Origin: Flavobacterium johnsoniae UW101
GTDB lineage: Bacteria > Bacteroidota > Bacteroidia > Flavobacteriales > Flavobacteriaceae
Assembly: GCF_000016645.1 (NCBI RefSeq)
Contig: NC_009441.1
Location: 5,332,001-5,396,000, forward strand
Direction: 5' to 3'
DNA length: 64,000 bases
Made by a program: the position numbers and the translations under genes. Position 1 is the stretch's first letter. Each line of letters begins with the position of its first letter. This document shows, one piece after another, positions 1-64,000 of the stretch. A model generated the notes under the pieces. It was given only the letters and a program-made list of their open reading frames with translations. It did not search any database and was not told the origin of the DNA.

Positions 1-2
1 AT

Positions 3-257
3 GAACTTCCTGTCATCGGTTTTTCCAAAACCTATGATGATGATTTCAATCCTGAAAGCGGATTCGCAGCAATAATGACCTGCTCGCAGGCTGACGGAGG
101 ATGCCCGTTTATAGCAGGCGCAGAGAAAAGAATCCCGATCACTTTTGATGATCCAAAAATTTCTGACGGAACGCCTCAGCAGAAGGAAACTTATCTGGAG
201 CGAAGCCTGCAGATAGGAACTGAAATGTTTTACGTATTCTCACAAATAAAAAAATAA
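3..257 (+). CDS. arsC: Arsenate reductase / LMW protein-tyrosine-phosphatase family, C-terminal part
   Basis: The gene begins before the window; the open frame is in phase from base 3. The visible 84 residues hold the C-terminal part of the low-molecular-weight phosphatase fold found in Bacteroidota ArsC-like proteins: a [13 protein letters not shown] segment followed by DDPK and an [15 protein letters not shown]-terminal helix. The catalytic CX5R loop would lie upstream and cannot be seen. Family members reduce arsenate to arsenite. Only one base separates the stop from the acr3 start, so reductase and pump are surely co-transcribed: the product of one is the substrate of the other. The family is clear, but arsenate specificity is inferred from context. 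Confidence 0.8.
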
Positions 258-258
258 A

Positions 259-1344
259 ATGTCAGCAAATAATTGTGCACCAGCCGTCGGACGCAAAAAG
301 TTAAGCTTCCTTGACCGCTTCTTAACCCTTTGGATTTTCCTTGCTATGGCTATAGGCGTGGCAATAGGATACTTTATTCCTTCAAGCGGAGGTTTCATCA
401 ATTCATTCTCCAGCGGAACAACAAACATTCCATTGGCAATAGGACTTATCCTGATGATGTATCCGCCTCTGGCAAAAGTAAAATACGAGCAGATGGGTCA
501 GGTTTTCAAAAACACTAAAGTCTTAGGCGCTTCTTTATTCCTGAACTGGATCGTAGGCCCTGTCTTAATGTTTTTATTGGCGCTCCTGTTTTTGAACGGA
601 TATCCTGAATACATGATTGGAGTGATCCTGATCGGTCTGGCACGCTGTATCGCAATGGTTGTGGTATGGAACGATCTGGCAGACGGAAACCGTGAGTATG
701 CAGCAGGACTTATCGCACTTAACAGTATTTTTCAGGTGCTGCTTTATAGCGTATATGCATACATTTTTATAACCATTCTACCTCCCTATTTTGGATATGA
801 TGGCTTCGAAGTCAATATCAGCATTTCACAGATTGCCGAGAGCGTCGGTATCTATTTAGGTATTCCATTTGCTCTGGGAATCATAAGCCGTTATGCTTTG
901 ATAGCCTTAAAAGGTTCTGAATGGTTTGAGAATAAGTACGTGCCGTTTATCTCGCCAATTACACTTATTTCGTTGCTCTTTACAATTATTGTAATGTTTA
1001 GCCTGAAAGGGGAACTTATTATTCAGATCCCTATGGATGTCGTGCGTATTGCAATACCGCTTGTGATTTACTTTACTTTAATGTTTATCATCAGTTTTTT
1101 CACTGGAAAATATTTTGGGGCTGACTATTCAAAGGCTACATCTATAGCTTTTACAGCCACCGGAAATAATTTTGAACTTGCCATTGCCGTGGCAATCGGC
1201 GTGTTTGGAATAAACAGCGGCCAGGCATTTGCAGGTGTTATAGGTCCTTTGGTAGAAGTACCTGCTCTTATAGCATTAGTAAACCTTGCATTCTGGTTCA
1301 GAAAGAAGTATTTCACAAAACAGGTATCTGCAGAAACTGCTTAA
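259..1344 (+). CDS. acr3: Arsenite efflux permease, Acr3 family
   Basis: This is an inner-membrane arsenite exporter of 361 residues, the usual Acr3 length, with about ten hydrophobic segments. The signature [18 protein letters not shown] is present; Cys130 in it matches the conserved cysteine of the fourth membrane span needed for arsenite transport in characterised Acr3 proteins. A second conserved stretch, [19 protein letters not shown], lies near residues 293-311. The gene starts one base after the arsenate reductase stop, and the metallophosphoesterase starts six bases after its own stop, so the three genes form one operon. No ArsR gene is visible in the window; it may lie upstream. Confidence 0.93.
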
Positions 1345-1350
1345 AAAAAT

Positions 1351-2085
1351 ATGAGAATTGCAATAATATCGGATATACATGCGAACTTCCCCGCATTGGA
1401 GCAGACCTTAAAAAGTATTGAAGAGCAGAATATTGATGCTGTTTACTGCTTAGGAGATTTAGTAGGCTACAATTTATGCCCCAATGCCGTGATCAATGAG
1501 ATCCGTAAAAAGCATATCCCTACCCTTGCAGGAAATCACGATGTCAAGGCTGTCGAGATACACAATGACGGTTCAAATGACATTGAAAGCTATGCATATC
1601 AGATTGTGGGCAAAGAGCAGATAAAATATCTTTCTGCTCTTCCTGCCCATATTAAACTTGAATATCAGACGGCTAACAAACTTATAAAAATTTTGATGGT
1701 CCATGGGAGTCCTTACAGCAACAAGGAATATTTGCTTGAGGATAAAAACGAAAAAGATTTCACTAACATCTTTCTTGATTCCAATACAGACATTCTTATC
1801 TGCGGACATTCTCATTTACCTTATCATCGCATATTGGAAAATCCTAATAAAAAAGGCAGTTATTTTCATGCCATTAATGCAGGGTCGGTTGGAAAACCAA
1901 AAGATAGAAATCCAGACTGCTGTTATGCAGTAATCACCATTGAAAAAAGCAGTAATCTTTCCAAAAAAGACGGCATTAAAGTAGAATTCATAAGAGTACC
2001 TTATGATATTGAAAAAACAGCCCGTGCTATTGAGGAAAGTCCTCTTCCAGACATTTACGCGTTTATGCTTAGAAAAGCATATTAA
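1351..2085 (+). CDS. Metallophosphoesterase of the YfcE/MJ0936 type
   Basis: A 244-residue calcineurin-like phosphoesterase with all metal-binding motifs in order: SDIH (Asp8, His10), GDLVGY (Asp36), GNHD (Asn62, His63), a VHGSP histidine near 118 and GHSH (His153, His155). It has no signal peptide, so it is cytoplasmic. The GDxVGY form is typical of small bacterial phosphodiesterases of unsettled substrate. It follows acr3 by six bases and precedes the Crp/Fnr gene by about 20. Its presence in an arsenic operon is seen here, and a role in arsenic metabolism (for example hydrolysing an arsenylated or phosphorylated organic species) is only a guess. Confidence 0.85.
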   Translation: MRIAIISDIHANFPALEQTLKSIEEQNIDAVYCLGDLVGYNLCPNAVINEIRKKHIPTLAGNHDVKAVEIHNDGSNDIESYAYQIVGKEQIKYLSALPAHIKLEYQTANKLIKILMVHGSPYSNKEYLLEDKNEKDFTNIFLDSNTDILICGHSHLPYHRILENPNKKGSYFHAINAGSVGKPKDRNPDCCYAVITIEKSSNLSKKDGIKVEFIRVPYDIEKTARAIEESPLPDIYAFMLRKAY

Positions 2086-2106
2086 AATATTGAAATAAAA
2101 CCTACT

Positions 2107-2679
2107 ATGGAAAGTTTTAAATTATTTTTAAAGAGCATTGTCCCTGTCAGCGATCAGGAATTTGAAAATTACAGCCAGTATTTCAAAATAAGGACATTAG
2201 CCAGAAACAGTTATTTTGCAGAGATCGGCAAAACCTCACATGAAGCCGCTTTTATAAAAAAAGGGCTGCTCAGGACATATTACATAAATGAAAAATCCGA
2301 AGAAGTGACTTCTTGTTTCTGTGCAGAAAATAATTTGACAGCATCCTATAAGAGCTTTATTTCGCAGCAGCCTTCGGAACTTTCCATTCAGGCTGTAGAA
2401 GATACCGAACTTATAACAATCAGTTACAATGACCTGCAGATTCTCTATCAAAAAAGTGCTCTCTGGCAGAATATCGGAAGGACAATTGCTGAGCGGCAGT
2501 ATATGGTGATGGAACAGTATGCCAGTGTTTTGAGCAATGAAAGCGCAAAGGAAAAATACATGCGTATGCTTAAGGAACAGCCTGCAGTTGTAAACAAGGC
2601 TTCAGTAACTGATATTGCAAGCTATCTAGGAATAACACGCAGGACGCTGAGCAGGATCAGAAAAGAAATTACCAAGTAA
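2107..2679 (+). CDS. Crp/Fnr-family transcriptional regulator
   Basis: A 190-residue protein with an N-terminal cyclic-nucleotide-binding-like beta-roll (about residues 15-120) and a C-terminal winged helix with SVTDIASYLGITRRTLSRIR as recognition element (residues 166-185). It matches the common Bacteroidota Crp-like regulators that lack a recognisable cAMP pocket. It contains a Cys pair separated by one residue (SCFCAEN, about 76-79), which is unusual and could act as a thiol or metalloid sensor, but this is inference. The gene is the last of the arsenic cluster reading in this direction. The DNA after it (2680-2752) shows no strong terminator. Confidence 0.8.
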   Translation: MESFKLFLKSIVPVSDQEFENYSQYFKIRTLARNSYFAEIGKTSHEAAFIKKGLLRTYYINEKSEEVTSCFCAENNLTASYKSFISQQPSELSIQAVEDTELITISYNDLQILYQKSALWQNIGRTIAERQYMVMEQYASVLSNESAKEKYMRMLKEQPAVVNKASVTDIASYLGITRRTLSRIRKEITK

Positions 2680-2752
2680 ATTCGAGGACATTTGTCCTTT
2701 TTGCTAATTATACTTTCCAATAGTTTTGCTTTTATAATCAATTAAAAATAAA

Positions 2753-3316
2753 ATGGAAACAGCAATTATCATTTCATCCTTCTTTCTTGTTCTATTTGCA
2801 GTCTTGGCCTTGTATGATGGCTTTTATCTGCATATTTACAAATACCAGCTTCACAATCGGGAAGAAAGTAAAACTGAGCACGTTACTCATACTTTGAGAG
2901 CTATTTTCTTTCCGGCAATCCTTTATTTTTTGTTCTTGAAACAAGATAATCATACTAGTTTTGTAATAGGCTTAACCATTGTCCTTTTAGATATACTAGT
3001 GCTCGGGTATGACGCTTTTATAGAAAAAGACAGCAGGCAGTTTATGGGCGAGCTTCCACGCTGGGAATATATTGTTCATTTATTCGTAAATGGGTTTCAT
3101 TTTGCGTCAATTGCGGTTTATCTCTCCATCAGATTTACTTTTCAAAATGGAGAAATAATGATTTCTAATATAAATCAATCTCCAAGCTTTTTTAATTTGT
3201 TAATTATAAATCTACTGCCGGGAGCTATCCTAATGGCAATTCTTCATATTTTATTATGTATTCCAAAAACTGCCTATGTATGGAATAATTTCAGAAATAA
3301 AATCAATTGTTGTTAA
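2753..3316 (+). CDS. Hypothetical multi-pass membrane protein
   Basis: I do not recognise this 187-residue protein. It has about five hydrophobic segments (roughly 3-25, 48-62, 68-90, 105-125 and 145-170), a first loop rich in histidine and charged residues (HIYKYQLHNREESKTEHVTH) and a WEYIVHLFVNGFHFASIAVYL stretch. The spaced histidines on membrane segments suggest a haem- or metal-binding integral protein, but no family motif is clear. The ATG at 2753 follows an A-rich leader. The sigma-factor gene begins 33 bases after its stop, so the two may be co-transcribed. Confidence 0.6.
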   Translation: METAIIISSFFLVLFAVLALYDGFYLHIYKYQLHNREESKTEHVTHTLRAIFFPAILYFLFLKQDNHTSFVIGLTIVLLDILVLGYDAFIEKDSRQFMGELPRWEYIVHLFVNGFHFASIAVYLSIRFTFQNGEIMISNINQSPSFFNLLIINLLPGAILMAILHILLCIPKTAYVWNNFRNKINCC

Positions 3317-3349
3317 TCCAGCTTTCTAAACAAACAGAACATTTAATTT

Positions 3350-3913
3350 ATGAATTTGGAGATAAATACTATTCATAATCAGTTTTATATCATTTTGGGC
3401 AATTATATTAAGGCCCGTATAAATGATACGGGCGATGCATCTGATGTTTTGCAGGAGGTTTTTATAAAGATAAACGAGAATTTAGGATCACTGACTGATG
3501 AAAGCAAATTAAAAAGCTGGATTTTCACAATCACAAGAAATTCCATCATTGACTATTACCGTAAAAATTCCAATCATAAAAAATCAGAGCTGACCGAATG
3601 TATGATGCAAAAAATAATGCATGAAACAGATTTTGATAATACAGAAAGTCTGGATTGTTGTCTCATAAAATTCATTGAGCGGTTACCTGAAGACTATCGG
3701 GATATCATCATGGATAGCGAAATTCATGGAATTAAACAGAAAGATTTAACAGAAAAATACAACCTTGCCTATCCGTCAATACGATCTCGAGTCCAAAGAG
3801 GCAGATCCAAATTAAAAGAAATGCTTCTAGATTGCTGCAGTATTGAGTTAGACCGTCGTGGAAATGTTATGAATGTTACTTCTAAAAAATCGTGCAGCGG
3901 AGGAAAATGCTGA
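3350..3913 (+). CDS. sigZ: SigZ-like ECF RNA polymerase sigma factor
   Basis: A 187-residue sigma-70-family protein. Region 2 is visible as DVLQEVFIKINENLGSLTDE and SWIFTITRNSIIDYYRK (about 27-77); region 4 is LPEDYRDIIMDSEIHGIKQK to RSRVQRGRSKLKEML (about 119-163). The C-terminal tail carries LDCCSIELDRRGNVMNV and ends in CSGGKC, a cysteine-rich extension typical of the SigZ subgroup. No anti-sigma factor gene follows. The tail cysteines may make the protein itself responsive to thiol oxidation or metals; that part is inference. The next gene, a tiny cysteine-rich exported peptide, is a plausible target or partner. Confidence 0.85.
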   Translation: MNLEINTIHNQFYIILGNYIKARINDTGDASDVLQEVFIKINENLGSLTDESKLKSWIFTITRNSIIDYYRKNSNHKKSELTECMMQKIMHETDFDNTESLDCCLIKFIERLPEDYRDIIMDSEIHGIKQKDLTEKYNLAYPSIRSRVQRGRSKLKEMLLDCCSIELDRRGNVMNVTSKKSCSGGKC

Positions 3914-4039
3914 TCACCAGACCATCTACGTAAGCTTCATATATACAAAATTCAAGCTGTTAGAAAAAAAATCAACAAAGTTTGCATCATTTTTAGATTA
4001 GTACGTCTTAGTTAGTATTAATCATTAAAAATTTAAATT

Positions 4040-4213
4040 ATGAAAAACAAAATGTACATTACTCTTGCAGCATTGGTATTGTCTGCTGGAAGTATCTTCG
4101 CTTATGCGAGCTTATCAAAAACTGATACTAAGAAAAACTGCACTGAAAAGTGTTCAACGCATTGCTGTAATAACGATTCGGGATCTTGTGCTCCGAAAGA
4201 TTGTAAAAAGTAA
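4040..4213 (+). CDS. Small cysteine-rich exported protein (57 aa)
   Basis: A short gene with a clean start at 4040 after an A-rich leader, a typical N-terminal signal peptide (MKNKMYITLAALVLSAGSIF, cleavage probably near residue 22) and a mature part of about 35 residues containing six cysteines: C35, C39, CC at 43-44, C51 and C56, mixed with lysines. It is followed at once by a strong terminator, which supports it as a real transcription unit. I know no named family. Similar tiny cysteine-rich proteins are often annotated as hypothetical beside SigZ or metal genes in Flavobacteria. Metal or metalloid binding in the periplasm is the likeliest idea, unproven. Confidence 0.65.
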   Translation: MKNKMYITLAALVLSAGSIFAYASLSKTDTKKNCTEKCSTHCCNNDSGSCAPKDCKK

Positions 4214-4237
4214 TTTTTACGTATTTTATTATTTATT

Positions 4238-4266
4238 AAGACAACTCTTTGAGTTGTCTTTTTTTT
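4238..4266 (+). terminator. Rho-independent terminator after the small cysteine-rich gene
   Basis: A perfect 10-bp stem (AAGACAACTC / GAGTTGTCTT) with a TTT loop is followed by six more T bases. It lies 24 bases after the stop of the 57-residue gene. Confidence 0.9.
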
Positions 4267-4598
4267 AACCGGAACTGATCCCTTTATAGCCACTATGCAT
4301 CAGAAATTTTAATTTCTAAATCGGAAATATTCTGTATTTTTCTTATTTTTGTCAAACAGAAAAATGAATAATACTACTACATGTTAATTCGTTAGTATTT
4401 AAAATTTCGTGCATGATTTAATATTGAAATAGTAAAAATTTGAATTGGTGCAGAATCGGTGCACAGAGGTTCATGGAGTTGATACCTTATTTGCGACTAA
4501 AAGCTTAGGCAGTGTTTATCTGAAGTACTAAAAAATGATGATATATTGCCTAAAATTTCTGACTGTCAGCTAATTTTATTCCTGCTAATTTTAACAGC
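4267..4598. other. Intergenic stretch, no gene seen
   Basis: This AT-rich stretch lies between the terminator and the IS3 remnant. I see no open frame with a plausible start, no tRNA fold and no strong palindrome. The short patch around 4450-4505 (GGTGCAGAATCGGTGCACAG) contains a repeated GGTGCA and might be a relic of a recombination site, but nothing supports that firmly. Confidence 0.5.
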
Positions 4599-5071
4599 AT
4601 GAAAAATACGAGGAGAACCTTTACTTTAAGCTTTAAGATTCTGGTCGCTTCCATGAGCATCCACTGCGGAAGAGTCGGTGACGTGGCAAGAGAACTCAAC
4701 ATCAGTACAAGTACCCTTCAGCACTGGAAGAAGCTTTACCTCGAAGACAGATTTACCATAAAGAAAACTTCAGCTGAAATATCCCATAAAAATGAACTGC
4801 AGAAGCTTCGGAAACAGATAAAAGAATTAGAAATTGAAAGGGACATCCTAAAAAAGGCTCAAAATATCTTCTCCAAGAGCGGCGGGTGAAATATGAATTC
4901 ATCAGAGAAAATGCTGAAATATTTCCTGTCGAGAAGATGTGCCGGATTTTTCAGATCCACAAAAGCAGTTTCTTCCGCTGGAGGAAAAGAACACCCACTG
5001 CAAAGTCTGTACGGAAAGACCATATAATAAAAAAAATTATAAGAATTTACCACTGTATTAAAACAATTTGA
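4599..5071 (+). mobile_element. IS3-family element, left part: orfA intact, orfB truncated
   Basis: OrfA (4599-4889, 96 aa) has the IS3 helix-turn-helix (GRVGDVARELNISTSTLQHW) and a leucine-zipper-like coil near its end. OrfB begins in the -1 frame and overlaps orfA. The slippery heptamer A-AAA-AAG at 4850-4856 sits exactly where IS3 elements make their programmed -1 frameshift. OrfB keeps only its first ~62 residues (an HTH_21-type segment, KMCRIFQIHKSSFFRWRK) and stops at 5071 before any DDE motif, so the element is dead. No clear terminal inverted repeat was found on either side. Confidence 0.85.
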
Positions 5072-5130
5072 AGGCTCAAGTTCGAAACATTACTAATCAT
5101 TTCCAATATAAGCATCCACAGAAACTACAT

Positions 5131-5176
5131 AAAAAAGACAAGAGGTTAACGGTAATTAACCTCAAACTCTTGTCTT
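5131..5176 (-). terminator. Terminator of the alpha-glucan operon
   Basis: Read on the minus strand, a long stem (AAGACAAGAG / CTCTTGTCTT, extended inside by GGTTAA-type pairing) is followed by a T tract (the AAAAAA at 5131-5136 of the plus strand). It lies about 45 bases after the GH65 stop codon and would end the seven-gene operon that starts with SusC. Confidence 0.85.
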
Positions 5177-5221
5177 GAAACTTTTTTATCTTAGTTATCT
5201 CCTCGGCTCCTATTACTATTT

Positions 5222-7267
5222 TTAATGAGTTAGTACAAAAGTCTTTTTTTCTATTCCGATTCCGGTTATTGTTAATTTTTTCCAGTTCTTAGGCAATACT
5301 GATTTAACTTGTTTTATGCCTCCGGCAGCATCAATATCCAAACCTCCAAATCCCATTATTACGGCTTGAAGAACACCTCCTGCACCTGTCGAAAAGTATG
5401 GGTTTGTCCCTCCCTTGCATTCTGAAATGACCCTGAAAGGAGGGTTAAGGTTCGGTTGATAAGCATCTTTAAACCAATGATAAGCCTGGTCGCTATCCTC
5501 TAAGCGGCTGTAGAGTAATGAAAATATAGCTTGTGTCATAGCGGGAGTGTCTGACTGGGGAATTTTAGTTTGATAATATTTCAAATCCCTTTCTATCTGT
5601 TCTTTATCGGTTATAAGCTTCAATGGATATGCTAATAGATTGGCATCGGCCTGCTTGATATTCTGATCCGTATAGCTATCGTGCTCTCTGGTTACTCCAT
5701 TACTCATCTTCGAAATTAGAATTTTATCTGCAATCAAAGTCCACTCTTTGGGAGCTATGACACCCAATACAGTTGCACATTTAGATGCATACTGCAGATT
5801 TCTGATAGCTGTTCCGTTCGTATAAGCATTGTTGTCAATATTTTCAGCCCATTCATCTGCTGCAACGACATTCTTTATTTCATATTCTCCTTTATCATTC
5901 TTCTCTACTCGGCTCGCCCAAAATTCAGCAGTTGCTTTTAATATCGGCCACCCTTTTTCTTTCAGCCATTCCTTGTCACCTGTAACAAGATAATACTGCC
6001 AGGCAGCAATGGCCACATCTCCTGTTACATGATGCTCAAAAGCTCCCGTTAAAGCATTCACCGGAGTTTCTTCTGCTCCGGAATCTGCACTTTCCCAGGG
6101 AAACATTGCGCCATCATATCCATAAATGGCAGCTTTTTTACGTGCTGCATCCAGCCTCTGATAACGATATTCAATCATGCTTTTTGCTATTTCAGGATGA
6201 AGCAGCAGCATGGGAGGAAACATCCAGATTTCGGTATCCCAAAACACATGTCCGTTATATCCAAGCCCGCTCAGCCCCATCGGCGATGGAGAAAGAGATG
6301 TGCTTTTTCTTGTGAAAGAATAGAGATGATAAAGCATGCTTCTTATATCCTGTTGCGCTTGGGGATCTCCTTCTACTTGGATATCACTCTGCCAGAGGCT
6401 ATTCCATTCTTGCATATGTCTGTTTAAAAGCCTTGACTTTCCTTCTAAGGCTGCATAAATAGTCAGCCTTTCAGCTTCATTATAAGGATCATTTATATGA
6501 TCTGATGATATAAGACTGCCTATCAAAGCAAAAGAATAAGTCTTGCCCGCTTTTATTTTTTTGTCAAATGACATTGCATGCATATCAGCGTCATTCATTC
6601 TGTGCAGGATCTCAGGTTGCAGCTTTTTCCCTTCATCAAAAAGGAATGTATTTGAAACAGCTATTTTAGATCTTCCTGTGGGCGTAAATGCAACAGAAGT
6701 CAATAATGGTATATTAACATGGGTATTTGTAATATTCTGAAAATAATTCTGCTGGTTGTTAAGTGAAGAGGGAGTCTCCAAAAGATTCTCTACGTTGATT
6801 TCGGTATCTTTTTGCGTATTTATATTGACAACCATCATTATACAATGCGGAAGATGACGCAAAGCATAGTATGAATATGTTACAGTTGCTAAATCCTTAA
6901 ATTGAAAAGACCCCGTGAAAGCCCCATTGCGCATATCCAGTTCCTGCTTATAATTATTAATATTATAGGTCTGCACAGATTCACCATTAAAAGCCAGTTT
7001 CATATTCAGCAGATTGTAATTTGGAATGAAACTACTGACCCTTCCACGCTTGTAGATATCGTACGTTCCTGCCAATACTACTTCTTTCACTTTTAAAGGC
7101 TCCGGTGACGATATAATTCCGATCATGCCATTAGCCACCGTTTCTCCATAATAATTATTGGAATCCGGTTTATCTGCCGAAAGCTTCCACGGATCCTGGC
7201 TATACAAATAATTGCTGCCGCATAGCATCAAAAAAAAGAAAACATGATTAAATATGTATTTTTTCAT
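5222..7267 (-). CDS. GH65 alpha-glucosidase, probably alpha-1,2-specific
   Basis: A 681-residue glycoside hydrolase family 65 protein with a signal peptide (about 1-23), so periplasmic. It has an N-terminal beta-sandwich (about 30-270), a helical linker and an (alpha/alpha)6 barrel with GHVFWDTEIWMFP (339-351) and VVAADEWAENIDNNAYTNG. Glu472 (in ADEWAENID) and Glu616 (in VISECKGG) fall at exactly the positions I remember for the general acid and base of the F. johnsoniae GH65 alpha-1,2-glucosidase, which has the same length. It would remove alpha-1,2-linked glucose (kojibiose-type branches) from imported oligosaccharides. It is the last gene of the operon. The phosphorylase alternative is less likely, because a base glutamate is present. 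Confidence 0.9.
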   Translation of the reverse strand: MKKYIFNHVFFFLMLCGSNYLYSQDPWKLSADKPDSNNYYGETVANGMIGIISSPEPLKVKEVVLAGTYDIYKRGRVSSFIPNYNLLNMKLAFNGESVQTYNINNYKQELDMRNGAFTGSFQFKDLATVTYSYYALRHLPHCIMMVVNINTQKDTEINVENLLETPSSLNNQQNYFQNITNTHVNIPLLTSVAFTPTGRSKIAVSNTFLFDEGKKLQPEILHRMNDADMHAMSFDKKIKAGKTYSFALIGSLISSDHINDPYNEAERLTIYAALEGKSRLLNRHMQEWNSLWQSDIQVEGDPQAQQDIRSMLYHLYSFTRKSTSLSPSPMGLSGLGYNGHVFWDTEIWMFPPMLLLHPEIAKSMIEYRYQRLDAARKKAAIYGYDGAMFPWESADSGAEETPVNALTGAFEHHVTGDVAIAAWQYYLVTGDKEWLKEKGWPILKATAEFWASRVEKNDKGEYEIKNVVAADEWAENIDNNAYTNGTAIRNLQYASKCATVLGVIAPKEWTLIADKILISKMSNGVTREHDSYTDQNIKQADANLLAYPLKLITDKEQIERDLKYYQTKIPQSDTPAMTQAIFSLLYSRLEDSDQAYHWFKDAYQPNLNPPFRVISECKGGTNPYFSTGAGGVLQAVIMGFGGLDIDAAGGIKQVKSVLPKNWKKLTITGIGIEKKTFVLTH

Positions 7268-7309
7268 CTTACTTAAGGTTAAATATTCAAGAGGTTAGTT
7301 ATAATACAT

Positions 7310-7346
7310 AAAGATCGCTGCAGTCTGTTTAACAGCAACGATCTTT
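7310..7346 (-). other. Intercistronic hairpin between GH97 and GH65
   Basis: An 8-bp stem (AAAGATCG / CGATCTTT) with an inner GCTG/CAGC pairing lies in the 121-base gap between GH97 and GH65. No T tract follows on the minus strand, so it is more likely an RNA-stabilising or processing hairpin than a terminator. Confidence 0.5.
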
Positions 7347-7388
7347 AAAAAACTAATTAATTAAATTTTTATTTTGTTTAGGTCTTTA

Positions 7389-12040
<4,652 letters not shown>

Positions 12041-12126
12041 AATATAACATATCGATTAGTTTAAGCATTGAAAATACATCCAACGCTTGCAGAAATGTGT
12101 TCCGCTCCAAAAGCTTAACACGAGTT

Positions 12127-12157
12127 TATAAAAATTGCCCCCTGGAAATGGGGCAAT
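12127..12157 (-). terminator. Terminator-like hairpin inside the operon (after GH66)
   Basis: On the minus strand a perfect 8-bp GC-rich stem (ATTGCCCC / GGGGCAAT, 8-base loop) is followed by TTTTTATAA. It sits 18 bases after the GH66 stop and before GH31. It probably reduces read-through so that the SusC-SusD-SusE-GH66 part is made in excess over the three periplasmic hydrolases. Confidence 0.7.
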
Positions 12158-12174
12158 CCTCTATTTATTTGGGA

Positions 12175-13935
12175 CTATTCAACTACAATCATTGCCCAAT
12201 ATTGAAGTACCGGCACTTTAAAATTCACCTTTTCCCCGTTTTGAGAAAATGAAAGTTCGACAGCTGCACCTCCATTATAATCTGGTGAAGCATACCAGAT
12301 TTTGGTAACTTTGCCACTGTGGTTTAAATTAAGCATCGCTTGCTTAATTAAATCCGGAACATTCTGTGTTCCATCAGTATCTCTCCAATTCAAAGAATTA
12401 GCATTAGTAAAATTCAATAGATGTATTATTTCTCTGCTACCAACTTGTTTTCCTACTGCCGCAACTTTCCCCATAGTAGGAGGCCAGCTGCCTAAATTTA
12501 ACTTCCCGTCTCCAGTGGCAATTGTCGGATTTGTATAGGTTCCGCCGTCGCGAAGAAGGTTTTGATAAGCCGTCATAAAATCGTAATATTCCAAAAGTGA
12601 GGATTTCAGCTCCGCACTCATGCTTAAGTTTTTATTTGGAAAATATTCCTTGCCCAGCATATGCTCGCCCAATTCCAGATGCGATCCTCCAAAAGCAAAT
12701 ATAACAGCATCCGTAAGCAGGACACCCGGTGTATTAAACATGCCCTGATTATTCGCTTTATTATAGTTCATATAGGCTGCCAATACAGTATTTTTACTGT
12801 TATTGCTGTAAGCCGCATTATCTGTTAGAACTTGTGTCAAATCTTTAAAGCCTTCATTAGGAGACCAAACTTCAGTGTATAAAAAATCAAGTTCTTTACC
12901 AGCTATTTCTTTCTGTCCATATTGATTAACTGCGTTCATAACGAGCTTTTTATTGGTATTGGCAGACTTCATAGCTGAAATAAAGGAAGGGAATGCATTT
13001 TTCAGATCAGCATTTGTACCATCATATCTGAAAACATTGCCTCTGTCTCCAAGCTGGTCAATATGAAAACCATCAAAATCATACACTTTATAAACATCAT
13101 CATTCTTTTGCGCAAGATAATTCTGCCATGCTGTATTAGCAGGATCGGTGATGTAGATGTTGCTAATAAAGGGCCATCCTAACTCATGCTTGTCTTTATC
13201 ATTATGGTTGGCATCTTTATAGACAAACTGTTGCTGTTTGATAAGATTTGGATCATAATCGTTCAAAACTCCATAAGCAAGATTATAAAACATTGCTTTC
13301 ATATTTTTGCTGTGGGCCTGAGCTATATAACCCGAAACTGTGCTTCCGTATACCTCTCTGTTAATTATATCGTTCCATACCGGCATTGGATTTGAGACTG
13401 TGCCTGCCAATGGCTGATGCTGCCTGTACTGCCAATCATAGAATTGGATCCCGTTAATATGATAATCCTTTAGATTATCTATAACTGCTGCTCTGTCTGA
13501 TTCTGAAATATTGCCAAACTCTGAGAGAAATCCATAACGAGGGAATTTAGCCCAATCTGATGAAACGTCAATACCTACAGTACCCAAAATAGTTTGGGTA
13601 CCGTCAGTATTTGTTTGGTAAATGGCAACCATGTATCCTTGAAAATCATCAGAAGGTGGAAGCCAACTCCATGAAGTTCCGCTAAAAGTTTCCTCCTTAA
13701 TAACTTTTCCAAGGTGGGTATAGCGAATAAGAGAACTATTAAAAACTTTATCCGCCGTAAAGTTTACCGTTTCACCCGGTTTATAACTTGCTTTATCTGT
13801 TTTAAGGGTAATCTTTGCAGTAACTGCATCTTCGGCATATTCAATCTTTCCATTGTCATCATCACTCTGGCATGATGCAAAACATAAAAAGAGGCAAAGA
13901 AAAAACAGCTTTATTATTTTATTTTTAATACTCAT
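12175..13935 (-). CDS. GH66 endo-dextranase lipoprotein
   Basis: A 586-residue GH66 protein starting at MSIKNKII (13935), three bases after the SusE-like stop. A longer in-frame start at 14016 lies inside that upstream gene and is unlikely. The lipobox LCFASC (Cys22) followed by acidic residues suggests an outer-membrane surface lipoprotein. An Ig-like domain (about 40-125) precedes the TIM barrel. Asp293 in FDGFHIDQLG is the likely nucleophile and Glu355 in YTEVWSP the likely acid/base, as in streptococcal dextranase. There is no CBM35 insertion of the kind found in cycloisomaltooligosaccharide glucanotransferases, so hydrolysis of alpha-1,6-glucan is the favoured activity. Confidence 0.9.
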   Translation of the reverse strand: MSIKNKIIKLFFLCLFLCFASCQSDDDNGKIEYAEDAVTAKITLKTDKASYKPGETVNFTADKVFNSSLIRYTHLGKVIKEETFSGTSWSWLPPSDDFQGYMVAIYQTNTDGTQTILGTVGIDVSSDWAKFPRYGFLSEFGNISESDRAAVIDNLKDYHINGIQFYDWQYRQHQPLAGTVSNPMPVWNDIINREVYGSTVSGYIAQAHSKNMKAMFYNLAYGVLNDYDPNLIKQQQFVYKDANHNDKDKHELGWPFISNIYITDPANTAWQNYLAQKNDDVYKVYDFDGFHIDQLGDRGNVFRYDGTNADLKNAFPSFISAMKSANTNKKLVMNAVNQYGQKEIAGKELDFLYTEVWSPNEGFKDLTQVLTDNAAYSNNSKNTVLAAYMNYNKANNQGMFNTPGVLLTDAVIFAFGGSHLELGEHMLGKEYFPNKNLSMSAELKSSLLEYYDFMTAYQNLLRDGGTYTNPTIATGDGKLNLGSWPPTMGKVAAVGKQVGSREIIHLLNFTNANSLNWRDTDGTQNVPDLIKQAMLNLNHSGKVTKIWYASPDYNGGAAVELSFSQNGEKVNFKVPVLQYWAMIVVE

Positions 13936-13937
13936 CT

Positions 13938-15401
13938 TTAGTTGATTGTAAGGACATTTGTTGAAAGATCTAATGTAATAGTATGGTTGCCTGCCTGTGC
14001 TGCGCTTACCACCCATTTATTATCGTCACCATCACATTTATCACGTTTAGTAAAATTTGTATTAGTAATCGCCTGGTTTGCTGATACTGGTGTAATTTCA
14101 GTCCCCTCACACCAATTGGTATTGTATTTTGTAAATTTAAATTCACCTGCAGTCAAAGGTCCACTGTAAGTATAGACACTTCCATTTTTAGTCATCGGAA
14201 GCAATGAGCCCATATTCCATCCATTTGGTGTAGCACTGCCAATCAGATAAACTTCAACAGGGACAATCTTAATAACGTTTGTACTTATATCAAGTGTAAT
14301 TTTGTATCTGCCTGCAGTCTGTGCTGTAACCTGCCATTTATTATCTACATCACAGCCGGAATTCTGTGCAACGCCTGTTTCGGTCAAACCTTGATTATCC
14401 ACCAATGGTCTGTACCATTCTCCGCACCAGCCTCCTTTTGTGCCAGCCATTATTTTAAAGTTTCCAGGCGTTAAATTAGCTTCGTATGTGAAAATAAAAG
14501 GATTATCTGTAACCGTAAAGGCTTCTGGCGTATCGACATTCCAGCCGCTCGGACTTGCATCACCTACAATCCATAATTGTGTAAAAGCTGGAGATTCCTG
14601 TTCTTCAATTACAATAGTTAATTTTAGCAAGTTCACTGTAATTTTGTAAAGTCCTGCTTTGGTAATTTCCCATTGCAGGTCAGAACCGCTTCCGCCAGTA
14701 TTATGGACTATCTTGCCTGTATCAGCAGCATCTTTTGTATAAAAGTCCTGGCACCAGCAAGAATCCGTATTTACTGCAAATTTGAATTTACCTTTACTTA
14801 ACTGGCCAGAATATACAAAAACAACAGGATTAGCTGTCTGGGCAGTCAGAGCAAAAGCCTTTGTAATATCCCAACCATTTGGTGATGCATCACCGACCAT
14901 GAACAGTTCGGTTGATAACGGCTGATAGGGAGTTAAATTAAAATCGATTATTGAAGTTTGAGGCGTCACACTTTTATCACCAAAAGTTGCTGTAATCCTT
15001 GCCTGCAAAACAATCACTTTACCAGGCTCTCCGTTAAAAGTTGTGAGCAGTATTGAATTTAATGTTGCCACATTAATATCAAAGTCGTATCTGTTTTTTC
15101 CAAAATCATATTCAACTGCATTAACGAAATTATTTTCTTTCTTGTCAATTTCCAGTTTATATGAAATCGAAGCACCTGTTCCCTTGTTATCACCTGTACT
15201 CCATTTAAAACTGAATTTTTGCTGGAACATGCTTTGATCCAAAACCATGTCAGTACTGCTCAACGTAAGCTTTAACACATCAGCACTAAAATTTTTAGCC
15301 TGAAGATCATCATTGCTGCAGCTTGACAAAGCTGCAGATAAAAACAACAAGAAGACAATCACGTATCTTGTCCAAACTATATAATTTCTATTTTTTTTCA
15401 T
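13938..15401 (-). CDS. SusE/SusF-like surface glycan-binding lipoprotein
   Basis: A 487-residue lipoprotein (lipobox AALSSC near residue 27) with an N-terminal SusE immunoglobulin-like domain (about 35-160) and three SusE/F-type carbohydrate-binding modules. Each begins with a variant of VGDASPNGW or IGSATPNGW (about 168, 278 and 387) and carries a WC motif (SCWCQDFY, GGWCGEWY, TNWCEGTE). It would hold dextran-like glucan at the cell surface next to SusCD. It follows SusD by 12 bases and is translationally close to GH66. The family is certain; the ligand is inferred from the enzymes of the locus. Confidence 0.9.
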   Translation of the reverse strand: MKKNRNYIVWTRYVIVFLLFLSAALSSCSNDDLQAKNFSADVLKLTLSSTDMVLDQSMFQQKFSFKWSTGDNKGTGASISYKLEIDKKENNFVNAVEYDFGKNRYDFDINVATLNSILLTTFNGEPGKVIVLQARITATFGDKSVTPQTSIIDFNLTPYQPLSTELFMVGDASPNGWDITKAFALTAQTANPVVFVYSGQLSKGKFKFAVNTDSCWCQDFYTKDAADTGKIVHNTGGSGSDLQWEITKAGLYKITVNLLKLTIVIEEQESPAFTQLWIVGDASPSGWNVDTPEAFTVTDNPFIFTYEANLTPGNFKIMAGTKGGWCGEWYRPLVDNQGLTETGVAQNSGCDVDNKWQVTAQTAGRYKITLDISTNVIKIVPVEVYLIGSATPNGWNMGSLLPMTKNGSVYTYSGPLTAGEFKFTKYNTNWCEGTEITPVSANQAITNTNFTKRDKCDGDDNKWVVSAAQAGNHTITLDLSTNVLTIN

Positions 15402-15413
15402 AGCACTACAATT

Positions 15414-16898
15414 TTAGTAACCTGGATTTTGAGATAAATTAGGATTTCTGTCACGCTCAATCTGCGGTATAGGAAGCAGCAAGTGATGCTGATCAGCATT
15501 AGATTTCCCAATTGAGTGGAAAAAACTAAGCGCGTACTGGCCATTATCTACTCTTATAAGATCAAACCACCTTTGACCTTCAAATGCTAACTCCATTCTT
15601 CTCTCATGCAGAACAGCTTCCCTAAAATCAATCTTACCAAGTCCTGTAGTGATATTGGCCAAACCTGCACGCTTGCGAACCAAATTGAGCGGAGCTTCTG
15701 CCTGAGAAGTGTTCCCTAATTCATTAAGCGCCTCAGCTTTCATTAAAAGAATATCAGCATAACGAAGGACCGGGAAATTTAGCGGACTGTTATCATAAGA
15801 AGGCGAAATACTTAGGGGCACTAAAAACTTTCTTAAATTATATCCTGTCAAGGAATATGATGCGCTGTACGGAATGCCAGCAAAGTCAGGACATCCCTGG
15901 TACAATACAGTTTTATCTTTACGAAGATCGCCATTCTCATAACTGTTAAAAAACTCCTGAGTTGGCTGGCTCCATCCATAAGCTCCTGCTACCATATTAG
16001 AACTTCTTGGCCCTGTAAAAGTGCTTGCCCAGGAAGCCTGATTTTCATTACTCCAAAAATCATATCCTGCATTAGCTGCATATTGCACCTCAAAAAGAGA
16101 TTCCTTTGAGTTTTCTGTTTCAGTACTGAAGTTATCGCTGTAATCAACATTCAAACTGTATCCCATTGTCTCTAGTTTTGTCGTTAAATCAACAACTTCC
16201 TGCCATTTGCCCAACGTCAAGTTCACTTTGGCTAATAGTCCTAAAGCTGCCCCTTTAGTGGCTCGTCCTTTATCTCCCTCTGACAATTCTTGTTTGGTAG
16301 GAAGCATAGCAACAGCCTTTTCCAAATCACTTAATATCAACGCATAAACTTCATCTTTGGAAGTACGTGATGGATAAAGATTACTGTTTGAATTTTGCGG
16401 CTCAGTAATCAACGGAACGTCACCAAAAAAACGAACTAAAATAAAATAGTATTGGGCTCTTAAAAAATATGCCTCTCCCAAGCACCTATTCTTAACTGCC
16501 TGGTCGATATTCAAGCCAGGTCCGACCGCCAATACAATATTTGATCTCAGTATACCCGGCCATGGCCCGCGCCATAGATCCAGAACTCCTTCATTGCTGG
16601 GAGTAGTAACAAAATTAGACAAGTTAGTTGTTTCAATACCATCTTCCCCTCCCCCTGCGCCAACAATACTATTGCCAGCAAAAATATCGCTGGTCCACAT
16701 TCTAAAATTATATAATTTTGGCCATTGCAATGGCTGATAAGCACCGTTAACCATGGTAATTAATTCCTCAGCATTGGTAGGATAATTTCCAGTATTTATA
16801 GTATCAGGTTGTGTTTTATCTAAAAAATCATCACTGCACTGTACCATTACAAATGATAACATTACTATTAAGCCTATTTTTATGTGTTTCATTTTCAT
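15414..16898 (-). CDS. susD: SusD-like outer-membrane glycan-binding lipoprotein
   Basis: A SusD/RagB-family protein of 494 residues from the chosen start at 16898 (MKMKHIKIG), four bases after the SusC stop; a longer frame upstream overlaps SusC and lacks a signal sequence. The lipobox VMVQC puts Cys21 as the lipid anchor. TPR-like helices are visible (GEAYFLRAQYYFILVRFFGD), and the C-terminal DILLMKAEALNELGN and RRMELAFEGQRWFDLIR are hallmark SusD segments. It forms the lid of the SusC pore and binds oligosaccharides for import. It pairs with the adjacent SusC. Confidence 0.95.
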   Translation of the reverse strand: MKMKHIKIGLIVMLSFVMVQCSDDFLDKTQPDTINTGNYPTNAEELITMVNGAYQPLQWPKLYNFRMWTSDIFAGNSIVGAGGGEDGIETTNLSNFVTTPSNEGVLDLWRGPWPGILRSNIVLAVGPGLNIDQAVKNRCLGEAYFLRAQYYFILVRFFGDVPLITEPQNSNSNLYPSRTSKDEVYALILSDLEKAVAMLPTKQELSEGDKGRATKGAALGLLAKVNLTLGKWQEVVDLTTKLETMGYSLNVDYSDNFSTETENSKESLFEVQYAANAGYDFWSNENQASWASTFTGPRSSNMVAGAYGWSQPTQEFFNSYENGDLRKDKTVLYQGCPDFAGIPYSASYSLTGYNLRKFLVPLSISPSYDNSPLNFPVLRYADILLMKAEALNELGNTSQAEAPLNLVRKRAGLANITTGLGKIDFREAVLHERRMELAFEGQRWFDLIRVDNGQYALSFFHSIGKSNADQHHLLLPIPQIERDRNPNLSQNPGY

Positions 16899-16902
16899 AA
16901 TT

Positions 16903-19900
16903 TTAAAATCCAAGATTAAGTCCAATAGAGTAATTTGTTGTAACCGGATATACGCTATTATCAATACCGTTTGCCGAAACTTCAGGATCAAATCCTTTAT
17001 AGTTTGTGAAAGTCAAAACATTCTGCGCTGAGAAATATAATCGAATCGATGAAAACACATTGTTGAATACGCTATCCGGAAAGTTATAGCTCAAACTCAC
17101 ATTTTTTAATCGCAGATACGAACCATCTTCCACAAACCTGTCAGAAACTCTGGCATTACTGTTAGGGTCACCATACACTGCTCTTGGCATACTGTTACTG
17201 CTTCCCACGCCTGTCCATCTTCCTAAAGTTGCCGTAGTCTGATTATTTGCAACTGACATAGATTCCGTATACATGCGGTTGGCATTATAGATATCATTTC
17301 CATATACTCCCTGAAGATAAACCGTTAAGTCAAAATTCTTATAAGAAAATGTATTGTTAAGCGAGTAGGTGAATTTTGGATTTGGATTGCCTAAAAATGT
17401 TCTGTCCTTATCATTAATGATCCCATCGTTGTTAAGATCCTTAAATCTCACATCTCCAGGTGCTGTGCTTGTTGCCGAATTAGAACCTAACATTTGAACT
17501 GCATGATTATTTACATCGGTTTGCGTTTGGAAAATACCGTCAGTTACATACCCATAAAAAACGTTTACAGGGTACCCGGCCTGAATTAGGGAAATAGTAC
17601 TGTTCAATCCTGTGCTTCCTGTTATAATTGGAGTATCACCATTTATACTGTCAACTTTGTTTTTATTATAAGAAAAAACAACATCTGAAGACCACTTGAA
17701 TTCATGCACCAGATTTTTTGTTGATAATGACAATTCAATACCTTTATTCTGAATTTTTCCGGCATTTATCGATGGAACATAGATATCTGAATATCCAGAA
17801 GTTACCGGCACCGACATCGGAACTAACATATCATTGGTGTTTTTCACATAGGCATCAAAAGTTAAATTGATTCTGCTGTCGAAAAATGACGCATCCAGAC
17901 CAACATTAAATTGTTCCTGACCTTCCCATTTTACATTTGTATTCGGAAGTACAGTAGGCACAACAGCACTCACATAATTGTTATTAAAATTATACATAAC
18001 CGTATTATACGATGATGAAAAAGCATAATTACCAATATCCTGATTTCCGGTAATTCCGTAACCAACTCTTAATTTCAAATCATTAATAGCTGTTACTTTC
18101 TCCATAAATTTCTCTGATGAAATCCTCCATGATAAAGCACCTGATGGAAACCATCCCCATTTATTTCCTTCACCAAAACGAGAAGATCCATCTCTTCTGA
18201 TTGTTCCAGTTATATAGTACTTGCCGTCATAGTCATAATTTACCCTTGCCAAATAAGACATAATTGCCCATTCAGAAGCGTTACCTCCTACCGTCGGCTG
18301 TAATGTCCCATTGTCTATCTGCTGGGTTTCATCACTCGCAAATTTCTGAATAGAGCCGTTTAAGAAATCATACTTATTAGACTGCGAACTGCTTCCTACA
18401 ACAGCATTCAAATTATGTGCGCCAAAATGAGCATCATAAGTCAGCGTGTTATCCCAAAGAACCGTAATGCTTTTATTTGTCCCCTCATAAAGATATGAGT
18501 TGGTCTGAACATTAGAACCCCATGAATATTTAGGCGACCATGTTCTGTCAAACCAAATATTTGCCTCTACTCCTCCTAAAGACTTAAACACTAAGTTTTT
18601 TAGTAAATTGATTTCTGCGAAAAGGTTTCCTTGAAGATTATATCCTTTTGTTGATCTTTCGACAGTTGTGGCTTTTCCGATTGGATTTGTAATATCTCCA
18701 TAATAAAGAGGATTTCCTGTAGGTCCAGTAAAATTTCCATTTTCATCATATATTGGCTGGGTAGGGTTTGCCAATAACGTGCTACGGATATCATATGCGC
18801 CGCTTTCTTTTATATCGTGTGCAATTTTAACACTGTTACCAAATTTTACTTTACTGGTCACCTTAGTATCAGAATTAAACTGAACAATAAATCTTTCATA
18901 ATCTGTATTTAAAACAATACCCTTTTGGTTAAAATAATTAGCAGAAACATAGATATTAGATTTCTTTGTTTTATTGCCATATGATAAGGTATAACTAGAC
19001 ATCATCTCAGGATTGAATAATGTTCCAACCCAGTCGGTTCCTGTTCCCAATGAAGCGGGATTTGTCCATAATGGATTAGGAGCAAGTCCTCCATTAGTCA
19101 GCATATCATTATTTAACGATGCGTATTGAGAAGCATTTAGCATCTTTACCACATTTGAAGCATTTTGTACCCCCGTAAAAGTATCAAAAGTCAAAGTTGA
19201 GCCTTCCTTTGTTCCACCTCTTTTAGTGGTTACAATCACAACTCCATTTGCTCCTCTAGAACCATAAATTGCTGTAGAAGAGGCATCCTTAAGTACGCTG
19301 ATCGATTCTACATCATTCATATTTACCTGGTTAAGGCCTCCATTTAAGGGCATTCCATCCACTACGATAAGAGGGTTATTATTAGCAATGGTACCTGTTC
19401 CCCTCACTCTAAAAGTGACATTAGATCCTGGTTCTCCACTCGAAATAACCTGCACACCTGCAGCTCTTCCCTGCATTGCCTCTCCAATATTGGCAACAGG
19501 CTGATTTTTTGTTTTAGCTACATCGATTGAAGAAACAGATCCTGTTAAATCCCTGGCTTTGGCTTTTCCATACCCAATTACAACTACATCTGTTAGTGTT
19601 GTTGTCTCAGGCGCCAGCTGAATTTCCAGATTGTTATCTACTGCAGAAACTTCTTTATTAGCATATCCTACATAAGAGACAACTAATACAGCATCGGTTG
19701 TGTTTACCTTAATAGAAAATTTGCCATCAAAATCTGTGGTTGTACTGTTTGATGTCCCTTTTACTATTACTGTTGCCCCAGGCAAGGGCTCATGCTTTTC
19801 ATTATAAACTGTGCCCGAAAGAATTTTTTGTACACTTTTTAATGCAGGTCCCCCCTGTTGTTGAACAACAGCGAAAGCATTATTGCTGCCGCAGAGTGAA

Positions 19901-19974
19901 ACAAGTATAAAAAGAATTAGGACAAAATCTTTAATAGATGCCCTTTGAACATCAATTTCATGATATGATCTCAT
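16903..19974 (-). CDS. susC: SusC-like TonB-dependent oligosaccharide transporter
   Basis: A 1023-residue TonB-linked outer-membrane protein and first gene of the operon. After the signal peptide (about 1-35) comes a carboxypeptidase-D-like domain (SGTVYNEKHEPLPGATVIVK, about 53-125), then a plug domain with LTDVVVIGYGKAK, VQVISSGEPGS and IYGSRGANGVVIVTTKRG, and a 22-strand barrel ending in SIGLNLGF with terminal Phe. It would import dextran-derived oligosaccharides using TonB energy. A 474-base gap separates it from the regulator gene upstream. I found no clear TAnnTTTG element in that gap. Confidence 0.95.
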   Translation of the reverse strand: MRSYHEIDVQRASIKDFVLILFILVSLCGSNNAFAVVQQQGGPALKSVQKILSGTVYNEKHEPLPGATVIVKGTSNSTTTDFDGKFSIKVNTTDAVLVVSYVGYANKEVSAVDNNLEIQLAPETTTLTDVVVIGYGKAKARDLTGSVSSIDVAKTKNQPVANIGEAMQGRAAGVQVISSGEPGSNVTFRVRGTGTIANNNPLIVVDGMPLNGGLNQVNMNDVESISVLKDASSTAIYGSRGANGVVIVTTKRGGTKEGSTLTFDTFTGVQNASNVVKMLNASQYASLNNDMLTNGGLAPNPLWTNPASLGTGTDWVGTLFNPEMMSSYTLSYGNKTKKSNIYVSANYFNQKGIVLNTDYERFIVQFNSDTKVTSKVKFGNSVKIAHDIKESGAYDIRSTLLANPTQPIYDENGNFTGPTGNPLYYGDITNPIGKATTVERSTKGYNLQGNLFAEINLLKNLVFKSLGGVEANIWFDRTWSPKYSWGSNVQTNSYLYEGTNKSITVLWDNTLTYDAHFGAHNLNAVVGSSSQSNKYDFLNGSIQKFASDETQQIDNGTLQPTVGGNASEWAIMSYLARVNYDYDGKYYITGTIRRDGSSRFGEGNKWGWFPSGALSWRISSEKFMEKVTAINDLKLRVGYGITGNQDIGNYAFSSSYNTVMYNFNNNYVSAVVPTVLPNTNVKWEGQEQFNVGLDASFFDSRINLTFDAYVKNTNDMLVPMSVPVTSGYSDIYVPSINAGKIQNKGIELSLSTKNLVHEFKWSSDVVFSYNKNKVDSINGDTPIITGSTGLNSTISLIQAGYPVNVFYGYVTDGIFQTQTDVNNHAVQMLGSNSATSTAPGDVRFKDLNNDGIINDKDRTFLGNPNPKFTYSLNNTFSYKNFDLTVYLQGVYGNDIYNANRMYTESMSVANNQTTATLGRWTGVGSSNSMPRAVYGDPNSNARVSDRFVEDGSYLRLKNVSLSYNFPDSVFNNVFSSIRLYFSAQNVLTFTNYKGFDPEVSANGIDNSVYPVTTNYSIGLNLGF

Positions 19975-20392
19975 TTATTTTTTTGTTTGGTTAGTAATAT
20001 TGTTAGTAATTGTTTTTTGAAGTAAGGACGGGTCCTCTAATAATAATGCTATTTCATAAATATTTATATTGATATTTCAACTGAGTTTTATAAGGCCTTT
20101 AAAAAACTAGCGCATCCAAAATCTGTCATGGATTAAAGCAAAGGAACAAAAAAACATATCCGAAAAAAGCTTATATGGAATTCGTATAGAAAAAATACGG
20201 TTTTAAAAAGGAAACAAAAAACACAACTGACTTATTTATAGTCAATTAACAAAATAACAGCTCAAATAATCATATAGATTTTTAATTCCAATACAATAAT
20301 TATTTAGGTATAAAAAAACATATTATGTAATATTTTACTATAAAAAACTAATTATTCTCATCTTCAAACAGGGTAAAAGAAAATCGAAGCAC
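19975..20392. other. Upstream region of the SusC operon
   Basis: This 418-base AT-rich gap contains no gene. It must hold the promoter and operator of the dextran operon (minus strand), but I see neither a convincing TAnnTTTG element nor a long palindrome. Confidence 0.5.
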
Positions 20393-20423
20393 AAAAAAAT
20401 CCCGCTAGTATAGTTAGCGGGAA
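20393..20423 (-). terminator. Terminator of the SusR-like regulator gene
   Basis: On the minus strand a 7-bp CCCGCTA / TAGCGGG stem with a 7-base loop is followed by a run of T bases. It lies about 26 bases after the regulator stop and insulates it from the SusC promoter region. Confidence 0.85.
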
Positions 20424-20448
20424 TTAGTTAGAATAACTAATTATAAAG

Positions 20449-22233
<1,785 letters not shown>

Positions 22234-22248
22234 TTACAATTTAAAAAT

Positions 22249-22264
22249 CAAATATACAAAAGTA
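22249..22264 (-). promoter_or_regulatory. Candidate Bacteroidota promoter -7 elements of the regulator
   Basis: On the minus strand TACTTTTG and TATATTTG lie directly next to each other, both matching the TAnnTTTG consensus, about 30 bases before the regulator start. No good -33 TTG was found at the usual distance. Confidence 0.4.
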
Positions 22265-22940
22265 CAGCTTATACGATGGTCCTTGAAAAGACAATTGTAT
22301 ATTCACAAAATACTTTTCATTGTTTTAATCCAATTATTTTATGTTTCTAAAACAGAAGTAAATCCGGATTGAAAGTCTTCAAAATCGATCTGGGAAATTT
22401 ATAGGGATTTCGATGCATCCCAGCAAGTCTGACAAATTACTTCCTGCTTAAACTCATCACTTTATATAATAGATTGGACTGCAGATATAATAAAGCCTGT
22501 TGTCAAAAAAGCAACAAGTTTATTACATTACTAACAGTAAACCAATATCTTAATGAATTTAAATTGAATAAGATAATTTAACACATAAAGAAGCTGATAC
22601 AGATTATCAAACTTACAGCACGTTTCCTATCTGCATTGGCCATAACTTTTAAGACCATTCTGTATGCTAGTGTAAAAAATCCAAAACATTTCCTAATATC
22701 TAAAATCTTAATTCATTCTATTTTTTTAAAGTTTCGATCCAGTGAAAGCTAATTCGACATCCCTTCTTCTCACCACCATATATTGGATCAAATTTTCACA
22801 TTTACGTTTCTTTCCGCCAGTACCTCCATCTTTTGCAATATTTTAAATAGATTCCGCTACATTAATCCTAATCAATTATTGGAGTATGTTTATTTCAATA
22901 AGTGATTTAAAAAAAAATAGAAAGAAGGTAAAATAAAGCA
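22265..22940. other. Long intergenic stretch, no gene seen
   Basis: Nearly 680 bases of AT-rich sequence lie between the regulator gene and the GH27 terminator. I found no credible open frame, RNA fold or repeat. Confidence 0.5.
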
Positions 22941-22970
22941 AAAACCGCCTCCAAGGCATCAGGCGGTTTT
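22941..22970 (-). terminator. Terminator of the GH27 gene
   Basis: On the minus strand AAAACCGCCT and AGGCGGTTTT pair perfectly around a 10-base loop. It lies about 20 bases after the GH27-fusion stop and ends in TTTTGC. Confidence 0.85.
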
Positions 22971-22988
22971 GGTGTTATTAAAATAATG

Positions 22989-25900
22989 CTAATTTTTCAA
23001 AATCAGATTTTGTGTCATGCCCTCTAAGCAGTCAACTCTTATCAAGTATATTCCAAATGTGGCACCAGTAATATTAAACTCGAAACTTTGGCGTTCTTCT
23101 GAAAAAATAATATTTCGCTTTTGTAGAACTCGTCCATTTAAATTATATATACATACAGTAGCCTTTGCAGATTTTGGACGTTTAATTTGTATTGAAAACA
23201 GGCCTGAAGTTGGGTTGGGATAAACAACTATGTCACTTTGAAAAACTGAAACTTCATTACCATCTAAAGATACTTCTTTATTATTTAAGGAGTTTTTTTG
23301 TAAGATTATATTGTTTTCATCTACCTTTTGCACTGTTAGGAGCTCTGTTGCAAGGTTAATCGTAATATTATAAACACCTGTTTCCGCAATATTCCATTTT
23401 GTATCAGTCCCATCAACACGGTATTTCGCAGCAGTAAGAAAGTCAGCATTAACAGCGTCGGAATACAGCCAGTTCCCATCCTCCCAATTATTGGAAATAA
23501 AATCTGTTCCCAATTTTGCATGAATTTTGATCTCACCCGCATTTAATGCACCTGTAAAAGTCCATATATTCGAGCCTGGTGTCGTTCTGGCCAAATCAGT
23601 AGCAATATCACCTTCAGGTTTGGTCCAGCTCCCTGATGGGGAACCGGGACCAACTAAAGTAATATAATCATAATCCAATCTTTTAACTGATAAGAGTCCA
23701 TTTGTCAGATCGACTGTAATTTTATACAGACCAGCTTGTGCAACGCTCCATTTATAATCGTTGCTGCTGTCAATTATGAACTCTGCAGCAGTTCTGAAAT
23801 CAGCATTATTGGTTTTCGCCTGCAGCCAAGAACCGTCAAGCCAGTTGTCAGCTATAAAAACCGATCCAATTTTTGCATGAATTTTAACCTGGCCCACCTT
23901 CAACATCCCTGTAAAAGTCCAGATGTTCGAATTAGGAGACGTTTGTATAAAGTCTGTGTTTATATCTCCTTCTGGTTTGTTCCAACCTCCAGTTGGAGAG
24001 CCAGGTCCCGTTAAAGTCATATAATCAAAATATTTTCTCTGTACCGTTATCTTATTTACATTCAGATCAACAGTTACAATATAATACCCAGATTCTTCAA
24101 TATTCCATTTATAATCATTGCTGTCATCAATCAGGTATTCTGTCTGAGTGAGAAAATCGGCATTTGCCGATTTTGCCTGAAGCCAGGATCCATCAAGCCA
24201 GTTACCTGCAATAAAATCAGATTCTAATTTTACATGGATCTTAATCTCTCCGGCATTTAAATTCCCTTTAAAAAACCAGATATTTGAGTTAGGGGCAGTT
24301 TCTGCAAAATCTGTACTTGAATCTCCTTCGGGCGTGACCCAATTTCCAATAGAGCATCCCGGGCCTACAAGGGTCATATAATCATAGTCTATTTTTTTTA
24401 CGTCTAAGCTCTTCTCACGCAAATTTACTTTAATATTATACAGCCCTGGAGCCGCAACATTCCATTTATTGTCAGCACCTCCTACCACATATTCATTGGC
24501 GGTCAGAAAATTGGCATTACTATTTTTTGCCTGGAGCCATGAACCGCTAGTCCAGCTGCCTGAAACAAAACCACCTGCTTTCGCATGAATTTTAATCTCC
24601 CCCAAGTTTAAATATCCTGTGAATGTCCAGATATTAGAGCCGAAGGTACTTTCTTTAAAATCGGTTGCATCAGTACCTTCGGGTTTCGTCCAGCTGCCTG
24701 TTGGTGATGCTGGACCGACTAAAGTGAGGTGATCGAAAATGGGGTCTAAAGTCCATAATTGCGAACTATCGCCGATGCTGCCTGATTGAACTACAATTCC
24801 CCTTACTGTATCCATTTCAAGAGCTTTATTACTATTGGAGTTTATGATTTTATAATAACCGTTCCCATCAGGAACCATATCCCATTTCTGGCTGTTTAAT
24901 CCTAAATACTGCCATGTGTGAATTTTTGCTCCGTCATTAATAGACTGTTCAACAACATCAAAAGATTTTTTATCGGACAATGATGTAATACTATACTCCT
25001 TATTTTTTTCAAAGGTAAAAAGCCATTTTTGCTCAGATTTATCCCAATCAATATTATTTGTGGTCAGTGAATCTCTTTGGGTGTTGTAAGCTATTGTTTT
25101 ACCATTCGCTTTTGATTTAATAAAATAATTGTTTCCTGATAAAATATCTGGCTGCGGATTTATTGGTACAACTTTCAAAATCACGCAACCGTGCGCAGGC
25201 ACGTTTATACTATAAGAAGACATGCTTCCTAAATTTGTATGAGTCCAAAGATCCCTTACCGATGCATTACCTGAAAAACCAAGAGACACATTGAAATCCA
25301 AAGTGCGGCTCTTAGTTACATTCTCTCTATTAAAAAAACCAATAATCCAATCTCCATTAGACATTTGTCCAGCCCAAACCTGGCTCGATTCATTTGTTGG
25401 ATCGTTCGTAAATAATGGTTTCCCGACGAAGCCATCTTTATTTAAAGCTAACATTTCTTCATTTTGATAATAAGAAATATCTTGTCCAATGGAATTATAC
25501 TGATCCGCTATAGACAAAGGACCTCCCGCCATTAAATGTAACGATATTACCGTTTTTTTTTCATTGTCATTGGCCAGTGAATTTAATCTAATGAAATCTC
25601 CATCCAGAATTAATTTCTTTCGTCCTGAAATAAATGACCAATAGGTATATCCATCAAAAGTATTATAATATTGAGACCACCAACTATGACGGATGCCTCG
25701 ATCTAAATTATTAAACCTGTTCCACCCTCCATCTCCAAGATCTTCGTTAATTCGAATCATGTGTCCGTATTTATTCTCAGAAACAGCATTATCAATTAAT
25801 TCGGGCATCACCAGGCTCAAAAAAATTTTATTTTCATCGCATGCTTCGCGAATCCATCTTAATGCTTTTTCATAGTCTTGGGTTGATCTTGCCGGACCGT

Positions 25901-26507
25901 ATGTGAAGTCTCCTTTATCCGCCCCCGTTTGGAACCAGGCTAAGAAATCAATCCTTAAATAACTTACACCCATATCGGCATAATATTGTACATAACCTTT
26001 AATGTACTGTTCTGCCCCAGGCTTATTAACCTGAACCCAGTTAAATATTTTTTCCTGACCTTCAATAGGGTTCAGAAGCGTTGATAACGGAATATTGGTT
26101 CCTTTAATTTTAACTCCTGCATCAGCAGCCTTTTTATTTACCCACAAAGGATTATTATACATACCTAATGTCATTCCGCGGGCTTTTAAATAATCTGCCC
26201 AATATTTATAATCATGTATCCAATTCGAGGAATGTGTTGTTCTGTAACCATCCTGAGTATAGTTTGAGTCATCTCCCCAGCCATCTATACAAATCATATT
26301 GTACCCATATGATTTTAGATTGTCATTGACCCAATCAATGTTTTTTTTCCATTCATCTTCAGGGATATAATCATTTTTAATAAGATTATATTCATACGGA
26401 TTCCAATACAAGGGAGCCTTATACGGATTGATTTGGGAAAATCCTTTTTGTAAAGACAATACTAAGGATAAAATTAGCAATAAAATTAAAACAGGTGTTT
26501 TCTTCAT
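22989..26507 (-). CDS. T9SS-secreted GH27 isomaltodextranase-like enzyme with ricin and SusE/F-type repeats
   Basis: A 1172-residue modular protein. In order: signal peptide (1-24), GH27 catalytic barrel (about 30-380) with nucleophile Asp187 in YLRIDFLAWF and probable acid/base Asp256 in INEDLGDGG, a C-terminal beta domain (to about 450), a ricin-type CBM13 lectin (about 458-588), four tandem ~118-residue modules each opening with a VGPGSPSGSW variant (about 593, 711, 829 and 948) and a type IX secretion sorting domain (VVYPNPTSGLFSIQI, then NLNGRVLQK, ending LILKN; about 1095-1172). GH27 includes the Arthrobacter isomalto-dextranase, which fits this locus better than alpha-galactosidase. 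It should act outside the cell on dextran. It has its own terminator. Confidence 0.88.
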   Translation of the reverse strand: MKKTPVLILLLILSLVLSLQKGFSQINPYKAPLYWNPYEYNLIKNDYIPEDEWKKNIDWVNDNLKSYGYNMICIDGWGDDSNYTQDGYRTTHSSNWIHDYKYWADYLKARGMTLGMYNNPLWVNKKAADAGVKIKGTNIPLSTLLNPIEGQEKIFNWVQVNKPGAEQYIKGYVQYYADMGVSYLRIDFLAWFQTGADKGDFTYGPARSTQDYEKALRWIREACDENKIFLSLVMPELIDNAVSENKYGHMIRINEDLGDGGWNRFNNLDRGIRHSWWSQYYNTFDGYTYWSFISGRKKLILDGDFIRLNSLANDNEKKTVISLHLMAGGPLSIADQYNSIGQDISYYQNEEMLALNKDGFVGKPLFTNDPTNESSQVWAGQMSNGDWIIGFFNRENVTKSRTLDFNVSLGFSGNASVRDLWTHTNLGSMSSYSINVPAHGCVILKVVPINPQPDILSGNNYFIKSKANGKTIAYNTQRDSLTTNNIDWDKSEQKWLFTFEKNKEYSITSLSDKKSFDVVEQSINDGAKIHTWQYLGLNSQKWDMVPDGNGYYKIINSNSNKALEMDTVRGIVVQSGSIGDSSQLWTLDPIFDHLTLVGPASPTGSWTKPEGTDATDFKESTFGSNIWTFTGYLNLGEIKIHAKAGGFVSGSWTSGSWLQAKNSNANFLTANEYVVGGADNKWNVAAPGLYNIKVNLREKSLDVKKIDYDYMTLVGPGCSIGNWVTPEGDSSTDFAETAPNSNIWFFKGNLNAGEIKIHVKLESDFIAGNWLDGSWLQAKSANADFLTQTEYLIDDSNDYKWNIEESGYYIVTVDLNVNKITVQRKYFDYMTLTGPGSPTGGWNKPEGDINTDFIQTSPNSNIWTFTGMLKVGQVKIHAKIGSVFIADNWLDGSWLQAKTNNADFRTAAEFIIDSSNDYKWSVAQAGLYKITVDLTNGLLSVKRLDYDYITLVGPGSPSGSWTKPEGDIATDLARTTPGSNIWTFTGALNAGEIKIHAKLGTDFISNNWEDGNWLYSDAVNADFLTAAKYRVDGTDTKWNIAETGVYNITINLATELLTVQKVDENNIILQKNSLNNKEVSLDGNEVSVFQSDIVVYPNPTSGLFSIQIKRPKSAKATVCIYNLNGRVLQKRNIIFSEERQSFEFNITGATFGIYLIRVDCLEGMTQNLILKN
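23310..24731 (-). repeat. Four tandem SusE/F-like module repeats inside the GH27 gene
   Basis: Four copies of about 354 bases encode modules with shared landmarks: a GP-x-SPxGxW opening, KPEGD, NIWTFTG, GEIKIHAK, DGSWLQAK and YKWNIAEAGLY-type segments. Copies three and four are closest to the consensus; the first has a GSWTSGSWLQAK variant. They arose by in-frame duplication. Confidence 0.85.
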
Positions 26508-27271
26508 TTTGGTTGGTTTAGAGGGTTAGAAAGCAGTTTTAAATAAGAACATTTCAGAACATATCTCTTGAAATTTATAAGACAATATTCCTGCTGTTTT
26601 TTGTGGTTAGTAAAGTCATACAATTTAGAGCAGATCTGGCTCTCCCTTTATGAAGTAACATACTGTTGTTCAACAATAAAGAAAGGAACAGAATACAGTT
26701 CTCTTAATTGTATATACAAAAGAATTAAAAAATAAATGAGGGAGTACAGAGTTTCAAAAACATATAGAAAAAACATTGACAAATAAATATTAAAACAAAA
26801 TATATCAATTAGTTAAAAAAAAATGATGCTCATATATATATAGAAATATTTCTAGTGAAGTTATCCTAAGTAATACATCCCAGATGACTTTTATTTTATG
26901 GTAAACACAACTAGAAAATTGTTCTTGTCATCAATCAGCCCCATAATTTAGCCACAATGAGTAAACAGGAAATATAAAATAACAAATTATATGGGGTAAA
27001 ATGTAGATCATCACTCGTTGTAGAAAAATATCAAATCTTAAAATTTAATTGGTATTGATAGCTCTTTGTTATATACATATTAATGACTCTTATTATTAAA
27101 TTCCTTCATACCGTTTCATTATTTTGTCAATATTTACTATTCTTGACTTCTCTGTCGTATCGCTTAAAGGGTTTCAAAAAAATATTTGTCTTAGTTTGTT
27201 GTAAAAATGTATATCTATGTATCTGAATCAATTAATTATTATAACGAAATTTTAAACGGATTTAAATCATT
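26508..27271. other. Long intergenic stretch upstream of the GH27 gene
   Basis: About 760 bases of very AT-rich DNA hold no credible gene. It must contain the GH27 promoter (minus strand), but I saw no convincing TAnnTTTG/TTG pair. The region ends at the RND fragment and may be a deletion scar. Confidence 0.5.
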
Positions 27272-28171
27272 GTGGAAGTTTCAATATTGATAAAAACGGC
27301 GAAAATTATCTTGGTTGAATCGTGCCACATTATACAAAAAAATAACAAGACAGATGAAAACGACGACGATCGGGATATTGTAATCACAACACCAAAAGAC
27401 GAAAGGGCGACGTTAAATTCATTGGATAATGTTTTTATAAATACTACAACCGGTAAAGCTGTTCCATTGTCACAGATTTCAACTTTAACCATGGAAAGTT
27501 CTCCTTTATTTATTAAGCATTTAAACAAAATAAGAACTGTTTCCATCACTGCTTTTGTTGATAAAAATCACCTGACAGACAATGTTATTACAGACTTAAT
27601 GAGCAAATTGGATAATTTCAAATTTCCTTCAGGTTATAAATATACTATGGGAGGTGAGTTCGAGTCTAAAAATGAATTCTTTGGAGGTTTTGAAACCATT
27701 ATTATAATTACCATTTTTCTCTTTGTTGCTGTTTTAATCTTACTATTCAAAACTTTTAAAAGAACACTGATTGTTTTATCGGTTATACCTTTGGGAATTG
27801 TGGGCGCTGTTACAGCCCTTTGGGTAACTGGTAACTCCCTGTGTTTTGTGGCAACTATTGGTTTAATTGCCTTAGTGGGAATCGAAGTTAAGAACTCTAT
27901 CTTATTTGTTGATTTTACTAATCAGCTCAGGATGCACGGAATGTCAGTGGAAGACGCTATACGTAAAGGCGGTGAAGTCCGTTTTCTGCCCATCATGTTG
28001 ACTTCCCTGACAGCTATTGGTGGCCTGCTGCCTATTGCGCTGTCAACTAATCCGTTGATTTCCCCGCTGGCAGTAGTGATGATAGGCGGACTGATTAGCT
28101 CAACGCTGCTATCAAGAATTGTGACACCGATAGTATACAAATTGATGCCCCCGAGTATAAAAACACTGTAA
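27272..28171 (+). pseudogene. RND efflux pump (AcrB/HAE1 type), C-terminal fragment
   Basis: A 299-residue open frame. From about residue 25 it matches the last third of an RND inner-membrane transporter: DIVITTPKDERATL, a porter segment PLSQISTLTMESSP, YTMGGEFESKNEF, then the final membrane helices (VLIKLLFKTFKR-like region, VGIEVKNSILFVDFTNQLR, LPIMLTSLTAIGGLLP). Complete pumps have about 1040 residues, so two thirds including the proton-relay aspartates are missing. The first ~25 residues do not fit the family. No adaptor or outer-membrane partner is adjacent. It is most likely a decayed remnant, though the remaining frame is intact. Confidence 0.8.
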
Positions 28172-28215
28172 AATATTATCTTTTAAAATTAAGATAATTC
28201 TCCTGTTAGAACTGT

Positions 28216-28252
28216 ATAATTTCGCAAGCCCTGATTGGTCTTGCGAAATTAT
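28216..28252. other. Perfect 13-bp inverted repeat after the RND fragment
   Basis: ATAATTTCGCAAG and CTTGCGAAATTAT pair perfectly with an 11-base loop. The usual T tract is missing on either strand, so it is a weak terminator or a protein-binding or processing hairpin. Confidence 0.5.
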
Positions 28253-28444
28253 CAAAGGAAGGGCCTAAAACAATTAGATGCAACCACCAAAAAATAAAAG
28301 ATGCAAAAAATTGCAATCCTAAAAATGACAAATCAATTCACGCATATTTCGTTAGTGGATGCTTTAACAAAAAACATAGTAAAATCTTCAGCATCATGAC
28401 AAATCTCCTGTTTATTCAATTGATTTATTAGCAAAATAAATTAG

Positions 28445-28452
28445 TAATTTTG
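28445..28452 (+). promoter_or_regulatory. Candidate -7 element (TAATTTTG)
   Basis: TAATTTTG matches the Bacteroidota TAnnTTTG consensus and lies about 97 bases before the AraC-family start at 28549. No -33 element is evident. Confidence 0.3.
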
Positions 28453-28548
28453 TTAAAAGTTTTTTTCTGGAAATCCAACTTCTTAAAACCTTACCTTAGA
28501 TATAATTACTAGTTGTCCATAAATCTTGTAAAAGAATCAGAAAACACC

Positions 28549-29316
28549 ATGCAGTATCACTATGAAATAAATACTCCTGAAAAAGACGAATTGTTGCCAT
28601 ATATCCATCAATACATTCATTTTTCTTCTTCAAGTAAAAAATTATTGCAGAAAAATCTATGGCCAAGTGCTAATGCTTCATTGATTTTTAATTTCAAAAA
28701 GACAAAATTAAACGACAAATTAAGCCCAGTTGTCGCTATAGCAGGATTACATGACGTTATTCATGTAATACAACCCGAGGAAAATGATATTGATACAATT
28801 ATAGTTCATTGCTCTCCTGCTCTTTTGACTGTTTTTAGTACTACGCAAACTTCTTTTATAACCAATACTATTATTGATGCAAAAGATATATTTGGAGAGA
28901 CTATTGCTTCCCTTTCCACATCACTTCAATTGGTAAAAAATATCAAAGCAAGACAAAATTTACTGGACACTTTTTTTATCGGTCTATTAACCAAAACTAC
29001 TGAACAGACTTCCTGTTTTGCAAAACTTGCAAAAGCTATTCAATCTAATCCTGAATATAAAATAACTTTAGGAACCGAGATAAGCTATCGCCATTTATCA
29101 CGAATGTTTAAGCAGATTATAGGGGTCAATATTCAAACTTACAGACGACTGGCCCGATTTGAATTAGCCAAACAGTTGATAATCCAAGAAACAACTATTT
29201 CATTGACAGGTGTTGGATATCAATCCGGTTATTACGATCAGGCCCATTTTGCAAAAGAATTCAAAAAATTATCCGGTTTAAGAGCCAAATATTTTGGTCC
29301 GCTCTGCTCCATTTAA
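28549..29316 (+). CDS. AraC-family transcriptional regulator
   Basis: A 255-residue protein from the ATG at 28549 (MQYHYEINTPEK); a TTG 36 bases earlier is in frame but less likely. The N-terminal ~170 residues are a ligand-binding-like domain close to the DUF6597 type found in Bacteroidota AraC proteins. The C-terminal double helix-turn-helix is clear: ISYRHLSRMFKQIIGVNIQT, RLARFELAKQLI and SLTGVGYQSGYYDQAHFAKE (about 185-240). The next gene, a DHFR-fold protein, starts 82 bases later with its own promoter element and is the obvious candidate target. Confidence 0.85.
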   Translation: MQYHYEINTPEKDELLPYIHQYIHFSSSSKKLLQKNLWPSANASLIFNFKKTKLNDKLSPVVAIAGLHDVIHVIQPEENDIDTIIVHCSPALLTVFSTTQTSFITNTIIDAKDIFGETIASLSTSLQLVKNIKARQNLLDTFFIGLLTKTTEQTSCFAKLAKAIQSNPEYKITLGTEISYRHLSRMFKQIIGVNIQTYRRLARFELAKQLIIQETTISLTGVGYQSGYYDQAHFAKEFKKLSGLRAKYFGPLCSI

Positions 29317-29373
29317 TTTCCTAATTATTTCCTGTATGTCCATTGTGTACAATTTTATGCCAATCCTATAGTA

Positions 29374-29381
29374 TAGTTTTG
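29374..29381 (+). promoter_or_regulatory. Candidate -7 element (TAGTTTTG)
   Basis: A TAnnTTTG match sits 18 bases before the DHFR-family start. A TTG lies 28 bases further upstream, somewhat too far for a classic -33 box. Confidence 0.45.
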
Positions 29382-29398
29382 CTCAAAAATATTCAACA

Positions 29399-29908
29399 AT
29401 GGAAACAATTATTTATGTAGCCGTTTCAGCCAACGGACTAATTTTATTGACAAGTGAAGACAATTATCAAATACCTGTCGAGTTATTGCAGGACTGTATG
29501 GGTTTAGCTCATCAAACAGGAAATATGGTGATAGGATTAAATACATATCGTCTGTTTTCTAATAATGCTAATGCTCTTGAAGCCTTTAAAGGAGTGGAAA
29601 TTGCAGTACTTTCATCTAGCTGCGAAGAAGAACTCGAAGGAGTCACTGTTCTAAAGAATATTGATGCGGTTAGGGAATTTTACAAAGCAAAAGGATATTC
29701 AAAAATATTTGTTGCCGGCGGTGCCTATACCTATCAATCTTTTCTAAAAGAAGGACATGCAGATGAATTTTACATCAACTATCTTCCCATTTTAACAGCT
29801 GCAGGAGCACTTCTTGTTAGTCATATACCAGCTGATAAAATTCTTGAAATAAAAGAAAATAAAGTAATTGCAGAAAATATTGTTCAACTGCACTTTACAA
29901 CAAAATAA
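29399..29908 (+). CDS. Dihydrofolate reductase-fold (RibD C-terminal type) protein
   Basis: A 169-residue protein of the RibD-C/DHFR-like superfamily, with an opening IIYVAVSANGLI strand, MVIGLNTYRLF (NADPH-binding region, about 41-51) and YSKIFVAGGAYTYQSFLKEG (about 99-118) with the glycine-rich GGA turn typical of the fold. Many such stand-alone proteins in Bacteroidota have no known substrate; folate reduction should not be assumed. Its TAA stop overlaps the next ATG by one base (TAATG), so the two genes are translationally coupled. Confidence 0.8.
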   Translation: METIIYVAVSANGLILLTSEDNYQIPVELLQDCMGLAHQTGNMVIGLNTYRLFSNNANALEAFKGVEIAVLSSSCEEELEGVTVLKNIDAVREFYKAKGYSKIFVAGGAYTYQSFLKEGHADEFYINYLPILTAAGALLVSHIPADKILEIKENKVIAENIVQLHFTTK

Positions 29909-30612
29909 TGTCAATTTTAGAAAACAATAAAATGAAAAAAGCGGTATTATTTGGAGCCAGTGGCTTTGTTGGTTCTGAATTGCTTTTAAAATTATTAAAC
30001 AACCCGATTTACGAAGAAGTAACTATTGTTGTAAGGAAACCATTAAATAGTACTCATTCTAAGTTGAGAATTTTAATAGGTGACTTTAATTCAATGCCTG
30101 GTTTAATTGAAAAAATTAGTGCTGATACTGTTTTTATTGCCCTTGGTGCCATTCAGAACAGCAGACAAAACTCAGATGAATTTTATCAAATTGATCATGA
30201 TTATCCTGTAATAGCAGCAAAAATATTAAAAGAAAATGGAGCAAAATCTGTTTTTCTGGTAACAGCAGCCGGAGCAAATCCAAATTCAAAATTCAGGTAC
30301 ATAAAAACAAAAGGAGAAACTGAAAGAGACATTATTGCATTAGATTTTGAATTCACCCATATTTTCAGACCTACTATGATTGTTGGAAATCGAAAAGATA
30401 AACGTCCGTTCGAAAAAATCGGAATGAAAATATGGAAACTTATTCATCCTGTTTTTATTGGCAGACAGACTGATTACAAAGAAATCGACGCAAAAGAAAT
30501 TGCAAAAGCAATGAATAACGCTTCTTTAAATCAGACAGAAAAAGTTAAGATTTACAATTGGAAAGAGATGAAATTTTACTCTAATTCTAAAGAACAAATT
30601 ACACTGGTATAA
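29908..30612 (+). CDS. NAD(P)-binding atypical short-chain dehydrogenase (HTATIP2/YbjT-like)
   Basis: A 234-residue Rossmann-fold protein with the nucleotide motif LFGASGFVGSELLLKLL (about 13-29), VFLVTAAGANPNSK (about 113-126) and YIKTKGETERDI, where the lysine replaces the classic YxxxK arrangement as in NmrA/HTATIP2-like proteins. A second possible start is the ATG at 29932, but the one-base overlap with the upstream gene favours 29908. Its role is unknown; proteins of this group often sense or use NADPH. It is co-transcribed with the DHFR-fold gene. Confidence 0.8.
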   Translation: MSILENNKMKKAVLFGASGFVGSELLLKLLNNPIYEEVTIVVRKPLNSTHSKLRILIGDFNSMPGLIEKISADTVFIALGAIQNSRQNSDEFYQIDHDYPVIAAKILKENGAKSVFLVTAAGANPNSKFRYIKTKGETERDIIALDFEFTHIFRPTMIVGNRKDKRPFEKIGMKIWKLIHPVFIGRQTDYKEIDAKEIAKAMNNASLNQTEKVKIYNWKEMKFYSNSKEQITLV

Positions 30613-30697
30613 AAAAATAATGCTAAACTTTTTTCTCTAACTTAATTTTCTAAATGAAATAAAATGAGTCACATAATTTCTTAAGGCCCAAATTTAG

Positions 30698-30705
30698 TAG
30701 ATTTG
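30698..30705 (+). promoter_or_regulatory. Candidate -7 element (TAGATTTG)
   Basis: A TAnnTTTG match lies 26 bases before the start of the second AraC-family gene. Confidence 0.45.
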
Positions 30706-30731
30706 TATTAATCCATTCCAATGAGTCTACA

Positions 30732-31658
30732 ATGAGTGAAAAAGACACCGCCACAAGGTCATTATATGATTTGTACATCGAATTAGGTGTATCAGTAGAT
30801 ATGCTTGACCCAAAAGCCGGCTTCGCTGTAGTTAATTTAAACGATGTCGGTTTTGAGCTGCCTTATAAATCGCCTCCATTTAGGCCCAACTATTTTTCGT
30901 TCCTATTTGTAAAAAAAGGTTCCGGACAATACACAATTGACAACCAAACTTTCCTGACTGAACCTGGATCTATTTATTTTACAAATCCAAGTAATTACAG
31001 AACCTTTGAATGGAACACAATTGATGAAATTTATTTAATTTGTTTTGATGAAACTTTCCTGAAAGAAAATGTACATCAGGATGTTTTTAATGAATTTTCG
31101 TTTTTATTGACCGAAACGGTACAGCCCAAAATATTGAATGTTGCGTTTTATCAGCAAATTGAACAACTCTATCTTCAAATTCACAAGGAATATTTAAACA
31201 ATTCCAGATATAAGTACAGAATAATAGGCAGCTTGTTTGTTGTGTTATTAATAAAGATAAAGGAATATTTTTGGGAAGATTATAATCCTATATATGAAGG
31301 TAATCGCTCCTCACAGATTGTAAAAGATTTTAAGCGTACATTAGAACAGCATTATCGCGATTTAAGCAGCGGTAAAACTCAGACTGTTTTTAGAGTGCAG
31401 GATTATGCCAATACTCAAAATTTGCATCCCAATTATTTAAGCACGGTAATAAAAAGCAAAACAGGAAAACCTATCGCCACATGGATTGCCGATAAAACAA
31501 TATCAGAAGCCAAATCTTTACTACAAAATTCAACAATCTCGATCAAAGAAATTGCTTTCCTGCTTGGTTTTTCAGAAGCGGCTCATTTTAGCAATTACTT
31601 TAAAAAACATACCAATACCTCTCCTGTCCTATACCGGAAGGAACACATCTCCAACTAA
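30732..31658 (+). CDS. AraC-family transcriptional regulator (cupin N-terminus)
   Basis: A 308-residue regulator with a cupin-like sensing domain (about 40-120; PGSIYFTNPSNYRTFEW) and a C-terminal AraC domain with FRVQDYANTQNLHPNYLSTV and SIKEIAFLLGFSEAAHFSNY followed by FKKHTNTSPVLYRK. The layout matches many Bacteroidota AraC proteins that control adjacent oxidoreductases. It is followed by a strong terminator and then by an SDR gene with its own promoter, which is the likely target. Confidence 0.88.
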   Translation: MSEKDTATRSLYDLYIELGVSVDMLDPKAGFAVVNLNDVGFELPYKSPPFRPNYFSFLFVKKGSGQYTIDNQTFLTEPGSIYFTNPSNYRTFEWNTIDEIYLICFDETFLKENVHQDVFNEFSFLLTETVQPKILNVAFYQQIEQLYLQIHKEYLNNSRYKYRIIGSLFVVLLIKIKEYFWEDYNPIYEGNRSSQIVKDFKRTLEQHYRDLSSGKTQTVFRVQDYANTQNLHPNYLSTVIKSKTGKPIATWIADKTISEAKSLLQNSTISIKEIAFLLGFSEAAHFSNYFKKHTNTSPVLYRKEHISN

Positions 31659-31664
31659 AAAATC

Positions 31665-31697
31665 AAGCCTGCAAATTTAAATTTGCAGGCTTTTTTT
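31665..31697 (+). terminator. Terminator after the second AraC gene
   Basis: A perfect palindrome AAGCCTGCAAATTTAAATTTGCAGGCTT is followed by six T bases, seven bases after the AraC stop. Confidence 0.9.
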
Positions 31698-31804
31698 ATT
31701 AATGCCTCAACCAATTTCAGAAAAACGACAGCTGCAAATTCTAAATATTTAAAATTTGCATGCAATGCTTTATTCCTTGCAATATTCGACGCTTACCACC
31801 GCCA

Positions 31805-31812
31805 TACATTTG
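31805..31812 (+). promoter_or_regulatory. Candidate promoter -7 element (TACATTTG) of the SDR operon
   Basis: TACATTTG lies 50 bases before the SDR start at 31862; a TTG at 31777-31779 is 25 bases upstream and may serve as the -33 element. Confidence 0.5.
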
Positions 31813-31861
31813 TCCTGTCAAATTAGAACAACATTTTAAAATCATTTAAAAAATTAAAATC

Positions 31862-32614
31862 ATGAAAAAATTAAACAACAAAACAGCAGTAATTACAGGC
31901 TCAGTTAGAGGATTAGGAAAAGCAATTGCAGAAAGATATGCTGCAATGGGTGCAGACATCGTAATTAATTATTCGAAAGACAAAGCTTCGGCAGATGCGG
32001 TTTTAAGCACTATTAAAGCAATGGGGGTAAAAGCAATTGCTGTTCAGGCTGATGTGAGCAAAGTGGCCGATTTGGAAAGATTGTTTGCTGAGGCAAAAGC
32101 GGCATTTGGAAAAATTGATATTGTAGTGGCCAATGCAGGAATCGAAATGGTAGAAGTTCCTGTTACTGAATTTACAGAAGAACAATTTGATAAAGTATTT
32201 TCTATTAATACTAAAGGAACTTATTTTACGCTTCAGCAGGCTGCGAAACACATTGAAGATAACGGTAGAATTATTTACATCGCTTCGAGTACTACTTCTT
32301 TCCCCGTTCCCGGAATGGCTGTTTACGGAGGAAGCAAAACTACGCCAAGATATTTAGTCGATATTTTATCTAAAGAAATAGGACATCGAGGTGTAACAGT
32401 GAACTCAATTATCCCATTTGCTGTAGATCACTCAGGAATATTTGCAGAGGCAGACAGCTATCCGGAACTAAGAAAACAATTGTTAGACAGCTGCCCGATG
32501 AGACGATTGGCAGAAGTGGAAGACGTAGCAAATGCGGCTGAATTTTTCGCAAGTGATTTATCTTCTTTTGTAAGCGGACAACACTTATTGGTAAATGGCG
32601 GAGCTACAAACTAA
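31862..32614 (+). CDS. Short-chain dehydrogenase/reductase (FabG-like)
   Basis: A 250-residue classical SDR: cofactor motif TGSVRGLGKAIAE (TGxxxGxG, about 12-24), VANAGIE (NAG, about 88), catalytic serine in IASSTTSF (about 142-144) and YGGSK (YxxxK, Tyr156-Lys160), ending LVNGGATN. Alcohol/ketone oxidoreduction with NADP(H) is the family reaction; the substrate is unknown. The protein is close in sequence to the second SDR at 33167, so the pair looks like an old duplication. The NTF2-like lipoprotein gene follows 13 bases after the stop. Confidence 0.9.
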   Translation: MKKLNNKTAVITGSVRGLGKAIAERYAAMGADIVINYSKDKASADAVLSTIKAMGVKAIAVQADVSKVADLERLFAEAKAAFGKIDIVVANAGIEMVEVPVTEFTEEQFDKVFSINTKGTYFTLQQAAKHIEDNGRIIYIASSTTSFPVPGMAVYGGSKTTPRYLVDILSKEIGHRGVTVNSIIPFAVDHSGIFAEADSYPELRKQLLDSCPMRRLAEVEDVANAAEFFASDLSSFVSGQHLLVNGGATN

Positions 32615-32627
32615 AATCAAACCGTCT

Positions 32628-33023
32628 ATGAAAACATTAATAATGGGACTGTTTTTTACTTGTTTTGCCTGCGGGCATCCCACAAATAAATTAGAGAAAG
32701 TGAATTTAGATAAAATAAAGAATCAAACGGTAAAAAAAGCCATTGAGGCTTTGCAAAATGCCGATGAAATTGCATGGTTTTCATTATTTAGTGAAAATGC
32801 CCAACTGTATGATGATGGGAGTAAAAAGAATTTTAAAAGTTTTTTTAGAAGAGCATTAGGACATGAACAATTTACTTCGATTGACAAAACAGAGAACAAT
32901 TCACTTGACATTTACGGAAAATTTCATAGTGATCTCTGGGGCAATTTTAAAACTTATTTCAAATTTCAAATCAATAAAGAGGGAAAAATTACAAGACTAG
33001 ATATCGGACAGGCAAATTATTAA
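32628..33023 (+). CDS. NTF2/SnoaL-like lipoprotein
   Basis: A 131-residue protein from the ATG at 32628 (MKTLIMGLFFTCFACG). An upstream in-frame ATG at 32595 overlaps the SDR gene and would hide the signal peptide. The lipobox CFAC puts Cys14 or Cys15 as the lipid anchor, though the signal is short. The mature part (QNADEIAWFSLFSENAQLYD, then FFRRALGHEQFTSI and YFKFQINKEGKITRLDIGQA) has the look of a SnoaL-type cone fold. The role is unknown. It is in the same transcription unit as the SDR. Confidence 0.65.
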   Translation: MKTLIMGLFFTCFACGHPTNKLEKVNLDKIKNQTVKKAIEALQNADEIAWFSLFSENAQLYDDGSKKNFKSFFRRALGHEQFTSIDKTENNSLDIYGKFHSDLWGNFKTYFKFQINKEGKITRLDIGQANY

Positions 33024-33166
33024 GGTTTTGTTTTTTTAAGAATAAACCCTAGAAGCAATCTTTAAAATGTATAAGTAATCCTTTAGGGTTTGCATTTTTA
33101 AAAATTAAAAAATAACAACCTTTGTATCAACAAATTAAAACAACAAATAAATTAAAAAACATAACT

Positions 33167-33907
33167 ATGAAAAGTTTAAACAACAAAGTAATTCTGGTAA
33201 CAGGAGCTTCCAGAGGAATTGGTGCAGCAGTAGCTAAAAATTTAGCCGGAAGAGGCGCAAAAATTATCGTTAATTATTCTGGCAGCCTGCAAGCTGCAGA
33301 AGAAACTGTGAATGCAATTAAAAATGCCGGAGGCAATGCTATTGCTGTTCAGGCAGACGTTAGTAAATCAAACGAAGTAAAAACATTGTTTGATAAGGCT
33401 ATTGCTCACTACGGTAAAATTGATGTATTGGTAAACAATGCTGGTATTATGATTACCAAATTGATAAAAGATACCACAGATGAAGATTTTACAAGACAAT
33501 TTGATATCAATGTAAGAGGTACTTTCAATACCCTTAGAGAAGCAGCTACAAGATTGGCTGATAATGGAAGTATTATCAATTTTTCTACTTCTGTAAATAG
33601 AATTATGCTGCCTACATACAGCACTTATGTCGCTACAAAAGCAGCAGTTGAACAATTAACCCGGGTAATGGCTAAAGAAGTTGGCGCGAGAGGAATCAAC
33701 ATTAACTCTATCTCTCCGGGTCCAACAAATACAGAGCTTTTTACAAACGGAAAACCTCAGGAAGTTATAGACAGATTAGCTTCACTTTCTGCTTTTAATC
33801 GTCTTGGAGAACCGGAAGATATTGCACAGACAGTTGCATTTTTAGCCAGCGACGATGCCAAATGGATTACGGCTCAAAACATTGGAGTTAATGGCGGAAT
33901 GGCCTAA
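33167..33907 (+). CDS. Short-chain dehydrogenase/reductase (FabG-like), second copy
   Basis: A 246-residue classical SDR starting at MKSLNNKVIL (33167); an in-frame TTG 45 bases upstream is unlikely. It has TGASRGIGAAVAK (TGxxxGxG), VNNAGIM (NNAG, about 86-89), a serine in NFSTSVNRI and YVATK (YxxxK), and ends GVNGGMA. It resembles the SDR at 31862 throughout, with a more canonical NNAG motif. The gap of 143 bases upstream contains no convincing promoter. The substrate is unknown. Confidence 0.9.
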   Translation: MKSLNNKVILVTGASRGIGAAVAKNLAGRGAKIIVNYSGSLQAAEETVNAIKNAGGNAIAVQADVSKSNEVKTLFDKAIAHYGKIDVLVNNAGIMITKLIKDTTDEDFTRQFDINVRGTFNTLREAATRLADNGSIINFSTSVNRIMLPTYSTYVATKAAVEQLTRVMAKEVGARGININSISPGPTNTELFTNGKPQEVIDRLASLSAFNRLGEPEDIAQTVAFLASDDAKWITAQNIGVNGGMA

Positions 33908-33947
33908 CTCACAGACATACTAATTAGTATAAAACTTAAAAATATAA

Positions 33948-34424
33948 ATGCTCATGAAAACTTTTCAAACCGCCATCATTTTTGGCCTTTTTGGAGCAGC
34001 TGCTGTTTCCATATCGTTCGCGGCCCAATGGCCAACCTGGGTTATGTTTATTGCCTGGGTGAGTTATTACATTTTTGGAAAAAATATTAAAAACTCAGCA
34101 TTTGCTTTTATCCAAATTATTTTAGGGATTTTAATGGGCGCCATGATCCAATTAACCGGAATATTTTTGGGCAGTTATCTCGGGGCAATTGGCCTGCCTG
34201 TATCCATATTTATTTTTATTGGTTCATTGGCTTACATTTCAAAAATAAAAAGCTTAAGTACTATCCCTGCTTGGTTTCTAGGACTTATCGTATTCTTTGG
34301 TATTCATCCAAAACTTGAGCCTCTTTCACTTTTAGAACTGGGAGTACCGCTTATTTTCGGATTCATTTTTGCCTTTTTAAACGATACTGCAGTGCATAAA
34401 ATTCAATCTGCTCCTGGACATTAG
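33948..34424 (+). CDS. DUF1097-type inner-membrane protein
   Basis: A 158-residue protein with five hydrophobic segments (about 6-22, 28-44, 50-72, 75-95 and 105-150) and the TWVMFIAWVSYYIFGKN stretch typical of the DUF1097/YcdZ family of small membrane proteins without known function. It follows the SDR by 40 bases and is probably the last gene of that unit. A start at the third codon (MKTFQT) is equally possible. Confidence 0.75.
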   Translation: MLMKTFQTAIIFGLFGAAAVSISFAAQWPTWVMFIAWVSYYIFGKNIKNSAFAFIQIILGILMGAMIQLTGIFLGSYLGAIGLPVSIFIFIGSLAYISKIKSLSTIPAWFLGLIVFFGIHPKLEPLSLLELGVPLIFGFIFAFLNDTAVHKIQSAPGH

Positions 34425-35119
34425 ACAAGAACACTTCTTCACTTTCTGATTATGATATGTTTTCCCTTCAAACGATTATCTAAATTTATTAGAAATTAAA
34501 ATCAGGAACAACTATATACTTCAATGTACCACTTTTCAATTTTATTAATTTGAATGTTTTCGAGTAATATCATGTTAACTAAATATCTATAAATTGAATT
34601 TCAAAACAAAGACTAACAATAGTAGTACATTGAAGTACTTAGTTATCTTGGAGTAGCCTTCGAATTTGCCACAAAAAGTTAAGACAGTCAATATTTACAT
34701 AAAATCTCGAATAGTTTTTCTTTTTTTCTTAATTTTACGTTTAAACAAAACGAAATTATAAAATTCATTTTAAACAAGGTAATCTATTCAAAAGTTTCTT
34801 TTTGTCTAAAATATTTTAAATTTAAATTTCGTGGCCACATCTTTGCGCATGACCTTTTCGAAACTAGGAATTAAGCAAAATAAAGGGTTAACTGCTTTCA
34901 GTTCGAATATATTAAACAGAGGCAAAAAAATTACAAAAGCCGCGATTTCAAGTTTTATGGCAAAATCGTGGCACATAGTGTTTTTGAAATCCACTAATCC
35001 GGTAAAATAAGACTTTAAGAAACTTAGGTTAGAAACTGTATTAATATATACATCAAGACCCCTCTAAAATACTTCTCGAAAGAATTACAATCTGTTTTTT
35101 GAGTTGATAGTCTTAATCT
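34425..35119. other. Long intergenic stretch with a distant inverted repeat
   Basis: About 695 bases lie between convergent genes. The only structure I see is the inverted repeat listed separately. A 62-codon minus-strand frame at 34806-34994 has no start signal or family likeness and looks spurious. Confidence 0.5.
34515..34639. repeat. Inverted repeat, 13-bp perfect arms about 95 bp apart
   Basis: TACTTCAATGTAC at 34517-34529 is the exact reverse complement of GTACATTGAAGTA at 34625-34637; with one mismatch the arms extend to 16 bp. It could be the ends of a short decayed mobile element, since no gene lies between. Confidence 0.45.
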
Positions 35120-35848
35120 CTACTTTCTATTTTTAAATTTCCGTTTCAATAAAATTAAGTTTAGTTTTATATTATCATAAATTAGCCCCCCTAGTAATAC
35201 AAAACCACCAAGAAATAAAACCTGCAGTCCTATTCTTGAATAAAAAACACCTCCTATGATGCCCCCAATAAAAAAAAAGCTGATAATTGTAATCCGCAAC
35301 TTAATTGAAGAAAAAAGTTCGGCTTTCTTATTTTGTTCCCAGTAAAAGAAAAGTTGAGATAGCTCAATACCTAAATCGGTAAACAAGCCCGTTAAGTGGG
35401 TAGTCCGGACAATAGAATTTGAGATCCTAGTAACAAATGAATTTTGCAATCCCATTGCATAAAGCAATGTAAAAGAAATTAGATTGGGAAAGGTGGCAAT
35501 TAGATCATCTCCAAAGGTGGCAATAAAAAATAAAATTCCAATCTCAATAGAAGCTGGAATGAGATGTACAATATTTTCTCTTCTGCGGACTACTAATTCC
35601 ATCAGAAAGCTTGATGAGAAAGACCCCAAGAAAAAGAAAAATATATAACCGAAGTAGATAAATGCTGTGAAGAAATCAAGTTTAAAAATTTCATCTACAA
35701 AAAACGCAAAATGTCCGGTGACATTTGTTGTGAGGGTTTGAACTGAAAAAAAACCTGCAACATTAACCATTCCTGCAACAAACGAAAGTAGAGAAGCAAT
35801 TTTTAGATTATGTTTTAAGTTTCTTTTTTTTCCCAGATGTTTGAACAT
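35120..35848 (-). CDS. YoaK/DUF1275-family membrane protein
   Basis: A 242-residue integral membrane protein with six hydrophobic segments and the DUF1275 landmarks LLSFVAGMVNVAGFFSVQTL, NVTGHFAFF, GLQNSFVTRISNSIVRTTHL and TGLFTDLGIEL. This family is widespread but its function is unknown. It is on the same strand as the Crp/Fnr gene upstream (187-base gap) and could be part of that unit. I saw no FNR-like palindrome in front of it. Confidence 0.85.
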   Translation of the reverse strand: MFKHLGKKRNLKHNLKIASLLSFVAGMVNVAGFFSVQTLTTNVTGHFAFFVDEIFKLDFFTAFIYFGYIFFFFLGSFSSSFLMELVVRRRENIVHLIPASIEIGILFFIATFGDDLIATFPNLISFTLLYAMGLQNSFVTRISNSIVRTTHLTGLFTDLGIELSQLFFYWEQNKKAELFSSIKLRITIISFFFIGGIIGGVFYSRIGLQVLFLGGFVLLGGLIYDNIKLNLILLKRKFKNRK

Positions 35849-36035
35849 TTTAATAATCCTTTTATAAATTTGAATAGTTCTTCACTACCAAAGCATTATA
35901 TTACAAATACGTTTCTTCTATGAATTATGTACTCTTTTTTAGGTGTTAATTATTCTTGCAAACAAATAACTATCGAAATTCAAATAAAATTTTATTTTTC
36001 GCAAGCCAGATTGCTTAATTTTTATAGCATTATCA

Positions 36036-36719
36036 TCAATAAAAATTGGCTATATGGGTTAGTTGTTGAAAATTCATTAATTGAATTTTACGTCCCTCCA
36101 TCCAAATAAGATTTTCACTTTTAAAATCATGTAGTACCCTTGCCAGGGTTTCATTTACAGTGCCTACCATATTGGCTAAATCTCCCCTTGAAAGTGTAAT
36201 AAAAACATCTTTTGGGTCATCATTTATTTTATATTTATCATGTAGAATCAATAAACTAAGGGCTACTCGCTCTCTTACGGTTCGCTGCGATAAAACGGCC
36301 ATCAAATTTGCCATCACACTAAACTCATAACTGAGGCATTTTAAAAGCAATCGTGAAAATACTACAGAATTATTAAGGACATTAAAAAAATCGTCTTTTG
36401 GTATAAATGAAATAACTGAATTTTCAATAACCACGGCGGTATCTCCATATGCCTGCTCACTTAGTATGGCTGTATAACCAAAAAACTCTCCTGAATTGTA
36501 GATATAAATAATTTGTTCCCTTCCTTCATTATCAACCTTGTATTTTTTGACTTTACCGGTTTGAATATAAAAAATACCTGTAGGCAATGTCCCCTCAGTA
36601 AATATTGTCTGGTTTTTAACATATTTTTTACTTTGCATTACCTTTTCAAGCAGATCCTTGTCACATTGAGGCAACTCGTTTAAAACATACTGATTATTGA
36701 AGATAAATTTTGAAATCAT
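36036..36719 (-). CDS. Crp/Fnr-family regulator, candidate controller of the FNR-box regulon
   Basis: A 227-residue regulator from the ATG at 36719 (MISKFIFNN). An in-frame ATG at 36731 lies within a TAACTTTG promoter element and is less likely. A cyclic-nucleotide-binding-type beta-roll spans about 18-125 (IFYIQTGKVKKYKV, YIYNSGEFFGYTAIL). The C-terminal winged helix includes TLSRGDLANMVGTVNETLAR, with the recognition helix VNETLARVLHDF close to the E-xx-SR type of Fnr/Crp. It lacks the N-terminal cysteine cluster of E. coli Fnr, so an iron-sulfur sensor is not supported. A perfect TTGATTTAAATCAA palindrome lies 45 bases upstream, so it may control itself and the divergent operon. Confidence 0.88.
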   Translation of the reverse strand: MISKFIFNNQYVLNELPQCDKDLLEKVMQSKKYVKNQTIFTEGTLPTGIFYIQTGKVKKYKVDNEGREQIIYIYNSGEFFGYTAILSEQAYGDTAVVIENSVISFIPKDDFFNVLNNSVVFSRLLLKCLSYEFSVMANLMAVLSQRTVRERVALSLLILHDKYKINDDPKDVFITLSRGDLANMVGTVNETLARVLHDFKSENLIWMEGRKIQLMNFQQLTHIANFY

Positions 36720-36728
36720 AGCTAATTT

Positions 36729-36736
36729 CAAAGTTA
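36729..36736 (-). promoter_or_regulatory. Candidate -7 element (TAACTTTG) of the Crp/Fnr gene
   Basis: On the minus strand TAACTTTG lies just 9 bases before the ATG at 36719, which implies a nearly leaderless transcript. The FNR-type palindrome is centred about 35 bases before it, an overlap with the -33 region that would suit repression or class II activation. Confidence 0.5.
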
Positions 36737-36764
36737 CAATATTTTTTCCATGTCTTTTTAAAAC

Positions 36765-36778
36765 TTGATTTAAATCAA
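36765..36778. promoter_or_regulatory. FNR-type binding site (TTGATTTAAATCAA)
   Basis: A perfect match to the classic FNR box TTGATnnnnATCAA, embedded in a longer perfect palindrome (about 36758-36785) between the Crp/Fnr gene and the divergent pckA-like/gcv operon. The same 14 bases recur at 42916. The centre is 52 bases upstream of the TACTTTTG element of the plus-strand operon. Confidence 0.8.
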
Positions 36779-36823
36779 GTTTTAAATACCATTTTAATCA
36801 ACTAAATCGATTTCAAATCTGTC

Positions 36824-36831
36824 TACTTTTG
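36824..36831 (+). promoter_or_regulatory. Candidate -7 element (TACTTTTG) of the pckA-like/gcv operon
   Basis: TACTTTTG matches TAnnTTTG and lies 38 bases before the ATG at 36869. The same octamer at the same distance from the FNR box precedes the methyltransferase operon at 42.8 kb. Confidence 0.6.
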
Positions 36832-36868
36832 TACAATTTAAAATAAAATTTTATCTCAATTGAGAATC

Positions 36869-37420
36869 ATGAAACATATAGCACAACTGAAAGGTATTGG
36901 TATTAATGCCTCTAAAAAAATCCATTGGAATTTATCTGAACTTATATTGGTCACTGAAGCAGGGATAACTGAACCCCAAACCACTTTTTCTGCATGCTTT
37001 GGCAAACCCTTTTTACCGCTGCATCCGGCAAAATATGCAGAATTACTGGGAAGCAAACTAAAAGAAAATAATGTAAATGTCTGGCTTATCAACACTGGCT
37101 GGTCCGGCGGAGCGTATGGGGTTGGAGAGCGTATAAAGCTTTCTTACACCAGGGCAATGATTACCGCTGTATTGGAAAATAAACTGGAGAAAACAGATTT
37201 TACAGAGCACTCTGTATTTGGATTACAAATGCCTGTTTCCTGCCCCGGTGTTCCTTCGAAAATCTTAAACCCGAAAAATACCTGGAATGATAAAACAGTT
37301 TATGATACAATGGCACAGAATCTTGCAGATCAGTTTGTAGCGAATTTTAAAACTTTTGAAAATTTTGCCAATGAAGAAATTCGCAGCGGAGCACCTGTTA
37401 CCCTTCAATATAATCTATAA
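36869..37420 (+). CDS. Internally deleted ATP-type phosphoenolpyruvate carboxykinase
   Basis: A 183-residue frame starting at MKHIAQLKGIG. The first ~30 residues (up to IHWNLSELILVTEA) look like the N-terminus of ATP-dependent PckA; from GITEPQTTFSACFGKPFLPL onward it is a good match to the last third (LLGSKLKENNVNVWLINTGW, GAYGVGERIKLSYTRAMI, PVSCPGVPSKILNPKNTW). Complete enzymes have about 530 residues, so roughly 350 are missing in frame, including the kinase P-loop and metal ligands. It cannot catalyse the normal reaction. Either it is a relic at the head of an operon or it has a new, perhaps structural or regulatory, role; the clean frame and conserved C-terminus leave this open. It is not simply truncated at one end. 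Confidence 0.8.
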   Translation: MKHIAQLKGIGINASKKIHWNLSELILVTEAGITEPQTTFSACFGKPFLPLHPAKYAELLGSKLKENNVNVWLINTGWSGGAYGVGERIKLSYTRAMITAVLENKLEKTDFTEHSVFGLQMPVSCPGVPSKILNPKNTWNDKTVYDTMAQNLADQFVANFKTFENFANEEIRSGAPVTLQYNL

Positions 37421-37431
37421 CTAAGCTAAAA

Positions 37432-37647
37432 TTGGATAGTCCTATCGTCACTAAATCCATACTGCAGTGTCCAGAATGCTGCTCTAAATATACAGAGAGA
37501 ATACTGCTCAAAGGTAAAACATTAAGCAGCAGGTGCGTGTTCTGCAGTGCAGTTTTTGAAATAACCGAGCCACATCAATGCTGCATCTATTGTGCATACG
37601 GGAATGTTCCGTGTCCGGAAAAACAAAACAAAATTAAAAAACAATAA
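37432..37647 (+). CDS. GDCCVxC-type small cysteine-rich protein
   Basis: A 71-residue protein beginning with a TTG codon 12 bases after the preceding stop; no ATG is available before the first cysteine pair. It has CPECC (13-17), CVFC (35-38), then HQCCIYCAYGNVPCPEKQ, which matches the GDCCVxC domain (normally GDCCVFCSYGSVPCPP, some members being selenoproteins) with HQ in place of GD. Nine cysteines suggest a zinc- or other metal-binding role. It sits between the PckA-like gene and gcvH, three bases before the latter, so it is co-transcribed. The family has been linked to metals and redox, without a known function. Confidence 0.75.
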   Translation: MDSPIVTKSILQCPECCSKYTERILLKGKTLSSRCVFCSAVFEITEPHQCCIYCAYGNVPCPEKQNKIKKQ

Positions 37648-37650
37648 AAA

Positions 37651-38031
37651 ATGGAAATACCTAAAAACCTTTTATACACACAAGACCACGAATGGGTAAA
37701 AATCGAAAATGATACAGCCTATATTGGAATTACTGATTTTGCACAGCACGAATTAGGTGATATTGTCTATGTTGAAATAGAAACCCTCGGGGAGAAATTA
37801 AGCCAGCATGAGGTATTTGGTACAGTTGAAGCTGTAAAAACGGTATCTGACCTTTTCCTTCCGCTTACAGGGGAAATTCTGGAATTGAATCCTAAATTAG
37901 AAACAAATCCCGAATTGGTCAATTCCGATCCTTATGATGAGGGCTGGATGATTAAAATAAAAATTGAAAACAATACAGAAATTGATGCATTACTGAAATC
38001 CGATACCTACGCATCCTTAATAGGTTTATGA
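37651..38031 (+). CDS. gcvH: Glycine cleavage system H protein
   Basis: A 126-residue lipoyl carrier with YTQDHEWVKIE, the YIGITDFAQHELGDIVYVE core and the lipoylation site GTVEAVKTVSD with Lys63 in place. Length and motifs are those of a functional H protein, which carries the aminomethyl group between P, T and L proteins on a lipoyl arm. GcvT begins two bases after its stop. No gcvP is present in the window, so either P protein is encoded elsewhere or this copy serves another role. Confidence 0.93.
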   Translation: MEIPKNLLYTQDHEWVKIENDTAYIGITDFAQHELGDIVYVEIETLGEKLSQHEVFGTVEAVKTVSDLFLPLTGEILELNPKLETNPELVNSDPYDEGWMIKIKIENNTEIDALLKSDTYASLIGL

Positions 38032-38032
38032 T

Positions 38033-39142
38033 ATGGAAAATCAAAGCGTAAATATCAAAAAAACAGCCCTTAATGCAATTCATCATGACCTTGGCGGGAA
38101 AATGACCCCATTTGCCGGTTATGAAATGCCGGTTCAATATGCAGGTGTAAATCATGAACATGAAACCGTTAGAAATGCTGTAGGTGTTTTTGATGTTTCC
38201 CACATGGGGGAGATTCTTATACAGGGAAAAGATGCCCTGGCACTCATTCAGAAAATAAGTTCAAACGATGCCTCAAAGCTTTTTCCTGGAAAAATACAAT
38301 ACAGCTGTATGCCAAATAAAACTGGCGGTATTGTAGATGATCTGCTGATATATATGATGAGTGAAAAGGATTATTTACTGGTGGTAAATGCTTCAAATAT
38401 CCAAAAAGACTGGGACTGGATAAGTACTATAGCCCTTGATTATTTAGATCTTACCATAACAAACCTTTCCGATATAATTTCCCTACTGGCTGTTCAAGGC
38501 CCTTTGGCCGCAAAATCCCTGCAAAAATTGACCAGTATCAATTTGAATGAGATGAAATATTATACGTTTGAAATAGGCGAATTTGCAGGTATTCCAAATG
38601 CTATAGTATCTGCCACCGGATATACCGGGGCAGGCGGATTTGAAATATATGTACAGAATAAGTATGCAGAACTATTATGGGATGCCATTTTCGAGGCAGG
38701 AAAAGAGTATAACATTGAGCCTATTGGACTCGCTGCCAGGGATACACTGCGATTGGAAATGGGATACTGTTTGTATGGCAATGATATCAATGATACGACT
38801 TCGCCATTAGAAGCCGGACTGGAATGGATTACTAAATTCACTAAAGAATTTATTCAAAGTGATTCTCTCAAAATTCAAAAAGAAAATGGAGTAACAAGGA
38901 AATTAGTAGGATTTGAAATGACTGGCAAAGGCATTCCCCGTCATGCTTACGAAATTTGGGATGAAAACCAGCAAATTATAGGCACCGTTACCTCGGGTAC
39001 CATGTCGCCTACTTTAAAAAAGGCTGTAGGAATGGGGTATGTTACTGCTGAAAAATCAAATATTGGCAGTGAGATTTTTATCAATATCAGAAACAAACCA
39101 GTTAAGGCAATTATTGTTCAGACTCCTTTTGTTCAAATCTAA
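38033..39142 (+). CDS. gcvT: Glycine cleavage system T protein (aminomethyltransferase)
   Basis: A full-length (369 residues) T protein: FAGYEMPVQYAGVNHEHETV and VFDVSHMGEI at the N-terminus, GGIVDDLLIYMMSEKDYLLV then NASNIQKDWDWI with the conserved aspartate, GYTGAGGFEIYV, LRLEMGYCLYGNDI and the C-terminal domain (GTVTSGTMSPTLKKAVGMGY). It transfers the aminomethyl carbon from GcvH to tetrahydrofolate. The C-terminal folate-domain contacts look normal, so catalysis is plausible. It is translationally close to gcvH and followed by a lysine-less GcvH paralogue. Confidence 0.93.
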   Translation: MENQSVNIKKTALNAIHHDLGGKMTPFAGYEMPVQYAGVNHEHETVRNAVGVFDVSHMGEILIQGKDALALIQKISSNDASKLFPGKIQYSCMPNKTGGIVDDLLIYMMSEKDYLLVVNASNIQKDWDWISTIALDYLDLTITNLSDIISLLAVQGPLAAKSLQKLTSINLNEMKYYTFEIGEFAGIPNAIVSATGYTGAGGFEIYVQNKYAELLWDAIFEAGKEYNIEPIGLAARDTLRLEMGYCLYGNDINDTTSPLEAGLEWITKFTKEFIQSDSLKIQKENGVTRKLVGFEMTGKGIPRHAYEIWDENQQIIGTVTSGTMSPTLKKAVGMGYVTAEKSNIGSEIFINIRNKPVKAIIVQTPFVQI

Positions 39143-39153
39143 ATCTTCGAGAT

Positions 39154-39525
39154 ATGTTTATTCCTAAATCGCTATATTATACTAAAAATCACTTGTGGTT
39201 AAGACAAGTTGGATTATACGATTATTTTGTCGGTATTACTGATTTTGCCCAAAAAGAAATTGGAGAAATCAGTTTAATTGAACTCGAATTTACCGGTGAA
39301 CACATGAAAAAAGAAATGCAATGGGGAAAAATCTATGGACTTAATCAAACTTTTTCCCTCCTTGCCCCTATTGATTGCAAGGTTATGGCCACGAACGTCA
39401 TTTTGGATACCAACCCTTCAAGTATCAATCGAGATCCATACAATAATTGGTTCTTAAGAGTTTCAACAGTTGTCAGTAATTATGGATTATTAACTAATGA
39501 AGAATATATAGAACTTATACAATGA
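39154..39525 (+). CDS. GcvH-like protein lacking the lipoyl lysine
   Basis: A 123-residue GcvH fold: YYTKNHLWLRQ, FVGITDFAQKEIGEISLIEL and INRDPYNNWFLRVS align along the whole length with the GcvH at 37651. The lipoyl-site segment reads WGKIYGLNQTFSLL, so Asn64 replaces the lipoylated lysine and the ESVK-type context is lost. It therefore cannot carry a lipoyl arm. It could be a decoy, a structural partner of the real GcvH or a regulatory subunit. Its stop overlaps the methyltransferase start by four bases (ATGA), which indicates translational coupling. Confidence 0.85.
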   Translation: MFIPKSLYYTKNHLWLRQVGLYDYFVGITDFAQKEIGEISLIELEFTGEHMKKEMQWGKIYGLNQTFSLLAPIDCKVMATNVILDTNPSSINRDPYNNWFLRVSTVVSNYGLLTNEEYIELIQ

Positions 39526-40118
39526 TATTTAAATTCCTTAAATTAAAAATAGCTGTTGAGGATAGCACCTTTAATGAACTATATCCAACCAGGATAAAAA
39601 GACTTGCAGCCCGTCATTGGACTCCGGTTGCAGTAGCTAAATTTGCAGCTGAATATTTGGTTGATAAGCCGTATAAAAAAGTATTGGATATAGGCTCGGG
39701 AGCTGGAAAATTTTGCCTGGTAGGAGCAGCTTCTACAACAGGCAGGTTTTATGGCGTGGAGCAAAGAGCATCTCTCATTAAGTTATCAAAAAAAATTGCC
39801 GACAAGCACGATATAACCAACGTAGAATTTATTCATTCCAACATCAATGAAATTTCCTTCTCTGCTTATGAAGCCTTTTATTTTTATAATCCCTTTTATG
39901 AAAATATAGATTCTTCATGCTCAATTGACAAAACAATACTTCCGGAGAGAGAACTGTTTTATTCCTATTCCAGATATGTAAAAGAACAGCTCGAGCAAAC
40001 ACCAATCGGAACGCGTTTAGTTACTTATTGGAGTAACTGGGAAGAAATTCCAGATAGTTTTGAATTACAATATGCTGCTTGTGGAGGCGTATTGGTCTTT
40101 TGGCAGAAAGCATCTTAA
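39522..40118 (+). CDS. Class I SAM-dependent methyltransferase, copy 1
   Basis: A 198-residue Rossmann-type methyltransferase with motif I VLDIGSGAGKFCLVGAA (about 54-70), motif II FYGVEQRASLI with an acidic residue to bind SAM ribose, and VEFIHSNINEISF. It starts with FNELYPTRIKRLAARHWTPV, a segment shared with the copy at 42196; the two proteins agree over their full lengths. The substrate is unknown; small-molecule or quinone-type acceptors are possible. It ends the gcv operon and is coupled to the lysine-less GcvH gene. Confidence 0.85.
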   Translation: MIFKFLKLKIAVEDSTFNELYPTRIKRLAARHWTPVAVAKFAAEYLVDKPYKKVLDIGSGAGKFCLVGAASTTGRFYGVEQRASLIKLSKKIADKHDITNVEFIHSNINEISFSAYEAFYFYNPFYENIDSSCSIDKTILPERELFYSYSRYVKEQLEQTPIGTRLVTYWSNWEEIPDSFELQYAACGGVLVFWQKAS

Positions 40119-40265
40119 AGAAGTAGACCTTTCAGGATTAAAACCAATGTAATACTGAGGTAAAAGTCTAATTCCTTTACAAAATATTTTATTTATTACA
40201 CCATAATCCTTTAGGTTACTAGAAAAACTAAAGAATATCCCCAATGTTCTGATGGCTAATTTTTA

Positions 40266-40296
40266 AGAGGGAAGAGTAATAAAGACTCTCCCTTTT
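40266..40296 (+). terminator. Possible bidirectional terminator between convergent operons
   Basis: GGGAAGAGT pairs with ACTCTCCC around AATAAAG with one bulged base and is followed by TTTT. It lies about 150 bases after the methyltransferase stop and 20 bases before the end of the opposing DUF983 gene, so it could serve both. Confidence 0.45.
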
Positions 40297-40317
40297 CTAA
40301 GTTAGGTGTTTTTTTTA

Positions 40318-40728
40318 CTAATTCTCTTTTATAGCTGTTTTTGGATCATAGGAGATAAACATATTTATGTAAATATTTCTGGATAATCTCAATAATACTG
40401 GAAATAAAATAATCAGTACTGCAATAATTGCAATAAAGGATGTTTTTATACTCGATTCAAAGATAACATATGAAATAATGAAAGTTGCAATTCCTACCCC
40501 AACATTCAATCCATAACTTACATACATTGCGCCAAAAAAGAAAGAAGGCTCTATTTGGTACCTTAGCCCACAATGGCTGCATTTCTCGTGCATTTTTAAA
40601 ACCGAACCTAAATGCAATAGATTTTTATCCAAATACATGTTCTCATTCTGGCATTTAGGACAGTTCCCTGTTAAAATGCTATTTAATTTAGATCCTTTTT
40701 TCATCTGCTGATAATCGATTTTAAGCAC
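40318..40728 (-). CDS. DUF983 zinc-ribbon membrane protein, copy 1
   Basis: A 136-residue protein with a rubredoxin-like cysteine pair CPKC (23-26) and CSHCG (50-54), FFFGAMYVSYGLN and two membrane spans (about 72-95 and 98-115). It belongs to DUF983, a family often found near respiratory oxidase genes in Alphaproteobacteria and Flavobacteria, function unknown. It is related to the gene at 41023. A 294-base gap, without a visible promoter, separates it from that copy. Confidence 0.85.
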   Translation of the reverse strand: MLKIDYQQMKKGSKLNSILTGNCPKCQNENMYLDKNLLHLGSVLKMHEKCSHCGLRYQIEPSFFFGAMYVSYGLNVGVGIATFIISYVIFESSIKTSFIAIIAVLIILFPVLLRLSRNIYINMFISYDPKTAIKEN

Positions 40729-41022
40729 AAGTCCATGAGCTGTGGTTTAGTTTAAAAATTATGTATATACCAAATAAACCTGCAAGGCTTATCTTAAAAG
40801 ACGAAGGAATTTTAAGCAGAACCATAAAATCCTCCCTTTAATTTAACTGACCAATATATATTTCCTTACTAACTGTTCTATTACTTTTTTTAAGCATCTC
40901 TAACTCTGCCTGCTATCCTTTTTTTTAATAGGTTTTCCTAATTAAAAAGATACTTTTATTTCTGAATAATATTTTTGAATTCTTTCCTGTAATATATAAT
41001 AGTTTACAATTTTTGCGTGAAA

Positions 41023-41481
41023 TTATTCTTTCTTGTGCCATCCAAAATATTTAAAAGTTAAATGAAGTAAAATAGCCCTGGATATTCGCATTATGGGGAT
41101 TTGTAATAAAAAACATAAAATCAGGAAAATCGGCAGTATTACCTTTAAAGAAATTCCATAATATTCATTTAAATATAACCCGAAAAATAGCAGAGGTATA
41201 AAAACAATCAGTACTATTGGGAAACCAATCCATAAGGCAGTTGAATAAAACTCAGGTTCTATCCTAAAATCCTGATTACATTTTTTGCACTTTTCGTGCA
41301 TTTTAAGAAATCTGGTCATGACAAACAGTCCCGGATTAATAAATAAGTCCCCCTTATAGCATCTGGGACATTTAAGTTTAAGCATATAGTATGACTGTAT
41401 TTTAGAGTTCATTTTCATTTTATTTATGCTGCTCAGGCTAAATTCAGAGCATTTAAGCAAAATTTGTTTGCAGCCAAACAA
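41023..41481 (-). CDS. DUF983 zinc-ribbon membrane protein, copy 2
   Basis: A 152-residue protein with CPRC (about 39-42) and CKKCNQDFRIEPEFY, followed by two membrane helices (about 85-110 and 114-132). The same architecture as the copy at 40318 marks it as DUF983. The N-terminal ~21 residues are not typical; ATG codons at 41418 and 41412 would give a protein of standard length and may be the true starts. It lies 13 bases after the PhnA stop if the longest start is used, consistent with an operon. Confidence 0.82.
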   Translation of the reverse strand: MFGCKQILLKCSEFSLSSINKMKMNSKIQSYYMLKLKCPRCYKGDLFINPGLFVMTRFLKMHEKCKKCNQDFRIEPEFYSTALWIGFPIVLIVFIPLLFFGLYLNEYYGISLKVILPIFLILCFLLQIPIMRISRAILLHLTFKYFGWHKKE

Positions 41482-41494
41482 CTCTGACAGTAAT

Positions 41495-42073
41495 TTATTT
41501 CTTTACAAATTTGGTTAAGATCACTATTGCCTGTCCGTCAATTTTCCCTTCGATCTGCTCATGGTTATCATGGACCAAACGGATGTTTCGAACTGCTGTG
41601 CCGACTTTCGCATTTAAAGACGAACCTTTTACATCCAAATCTTTGACAAGGGTGACCGTATCGCCATTTTGCAGAATATTGCCATTGCTATCTTTGTGGA
41701 AATTAATGGTCCCGTCATCGGTATGATCTCCAGTTGCTTTTGCCCATTCCAGATTTTCTTCATCTAAATACATCATATCCAGTGCATCAGCAGCCCAGCT
41801 TTCATTGCGAAACCGATTAAGCAGACGCCATGAAACCACCTGTACAGCCGATACTTCACTCCACATTGATGTCGATAGAAAATTTTTCCAGAAAACATCA
41901 TTTAACTCCTCTTTTTTTTCAATTTGGTTAAGGCATTTCTCATTGATTAAAATCCAACCGTCTGCCCCTTTATTTTGAGCCGGTGGAACTTCATAGGCAA
42001 TTAGATTTTTGTTGATACCACTTAATTCGCATACATTTCCGCTTCTCTTTTTTAGCAATTCCTCTAATTTCAT
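41495..42073 (-). CDS. phnA: PhnA-domain protein
   Basis: A 192-residue protein with the N-terminal LLKKRSGNVCELSG segment seen in the long form of PhnA, where a single CELSG motif replaces the zinc ribbon, and a C-terminal SH3-like PhnA domain (DSNGNILQNGDTVTLVKDL, KGSSLNAKVGTAVRNIRLV). Despite the name it is not needed for phosphonate breakdown in most bacteria and its role is unsettled. It lies between the methyltransferase and DUF983 genes on the minus strand and probably belongs to the FNR-box operon starting at 42792. Confidence 0.88.
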   Translation of the reverse strand: MKLEELLKKRSGNVCELSGINKNLIAYEVPPAQNKGADGWILINEKCLNQIEKKEELNDVFWKNFLSTSMWSEVSAVQVVSWRLLNRFRNESWAADALDMMYLDEENLEWAKATGDHTDDGTINFHKDSNGNILQNGDTVTLVKDLDVKGSSLNAKVGTAVRNIRLVHDNHEQIEGKIDGQAIVILTKFVKK

Positions 42074-42195
42074 TTTATTTTATTTAGAAATAAACTTTAA
42101 AGACTTCTCAGAACATATTCTAAATTGATATATTCTTCACTGTCCATATTTTAATTAATTTTATTGAGTAATGTTTATATATTTAATGCTCCAAT

Positions 42196-42792
42196 CTAAG
42201 CCGTTTTTCTCCAGAAGATTAATACCCCGCTGTGCGAAATAGCTTCTAAGCAGAAACTTTTTGGAACCTCTCTGCAATTGCTCCAGTAGGTGACCAGTTT
42301 TGTGCCAATGGGAGTTTTATACAGCTGGTCTTTAAGATAACCGGTATATAGATGATATAGTTCCCCACTTGGAGCACTTGATTTGTCAATACGGGCTGTC
42401 AGATCTATATTTTCCTGAAATGAATTAAAAAAATAGAAAGCTTCATAATCCAAAAAAGATATCTCCATAATATTTGAGTGTATGAATTCTGCATTATCAA
42501 TCTTATATTTTTTGGCTATTTTCCGCGATAATTTTATAAGCGATTTCCTTTGCTCCACCCCATAAAAAATTCCATTCGTTAAAGCTGCCCCCACAAGGCA
42601 GAATTTTCCAGCCCCCGAGCCTATATCCAATACTTTTTTATCAGGTTTGTCCACTAAAAAATCAGCTGCTTTTCTGGCTATTTTTACAGGGGTCCAGTGA
42701 CGGGGGGCCAGCTTCTTTATCCTAATAGGGTACAGTTCGTTAAACTCATTATCATCAATAGATTTGTTTTGCTTGAGATGTTCAAAAATCAT
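42196..42792 (-). CDS. Class I SAM-dependent methyltransferase, copy 2
   Basis: A 198-residue methyltransferase with KVLDIGSGAGKFCLVGAALT (motif I), FYGVEQRKSLIKL and NAEFIHSNIMEISF. It matches the copy at 39522 in every segment, including FNELYP, ARHWTPV, EAFYFFN and LVTYWSN, with the same length; clearly a duplication. It is the first gene of the convergent operon (methyltransferase, PhnA, DUF983), preceded by the second FNR box and a TACTTTTG element. The substrate is unknown. Confidence 0.85.
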   Translation of the reverse strand: MIFEHLKQNKSIDDNEFNELYPIRIKKLAPRHWTPVKIARKAADFLVDKPDKKVLDIGSGAGKFCLVGAALTNGIFYGVEQRKSLIKLSRKIAKKYKIDNAEFIHSNIMEISFLDYEAFYFFNSFQENIDLTARIDKSSAPSGELYHLYTGYLKDQLYKTPIGTKLVTYWSNCREVPKSFCLEAISHSGVLIFWRKTA

Positions 42793-42863
42793 TTTATAAA
42801 TACTTTTGCATTTGCTGCAGTTGGCTTAATTTTCCTTACTAAATAGAATAATTTAACAAATGG

Positions 42864-42871
42864 CAAAAGTA
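42864..42871 (-). promoter_or_regulatory. Candidate -7 element (TACTTTTG) of the methyltransferase operon
   Basis: On the minus strand TACTTTTG lies 72 bases before the methyltransferase start and about 52 bases downstream of the FNR box centre, the same arrangement as at 36.8 kb. Confidence 0.6.
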
Positions 42872-42915
42872 TAGAGAGTTCGAATATATTTAACTGATTA
42901 ATATCTTTCTAAAAC

Positions 42916-42929
42916 TTGATTTAAATCAA
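42916..42929. promoter_or_regulatory. FNR-type binding site (TTGATTTAAATCAA), second copy
   Basis: The identical 14-base palindrome found at 36765. On the plus strand both sites are preceded by CTTTNTAAAAC, so identity extends for about 25 bases. It is upstream of the methyltransferase-PhnA-DUF983 genes. Confidence 0.8.
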
Positions 42930-43027
42930 AAAAAAAAAAACATTCAAATAATAAGCATCTGTTTGAAGAAGCATTCTCAAAATCAAGACTGCCGCAGCTT
43001 AATTATAACAGCGCCGCTTTGATCTGC

Positions 43028-43483
43028 TCAATGCAGCCCCATTAATGCCGGCCGACAGTAAGTCCCCAGAAATTCAGCACTGTATGCTTTCAAAACATCA
43101 ATCTGGGTTAGATAATCAGTCTGTTTGACTTTCTTAACTTTTTGTATGGCTGCTGCAAATTCATCGCTGTCAACCGGTTTTAGAAGATAATCCAATGCGC
43201 CATACTTGATCGCTTTTATAGCAAAATGATTATAAGCTGTAATAAAAATGATAGGACACGAAACCTGCTCTAATTGATTCAATATATCGAAAGCCGTACC
43301 ATCTGTCAGCTAAATATCCATCAAAATCAAATCAAGTTCTGTATTTTTTATAATTTGCAACGACTCTGCTACTGAGCCTGTCTTTGCTGCTAATTTTAAA
43401 GATTCTTGTTGCGAAACTAACCACTGCAGTTCTTTACTTATTGCTGGCTCGTCTTCAATAATTAAGGTTCGTATTTTGTTCAT
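43028..43483 (-). pseudogene. LytTR-type response regulator, nonsense-mutated and truncated
   Basis: Reading from the ATG at 43483, MNKIRTLIIEDEPAISKELQ, DLILMDI, a TAG stop at 43310-43312 where glutamine (CAG) is expected, then LTDGTAFDILNQLEQVSCPI, IFITAYNHFAIKAIKYGALD and YLLKPVDSDEF complete a receiver domain. The phospho-acceptor Asp sits in LILMDI. The frame ends at 43028 soon after the receiver, without the LytTR DNA-binding domain. Two independent defects show a dead gene; no histidine kinase is next to it. Confidence 0.85.
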
Positions 43484-43506
43484 ATTTGGAAATAGTGGTT
43501 AACTAA

Positions 43507-43671
43507 CCTATTACTCAGGTATTGAGCTTAATTCTTAATGGTGAAAAAATTGAAATATCAAAAATAGATGTCGCACAAATAAATGATAAAATTAAAAATA
43601 ACCGGACAAAACTGGCAAAACTAAAATCTGTAGAAGGAACTTTGGATGAATTGGAATTGACTGACCTATAA
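43507..43671 (+). pseudogene. Possible gene tail, unrecognised
   Basis: An open stretch of about 54 codons without an ATG reads as a natural-looking charged helix (ILNGEKIEISKIDVAQINDK, ending LDELELTDL). It overlaps no other gene and may be the C-terminal end of a lost protein. The family is not recognised; it could be chance. Confidence 0.25.
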
Positions 43672-43767
43672 AAAGTCAAATTATGCAGTACGAACATTCC
43701 CTTACTGACCAATTTCCCCATTCTGCTACTAAAAAAATATTAATTTAGCGGCAGCAAAAAAACAAAA

Positions 43768-44673
43768 ATGATTACCCCACCATACCTGCAATCAGGAGAT
43801 AAAGTCGGAATTTTAAGTCCGGCAAGAACTGTTAGCGCACCAGAAATAGAAGAAGGCCTTAAAATTTTAAAAAGCTGGAACTTGGAGCCTGTTATTGGCA
43901 AAAACGCGTATAATGTTTATGGCTATTTTGCAGGGACCGATCAGGAAAGAGCTGAAGATCTGCAAAAAATGCTTGATGACGACACCATAAAAGCCATCAT
44001 TTTTACCAGAGGAGGTTATAGAACTATAAAAATTATTGACCAGCTCGATTTTACCAATTTTAAGAAAAACCCAAAATGGATCGTGGGATATAGCGACATT
44101 ACGGTTCTACACAGCCACATTCATGCATTGGAAATTGAAACGATTCATGCTGTTATGCTTCAAGGTATGCCAAGAGCAACTCCGGAATCTGTGGCATCGA
44201 TAAAATCTGCTTTGTTTGGAGAATCGCTGGCATATAAGATGGCTAAAAGCAACAAAAATAAATTTAGCGGAAATACTGTAGAAGGAATTTTGGTAGGCGG
44301 AAATTTATCTCTTTTATTTGCTTTAAACGGGTCGGTTTCGGATATAAATACCGCTGGAAAAATATTGTTTTTTGAAGATCTTGACGAATATTTATATCAT
44401 ATAGACAAAGCGCTGACTGCACTGAAAAGAAACAATAAATTAGCAGATCTAAAGGCCATTTTGGTAGGAGCCATGACCAATATTAAAGAAGATGATCTGC
44501 CCTATGGCAAAACCTATTACGAAATAGTGCTCGAGGCGGTACGGGAATTTGATTATCCTGTCTATTTTGATTTTCCCTGCGGGCATCAGCCAGACAATCA
44601 GGCTCTGATTTTGGGCAGAACTGTTGCAATTACCCCAGATCGTGATTCTGTTACGGTTGCGTTTAAAAATTAA
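43768..44673 (+). CDS. ldcA: LD-carboxypeptidase (muramoyltetrapeptide carboxypeptidase), S66 family
   Basis: A 301-residue cytoplasmic peptidase of family S66. The N-terminal PPYLQSGDKVGILSPARTVS is typical; the catalytic serine lies in IVGYSDITVLHSHI (about 107-120), and the glutamate/histidine partners fit GGNLSLLFALNGS, FFEDLDEYLYHIDKAL and FDFPCGHQPDNQALILG near the end. It trims the terminal D-alanine of tetrapeptides during murein recycling. It is intact and stands alone among decayed sequences. Confidence 0.92.
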   Translation: MITPPYLQSGDKVGILSPARTVSAPEIEEGLKILKSWNLEPVIGKNAYNVYGYFAGTDQERAEDLQKMLDDDTIKAIIFTRGGYRTIKIIDQLDFTNFKKNPKWIVGYSDITVLHSHIHALEIETIHAVMLQGMPRATPESVASIKSALFGESLAYKMAKSNKNKFSGNTVEGILVGGNLSLLFALNGSVSDINTAGKILFFEDLDEYLYHIDKALTALKRNNKLADLKAILVGAMTNIKEDDLPYGKTYYEIVLEAVREFDYPVYFDFPCGHQPDNQALILGRTVAITPDRDSVTVAFKN

Positions 44674-45061
44674 GAAATAACATACCTGTAATTTGTAATG
44701 ACGCAGATGGTCTACTAAATATCAAACTATCCAACGGTGATATCTGATAATAGACAAAAAAAGACTGGAACTAACTACTTTGAAGAAAACAAACAATTTT
44801 GTTTTCTATCAGGTAAAATATTGATTGAGACAGATAATCTCATCAAAATCAAAATTCTTAGCCATCCAATTCCTGATCATAACTATCAGGTTCATTCTGA
44901 AAGTGAATCAAATAGGAATTTAAGAGTAATCTGAAATGATACTGTTTAATGGAAAATATTTTTTTTAGTAAAAAACCGCTCCGGTTGAACAGGCTTCGCA
45001 CAGCGCGGAGTAATCTAAATTTTAGATTTCATCAGTCGGTCAATATTGTCGTTTTATCTGA
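44674..45061. other. Intergenic stretch between LdcA and the IS remnant
   Basis: Nearly 390 bases contain short open frames without recognisable content (for example 44737-44934 from a GTG). A small AATCTAA/TTAGATT hairpin near 45015 is the only structure seen. Confidence 0.45.
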
Positions 45062-45648
45062 TGGACTTGCAACAAAAAGTCGGACAAATTTTCTAAGACC
45101 TATGCTACACTTTCTATTTTATAAAATTCTAGTTCCATTTCTTTAGGTGTTTTATATCCCAAAGAAGAATGCAGACGTTTTCTATTATACCATACTTCTA
45201 TATATTCAAAGACTGCTAATTTAGCTTCTTCAATGGTTGTGAATTTATGCTGATAGATAAGTTCTGCTTTAAGGGTCTTGAAAAAACTTTCAGCTACAGC
45301 ATTATCCCAACAATTAGCTTTTCTACTCATACTTTGAGTGATTAAAGTATTTTTATTAATCAATTTTCTGAATTCTATCGAAGCATATTGTATTCCTCTA
45401 TCTGAATGAAAAAGTAAAGATTCTGTTATTTCTCTTTTTGATACTGCCATTTTCCAAGCTGGAATAATCGTTTGATCGGTATACATTCGTGTGCTTAATG
45501 ACCATCCTATAACCTGCCTGTCATATAAATCAATAATAGTAGTAAGATATAACCAGCCGGCAGCTGTTCTTATATAGGTTATATCAGACACCCAAACCTC
45601 ATTAAGTGATTTTGGTGTAAAATTTCTATTGAGATGATTACTGCACAC
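45062..45648 (-). mobile_element. IS3-family (IS150-type) element, right part with terminal repeat
   Basis: The plus-strand end TGGACTTGCAACAAAAAGTC (45062-45081, continuing GGACAAATTTT) has the form of an IS150-group terminal inverted repeat (TG...CAAAAAGTTGGACA). The transposase frame adjoins it. The left end with orfA is missing: similarity stops near 45650, where a different gene tail begins. Confidence 0.75.
45100..45648 (-). pseudogene. IS3-family transposase OrfB, C-terminal two thirds
   Basis: A 182-residue frame with the rve integrase core: WVSDITYIRTAAGWLYLTTI (first Asp), LLFHSDRGIQYAS (second Asp) and NAVAESFFKTLKAELIY (Glu), ending RKRLHSSLGYKTPKEMELE. The DDE triad is complete, but the N-terminal ~100 residues and OrfA are gone, so it cannot transpose by itself. 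It is not the missing half of the element at 4599 as far as can be judged. Confidence 0.85.
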
Positions 45649-45657
45649 TGGATATCG

Positions 45658-45869
45658 ATGATTAGAATCTGTGAGCAGGGAGAGGATAAAATGAAACAGG
45701 AAATCGAAAGCAATTACCGTCAGATAAAAATAGATATTGTAAATATTATTGAAAGCGAAATGGAGCGTATCAAGAATGATCCAAACTTACTGCATTTGCT
45801 TTCACGGTAAGTAATAAAAAAGTGTCTGAATATCTAAATTCTGCAACAGTTTATCTGGATACAGTATAA
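45658..45869 (+). pseudogene. Gene tail with frameshift at the IS junction
   Basis: From 45658 the frame reads MIRICEQGEDKMKQEIES and continues to RIKNDPNLLHLLSR with a stop at 45808. One frame over, from about 45780, a coherent sequence KLTAFAFTVSNKKVSEYLNS followed by ATVYLDTV and a stop at 45867 fits as its natural continuation. So it looks like the C-terminus of a gene cut at its left side by the IS remnant and carrying a single-base shift near 45780. The family is not recognised. Confidence 0.45.
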
Positions 45870-45905
45870 ATTACGGTGAAATGTGGGATTAAATGTAGTT
45901 TTTAG

Positions 45906-45913
45906 TAACTTTG
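45906..45913 (+). promoter_or_regulatory. Candidate -7 element (TAACTTTG), leaderless start
   Basis: TAACTTTG lies only five bases before the ATG at 45919, which would place transcription start at or next to the start codon. No -33 TTG was found. Confidence 0.4.
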
Positions 45914-45918
45914 TGAGT

Positions 45919-46314
45919 ATGAAAAAAGTGCTCGCAATATTTTTTATATCTACATATCTTATTTCAACAACAGAGTTAGGTCAGTTGTTGAAGTTTCCTA
46001 TGCTGGTAGAGCATTATTTCGAGCATAAAGAAAAAAATCCTCAAATTTCCGTCATGGAGTTTCTGGTACTTCACTACGAAGGCAACCACCTTGAAAATCA
46101 TCCTCACGATGATGACTATGATCAGGATCAAAAACTACCTTTCATTATGCACGGAGACGTATTAAGCTTTTGCTTCGTATATCCCCAACCGCTTTTTTTT
46201 GAATCAATTCATAAAATTGACATACGAGAATCGTCTAAGGTAGTTTCTTTTGACGATGCGTTTATCTCCAACCAGTTTCTTTCTTCTATTTGGCAGCCTC
46301 CAAGATCTTGTTAA
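45919..46314 (+). CDS. Small exported protein of RND metal-efflux operons
   Basis: A 131-residue protein from the ATG at 45919 (MKKVLAIFFISTYLISTTEL); a longer TTG start runs through the promoter element. It has an N-terminal hydrophobic signal, a central HFEHKEKNP-like and histidine/aspartate-rich stretch (HYEGNHLENHPHDDDYDQDQ) and ends IWQPPRSC. Proteins of this sort commonly precede CzcA/CusA-type pumps in Flavobacteria and are annotated as hypothetical. The His/Asp-rich patch suggests metal binding. A 480-base gap separates it from the pump. Confidence 0.75.
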   Translation: MKKVLAIFFISTYLISTTELGQLLKFPMLVEHYFEHKEKNPQISVMEFLVLHYEGNHLENHPHDDDYDQDQKLPFIMHGDVLSFCFVYPQPLFFESIHKIDIRESSKVVSFDDAFISNQFLSSIWQPPRSC

Positions 46315-46794
46315 TTCTTTTTTAACCAATTGACTTTTCGTAAATTCTTTTTGCACTTTGCATAAAGGAAGGTTTGCTATGCAGTATTAACACATTCTAT
46401 TGAATGCAGGTTTGTGTTATACTTTGGGGAAAAATATTTTATTTCTTTTTCGATTCCCTCCAAAGTTAAAAAAACATTGCCACATTGTTTTTTGTGATAA
46501 TCTGCATATTGCATGGACTTTTCTTAGGGCATGATTGTATAGAATTTCATCTTCAACTCAATTTTTAGGGTATTCTGTATAGTCTGCCTGAAAAATTGTT
46601 GAGGTGTGATTTTGTTATGCACTAATTTCCTACATGAAAGTGTTATATCATTATTGTTCATTTCTATCTCCATAAAACCGGAGCTTCATAGAATGTGATT
46701 GTCAATTGGTTAATCCTGTTATTTTATTTACGATAAATACTGCTGTATCTATTTGTAATTGTATTGAATAATAATTTGATTAACAAGTAAAACT
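46315..46794. other. Intergenic stretch before the RND pump, nothing recognised
   Basis: About 480 AT-rich bases hold no credible open frame or RNA. The pump promoter should be here, but no clear TAnnTTTG element was found. Confidence 0.5.
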
Positions 46795-49700
46795 ATGCTT
46801 ACTAAAATCATTGAGTTTTCCGTAAGGAATAAACTCATCATAGGGCTTTTGGTCATTGCGCTCATTGGAATTGGCACCTACCAAACCACAAAATTACCAA
46901 TTGATGCTGTGCCCGACATCACCAATAACCAGGTACAGGTCATCACGATAGCACCTTCTTTTGGTGCGACGGATATAGAACGCCTGGTTACCTTCCCCAT
47001 AGAACAAGCAACGGGCAACATTTCCGGCACCAAAGAAATACGCAGCTTTTCCCGTTTTGGACTCTCGCTCGTTACCATTGTTTTTGATGATGATATAGAT
47101 GTTTATTGGGCAAGACAACAGGTGGCTGAACGTTTGCAGCAAGTGCAAAGTCAAATCCCCCAGGGGATCGGCACACCGGCATTAGGACCAATTTCTACCG
47201 GCTTGGGCGAAATATATCAATATGTAGTCCGTCCCAAAAAAGGTTACGAACAAAAATATGACATCGCCGAACTGCGTACCATTCAGGACTGGATTGTGCG
47301 CAGGCAGTTATTAAGCGTAAAGGGGGTTGCTGAAGTGAGTAGTTTCGGTGGCAAACTCAAGCAATATGAAATTGCAGTAAACCCTGACAAACTCAATGCC
47401 TACGGGATTAGCATCAACGATATTTTTTTGGCTTTGGAAGAAAACAATCAAAATACCGGTGGTGCATATATCGAAAAAGGGCCTACCGTTTTATATGTCC
47501 GCAGCGAAGGCCTGATAGGCAGCCTGGAAGATATCGGCAATATTTCCATTGCCAATAAAAACAACGAAACACCTTTGTTTATCCGTGATGTGGCAAACGT
47601 GAAAATGGGTTATGCCACTCGTTATGGGGCTATGACTTACAACGATCAGGGCGAAGTTTCGGGTGCCGTAGTGATGATGCTGAAAGGTGCAAACAGCAGC
47701 GAAGTCATCAAGAATGTAAAAGCTAAAGTAGCGCAAATACAGAAAACCCTACCCGAAGGCGTAGTTGTTGAGCCTTTCCTGGATCGTACCAAAATGGTCA
47801 ATAATGCCATCAGTACAGTCGAAAAAAACCTGATGGAAGGCGCACTGATTGTAGTGCTCGTTTTGGTTTTGTTCCTTGGGAATTTCAGGGCGGGATTGTT
47901 GGTTGCTTCGGTTATTCCACTGGCCATGCTTTTTGCCATCTGTATGATGAATTTGTTTGGGGTAAGCGGCAACCTGATGAGCCTTGGAGCCTTGGATTTC
48001 GGACTGATTATAGACGGTGCAGTCATCATTGTGGAATCGGTGATGCACCAACTGTCGCATAACGCCAGATTTCAGCAAATGACCAATTTATCCAAAAAGG
48101 AAATGAATAATACGGTAATTGGTTCTGCGGGAAAAATGATGAACAGTGCTGTATTCGGGCAGATCATCATTCTGATCGTTTACCTTCCCATCCTAAGTTT
48201 GCAAGGTATAGAAGGCAAAATGTTCCGACCGATGGCACAGACCGTAGCCTTTGCTTTATTGGGCGCATTTTTATTATCGCTTACCTATATCCCAATGATG
48301 AGTTCCTGGGTACTGAGCAGGAAAATCAGCCATAAACACAATCTTTCAGACAGGGTTATGCGTCGTGTAGAAGCCTTCTACCAAAAATTTTTGTTAAAAG
48401 CCATCCGCATCCCCAAACGCATTATTGCTGTTGTTTCGGTTTTATTTATTGTGGCCATTTTCGTGATGTCGAGATTGGGAGGCGAGTTTATCCCCTCTTT
48501 GGAAGAAGGCGATTTTGCAGTGGATACCAGGGTCTTAACGGGAAGTAACCTTAATACGACCATTGCAAGTACCCAAAAGGCTGCTCACATCCTAAAAACA
48601 CGCTTTCCTGAAGTGATAAAAGTAGTAACCAAAATAGGTAGCGGCGAGGTACCCACAGACCCGATGCCGATGGACGCCAGCGATATGATGGTGATTCTGA
48701 AAGACAAAAGCGAATGGACATCTGCCAAAACTTTTCCGGAACTATCCGAGAAAATGAGCAAGGCCTTGGAAGATGTACCGGGAATTACCGCAGGTTTTCA
48801 ATATCCAGTAAATATGCGGTTCAATGAACTGATGACGGGTGCAAGACAGGATGTGGTACTGAAAATTTTTGGGGATGATTTGGATTCCCTGGCAGCGACG
48901 GCTGACAAATTAGGCAAAATAATCAATACGGTTGATGGCGTACAAAACCTTTATGTAGAACCTATAACCGGAATGCCTCAGGTTATTATTACCTATAACC
49001 GCCCAATGATTGCCCAATACCATTTGTCTGTAGCCGGCATCAACAAGGTGGTCAATACAGCATTTGCCGGACAAAGCACCGGTTTGGTTTTCGAAGGCGA
49101 AAAACGTTTTGATATGGTTGTAAAACTAAATGCCGACGTGCGGAAGAATCTGGAAGACGTACAGAATTTATTGATTCCTATACCTTCTGGCAATCAGATT
49201 CCACTTTCACAGTTGGCAGAAGTGCAGATCAAAGATGGTCCCAATCAAATTCAGCGGGAGAATACACAACGCAGGATTATTGTCGGCTTCAACATAAAAG
49301 GCCGGGATGTGCAAAGTATTGTTCAGGAATTGCAAGCCAAAGTGAATGCGCAAATCAAGCTTCCGGCCGGGTATTCTATTACTTATGGCGGTTCGTTCGA
49401 GAATCTGAACCAGGCAAAAAGCCGTTTGATGGTTGCGGTGCCTATCTCATTGGCTTTGATATTCATTCTCTTATTTTTTGCTTTTAAATCGGTGAAGGAA
49501 AGTTTATTGATTTATACCGCAATCCCATTATCCACCATTGGCGGAATTTTCTTTTTAGCGCTTCGGGGAATGCCTTTTAGCATAAGTGCCGGTATAGGTT
49601 TCATTGCACTGTTCGGCGTGGCTGTTTTAAATGGAATTGTTTTGGTCGCCGAATTCAACCGTTTAAAAAAATCAGGAATCAAAAACATTGTCCGCATCGT

Positions 49701-51135
49701 GGTAGACGGAACAGAATCCCGTTTGCGCCCCGTGCTGATGACCGCATTTGTGGCTTCATTGGGTTTTATTCCAATGGCGCTGAGCAATGGTGCAGGTGCA
49801 GAGGTACAACGTCCGCTGGCAACAGTAGTTATTGGTGGACTGATGGGGGCTACTTTACTCACATTATTCGTTCTTCCTTTATTGTTCATCGCATTTGAAA
49901 AAGGTTTTACAATGAATCCATTCAAGAAAAAAGCAATCACATTATTGATCGTTTCAGGGATTTCTTTAATGGGAATGGGTTCTGTTAAAGCACAGGAAAA
50001 AATCACTTTAGACAGGGCTATTGCATTGGCTGTTCAAAATAATCAAAATTTAAGAACTGAAAAACTAAAAGCAGATTATGCCAAGGCCATAATCAAAACT
50101 TCGGCTGATATTCCGCAGACCGGTATCACGGCTGATTACGGTCAGATCAACAGTGCATACAACGATACCAAGTTCGGAATTTCACAGAATATCGCATTTC
50201 CAACGGTTTATAAAAGGCAGAAAGAATTGTTTACACAGGAATGGAAATACAGTTTGCTGAATGTTTCGTTGAAAGAATTTGAATTAAAAAAAGCCGTTAC
50301 CCAAACTTTTTATGCCATCCTGTTCTGGCAGGAAAAGGAAAGGCTGCTACTAAAAGCAGATTCCTTATACGCTGATTTTTATGCCAAATCCTTGTTGCGC
50401 CTGCAAAAAGGAGAAAGCAATATTTTGGAAAAAATCACTGCACAGAATCAAAAGGCTGCTATCAATATCCAGTTGAAACAGGTGCAGCGAGAATTAGAAA
50501 CAGCGAAGTTGCAGTGGCAATGGTTGTTAAATTCGGATACGGTCTATAAAGTGGAATCCCCTGAAAAAATAATTCCGCTACAGGTGGATGAAACCAGCAA
50601 AAATCCTGTTATACAGGTTTTGGAACAGCAGAAAAATATTGCAGCGAGCCAAACCAAAGTAGAAAAATCCAAGTTGCTGCCCGGTTTGATGATTGGTTAC
50701 AATCTCAACAGTTTCAAGGGAACCGGAGCCGATGATAAGTTATACAACGCTTCCCCTCAATTCCATTCTGTACAGGTTGGTTTTTCCATTCCTGTTTTTT
50801 CGCAGTCGCAAAGAGCGAGAATCAATGCTTCCAAAATCACGGAAAGTATTACCGAAAACCAATTGCAGGCTACAAGTGCTTATTTGCAGAACCGGTATAA
50901 ACAACTCTCGGAAAACTATCAGCGCAATTTGGAAATTGTAAACTATTATGAAAGTGAAGGGCTAAAAAATGCGGCAGTCGTTACCGAAACAATACAAAAG
51001 CAGTTCACCAACGGGGAAATCAATTACCTGGACTTTGTAATGCTCATAAATCAAGCCATCAGTATTCAAAGTAATTACGCTGATGCTGTCAAAATGCTGA
51101 ACGATACTATTATACAAATCAATTATCTCAATTAA
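46795..51135 (+). CDS. CzcA/CusA-type RND metal-efflux pump fused to a CzcC/TolC-type outer-membrane factor
   Basis: A 1446-residue protein. Residues 1-1035 form a complete heavy-metal RND transporter: IIEFSVRNKLIIGLLVIALI, DFGLIIDGAVIIVESVMH with relay acids, VKESLLIYTAIPLSTIGGIF and RPLATVVIGGLMGATLLTLF. Residues ~1065-1446 are an outer-membrane efflux protein (KITLDRAIALAVQNNQNLRT, LQKGESNILEKITAQNQ, FTNGEINYLDFVML). The joint contains a signal-peptide-like segment (MNPFKKKAITLLIVSGISLM, then ...VKAQ). An in-frame ATG at 49912 with GAAAAAGG upstream could start a separate outer-membrane factor. The metal is probably Co/Zn/Cd, Cu or Ag. The adaptor gene follows after six bases. Confidence 0.92.
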   Translation: MLTKIIEFSVRNKLIIGLLVIALIGIGTYQTTKLPIDAVPDITNNQVQVITIAPSFGATDIERLVTFPIEQATGNISGTKEIRSFSRFGLSLVTIVFDDDIDVYWARQQVAERLQQVQSQIPQGIGTPALGPISTGLGEIYQYVVRPKKGYEQKYDIAELRTIQDWIVRRQLLSVKGVAEVSSFGGKLKQYEIAVNPDKLNAYGISINDIFLALEENNQNTGGAYIEKGPTVLYVRSEGLIGSLEDIGNISIANKNNETPLFIRDVANVKMGYATRYGAMTYNDQGEVSGAVVMMLKGANSSEVIKNVKAKVAQIQKTLPEGVVVEPFLDRTKMVNNAISTVEKNLMEGALIVVLVLVLFLGNFRAGLLVASVIPLAMLFAICMMNLFGVSGNLMSLGALDFGLIIDGAVIIVESVMHQLSHNARFQQMTNLSKKEMNNTVIGSAGKMMNSAVFGQIIILIVYLPILSLQGIEGKMFRPMAQTVAFALLGAFLLSLTYIPMMSSWVLSRKISHKHNLSDRVMRRVEAFYQKFLLKAIRIPKRIIAVVSVLFIVAIFVMSRLGGEFIPSLEEGDFAVDTRVLTGSNLNTTIASTQKAAHILKTRFPEVIKVVTKIGSGEVPTDPMPMDASDMMVILKDKSEWTSAKTFPELSEKMSKALEDVPGITAGFQYPVNMRFNELMTGARQDVVLKIFGDDLDSLAATADKLGKIINTVDGVQNLYVEPITGMPQVIITYNRPMIAQYHLSVAGINKVVNTAFAGQSTGLVFEGEKRFDMVVKLNADVRKNLEDVQNLLIPIPSGNQIPLSQLAEVQIKDGPNQIQRENTQRRIIVGFNIKGRDVQSIVQELQAKVNAQIKLPAGYSITYGGSFENLNQAKSRLMVAVPISLALIFILLFFAFKSVKESLLIYTAIPLSTIGGIFFLALRGMPFSISAGIGFIALFGVAVLNGIVLVAEFNRLKKSGIKNIVRIVVDGTESRLRPVLMTAFVASLGFIPMALSNGAGAEVQRPLATVVIGGLMGATLLTLFVLPLLFIAFEKGFTMNPFKKKAITLLIVSGISLMGMGSVKAQEKITLDRAIALAVQNNQNLRTEKLKADYAKAIIKTSADIPQTGITADYGQINSAYNDTKFGISQNIAFPTVYKRQKELFTQEWKYSLLNVSLKEFELKKAVTQTFYAILFWQEKERLLLKADSLYADFYAKSLLRLQKGESNILEKITAQNQKAAINIQLKQVQRELETAKLQWQWLLNSDTVYKVESPEKIIPLQVDETSKNPVIQVLEQQKNIAASQTKVEKSKLLPGLMIGYNLNSFKGTGADDKLYNASPQFHSVQVGFSIPVFSQSQRARINASKITESITENQLQATSAYLQNRYKQLSENYQRNLEIVNYYESEGLKNAAVVTETIQKQFTNGEINYLDFVMLINQAISIQSNYADAVKMLNDTIIQINYLN

Positions 51136-51141
51136 ATTCTT

Positions 51142-52317
51142 ATGACAATGTATTCATTCGATATAAAAAATAAAAACCGGGGCAAGCTGAAAATACTGCT
51201 CCCCGTTCTGGGAATATTGTTGCTGGTTCAATGCCAAAACAAGCCTAAAGAAGATGTTAAACAAACTGTTGTAAATGAAAGCAATACCGTAGTATTAACG
51301 GATGCCCAATTAAAAAATGCGGCTGTTGAAACGGTACGCCTTTCAGAAAAAAATATTGCTGCTGTTTTAAAATTAAACGGAAAAATTGACGTGCCGCCGC
51401 AAAACCTGATTTCGGTAAGTGTGCCTTTGGGCGGTTTTTTGAAGAGCACCCGCTTACTGCCCGGAATGTATGTGCGCAAAGGGGAAACTATTGCCGTGAT
51501 GGAAGACCCGCAGTATATAAAACTGCAACAGGACTATTTGCAGGCCAAATCAAAACTGCACTTTGCGCAGCTGGATTACCAGCGACAAAAAGACCTCAAC
51601 CAAAGCCAGGCCAGCAGCGATAAGGTAATGCAGACGGCACAGGCAGAAGTGAGTAACCAGCAGATTATGATGAATGCCCTGGCACAGCAATTACGCCTTG
51701 TCAACATCAATCCCAATAGCCTGAATGCGAATAAAATCACTAAAACCATTCCGGTTTACAGCACGATCAATGGCTTTGTAAGCAAGGTAAATGTGAACAT
51801 CGGGAAATATGTAAATCCTTCAGACATATTATTTGAATTAGTCAATCCCAACGATTTGCACCTCAATTTGAAAGTTTATGAAAACGACATAGATAAACTA
51901 AAAATCGGGCAAAAACTAATGGCCTATTCCAATGCAGAACCCGGCAAAAAATACGAAGGGGAAATCATCCTTATCAGCAAAGACATCAGCAGCGATGGTA
52001 TTTCGGAAGTGCATTGTCATTTTGACCCCTATAACAAAAGCCTGTTGCCGGGCATGTACATGAATGCCGAAATAGAAACCAAAATCTCGTTCGCTCATGC
52101 CGTTCCGGAAGAAAGCATCGTGAATTTTGAGGGAAAGGATTATGTGTTTGTGCAAACCGCCAGACAAACCTATAAAATGCTGCCCATAACTGTAGGCGGG
52201 AAAGAAAACGGCTTTGTCCAGATTGTAAATGATGCAGATTTTACAGATAAAAACATCGTTTCCAAAAATGCCTATACGCTCTTAATGAAACTAAAAAATA
52301 CGGAAGATGAAGAGTAA
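51142..52317 (+). CDS. RND periplasmic adaptor (CzcB/CusB-like) lipoprotein
   Basis: A 391-residue membrane-fusion protein. After a hydrophobic N-terminus the lipobox LLLVQC puts Cys31 as the lipid anchor. The lipoyl-like hairpin (GGFLKSTRLLPGMYVRKGET and VYSTINGFVSKVNVNIGKYV), the alpha-hairpin between them (about 125-195) and the beta-barrel (NDLHLNLKVYENDIDKLKIG) are all visible. It links the RND pump to the outer-membrane factor. It starts six bases after the pump gene, and its end overlaps dgkA by 11 bases. Confidence 0.92.
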   Translation: MTMYSFDIKNKNRGKLKILLPVLGILLLVQCQNKPKEDVKQTVVNESNTVVLTDAQLKNAAVETVRLSEKNIAAVLKLNGKIDVPPQNLISVSVPLGGFLKSTRLLPGMYVRKGETIAVMEDPQYIKLQQDYLQAKSKLHFAQLDYQRQKDLNQSQASSDKVMQTAQAEVSNQQIMMNALAQQLRLVNINPNSLNANKITKTIPVYSTINGFVSKVNVNIGKYVNPSDILFELVNPNDLHLNLKVYENDIDKLKIGQKLMAYSNAEPGKKYEGEIILISKDISSDGISEVHCHFDPYNKSLLPGMYMNAEIETKISFAHAVPEESIVNFEGKDYVFVQTARQTYKMLPITVGGKENGFVQIVNDADFTDKNIVSKNAYTLLMKLKNTEDEE

Positions 52318-52681
52318 AGACAATTTTTTAGTGGGCAGAGCAAAAAGCTTGGTTTTTACATTAAAAGGAGCTTGGTATTTACTCACAACCGAAGATGCTG
52401 CGAAGGCTCAATTTTTTCTTTGCTCCGTTTTCATTGTGATAGGATTTTATTTTGGTATCAACCGTTATGAATGGATGTTTCAATTAGCTGCTATCGGAGC
52501 GATTCTAGCGGTGGAGGCGTTAAATACAGCGGTAGAAAAATTATGCGATTTCATCCATCCTGATTATCACCCGAAAATAGGTTTTATCAAAGACATCTCT
52601 GCGGGAGCTTCAGCCTTCATGGTACTGGTTTCCATAGTGTGTGCTTCTATTATCTATTATCCCTATTTGTTCCATGGTTAA
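52307..52681 (+). CDS. dgkA: Diacylglycerol/undecaprenol kinase, DgkA family
   Basis: A 124-residue membrane protein with three helices. The DgkA signature EALNTAVEKLCDFIHPDYHP (about 66-85) and the N-terminal amphipathic AKSLVFTLKGAWYLLTTEDAA are present, as is the KDISAGASAFMV segment. The enzyme phosphorylates diacylglycerol or undecaprenol. It overlaps the adaptor gene upstream (11 bases) and the phosphoglycerol transferase downstream (8 bases), so it is in the middle of one operon. Together with the next gene a head-group cycle can be inferred. Confidence 0.92.
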   Translation: MKSKDNFLVGRAKSLVFTLKGAWYLLTTEDAAKAQFFLCSVFIVIGFYFGINRYEWMFQLAAIGAILAVEALNTAVEKLCDFIHPDYHPKIGFIKDISAGASAFMVLVSIVCASIIYYPYLFHG

Positions 52682-54665
52682 TTCTAATTCAATTATGAAA
52701 AAAATATTTTTAAGCAGATATGGATTGCTGCTTTCAACAATAATTATTTACATTATTACGTCTTTTTTGATAAGGCTTACACTTAGCATTATTTCTTTTC
52801 ATAATCTTGACGGACATGTATATAATATGCTATGCACATTCGCAATAGGCTTATGTTACGATATCACGGTTGCTTTATTTATTATCACTTTCTATAATGT
52901 TTATCTGCTGTTTTTCCCTACCCGTTTTATTGGTTCGATAGCGGATAAAATCCTTACTTTTTTCATACTGATCGTAACGCTGTTTATTACCTATTTCAGT
53001 TCTATTGCAGAGTTCCCGTTTTGGGATGAATTTGGGTCACGATTTAATTTTATTGCAGTAGATTATCTCATTTATACGTATGAAGTTATAGAAAATATTA
53101 AAGAATCCTATCCTTTGCCGTTATTGATTGGGGGATTGCTTTTGTTAGTAGTATTAACCTTATTTTTACTAAATAAAAAGAAAATTTTCCAGGCTGTTTT
53201 CACTTATAAAATGCCTTTTAAAAAAAGGTTGGTGGCATCATCAGCCTTATTGGCAACGACCGTCCTTTTGGGGGTTTTCCTGACCAATAAAAATGCGGAG
53301 TTCAGTAAAAACACAACTGTAAATGAGCTTAGCAAAAATGGTATTTTTTCCTTTTTTGCTGCATTCAGGTCTAATGAATTAGATTATGATACTTTTTATC
53401 TGACCCTGCCACAACACTCCGCATACACTATTCTAAAAAAAGAATTGGTGCAAGAAAACCAAGGATATGTTTCAACGGATTTTGACGCCATTTCGAGAAT
53501 TACCAATGGGAACTGGCAACCGGTTCAATATCCGAATATTATTTTGGTTACCATAGAAAGTTTTAGTGCTGAATTCCTGTCTGCTTTTGGTAATAAAAAA
53601 AATATCACGCCAAATTATGATTCATTGGCAAATGAAAGCATATTTTTTAAAAATATGTATGCAACCGGAACACGTACCGTTCGAGGAATGGAAGCCTTAA
53701 CACTGTCCGTTCCGCCAACACCCGGAAACAGTATTGTAAGAAGACCAAATAATAAAAACATTTTTTCTATCGGTACGGTGTTAAAAGAAAAAGGGTATCA
53801 GCTAAATTTCATTTATGGCGGAGATGGTTATTTTGATAATATGAATACTTTTTTCGGAGGACAAGGTTTTGATATTATTGATCGGGACAGGGGGAATCCG
53901 CTATCTGATAATATTGATACACAGCGTTTTCCTATTCAGGATAACGAAGTCAGCTTTGAAAATGCCTGGGGTATTTGCGATGAGGACATTTACAAACAAT
54001 CCATCAAAAATGCCGATTCAGAGTTTCAGCAGAATAAACCGTTTTTCCAGTTTATAATGACCTCTTCCAACCACAAACCTTACACCTTCCCCAACGGAAA
54101 AATAGATTTACCACAAGGAAATAGAGACGGAGCTGTAAAATATACTGATTATGCACTTGGCAAATTCATCAATCAGGCAAAAACAAAACCGTGGTTTAAA
54201 AATACGGTTTTCGTAATTGTAGCTGACCATTGCGCAAGCAGTGCCGGAAAATGGGAGATTAACATTGAAAAGCACCGTATTCCGGCTATAATCTATAATC
54301 TGAATCATCAGAATACACAAATAGACCGGTTGGTTTCTCAAATCGACCTCATGCCAACGCTTTTTGGATATTTAAACTGGAATTACCAGTCTTCATTTTA
54401 TGGCAAAGATATTAATCAAACCAAAATTGGCGATGAAAGAGCATTTATTGGGAACTACAGAACACTTGGATTATTGAAAGGAAACATTTTTACACAACTG
54501 AATGATAAAAAAAGAGTAACACAATTCCGTTGGAATGAACGGAGTAAAACCATGTCAGAGGTTAAAGATACCAGCAATCGTTTTTTAATTACTCAAACGA
54601 TAGCCTGTTATCAAACAGCCAGTGAACGATTTAAAAAAGGACGAATGAAAGAAAAGCAGCATTAG
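52674..54665 (+). CDS. LTA synthase/MdoB-type phosphoglycerol (or phosphoethanolamine) transferase
   Basis: About 663 residues from the ATG at 52674 (MVNSNSIMKK), which overlaps the end of dgkA; MKKIFLSR at 52695 is an alternative start. Five membrane spans (first ~200 residues) are followed by a sulfatase-fold domain: NIILVTIESFSAEFLSAFGN with metal-binding glutamate, ATGTRTVRGMEALTLSVPPT with the probable catalytic threonine, YGGDGYFDNMNTFFGGQGFD, and VFVIVADHCASSAGKWEIN. Such enzymes move the head group of phosphatidylglycerol or phosphatidylethanolamine to an acceptor and leave diacylglycerol, the substrate of the neighbouring DgkA. The acceptor in this organism is unknown. Confidence 0.85.
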   Translation: MVNSNSIMKKIFLSRYGLLLSTIIIYIITSFLIRLTLSIISFHNLDGHVYNMLCTFAIGLCYDITVALFIITFYNVYLLFFPTRFIGSIADKILTFFILIVTLFITYFSSIAEFPFWDEFGSRFNFIAVDYLIYTYEVIENIKESYPLPLLIGGLLLLVVLTLFLLNKKKIFQAVFTYKMPFKKRLVASSALLATTVLLGVFLTNKNAEFSKNTTVNELSKNGIFSFFAAFRSNELDYDTFYLTLPQHSAYTILKKELVQENQGYVSTDFDAISRITNGNWQPVQYPNIILVTIESFSAEFLSAFGNKKNITPNYDSLANESIFFKNMYATGTRTVRGMEALTLSVPPTPGNSIVRRPNNKNIFSIGTVLKEKGYQLNFIYGGDGYFDNMNTFFGGQGFDIIDRDRGNPLSDNIDTQRFPIQDNEVSFENAWGICDEDIYKQSIKNADSEFQQNKPFFQFIMTSSNHKPYTFPNGKIDLPQGNRDGAVKYTDYALGKFINQAKTKPWFKNTVFVIVADHCASSAGKWEINIEKHRIPAIIYNLNHQNTQIDRLVSQIDLMPTLFGYLNWNYQSSFYGKDINQTKIGDERAFIGNYRTLGLLKGNIFTQLNDKKRVTQFRWNERSKTMSEVKDTSNRFLITQTIACYQTASERFKKGRMKEKQH

Positions 54666-54735
54666 ACAGCATATTTTATCGGCAAAATTCAGCGCTAATA
54701 GTATCGTTAAAAAACATTTATAAAAATTAAAAACA

Positions 54736-55176
54736 ATGAAAAAAATACTCTTAATTCTCCATGTGATGGTGATGTCCCACGCATTTGGGCAGACCGCGAT
54801 AGAAAACGCAAAACAACAAGCCAAAGAACAGCACCGATTGATTCTATTGAATTTTTCGGGTTCAGATTGGTGTGTACCCTGCATCAAAATGCACAAAACC
54901 ATTTTTGAAAACGGAACCTACAAACAAATGGCCGACAGCCTTTTGGTGTATGTAAATGCGGATTTTCCGAGAAAAAAGAAAAACCAGCCCTTATCTCAAA
55001 CCATAAAGGAAAATGAAGCTTTGGCAGATAAATATAATCCCGGCGGCGCTTTCCCTTTTACCCTTTTACTGGATGCGGATGGAAAAATAATAAAAACCTG
55101 GGAAGGCCTCCCGAAAGAAGGTGTTGATGGGTTTACAAACGAAATCATAACCCTATACAAAAAAGTAAAAAAATGA
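54736..55176 (+). CDS. Secreted thioredoxin-fold protein (CxxC)
   Basis: A 146-residue periplasmic protein with a signal peptide (about 1-18, SHAFGQ cleavage) and a thioredoxin domain: LILLNFSGSDWCVPCIKMHK carries the redox pair Cys48 and Cys51, and GGAFPFTLLLDADGKII carries the cis-proline strand. The WCVPC centre resembles disulfide reductases of the TlpA/thioredoxin_7 groups. It overlaps apbE by four bases. It usually accompanies ApbE, DUF4266 and DUF3570 genes in Bacteroidota, suggesting that it keeps the cysteine-rich DUF4266 tail reduced. Confidence 0.9.
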   Translation: MKKILLILHVMVMSHAFGQTAIENAKQQAKEQHRLILLNFSGSDWCVPCIKMHKTIFENGTYKQMADSLLVYVNADFPRKKKNQPLSQTIKENEALADKYNPGGAFPFTLLLDADGKIIKTWEGLPKEGVDGFTNEIITLYKKVKK

Positions 55177-56102
55177 CAGCAAAGGAATTTCGCAAAACCG
55201 AAAAGCTGATGGGCAATGCCTTTGAAATCACGGTAGTGGGAGCAGATGAGGTTTTAGCCTATCAACAAATTGATTCCGCCATTGGGGAGATTAAACGGAT
55301 TGAGCAATTGTTTACCACTTTTAAAACGGACAGTCAGACCAACCTGATTAATAACAATGCCGGAATACAGGCGGTAAAAGTAGATGAAGAAGTTTTTAAC
55401 CTGATAGAAAGAAGCCTCCGCATCAGCCGTATTACCAATGGTTTTTTTGACATCACTTACGGAGGTGTGGATAAAAGTCTGTGGAATTTTGATAGGTCAA
55501 TGACCAGACTGCCCGATGCCGAAACGGCAAAAAAACTGGTTTATCTCATTAATTATCAAAATGTAATCCTGAACAGGGAGAACAGTACCGTCTATCTCAA
55601 AGAAAAAGGGATGCGTATTGGTTTCGGTGGAATAGGAAAAGGCTATGCCGCAGAAATGGCCAAGAATGTTTTGCAAAAACAAGGTGTAGGTTCAGGTATC
55701 ATCAATGCTTCAGGAGACTTAACAGTATGGGGTACACAGGCCGATGGTAAACCCTGGACAATAGGCATTGCCAACCCGGACCAAGCCCGGCTGCCATTTT
55801 CTTATTTGAACCTTACGGACACTGCCATTGCCACCTCGGGAAACTATGAAAAATATGTGAAGGTTGGCGGTAAAAAATACTCGCACACCATCAATCCGAA
55901 AACAGGAATGCCAATTACCGGGATAAAAAGTGTAACAGTTATTTGCCCCAATGCAGAAATCGCAGATGCTATGGCTACCCCTATCAGTATCATGGGTGTT
56001 AAGGCAGGATTGGAAATGATAAACCAAATCCATCAGATAGAATGCATCATCATAGATGACAAAAACAAAATATTCACTTCAAAAAATATCAATTTAATAT
56101 GA
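55173..56102 (+). CDS. apbE: FAD:protein FMN transferase
   Basis: A 309-residue ApbE: MGNAFEITVVG, FDITYGGVDKSLW, the FGGIGKGYAAEMA FAD-binding stretch, INASGDLTVWG, ATSGNYEKYVKVGGKKYSHT with INPKTGMP and the C-terminal DAMATPISIMG with a magnesium-binding Asp. The enzyme attaches FMN to threonine/serine of exported proteins. No signal peptide is obvious, so either it is anchored by other means or the start is further upstream; the four-base overlap with the thioredoxin gene argues for this start. No obvious flavinylated substrate (FMN_bind domain) is encoded nearby. Confidence 0.92.
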   Translation: MTAKEFRKTEKLMGNAFEITVVGADEVLAYQQIDSAIGEIKRIEQLFTTFKTDSQTNLINNNAGIQAVKVDEEVFNLIERSLRISRITNGFFDITYGGVDKSLWNFDRSMTRLPDAETAKKLVYLINYQNVILNRENSTVYLKEKGMRIGFGGIGKGYAAEMAKNVLQKQGVGSGIINASGDLTVWGTQADGKPWTIGIANPDQARLPFSYLNLTDTAIATSGNYEKYVKVGGKKYSHTINPKTGMPITGIKSVTVICPNAEIADAMATPISIMGVKAGLEMINQIHQIECIIIDDKNKIFTSKNINLI

Positions 56103-56317
56103 AAACAAATAAAATAATCCTGCTAAGTGCTATCGGTACATTATCGCTTGGTTCCTGCACCACAGTGAAAGAATATCAGAAAAACAAACTCAACGATGCC
56201 GAAATGGTATTGAGCAACCGTACCATAGAAAAAACTGAACTTAACTTTCAATCTTACCGTGAAGGAGCCTCCGGAGCCAATGCCGGAAAAAGTGGCGGGG
56301 GTTGTGGATGTAATTAA
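56099..56317 (+). CDS. DUF4266 small lipoprotein with CGC tail
   Basis: A 72-residue lipoprotein: lipobox SLGSC (Cys20), then TTVKEYQKNKLNDAEMVLSN, YREGASGANAGKSGGG and the end CGCN. This is the DUF4266 layout. It overlaps apbE by four bases and is followed by the DUF3570 gene after 32 bases. Its function is unknown; the glycine-rich cysteine tail may be redox-active or bind metal and pair with the thioredoxin. Confidence 0.88.
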   Translation: MKTNKIILLSAIGTLSLGSCTTVKEYQKNKLNDAEMVLSNRTIEKTELNFQSYREGASGANAGKSGGGCGCN

Positions 56318-56349
56318 AATCAGTGAAACAGTAACCCAAACAATGAAAA

Positions 56350-57528
56350 ATGAAAAGAATATATATTAGTGCATTAGGACTTTTTAGTTTTTATCAAATC
56401 CAGGCACAGCAAATAAAAACAGATTCTGCATCGGTCGGAAAATTAAAAGTTGATGAAGTGAATTTAGTGTCCAGTTATTACAAACAGGATGGGAACAATT
56501 CTGCGGTAACGGGAGGTATCGGAACAGAAAAGCTGACCGATATTTCCAATATAATCAATGTGAAACTCATCCGATATGACAAGAAAAAACGCAAACACAC
56601 TTTTGGGGCAGAATTGGGCATAGACCACTATACTTCTGCCTCTTCGGATATGATAGACCTCAAGGCCAATTCCTCAGCATCCAGTCAGGACATTCGAGTT
56701 TATCCTTCCTTGAGCTGGCAGGTAGAAAATGAAGAAAAGGGAAACAGTTTTATGGCAGGTGTGTCTTCTTCCACCGAATATGACTATCAATCTTTTGGGG
56801 CAAATATTGGTTTCTCCAAAAAAACAACCAATAAAATGGGAGAATTAACAGCCAATCTTCATGCGTATATCGATCAGGTAAAACTTATCGCTCCAGTAGA
56901 ACTGCGCAATGGAACAACTGAAGATAATGGAACTGATAGCCGGAATACTTTTGCCGCATCACTTTCTTATTCGCAGATTATCAATGCCAATTTACAGCTC
57001 GTATTTCTTGTAGATGCCGTTCAGCAAAACGGACTATTGAGCCTTCCGTTTCACCGTGTACATTTTTCGGATGGAAGTGTACATCAGGAAAAACTTCCTG
57101 ATAACCGGTTCAAGCTTCCTTTGGGTTTCCGTGCCAATTATTTCTTGGGTGACCGGTTCATTATCCGAACCTATTACCGCTATTATACAGATAATTGGGG
57201 TATAAATTCACATACTTTCAATATAGAAACACCGGTAAAATTATCCCCTTTTGTTTCCCTCAGTCCTTTCTACAGGTATTATACCCAGACAGCGGTAAAG
57301 TATTTCGGTGCCTACCAAACACATAACGAATCCAACGGGTTTTATACCAGCAATTATGATCTGTCCGGATTTAACAGCCAGTTCTTTGGTATGGGGGCCA
57401 GGTTCAATCTTCCCAACGGATTATTAGGAATCTCAAAATTCAATATGATTGAAATACGCTATGGGCATTATACAAAAACAACCGGTATGAAGGGTGATAT
57501 CATTTCGTTGAACCTTAAGTTTAAATAA
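56350..57528 (+). CDS. DUF3570 outer-membrane beta-barrel protein
   Basis: A 392-residue exported protein (signal to about residue 19, IQAQ) made of alternating aromatic and polar strands typical of an outer-membrane barrel (IRTYYRYYTDNWGINSHTFN, SLSPFYRYYTQTAVKYFGAY) and ending IISLNLKFK. The DDK-rich start and FHRVHFSDGSVHQEKLP segment are DUF3570 marks. It is the outer-membrane member of the thioredoxin-ApbE-DUF4266-DUF3570 set, whose biological task is unknown. The PAP2 gene begins two bases after its stop. Confidence 0.88.
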   Translation: MKRIYISALGLFSFYQIQAQQIKTDSASVGKLKVDEVNLVSSYYKQDGNNSAVTGGIGTEKLTDISNIINVKLIRYDKKKRKHTFGAELGIDHYTSASSDMIDLKANSSASSQDIRVYPSLSWQVENEEKGNSFMAGVSSSTEYDYQSFGANIGFSKKTTNKMGELTANLHAYIDQVKLIAPVELRNGTTEDNGTDSRNTFAASLSYSQIINANLQLVFLVDAVQQNGLLSLPFHRVHFSDGSVHQEKLPDNRFKLPLGFRANYFLGDRFIIRTYYRYYTDNWGINSHTFNIETPVKLSPFVSLSPFYRYYTQTAVKYFGAYQTHNESNGFYTSNYDLSGFNSQFFGMGARFNLPNGLLGISKFNMIEIRYGHYTKTTGMKGDIISLNLKFK

Positions 57529-57529
57529 A

Positions 57530-58285
57530 ATGAAGCGTGTTTTCTTAATATTTCTTCTATTTCCAACCTTGCTTTTTTCTCAAAACATAGAAGCAGATAG
57601 CAGCATTTTGTCTAAAACAACCAATCCTGCTTATCAGTTTTCCACTAAGAAGCTCATCATTCCCACAATTTTGGTTTCTTATGGTGTTTTAAGTCTAATG
57701 TCAGATGGTTTGAAAACACTTAACCAATCTACCCGTCACGAGAGCAAGGAACATATTTTGCCTGGTGCTAAGATTGACAACTACATGCAGTATGCTCCTG
57801 CTATTGCAGTCTATGGACTCAATCTGTCGGGGGTAAAAGGAAAACATAATTTTAAGGACAGAACAATCATATATGCAACCTCCCAACTCATATCAGCGGC
57901 AATGGTTTTGCCCACCAAACAGTTGGTTGGCGAGGAACGTCCGGATGGTTCCAGTAAGACTTCCTTCCCTTCCGGACATACAGCAACGGCTTTTTCATCC
58001 GCACATTTTATGTTCAGGGAATATAATGAAACCAATTTTTGGTTGGGTATTTCCGGCTATCCGATTGCTGCCATGACAGGCATCTACCGGATTTTTAATG
58101 ACAAACATTGGGTTGGCGACGTAATTGCCGGAGCAGGCATTGGCATTCTATCGACAGAAGTGGCGTATTGGTTGTTTCCGACCATTTCAAAATGGTTTGC
58201 CAATAAAAAGAATCAGGCATCACTGGTTATACTACCCACTTATCAAACAAAACAATTTGGATTAGCAATCATTAAAACATTTTAA
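57530..58285 (+). CDS. PAP2-family membrane phosphatase
   Basis: A 251-residue PAP2 protein. The three phosphatase motifs are KQLVGEERPDGS (KxxxxxxRP), SFPSGHTATAF (PSGH) and YRIFNDKHWVGDVIAGAGIG (RxxxxxHxxxD). A signal sequence or first membrane span is at 1-20. It could hydrolyse undecaprenyl pyrophosphate, phosphatidylglycerophosphate or phosphatidic acid. In an operon that also codes for DgkA and a phosphoglycerol transferase a lipid phosphate substrate is likely. Confidence 0.9.
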   Translation: MKRVFLIFLLFPTLLFSQNIEADSSILSKTTNPAYQFSTKKLIIPTILVSYGVLSLMSDGLKTLNQSTRHESKEHILPGAKIDNYMQYAPAIAVYGLNLSGVKGKHNFKDRTIIYATSQLISAAMVLPTKQLVGEERPDGSSKTSFPSGHTATAFSSAHFMFREYNETNFWLGISGYPIAAMTGIYRIFNDKHWVGDVIAGAGIGILSTEVAYWLFPTISKWFANKKNQASLVILPTYQTKQFGLAIIKTF

Positions 58286-58288
58286 AAT

Positions 58289-58864
58289 ATGAAAATGGAA
58301 AACAAAAATCAGTTTACAGTAATTCACCGGATTTTACACTGGTCTGTTGCACTATTAATGTCTATTTTATTTATTACCGGATTTTTACGGATGTACTGGA
58401 TGAGCAAAAAAACAATTATAGATACGGTTGAAACCGAGATGCAAAGCCACAACATTTCACTTGAAAAGGGACAGATAATACCTATCGTAAAAAGCATTCA
58501 GAAACCGATGTGGGAATGGCATGAATATGCTGCCTACATTATGTTTCTGGCATTCCTAGTAAGGATAATTTATATGCTTGTAAAGGGAATTAAATTTCCT
58601 GATCCGTTGAAGAAATCCCAATCAGTAAAGGAAAGAATGCAAGGATTTATTTATATAATTTTTTATCTGTTCATCGCCGTTTCTATTGTTACAGGATTTT
58701 ACCTGAAATGGGTGGACGGTCAATGGAAAGAACCGATGGAAGCTGTACATAAGTGGGCCATTTATTGGTTTCCGATATTCATTTTATTGCATTTTGGCGG
58801 AATCGTAATTGGTGAACTGACAAATAAAAAAGGAATAGTATCTAAGATGGTAGGTGGAGAATAA
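58289..58864 (+). CDS. Cytochrome b561-type membrane protein
   Basis: A 191-residue four-helix protein with histidines at haem-ligand positions: FTVIHRILHWSVALLMS (helix 1), WEWHEYAAYIMFLAFL (helix 2), and AVHKWAIYWFPIFILLHFGG (helix 4). It fits the prokaryotic cytochrome b561/hydrogenase b-subunit superfamily, which moves electrons across the inner membrane. Placed next to ApbE and thioredoxin genes, it might supply electrons to a periplasmic flavin or disulfide pathway; that link is inference. An alternative start is the third codon. Confidence 0.85.
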   Translation: MKMENKNQFTVIHRILHWSVALLMSILFITGFLRMYWMSKKTIIDTVETEMQSHNISLEKGQIIPIVKSIQKPMWEWHEYAAYIMFLAFLVRIIYMLVKGIKFPDPLKKSQSVKERMQGFIYIIFYLFIAVSIVTGFYLKWVDGQWKEPMEAVHKWAIYWFPIFILLHFGGIVIGELTNKKGIVSKMVGGE

Positions 58865-58896
58865 AAATAATATAAACTATATAAATAATTATAAAA

Positions 58897-59586
58897 ATGG
58901 AATTGGAAAAACATTATGTAAACAGAGTGGGTTGGTTAAGAGCTGCTGTTTTAGGAGCTAATGACGGATTGCTTTCCACCACAAGTATTGTAATCGGAGT
59001 TGCTGCCGCAGATCCCAGCCGACATGCTATAATTTTGGCGGCTTTGGCGGGAACCATCGCAGGAGCAATGTCGATGGCCGCAGGAGAATATGTTTCTGTA
59101 AGCTCACAAGCTGATACAGAAAAATCGGATATAAACAGGGAGAAGAAAGAGTTAGAAAAAATGCCTGAAATTGAACTCCACGAATTGGCAAAAATTTATG
59201 AAAAAAGAGGTGTAAGCAAAGAAACAGCAATGCTCGTGGCGAAAGAACTTACAGATCACAATGCACTGGAAGCACATACAAAAGACGAATTAGGAATAAA
59301 CGAGATTACTGTAGCAAAACCTTTTCAGGCTTCAGTAGCATCGTTTTTCTCTTTTCTTTCCGGAGCAGCGTTGCCAATGATGGTCTCCATTTTTGCTCCA
59401 GAAAAAAATATGGTGTATTACCAATATGGTTTTTCGATTATTTTCTTAATGATTTTGGGGGCTATTGCTGCCAAAACAGGAGGCTCCAATATAGGGGTCG
59501 CAATAGTTAGAATTTGCTTCTGGGGGACTATTGCAATGGTAATAACGGCAATTGTTGGGTATGTATTTGGCGTAAATATTTCCTAA
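58897..59586 (+). CDS. VIT1/CCC1-family iron/manganese transporter
   Basis: A 229-residue membrane protein with the VIT family start RVGWLRAAVLGANDGLLSTT, AAGEYVSVSSQADTEKSDIN (metal-binding region I), a cytoplasmic helical segment rich in glutamate (about 78-130) and a C-terminal helix pair (SFFSFLSGAALPMMVSIFAP). Members export or sequester Fe2+/Mn2+. It is 32 bases after the cytochrome gene. The acidic helical loop with E and H residues is the expected cytoplasmic metal-binding domain. Confidence 0.9.
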   Translation: MELEKHYVNRVGWLRAAVLGANDGLLSTTSIVIGVAAADPSRHAIILAALAGTIAGAMSMAAGEYVSVSSQADTEKSDINREKKELEKMPEIELHELAKIYEKRGVSKETAMLVAKELTDHNALEAHTKDELGINEITVAKPFQASVASFFSFLSGAALPMMVSIFAPEKNMVYYQYGFSIIFLMILGAIAAKTGGSNIGVAIVRICFWGTIAMVITAIVGYVFGVNIS

Positions 59587-59664
59587 CAATGATGAACGGC
59601 AAAATCAAAAGAATATTTAGGTTTTAATCCCAATGTAATTGTCAATTTAATAAATATTGATACA

Positions 59665-60267
59665 ATGGATATATCAAAGCAAAATTATTTAAAAAGAATA
59701 GCGGAGTATGTAGTAAGCCTATTTGATTCAAAGACTACCGCTGAACTATGCTATCATAATCTGGAACACACAAAGGCTGTTGTTAAAAATGCAGCTGAAA
59801 TGGCAGATTTCTATCGTTTGAAAAATATGGAAAGATTTGTTTTGTTGGCGGCAGCATGGTTCCACGATACCGGTCAATTATTTGGGCCAATGGATGGCCA
59901 TGAAAAAAGAGGAGCATTTATTATGGAACAATTTTTACGTAGCCAGAAAATTGATGCCAGTATTATACTGGCAATAAACAAAGCGATTATGGCAACAGAG
60001 GCAAATACAAAACCAACCAATTTAATCGAAGATATTTTACGGGATTCGGATGTGTACCATTTAGGAACCAAAGATTTCCGTCAAATGGATGAACTTGTAT
60101 GGAAAGAAACAGAACAACGATCAGGGCACATAATTCCAGATAAATTACAGAAGTCATTGGACTTTCTCAACAAACACTGTTTTTATACAGCATATTGCAA
60201 AGATAGGCTGTTAACCGGAAAGAAAGCCAATATAGAATACCTGGAAGGCTTGATAAAGTCTTTTTGA
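59665..60267 (+). CDS. HD-domain phosphohydrolase
   Basis: A 200-residue HD-superfamily protein: CYHNLEHTKAVVKNAAEMAD (first His), AAAWFHDTGQLFG (HD pair, about 69-70), GHEKRGAFIMEQ and ILRDSDVYHLGTK with the distal Asp. The metal-binding H...HD...D set is complete. Substrate unknown; such proteins act on nucleotides or cyclic nucleotides. It lies between the VIT and RteC genes on the same strand. Confidence 0.85.
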   Translation: MDISKQNYLKRIAEYVVSLFDSKTTAELCYHNLEHTKAVVKNAAEMADFYRLKNMERFVLLAAAWFHDTGQLFGPMDGHEKRGAFIMEQFLRSQKIDASIILAINKAIMATEANTKPTNLIEDILRDSDVYHLGTKDFRQMDELVWKETEQRSGHIIPDKLQKSLDFLNKHCFYTAYCKDRLLTGKKANIEYLEGLIKSF

Positions 60268-60355
60268 GAATCCAAAACAATTTTATTATTGAATATTTAT
60301 GGTTTAGTGCAAGGAAAATCCTTTAAAGAATAGCCATATCATACTACCTTTTTAA

Positions 60356-61198
60356 ATGAACGATTTTTGTAAAAACATAATTAGAGATTTAGATGACGAG
60401 ATTAATGAGTTATCTATCGAATTTAATGGCTCTTTAGCATTATGCGAAAAAGCTATTGGCTTAACTATAGACAAAATAGCTAAATTAAAACAAGTTGTAT
60501 TAAAACGTGGTTTTAAAGACATTGAGGAAGAAATCCATTTTTTCAAACATTTGAAGCCTAATGTACTTTCTAAACTAATTTATTATAATTCTATCTACAA
60601 GATAGAAACCAAAAAGCCCTATGGTGGTGAAAAGGTAATTGAAACACATTTAAACAACGAGTTATTTAATCTTAAAAGATTTTTTGATAATAATCTTGAA
60701 TTCTATAAGTATTATCGAACCAACAGCACTTATCTTGACCACAAATATTTCGTTCGTGGGAAGTATGATATTAAGTTAAGTTTGGATACTTACTATTTTG
60801 AATCTGATCATAGTTTTTCAACATCCCATGACTATAAGGTCGCCAAAATTATTGCGAACGACTTAATACAGGTTTATTTGGAGGATAATCTTTCTAATAA
60901 TATTAGATACAGCACACTGAAAAGTGCGGAAAAAATCAAATCTACGTTAGTGTGGACAGCAAGTAAAACAGCACTGATTGAATTAATTTACGCATTACAC
61001 ACTCAAGGGGTTTTTGGTAATGGAACCATAGACATCAAAGTAATTGCGACTTATTTTGAGCAGACATTCAATGTTGATTTGGGAGATTTTTACCATACCT
61101 TTTTAGAACTTCGCAATAGAAAAACTAACCGAACCAAATTTATTGATACTCTAAAAGAAGGACTGTTACGGAGAATGGATGATCAAGAAGAAAAATAG
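60356..61198 (+). CDS. RteC-family protein of conjugative elements
   Basis: A 280-residue protein with the RteC pattern: helical N-terminus, KRGFKDIEEEIHFFKHLKPN followed by VLSKLIYYNSIYKIE, FYKYYRTNSTYLDHKYFVRG, STLVWTASKTALIELIYALH and FLELRNRKTNRTKFIDTLKE. RteC activates excision of Bacteroides conjugative transposons such as CTnDOT; related proteins mark integrative elements throughout Bacteroidota. Its presence supports the idea that 45.9-63.9 kb is mobile cargo. The partner genes rteA and rteB are not seen. Confidence 0.88.
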   Translation: MNDFCKNIIRDLDDEINELSIEFNGSLALCEKAIGLTIDKIAKLKQVVLKRGFKDIEEEIHFFKHLKPNVLSKLIYYNSIYKIETKKPYGGEKVIETHLNNELFNLKRFFDNNLEFYKYYRTNSTYLDHKYFVRGKYDIKLSLDTYYFESDHSFSTSHDYKVAKIIANDLIQVYLEDNLSNNIRYSTLKSAEKIKSTLVWTASKTALIELIYALHTQGVFGNGTIDIKVIATYFEQTFNVDLGDFYHTFLELRNRKTNRTKFIDTLKEGLLRRMDDQEEK

Positions 61199-61351
61199 AA
61201 TTGATTTTAATTGCAATAAAAGATACTTATTGTATTTTAACTATTAATATATTAAATGTTTTACCAACTTACTTTCTCTGCGTTCGTGAAAGCTGTTATC
61301 AAGAATAGCTCTTAATGCCGATACTATTTAATAAACAATAATTTTAAAAAT

Positions 61352-63868
61352 ATGACAACTTATAATATACCCAATCATCTAAAAGGGCTGACGGTAAACG
61401 AGGTAAAGGTTTCCCGGGAGCGGTATGGCTACAACCGGATGGAGGCAATTGGCAAAAATTCCCTGCTGGATATGTTGATCAACATATTGAAAGAGCCAAT
61501 GCTAATCCTGCTCTTTGCTATTTCAATTATCTATGTGATCGTAGGCGATTATGGCGAAGCACTGTTTATGTTTCTGGCCATTATTGCCGTATCTGCTATT
61601 TCCTTTTATCAGGACAACCGCAGCAAAAAAGCACTGGCGGAATTAGAAAAGCTGAATGAACCGCTGAGCACGGTAATCAGAAATTCGGAAGTGGTCAAAA
61701 TAGCTACGCATGATATTGTCATAGGCGATTTGTGCATTACGGAAGAAGGAAGGATCATCAATGCCGACGGGCGGATTGTCCACAGTAATGACTTTTCAGT
61801 CAATGAAGCATCATTAACCGGTGAGAGTTTTTCTGTATTCAAAAACAGTGATCCGGGGAATAATAAAATTTTTAGCGGAACGATTGCCGTTTCGGGATTG
61901 GCGGTCTTTGAAGTAGAACAGATTGGAAAACAAACGCAAATCGGCAAGATCGGCGAATCTATCCTGACGATAAAAGAAGAAATTTCACCATTGCAGGTTC
62001 AGATACGGAAATTTGTAAAATGGATGGCTGTTGCCGGTATCCTCATTTTTCTAATGGTTTGGATGTTCAGTTTCATACGGACGGGTAATCTTGTTGACAG
62101 TCTGTTGAACGGTCTTACCATGGCGATGTCTGTCCTTCCCGAAGAAATTCCCGTTGCATTCACCACGTTTATGGCTTTGGGTGCCTGGAAGCTGATGCGG
62201 GAGGGCATCATCATAAAAAGAAGCAGTATCGTAGAAACGTTAGGCAGTACCACGGTTATCTGTACCGATAAAACAGGTACTATTACCGAAAACTCTATGC
62301 AGCTTAAACAGTTGTATGATTACCGATCTGACAAAACTTTTGATGAAAAAGAATTTGCCAACCCCGAACTGGCAGCATTGATAGACTATGCGATGTGGAG
62401 TAGCGAACCCGTTCCGTTTGACCCGATGGAAAAAACGCTTCACCAGGTGTATGAACAGACACAAAGAGACGATGTAAGAAAAGATTACCAGATGTTCCAC
62501 GAATATCCATTGGAAGGTAAACCACCTATGATGACGCATCTTTTCGGAAATTCAGAAAAAGAAAGAATTATAGCTGCCAAAGGAGCTCCCGAAGCTATTC
62601 TTGCTGTCGCTACGCTCTCGGATACCGAAAAGGATAAAATCAGAGGCCTTATCAGGGAGTTCGGGCAGCAGGGATACCGGGTGTTGGGAGTAGCCAAATC
62701 CGGTTTTGAAGGCAATGATTTTCCGGAAAGACAACAGGATTTTGAATTTGAATTTTTGGGATTGGTTGTGTTCTATGATCCTCCGAAGGAAGGGATACGG
62801 GAAGTATTCCGTCATATTTATGAAGCAGGCATCAAGGTGAAGGTAATCACGGGAGATAATGCTGATACAACACGCAGCATCGCCTCCCAGGCAGGCATCG
62901 TCAATACCGCTGAAGTCCTGAACGGAACCGATGTGGCGGCTTACTCGGAAGAAGCATTAATACCGGTGGCTGAACGCACCGTTTTATTTACCCGGATGTT
63001 TCCCGAAGCTAAACTTAGCGTGGTGAATGCACTGAAAAAGAAAGGTGAAGTGGTGGCGATGCTGGGCGATGGTGTAAATGACGGCCCTGCTCTTAAAGCA
63101 GCTTATATAGGCGTGGCAATGGGCAACAAAGGAACAGAAATTGCAAAAGCAGCCGCATCTTTGGTGATAACCAATGACGACCTTGAAAAATTAGTTATAG
63201 GTATTGCTGCCGGAAGAAGGATTTATGCCAATATCAAAAAAGCTATACAGTACATCATTTCTATCCATATACCAATTATACTGACGGTATCTTTGCCTTT
63301 ATTTTTGGGCTGGATATTTCCACAGATATTTACACCTGTACACGTTATCTTTCTGGAATTGGTGATGGGACCTACCTGCTCCATTGTGTATGAAAACGAA
63401 CCGATGGAGAAAAATATGATGCAACAACCGCCCAGAGCAATGATCGATACCTTTTTGAATTTGCGTGAGTTGGCCATCAGTATCATACAGGGGTTAGTAA
63501 TCACAGCAGGCGTATTATTTGCCTATCAATGGTCTGTTCTGAATGGTGGCAGCGAAGAAAAAACAAGGGCAATGGTTTTTACCACACTGATTATCGCAAA
63601 TATATTGTTGAGCCTCGTGAACCGTTCCTTCTCTTACAGTGTGTTTGACAGCTTCAAGAATAAGAATCCCCTCTTCCCGGTTATTACCGGTCTAACTTTG
63701 GTATTACTTTTTGCCATACTGTATATTGCACCTGCTACAAATTTCTTTCACGTAACCGGATTGGACTTACAGGAGTTAGGGATGACATTATCGGTAGCGG
63801 CGGTTTCAGTTTTGTGGTTTGAAATTTATAAATTGTTTAGAAGAATGAAAAAATCAACCCTTATGTGA
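61352..63868 (+). CDS. P-type cation-transporting ATPase
   Basis: An 838-residue P-type ATPase without N-terminal metal-binding domains: LTGES (155-159), membrane motif MSVLPEEIPVAF (259-270), phosphorylation site ICTDKTGT with Asp306, hinge VKVITGDNADTTRSI, MLGDGVNDGPALKAAYIGVA and TNDDLEKLV. The overall form is that of the P2 (calcium-type) group, but PEEIP replaces the classical PEGLP and the ion ligands cannot be assigned. Cys, His-rich tails of heavy-metal pumps are missing. The ion is unknown. A 153-base gap separates it from the RteC gene. Confidence 0.9.
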   Translation: MTTYNIPNHLKGLTVNEVKVSRERYGYNRMEAIGKNSLLDMLINILKEPMLILLFAISIIYVIVGDYGEALFMFLAIIAVSAISFYQDNRSKKALAELEKLNEPLSTVIRNSEVVKIATHDIVIGDLCITEEGRIINADGRIVHSNDFSVNEASLTGESFSVFKNSDPGNNKIFSGTIAVSGLAVFEVEQIGKQTQIGKIGESILTIKEEISPLQVQIRKFVKWMAVAGILIFLMVWMFSFIRTGNLVDSLLNGLTMAMSVLPEEIPVAFTTFMALGAWKLMREGIIIKRSSIVETLGSTTVICTDKTGTITENSMQLKQLYDYRSDKTFDEKEFANPELAALIDYAMWSSEPVPFDPMEKTLHQVYEQTQRDDVRKDYQMFHEYPLEGKPPMMTHLFGNSEKERIIAAKGAPEAILAVATLSDTEKDKIRGLIREFGQQGYRVLGVAKSGFEGNDFPERQQDFEFEFLGLVVFYDPPKEGIREVFRHIYEAGIKVKVITGDNADTTRSIASQAGIVNTAEVLNGTDVAAYSEEALIPVAERTVLFTRMFPEAKLSVVNALKKKGEVVAMLGDGVNDGPALKAAYIGVAMGNKGTEIAKAAASLVITNDDLEKLVIGIAAGRRIYANIKKAIQYIISIHIPIILTVSLPLFLGWIFPQIFTPVHVIFLELVMGPTCSIVYENEPMEKNMMQQPPRAMIDTFLNLRELAISIIQGLVITAGVLFAYQWSVLNGGSEEKTRAMVFTTLIIANILLSLVNRSFSYSVFDSFKNKNPLFPVITGLTLVLLFAILYIAPATNFFHVTGLDLQELGMTLSVAAVSVLWFEIYKLFRRMKKSTLM

Positions 63869-64000
63869 TAGTGAAAGGTACATATCCGGTATAACATTCT
63901 GCATTAGATAAGGATTAAAGCGATGCTCATTTTTTTATAAATTTACCAAGCTCAAAACAGTACTAACCAAATTGAAACTGCTGCTGCGGTGACTTTTATC

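Follow-up and report, generated by a model that had tools for sequence, protein, structure and literature searches.

Gene content of the locus

We analysed a window of 64,000 nucleotides from Flavobacterium johnsoniae UW101 (the whole stretch of DNA, to which all coordinates below refer unless stated), in which two convergent operons lie beside a Crp/Fnr-family regulator gene (36036..36731, minus strand; PF00027 and PF13545; the ATG at 36719 may be an alternative start). Employing Pfam and NCBIfam searches, we found every gene named in a preliminary description of this DNA at its place, including the regulator gene at one end of the set, with three marginal family calls (GDCCVxC, PhnA and methyltransferase). 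The regulator is flanked by a gene for a DUF1275 (YoaK-like) membrane protein (35120..35848, minus strand; PF06912, E 4.9e-33). This recurrent neighbour of the regulator or the methyltransferase recurs with the set; among 40 Sphingobacteriales loci, 12 have it no more than 5.5 kb away from the methyltransferase.

The first operon is encoded on the plus strand. Between it and the regulator gene lies the palindrome TTGATTTAAATCAA (36765..36778), followed after 45 nt by the -7 box TACTTTTG (36824..36831, plus strand). The genes are a pckA remnant (36860..37420), a small GDCCVxC-domain protein (37432..37647; NF041374 at 38.6 bits, just below the cut-off of 40), a GcvH in which the lipoyl lysine is seen (37651..38031; TIGR00527 over cut-off), the aminomethyltransferase GcvT (38033..39142; TIGR00528 over cut-off), a second H-protein designated GcvH2 (39154..39525) and the small class I SAM methyltransferase MT1 (39522..40118), which begins within a 4-nt overlap (ATGA) with the end of gcvH2. 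The second operon is read from the minus strand, with a further exact palindrome copy (42916..42929), a -7 box TACTTTTG 44 nt past it (42864..42871, minus strand), the methyltransferase MT2 (42196..42792), a PhnA/YjdM-domain protein (41495..42073; PF03831, E 4.4e-29; 72.1 against a cut-off of 80.2 for the NCBIfam phnA model) and two DUF983 membrane proteins, a (41023..41481) and b (40318..40728), both matching PF06170. MT1 and MT2 are 65% identical; the twin methyltransferases described earlier are genuine.

Deletions in the window and the fuller set of relatives

Most of PckA and a block of three genes are gone from the window. In the pckA remnant, approximately residues 1-33 are fused in frame to residues 381-535 with the junction near 36953-36958, an in-frame deletion of 349 codons. 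Approximately residues 34-380 are gone, so that the remnant lacks the ATP-binding P-loop and the catalytic domain of an ATP-dependent PEP carboxykinase; in relatives, a motif search found the P-loop in 19 of 20 operon PckA copies, and relatives carry either full-length PckA or other losses. A conserved short 'mini-PckA' was considered and rejected, as the seven best aligned matches do not have the window's internal deletion; the underlying protein search was limited by length, and the matches listed are PckA pieces. With a dN/dS of 0.12-0.135, the remnant is on par with the full-PckA control (0.137), a value compatible alike with recent loss and with retained function.

Operon-type PckA copies from different families form one branch (20/20, support 100/100) against 27 housekeeping PckA in a tree that did not include housekeeping sequences from Sphingobacteriales. 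Cluster genes stand beside 20/20 operon pckA genes versus 0/28 housekeeping ones, and an independent pckA search of 120 relatives yielded only three operon-type places, all within the cluster.

The set of fuller relatives, F. denitrificans among them, consists of the Crp/Fnr gene, pckA, gcvH, gcvT, gcvH2, the methyltransferase gene, a cysteate acyltransferase paralogue, gcvP and a thiolase gene, with DUF983 genes and icd facing this main gene set. Units other than the methyltransferase core encode duplicates of PckA, GcvH, GcvT, GcvP, cysteate fatty acyltransferase, isocitrate dehydrogenase and thiolase. Downstream of MT1, the window carries a scar (40223..40235) whose flanks match positions 9021-9097 and 14581-14677 of the relative L001 and overlap in the window; gene order in L004 is the same as in L001. 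The earlier remark that GcvP is missing is correct in that no P protein is encoded in the window, while one is present in the clusters of L001, L004 and L285, but its absence is a loss rather than a design, because a block of about 5.5 kb comprising the acyltransferase, gcvP and thiolase genes was deleted at the scar. The locus resembles the glycine cleavage system in its intact GcvH and GcvT, and differs from it by this loss, by the extra lysine-less GcvH and by the admixture of unrelated enzymes. The sole match to operon-type GcvP in the genome, at position 461280, is 61% identical.

For the relatives' gene that follows the methyltransferase, cysteate acyltransferases are by far the best match (PDB 7u7h, E 2.6e-173; 28eh, E 8.2e-169). 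Cysteate acyltransferase catalyses the first step of sulfonolipid synthesis. The encoded protein is an alpha-oxoamine synthase related to SulA, with the PLP-lysine motif FAKS in 14 of 16 copies (pattern search), and no NCBIfam family scored over its cut-off. Glycine C-acetyltransferase (Kbl) was rejected as an identity since the cysteate acyltransferase structures match far better. On this sequence basis, the gene encodes a putative cysteate fatty acyltransferase paralogue. In contrast to the SulA/Fjoh_2419 system itself, it is an additional paralogue that shares 62% identity with the copy which the genome has at 2894177, and it does not occur in the window. Isocitrate dehydrogenase joins the set from one of two families with little resemblance to each other, depending on the lineage, as if its function had been selected. 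Sulfur-sparing isozymes were considered and dismissed, given Cys+Met percentages (operon versus housekeeping) of 4.71/4.53 for GcvP, 2.80/3.29 for PckA and 4.55/4.53 for the acyltransferase.

Across genomes of Flavobacterium, Chryseobacterium and Sphingobacteriales, at least four genes of the set have been kept together, which is the co-occurrence that the preliminary description had asked for; as the operon loci were mostly located via GcvH2 or the methyltransferase, co-occurrence counts are not independent. Three loci were counted twice (L010/L207, L017/L210 and L018/L117), and the affected counts are given as distinct. Could the locus be a decaying genomic island without present function in the strain, its conservation merely reflecting recent arrival? 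The two large deletions, a patchy distribution (3 of 150 congeners) and the numerous partial copies would fit. However, all intact window genes tested are under purifying selection (dN/dS 0.04-0.39), both window promoters keep their geometry, and the second operon, which includes MT2 and PhnA, is undamaged and common to L002, so that we consider such an island rather unlikely. The set may nevertheless be weakly selected, because parts of it have gone from many relatives and several Chryseobacterium have a broken methyltransferase.

Palindrome, promoter geometry and the Crp/Fnr-family regulator

Both operons had been described as carrying an identical FNR-type palindrome, and this holds: the only two exact copies of TTGATTTAAATCAA in the 6.1 Mb genome are those of the window, and both promoters share the same geometry. 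The spacing from the palindrome to a -7 box of the type TAnnTTTG is 44-45 nt in both, as it is in relatives from other families. Among 52 distinct FNR-like sites examined in the genome, this geometry occurs only at the two window sites. At up to two mismatches the palindrome shows no enrichment in the window (3 occurrences versus 2.56 expected); its weight derives from exactness, position, the fixed distance to the -7 box and conservation. Of 27 distinct promoters (28 counted), 19 have the 44-45 nt spacing, against a mean of 0.16 and a maximum of 3 in shuffled sequences; of another 20 promoters, 12 have it, against a shuffle mean of 0.036 and a maximum of 1. No TAnnTTTG stands at the fixed distance in 8/27 and 8/20, respectively.

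Of 24 distinct Crp genes (at least 50% identity, the window counted), 23 have a like site at a distance of 29-71 nt, and the core TGAT-N4-ATCA was seen near 20 of 33 crp genes from Sphingobacteriales and others, three of which had previously been seen with the site. The 18 methyltransferase-bearing genomes contain 14 distinct TTGAYTTAAATCAA sites, nine of them just 5' of cluster genes (that in G970 by distance only), and the exact site is missing from 8/18. In G004 the set is divided over two loci and the exact site is kept at each, while in L002 the palindrome lies 124 nt 5' of MT2, equal to the distance in the window. Exact sites were rejected as regulon targets in L201, L202 and L203 (within reading frames), in L204 (where the frame of a different regulator ends) and in L205 (preceding an unrelated gene). 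The regulator gene, the palindrome and the small SAM methyltransferase travel together. In Sphingobacterium, as well as at several loci of Flavobacterium and Chryseobacterium, the methyltransferase is found without this regulator or site. Judged from the DNA itself, palindrome and fixed geometry mark a real regulon, with the palindrome as its predicted operator.

The regulator belongs to the Crp/Fnr superfamily, with a cNMP-binding-like domain and a Crp-type helix-turn-helix both over cut-off, and its gene is conserved (dN/dS 0.054-0.070). It shares this architecture with FNR, as well as the TTGAT-N4-ATCAA operator sequence near the class I position at regulon promoters. In contrast to FNR, it lacks the 4Fe-4S cysteines, serves a dedicated local regulon and is associated with TAnnTTTG-type promoters; the NCBIfam Fnr model scored 89.8 bits, under its cut-off of 228. 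The preliminary description had proposed a one-carbon or redox module active at low oxygen; on this reading, loss of O2 would activate the regulator, and GcvH and GcvT would use the housekeeping GcvP. An FNR-type palindrome, the lipoyl lysine retained in the first GcvH, an intact GcvT and a housekeeping GcvP in the genome all speak for this. It conflicts with the regulators, among which the best alignment column has Cys in 5/32 (three loci counted twice): as conserved cysteines are absent, Fe-S oxygen sensing of the FNR type is unsupported. Furthermore, the fuller set adds PckA, a lipid enzyme, thiolase and isocitrate dehydrogenase, and GcvP went missing by deletion. Neither the FNR route nor the one-carbon or redox label is supported by this evidence, and we regard the module as quite improbable. 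A low-oxygen signal may be read by a route other than an Fe-S cluster.

We consider it fairly probable that the locus is instead a decayed copy of a conserved Bacteroidota regulon, autoregulated by its Crp/Fnr-family protein, equipped with backup isozymes and built around the regulator and the small class I methyltransferase as core. A signal would act on the regulator by means other than an FNR-type Fe-S cluster; the protein would bind approximately 63.5-64.5 nt 5' of the transcription start, near the position of class I CRP/FNR sites, and would switch on the units together with its own gene. The regulon may then replace or supplement housekeeping enzymes during a stress.

GcvH2, the methyltransferases and the meaning of the regulon

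The lysine-less GcvH noted earlier is genuine. The window copy has Asn at the lipoyl-lysine position, and across GcvH2 proteins this position is Asn in 25/27, Glu in 2/27 and Lys in none. The H-protein fold is present without the lipoyl lysine, and GcvH2 scores 72.5 bits on TIGR00527, under the cut-off of 115.85 (gcvH2 dN/dS 0.21-0.24). GcvH-like lipoyl carriers such as GcvH-L and LbpA keep the lysine; GcvH2 differs from them by its Asn or Glu and by the overlap with a methyltransferase gene. Of 25 distinct pairs in which the two genes are adjacent, 24 show this overlap, and in 21 it is exactly 4 nt long. No close GcvH2 orthologue was seen in the Sphingobacteriales clusters examined, two of which (L285 and L295) have lysine-less H-proteins slightly nearer to the first GcvH. 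Since the lysine-less state is fixed family-wide and the genes overlap, these sequences suggest that GcvH2 is probably a partner of the methyltransferase.

For MT1 and MT2, only general Pfam methyltransferase models and PCMT passed; assignment to a specific named enzyme was rejected as all NCBIfam matches fell below cut-off, which sets them apart from small seven-strand N-methyltransferases such as aKMT, bacterial DOT1L, TrmN and Trm11. The matches from Foldseek and VIA range across RNA, protein and small-molecule methyltransferases and single out no substrate. As for DOT1 or small protein-lysine methyltransferases, PF08123 is matched at E 0.05 by 23 of the 38 members, the window copy not among them, and in the fold comparison they tie with RNA methyltransferases. 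Some members weakly match rRNA methyltransferase models at E 0.05 (NpmA 22/38, GidB 26/38). These matches would suit a self-protection cassette, in which inhibitor-resistant second copies stand in for essential enzymes and the methyltransferase shields a target such as rRNA, as would the duplication of housekeeping enzymes (three tested copies are 61-63% identical to the housekeeping one). Yet the Pfam matches are weak, no toxin or biosynthetic cluster was noticed beside the genes in the loci listed (in an inspection short of a dedicated search), and we know of no single inhibitor that hits all these enzymes; we thus regard self-protection as very improbable.

Within the backup-isozyme regulon, the methyltransferase might, more tentatively, be an N-methyltransferase acting on protein, and GcvH2, which would be made from a shared transcript and whose gene overlaps the methyltransferase start, could be the enzyme's adaptor or a decoy H-protein. 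Taken further, non-lipoylatable GcvH2 would dock a protein N-methyltransferase on glycine-cleavage or other regulon enzymes and thereby allow the cell, under Crp control, to switch post-translationally from housekeeping to backup isozymes and back, an elaboration that we consider unlikely as it stands.

Our literature search, which mostly did not extend to subscription literature, found no description of this cluster. With two promoters, one local regulator and an exact predicted operator, the locus provides a direct test system, as genetic tools exist for the genus. But what role can an H-protein play without lipoate? The lysine-less GcvH raises this question, and the recruitment of two isocitrate dehydrogenase families points towards a physiological demand. 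If our reading is true, many Bacteroidota keep a duplicate set of enzymes for central carbon, one-carbon and sulfonolipid metabolism that is switched as a whole and arranged around a methyltransferase.

Promoter geometry and the regulator

All genes named in the preliminary description were confirmed. In the genome, a single contig of 6,096,872 bases, the palindrome TTGATTTAAATCAA occurs in two exact copies, both in the window (36765 and 42916). With at most one mismatch allowed, 25 sites were found genome-wide and the reversed pattern gave 9; when up to two were allowed, no enrichment was seen inside the window alone. Searching 18 methyltransferase-bearing genomes yielded 14 distinct sites in 10 genomes and none in the remaining 8, and 9 of the 14 lie directly before cluster genes (G970 judged by distance). 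Of 24 distinct genes for the Crp/Fnr regulator (crp; 36036-36731, minus strand, in the window) of at least 50% identity, 23 have a site matching in 8 or more of the 10 arm positions at a distance of 29-71 nt; the sole exception is locus L122, in which crp is displaced and pckA retains a palindrome-like site.

PMC6847099 describes F. johnsoniae promoters with a -7 element TAnnTTTG, its first T at -12. In the window promoters the palindrome is followed 45 and 44 nt on by TACTTTTG, and a TAnnTTTG box at 44-45 nt was found in 19 of 27 distinct promoters (28 tested, taken from the window, from other Flavobacterium and from Chryseobacterium, together with L115 of a further genus in the family and L019, an unclassified assembly), compared to a mean of 0.16 and a maximum of 3/28 in 500 letter shuffles; the L115 and L019 promoters are without a box at this distance. 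The box is also present in 12 of 20 further promoters, chiefly from Sphingobacteriales (shuffled mean 0.036, maximum 1), these 20 being the Crp genes with a core site, mostly CTGAT-N4-ATCAG, out of 33 scanned. Among 52 distinct FNR-like genome sites examined (the window plus 53 stretches around genome-scan sites, one scan represented by 50 of its 54 sites), TAnnTTTG follows at 43-46 nt in the two window sites and in no other. This spacing would place the palindrome centre near -63.5 or -64.5 of the putative start sites, not far from the -61.5 at which class I CRP/FNR activators bind. Towards crp, TAnnTTTG lies 21-28 nt from the palindrome in 13 of 24 distinct cases, consistent with autoregulation, and, judged from sequence, the palindrome looks like a working promoter element. 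A truncated response-regulator receiver frame (43028-43282) adjoins the second promoter and by eye looks like a broken LytTR-type regulator; an IS3-type transposase orfB frame (45100-45648, by eye) lies about 2 kb past the cluster.

The regulator combines a cNMP-like domain with a Crp HTH. It has no conserved cysteine (best column Cys in 5 of 32 sequences), and FNR-type oxygen sensing, implied by the earlier proposal of a module active under low oxygen, is thus not supported. A different Crp/Fnr protein in L202, 29% identical to the regulator, carries an N-terminal Cys-x2-Cys and adjoins a metal-ATPase-like gene (by eye). Near the Crp/methyltransferase cluster of L128 lies a copper-type P-type ATPase gene (5063-7294; family tested in L128 only), whose protein cluster recurs in 9 loci (L128 and 8 others) and might hint at the signal.

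The fuller operon and its decay in the window

In Flavobacterium sp. Root186 (L001) and F. denitrificans (L004), the operon comprises pckA, GDCCVxC, gcvH, gcvT, the lysine-less gcvH2 (window 39154-39525, plus strand), methyltransferase, acyltransferase, gcvP and thiolase, faced by DUF983, DUF983 and icd. Between the first methyltransferase gene of the window (MT1, 39522-40118, plus strand, overlapping gcvH2) and DUF983, 40163-40235 aligns with L001 9021-9097 (83%) and 40223-40317 with L001 14581-14677 (96%); since the flanks match these two stretches, a block of ~5.5 kb holding acyltransferase, gcvP and thiolase is, by alignment, missing from the window. L001 and L004 share the gene order, and L002, where most of gcvP is gone, still holds pieces of it; both points argue for loss in the window rather than gain in L001. 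An in-frame deletion of 1047 nt (349 codons), with a 3-nt CAC microhomology, has shortened the window pckA; pckA is reduced to a 29-residue stub in L003, and crp to a 31-residue stub in genome G004. Going by substitution rates, the intact window genes are under purifying selection, with dN/dS (NG86) of 0.04-0.39 against L001 and L002, including GcvH2 (0.21-0.24), MT1 (0.08, L001 only), and the second methyltransferase copy MT2 (42196-42792, minus strand) and PhnA (both L002 only). Chryseobacterium methyltransferase frames are split or partial in G920, G937 and G952, as are the second copies in G925 and G948; the damaged frames suggest repeated loss, or possibly sequencing error.

The acyltransferase was at first identified as Kbl, an assignment dropped as cysteate enzymes are its best solved relatives: the closest structures are cysteate acyl-ACP transferase 7u7h (E 2.6e-173) and cysteate-C-fatty acyltransferase 28eh (E 8.2e-169), with serine palmitoyltransferase trailing (E 1e-69). 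F. johnsoniae was reported to lose its sulfonolipid when Fjoh_2419, closely related to the 7u7h enzyme SulA, was deleted (PMC9304779). Operon-type enzymes are 62% (acyltransferase, best match at 2894177), 61% (GcvP) and 63% (PckA) identical to their matches elsewhere in this genome. By our own patterns, the P-loop is present in 19/20 operon PckA, the PLP-lysine motif in 14/16 acyltransferases and the lipoyl lysine in all 17 GcvH found. In a tree with 27 housekeeping rows, none from Sphingobacteriales, the operon PckA from both orders group in a single branch (100/100). All 20 operon pckA but none of 28 housekeeping pckA have cluster genes within 1.5 kb, a contrast rather than an independent test since most operon loci were located through the cluster; an independent PckA search of 120 relatives gave three operon-type places (window, G004, G196), all within the cluster.

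Distribution and proposed function

At E 1e-20, the methyltransferase was found in 3/150 genomes of the genus, 12/395 of the order, 10/395 of the phylum, 31/118 of Chryseobacterium (some copies broken) and 74/400 of Sphingobacteriales, the order of G625. Forty Sphingobacteriales loci (37 genomes), fetched blind to context, contained within 5.5 kb the regulator (15), DUF1275 (12), acyltransferase (at least 68%; 7), SulP (6; a seventh, in L271, is only 25% identical), PckA (6), GcvH (4) and DUF983 (3); in two of them the methyltransferase frame was not found by script. One genome combines, over L260 and L285, Crp, two methyltransferases, DUF983, acyltransferase, PckA, GcvH, GcvT and GcvP. The Sphingobacteriales icd is of eukaryote type (TIGR00127; tested in L263, with like frames in L266, L273 and L303) and that of L115 of prokaryote type (TIGR00183); by these assignments the isocitrate dehydrogenase function is thus recruited from two families.

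A SulP-type anion transporter adjoins or lies near the methyltransferase in L124, L129, L115, L257 and others; that of L124 scored highest with DauA (below cut-off) and passed the sulfate permease model. Small uncharacterised proteins of 113 and 78 aa (L265 11062-11403 and 11529-11765), both without NCBIfam match, recur beside the cluster in 7 and 10 loci. A further H-protein-like frame of 139 aa lies between GcvH2 and methyltransferase in L019 (8403-8822), its lipoyl position also without lysine by eye; Sphingobacteriales clusters hold lysine-less H-proteins with Arg (L285 11551-11964) or Gln (L295 6123-6536) at this position (by eye), apparently separate from GcvH2.

What the data show is a conserved local cluster, arranged like a regulon, whose promoter geometry is fixed and which is partly lost in the window. 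We suggest that the regulator would activate transcription, including that of its own gene, and that the enzymes would act as backup isozymes for a stress, with GcvH2 possibly serving as adaptor, substrate or decoy.
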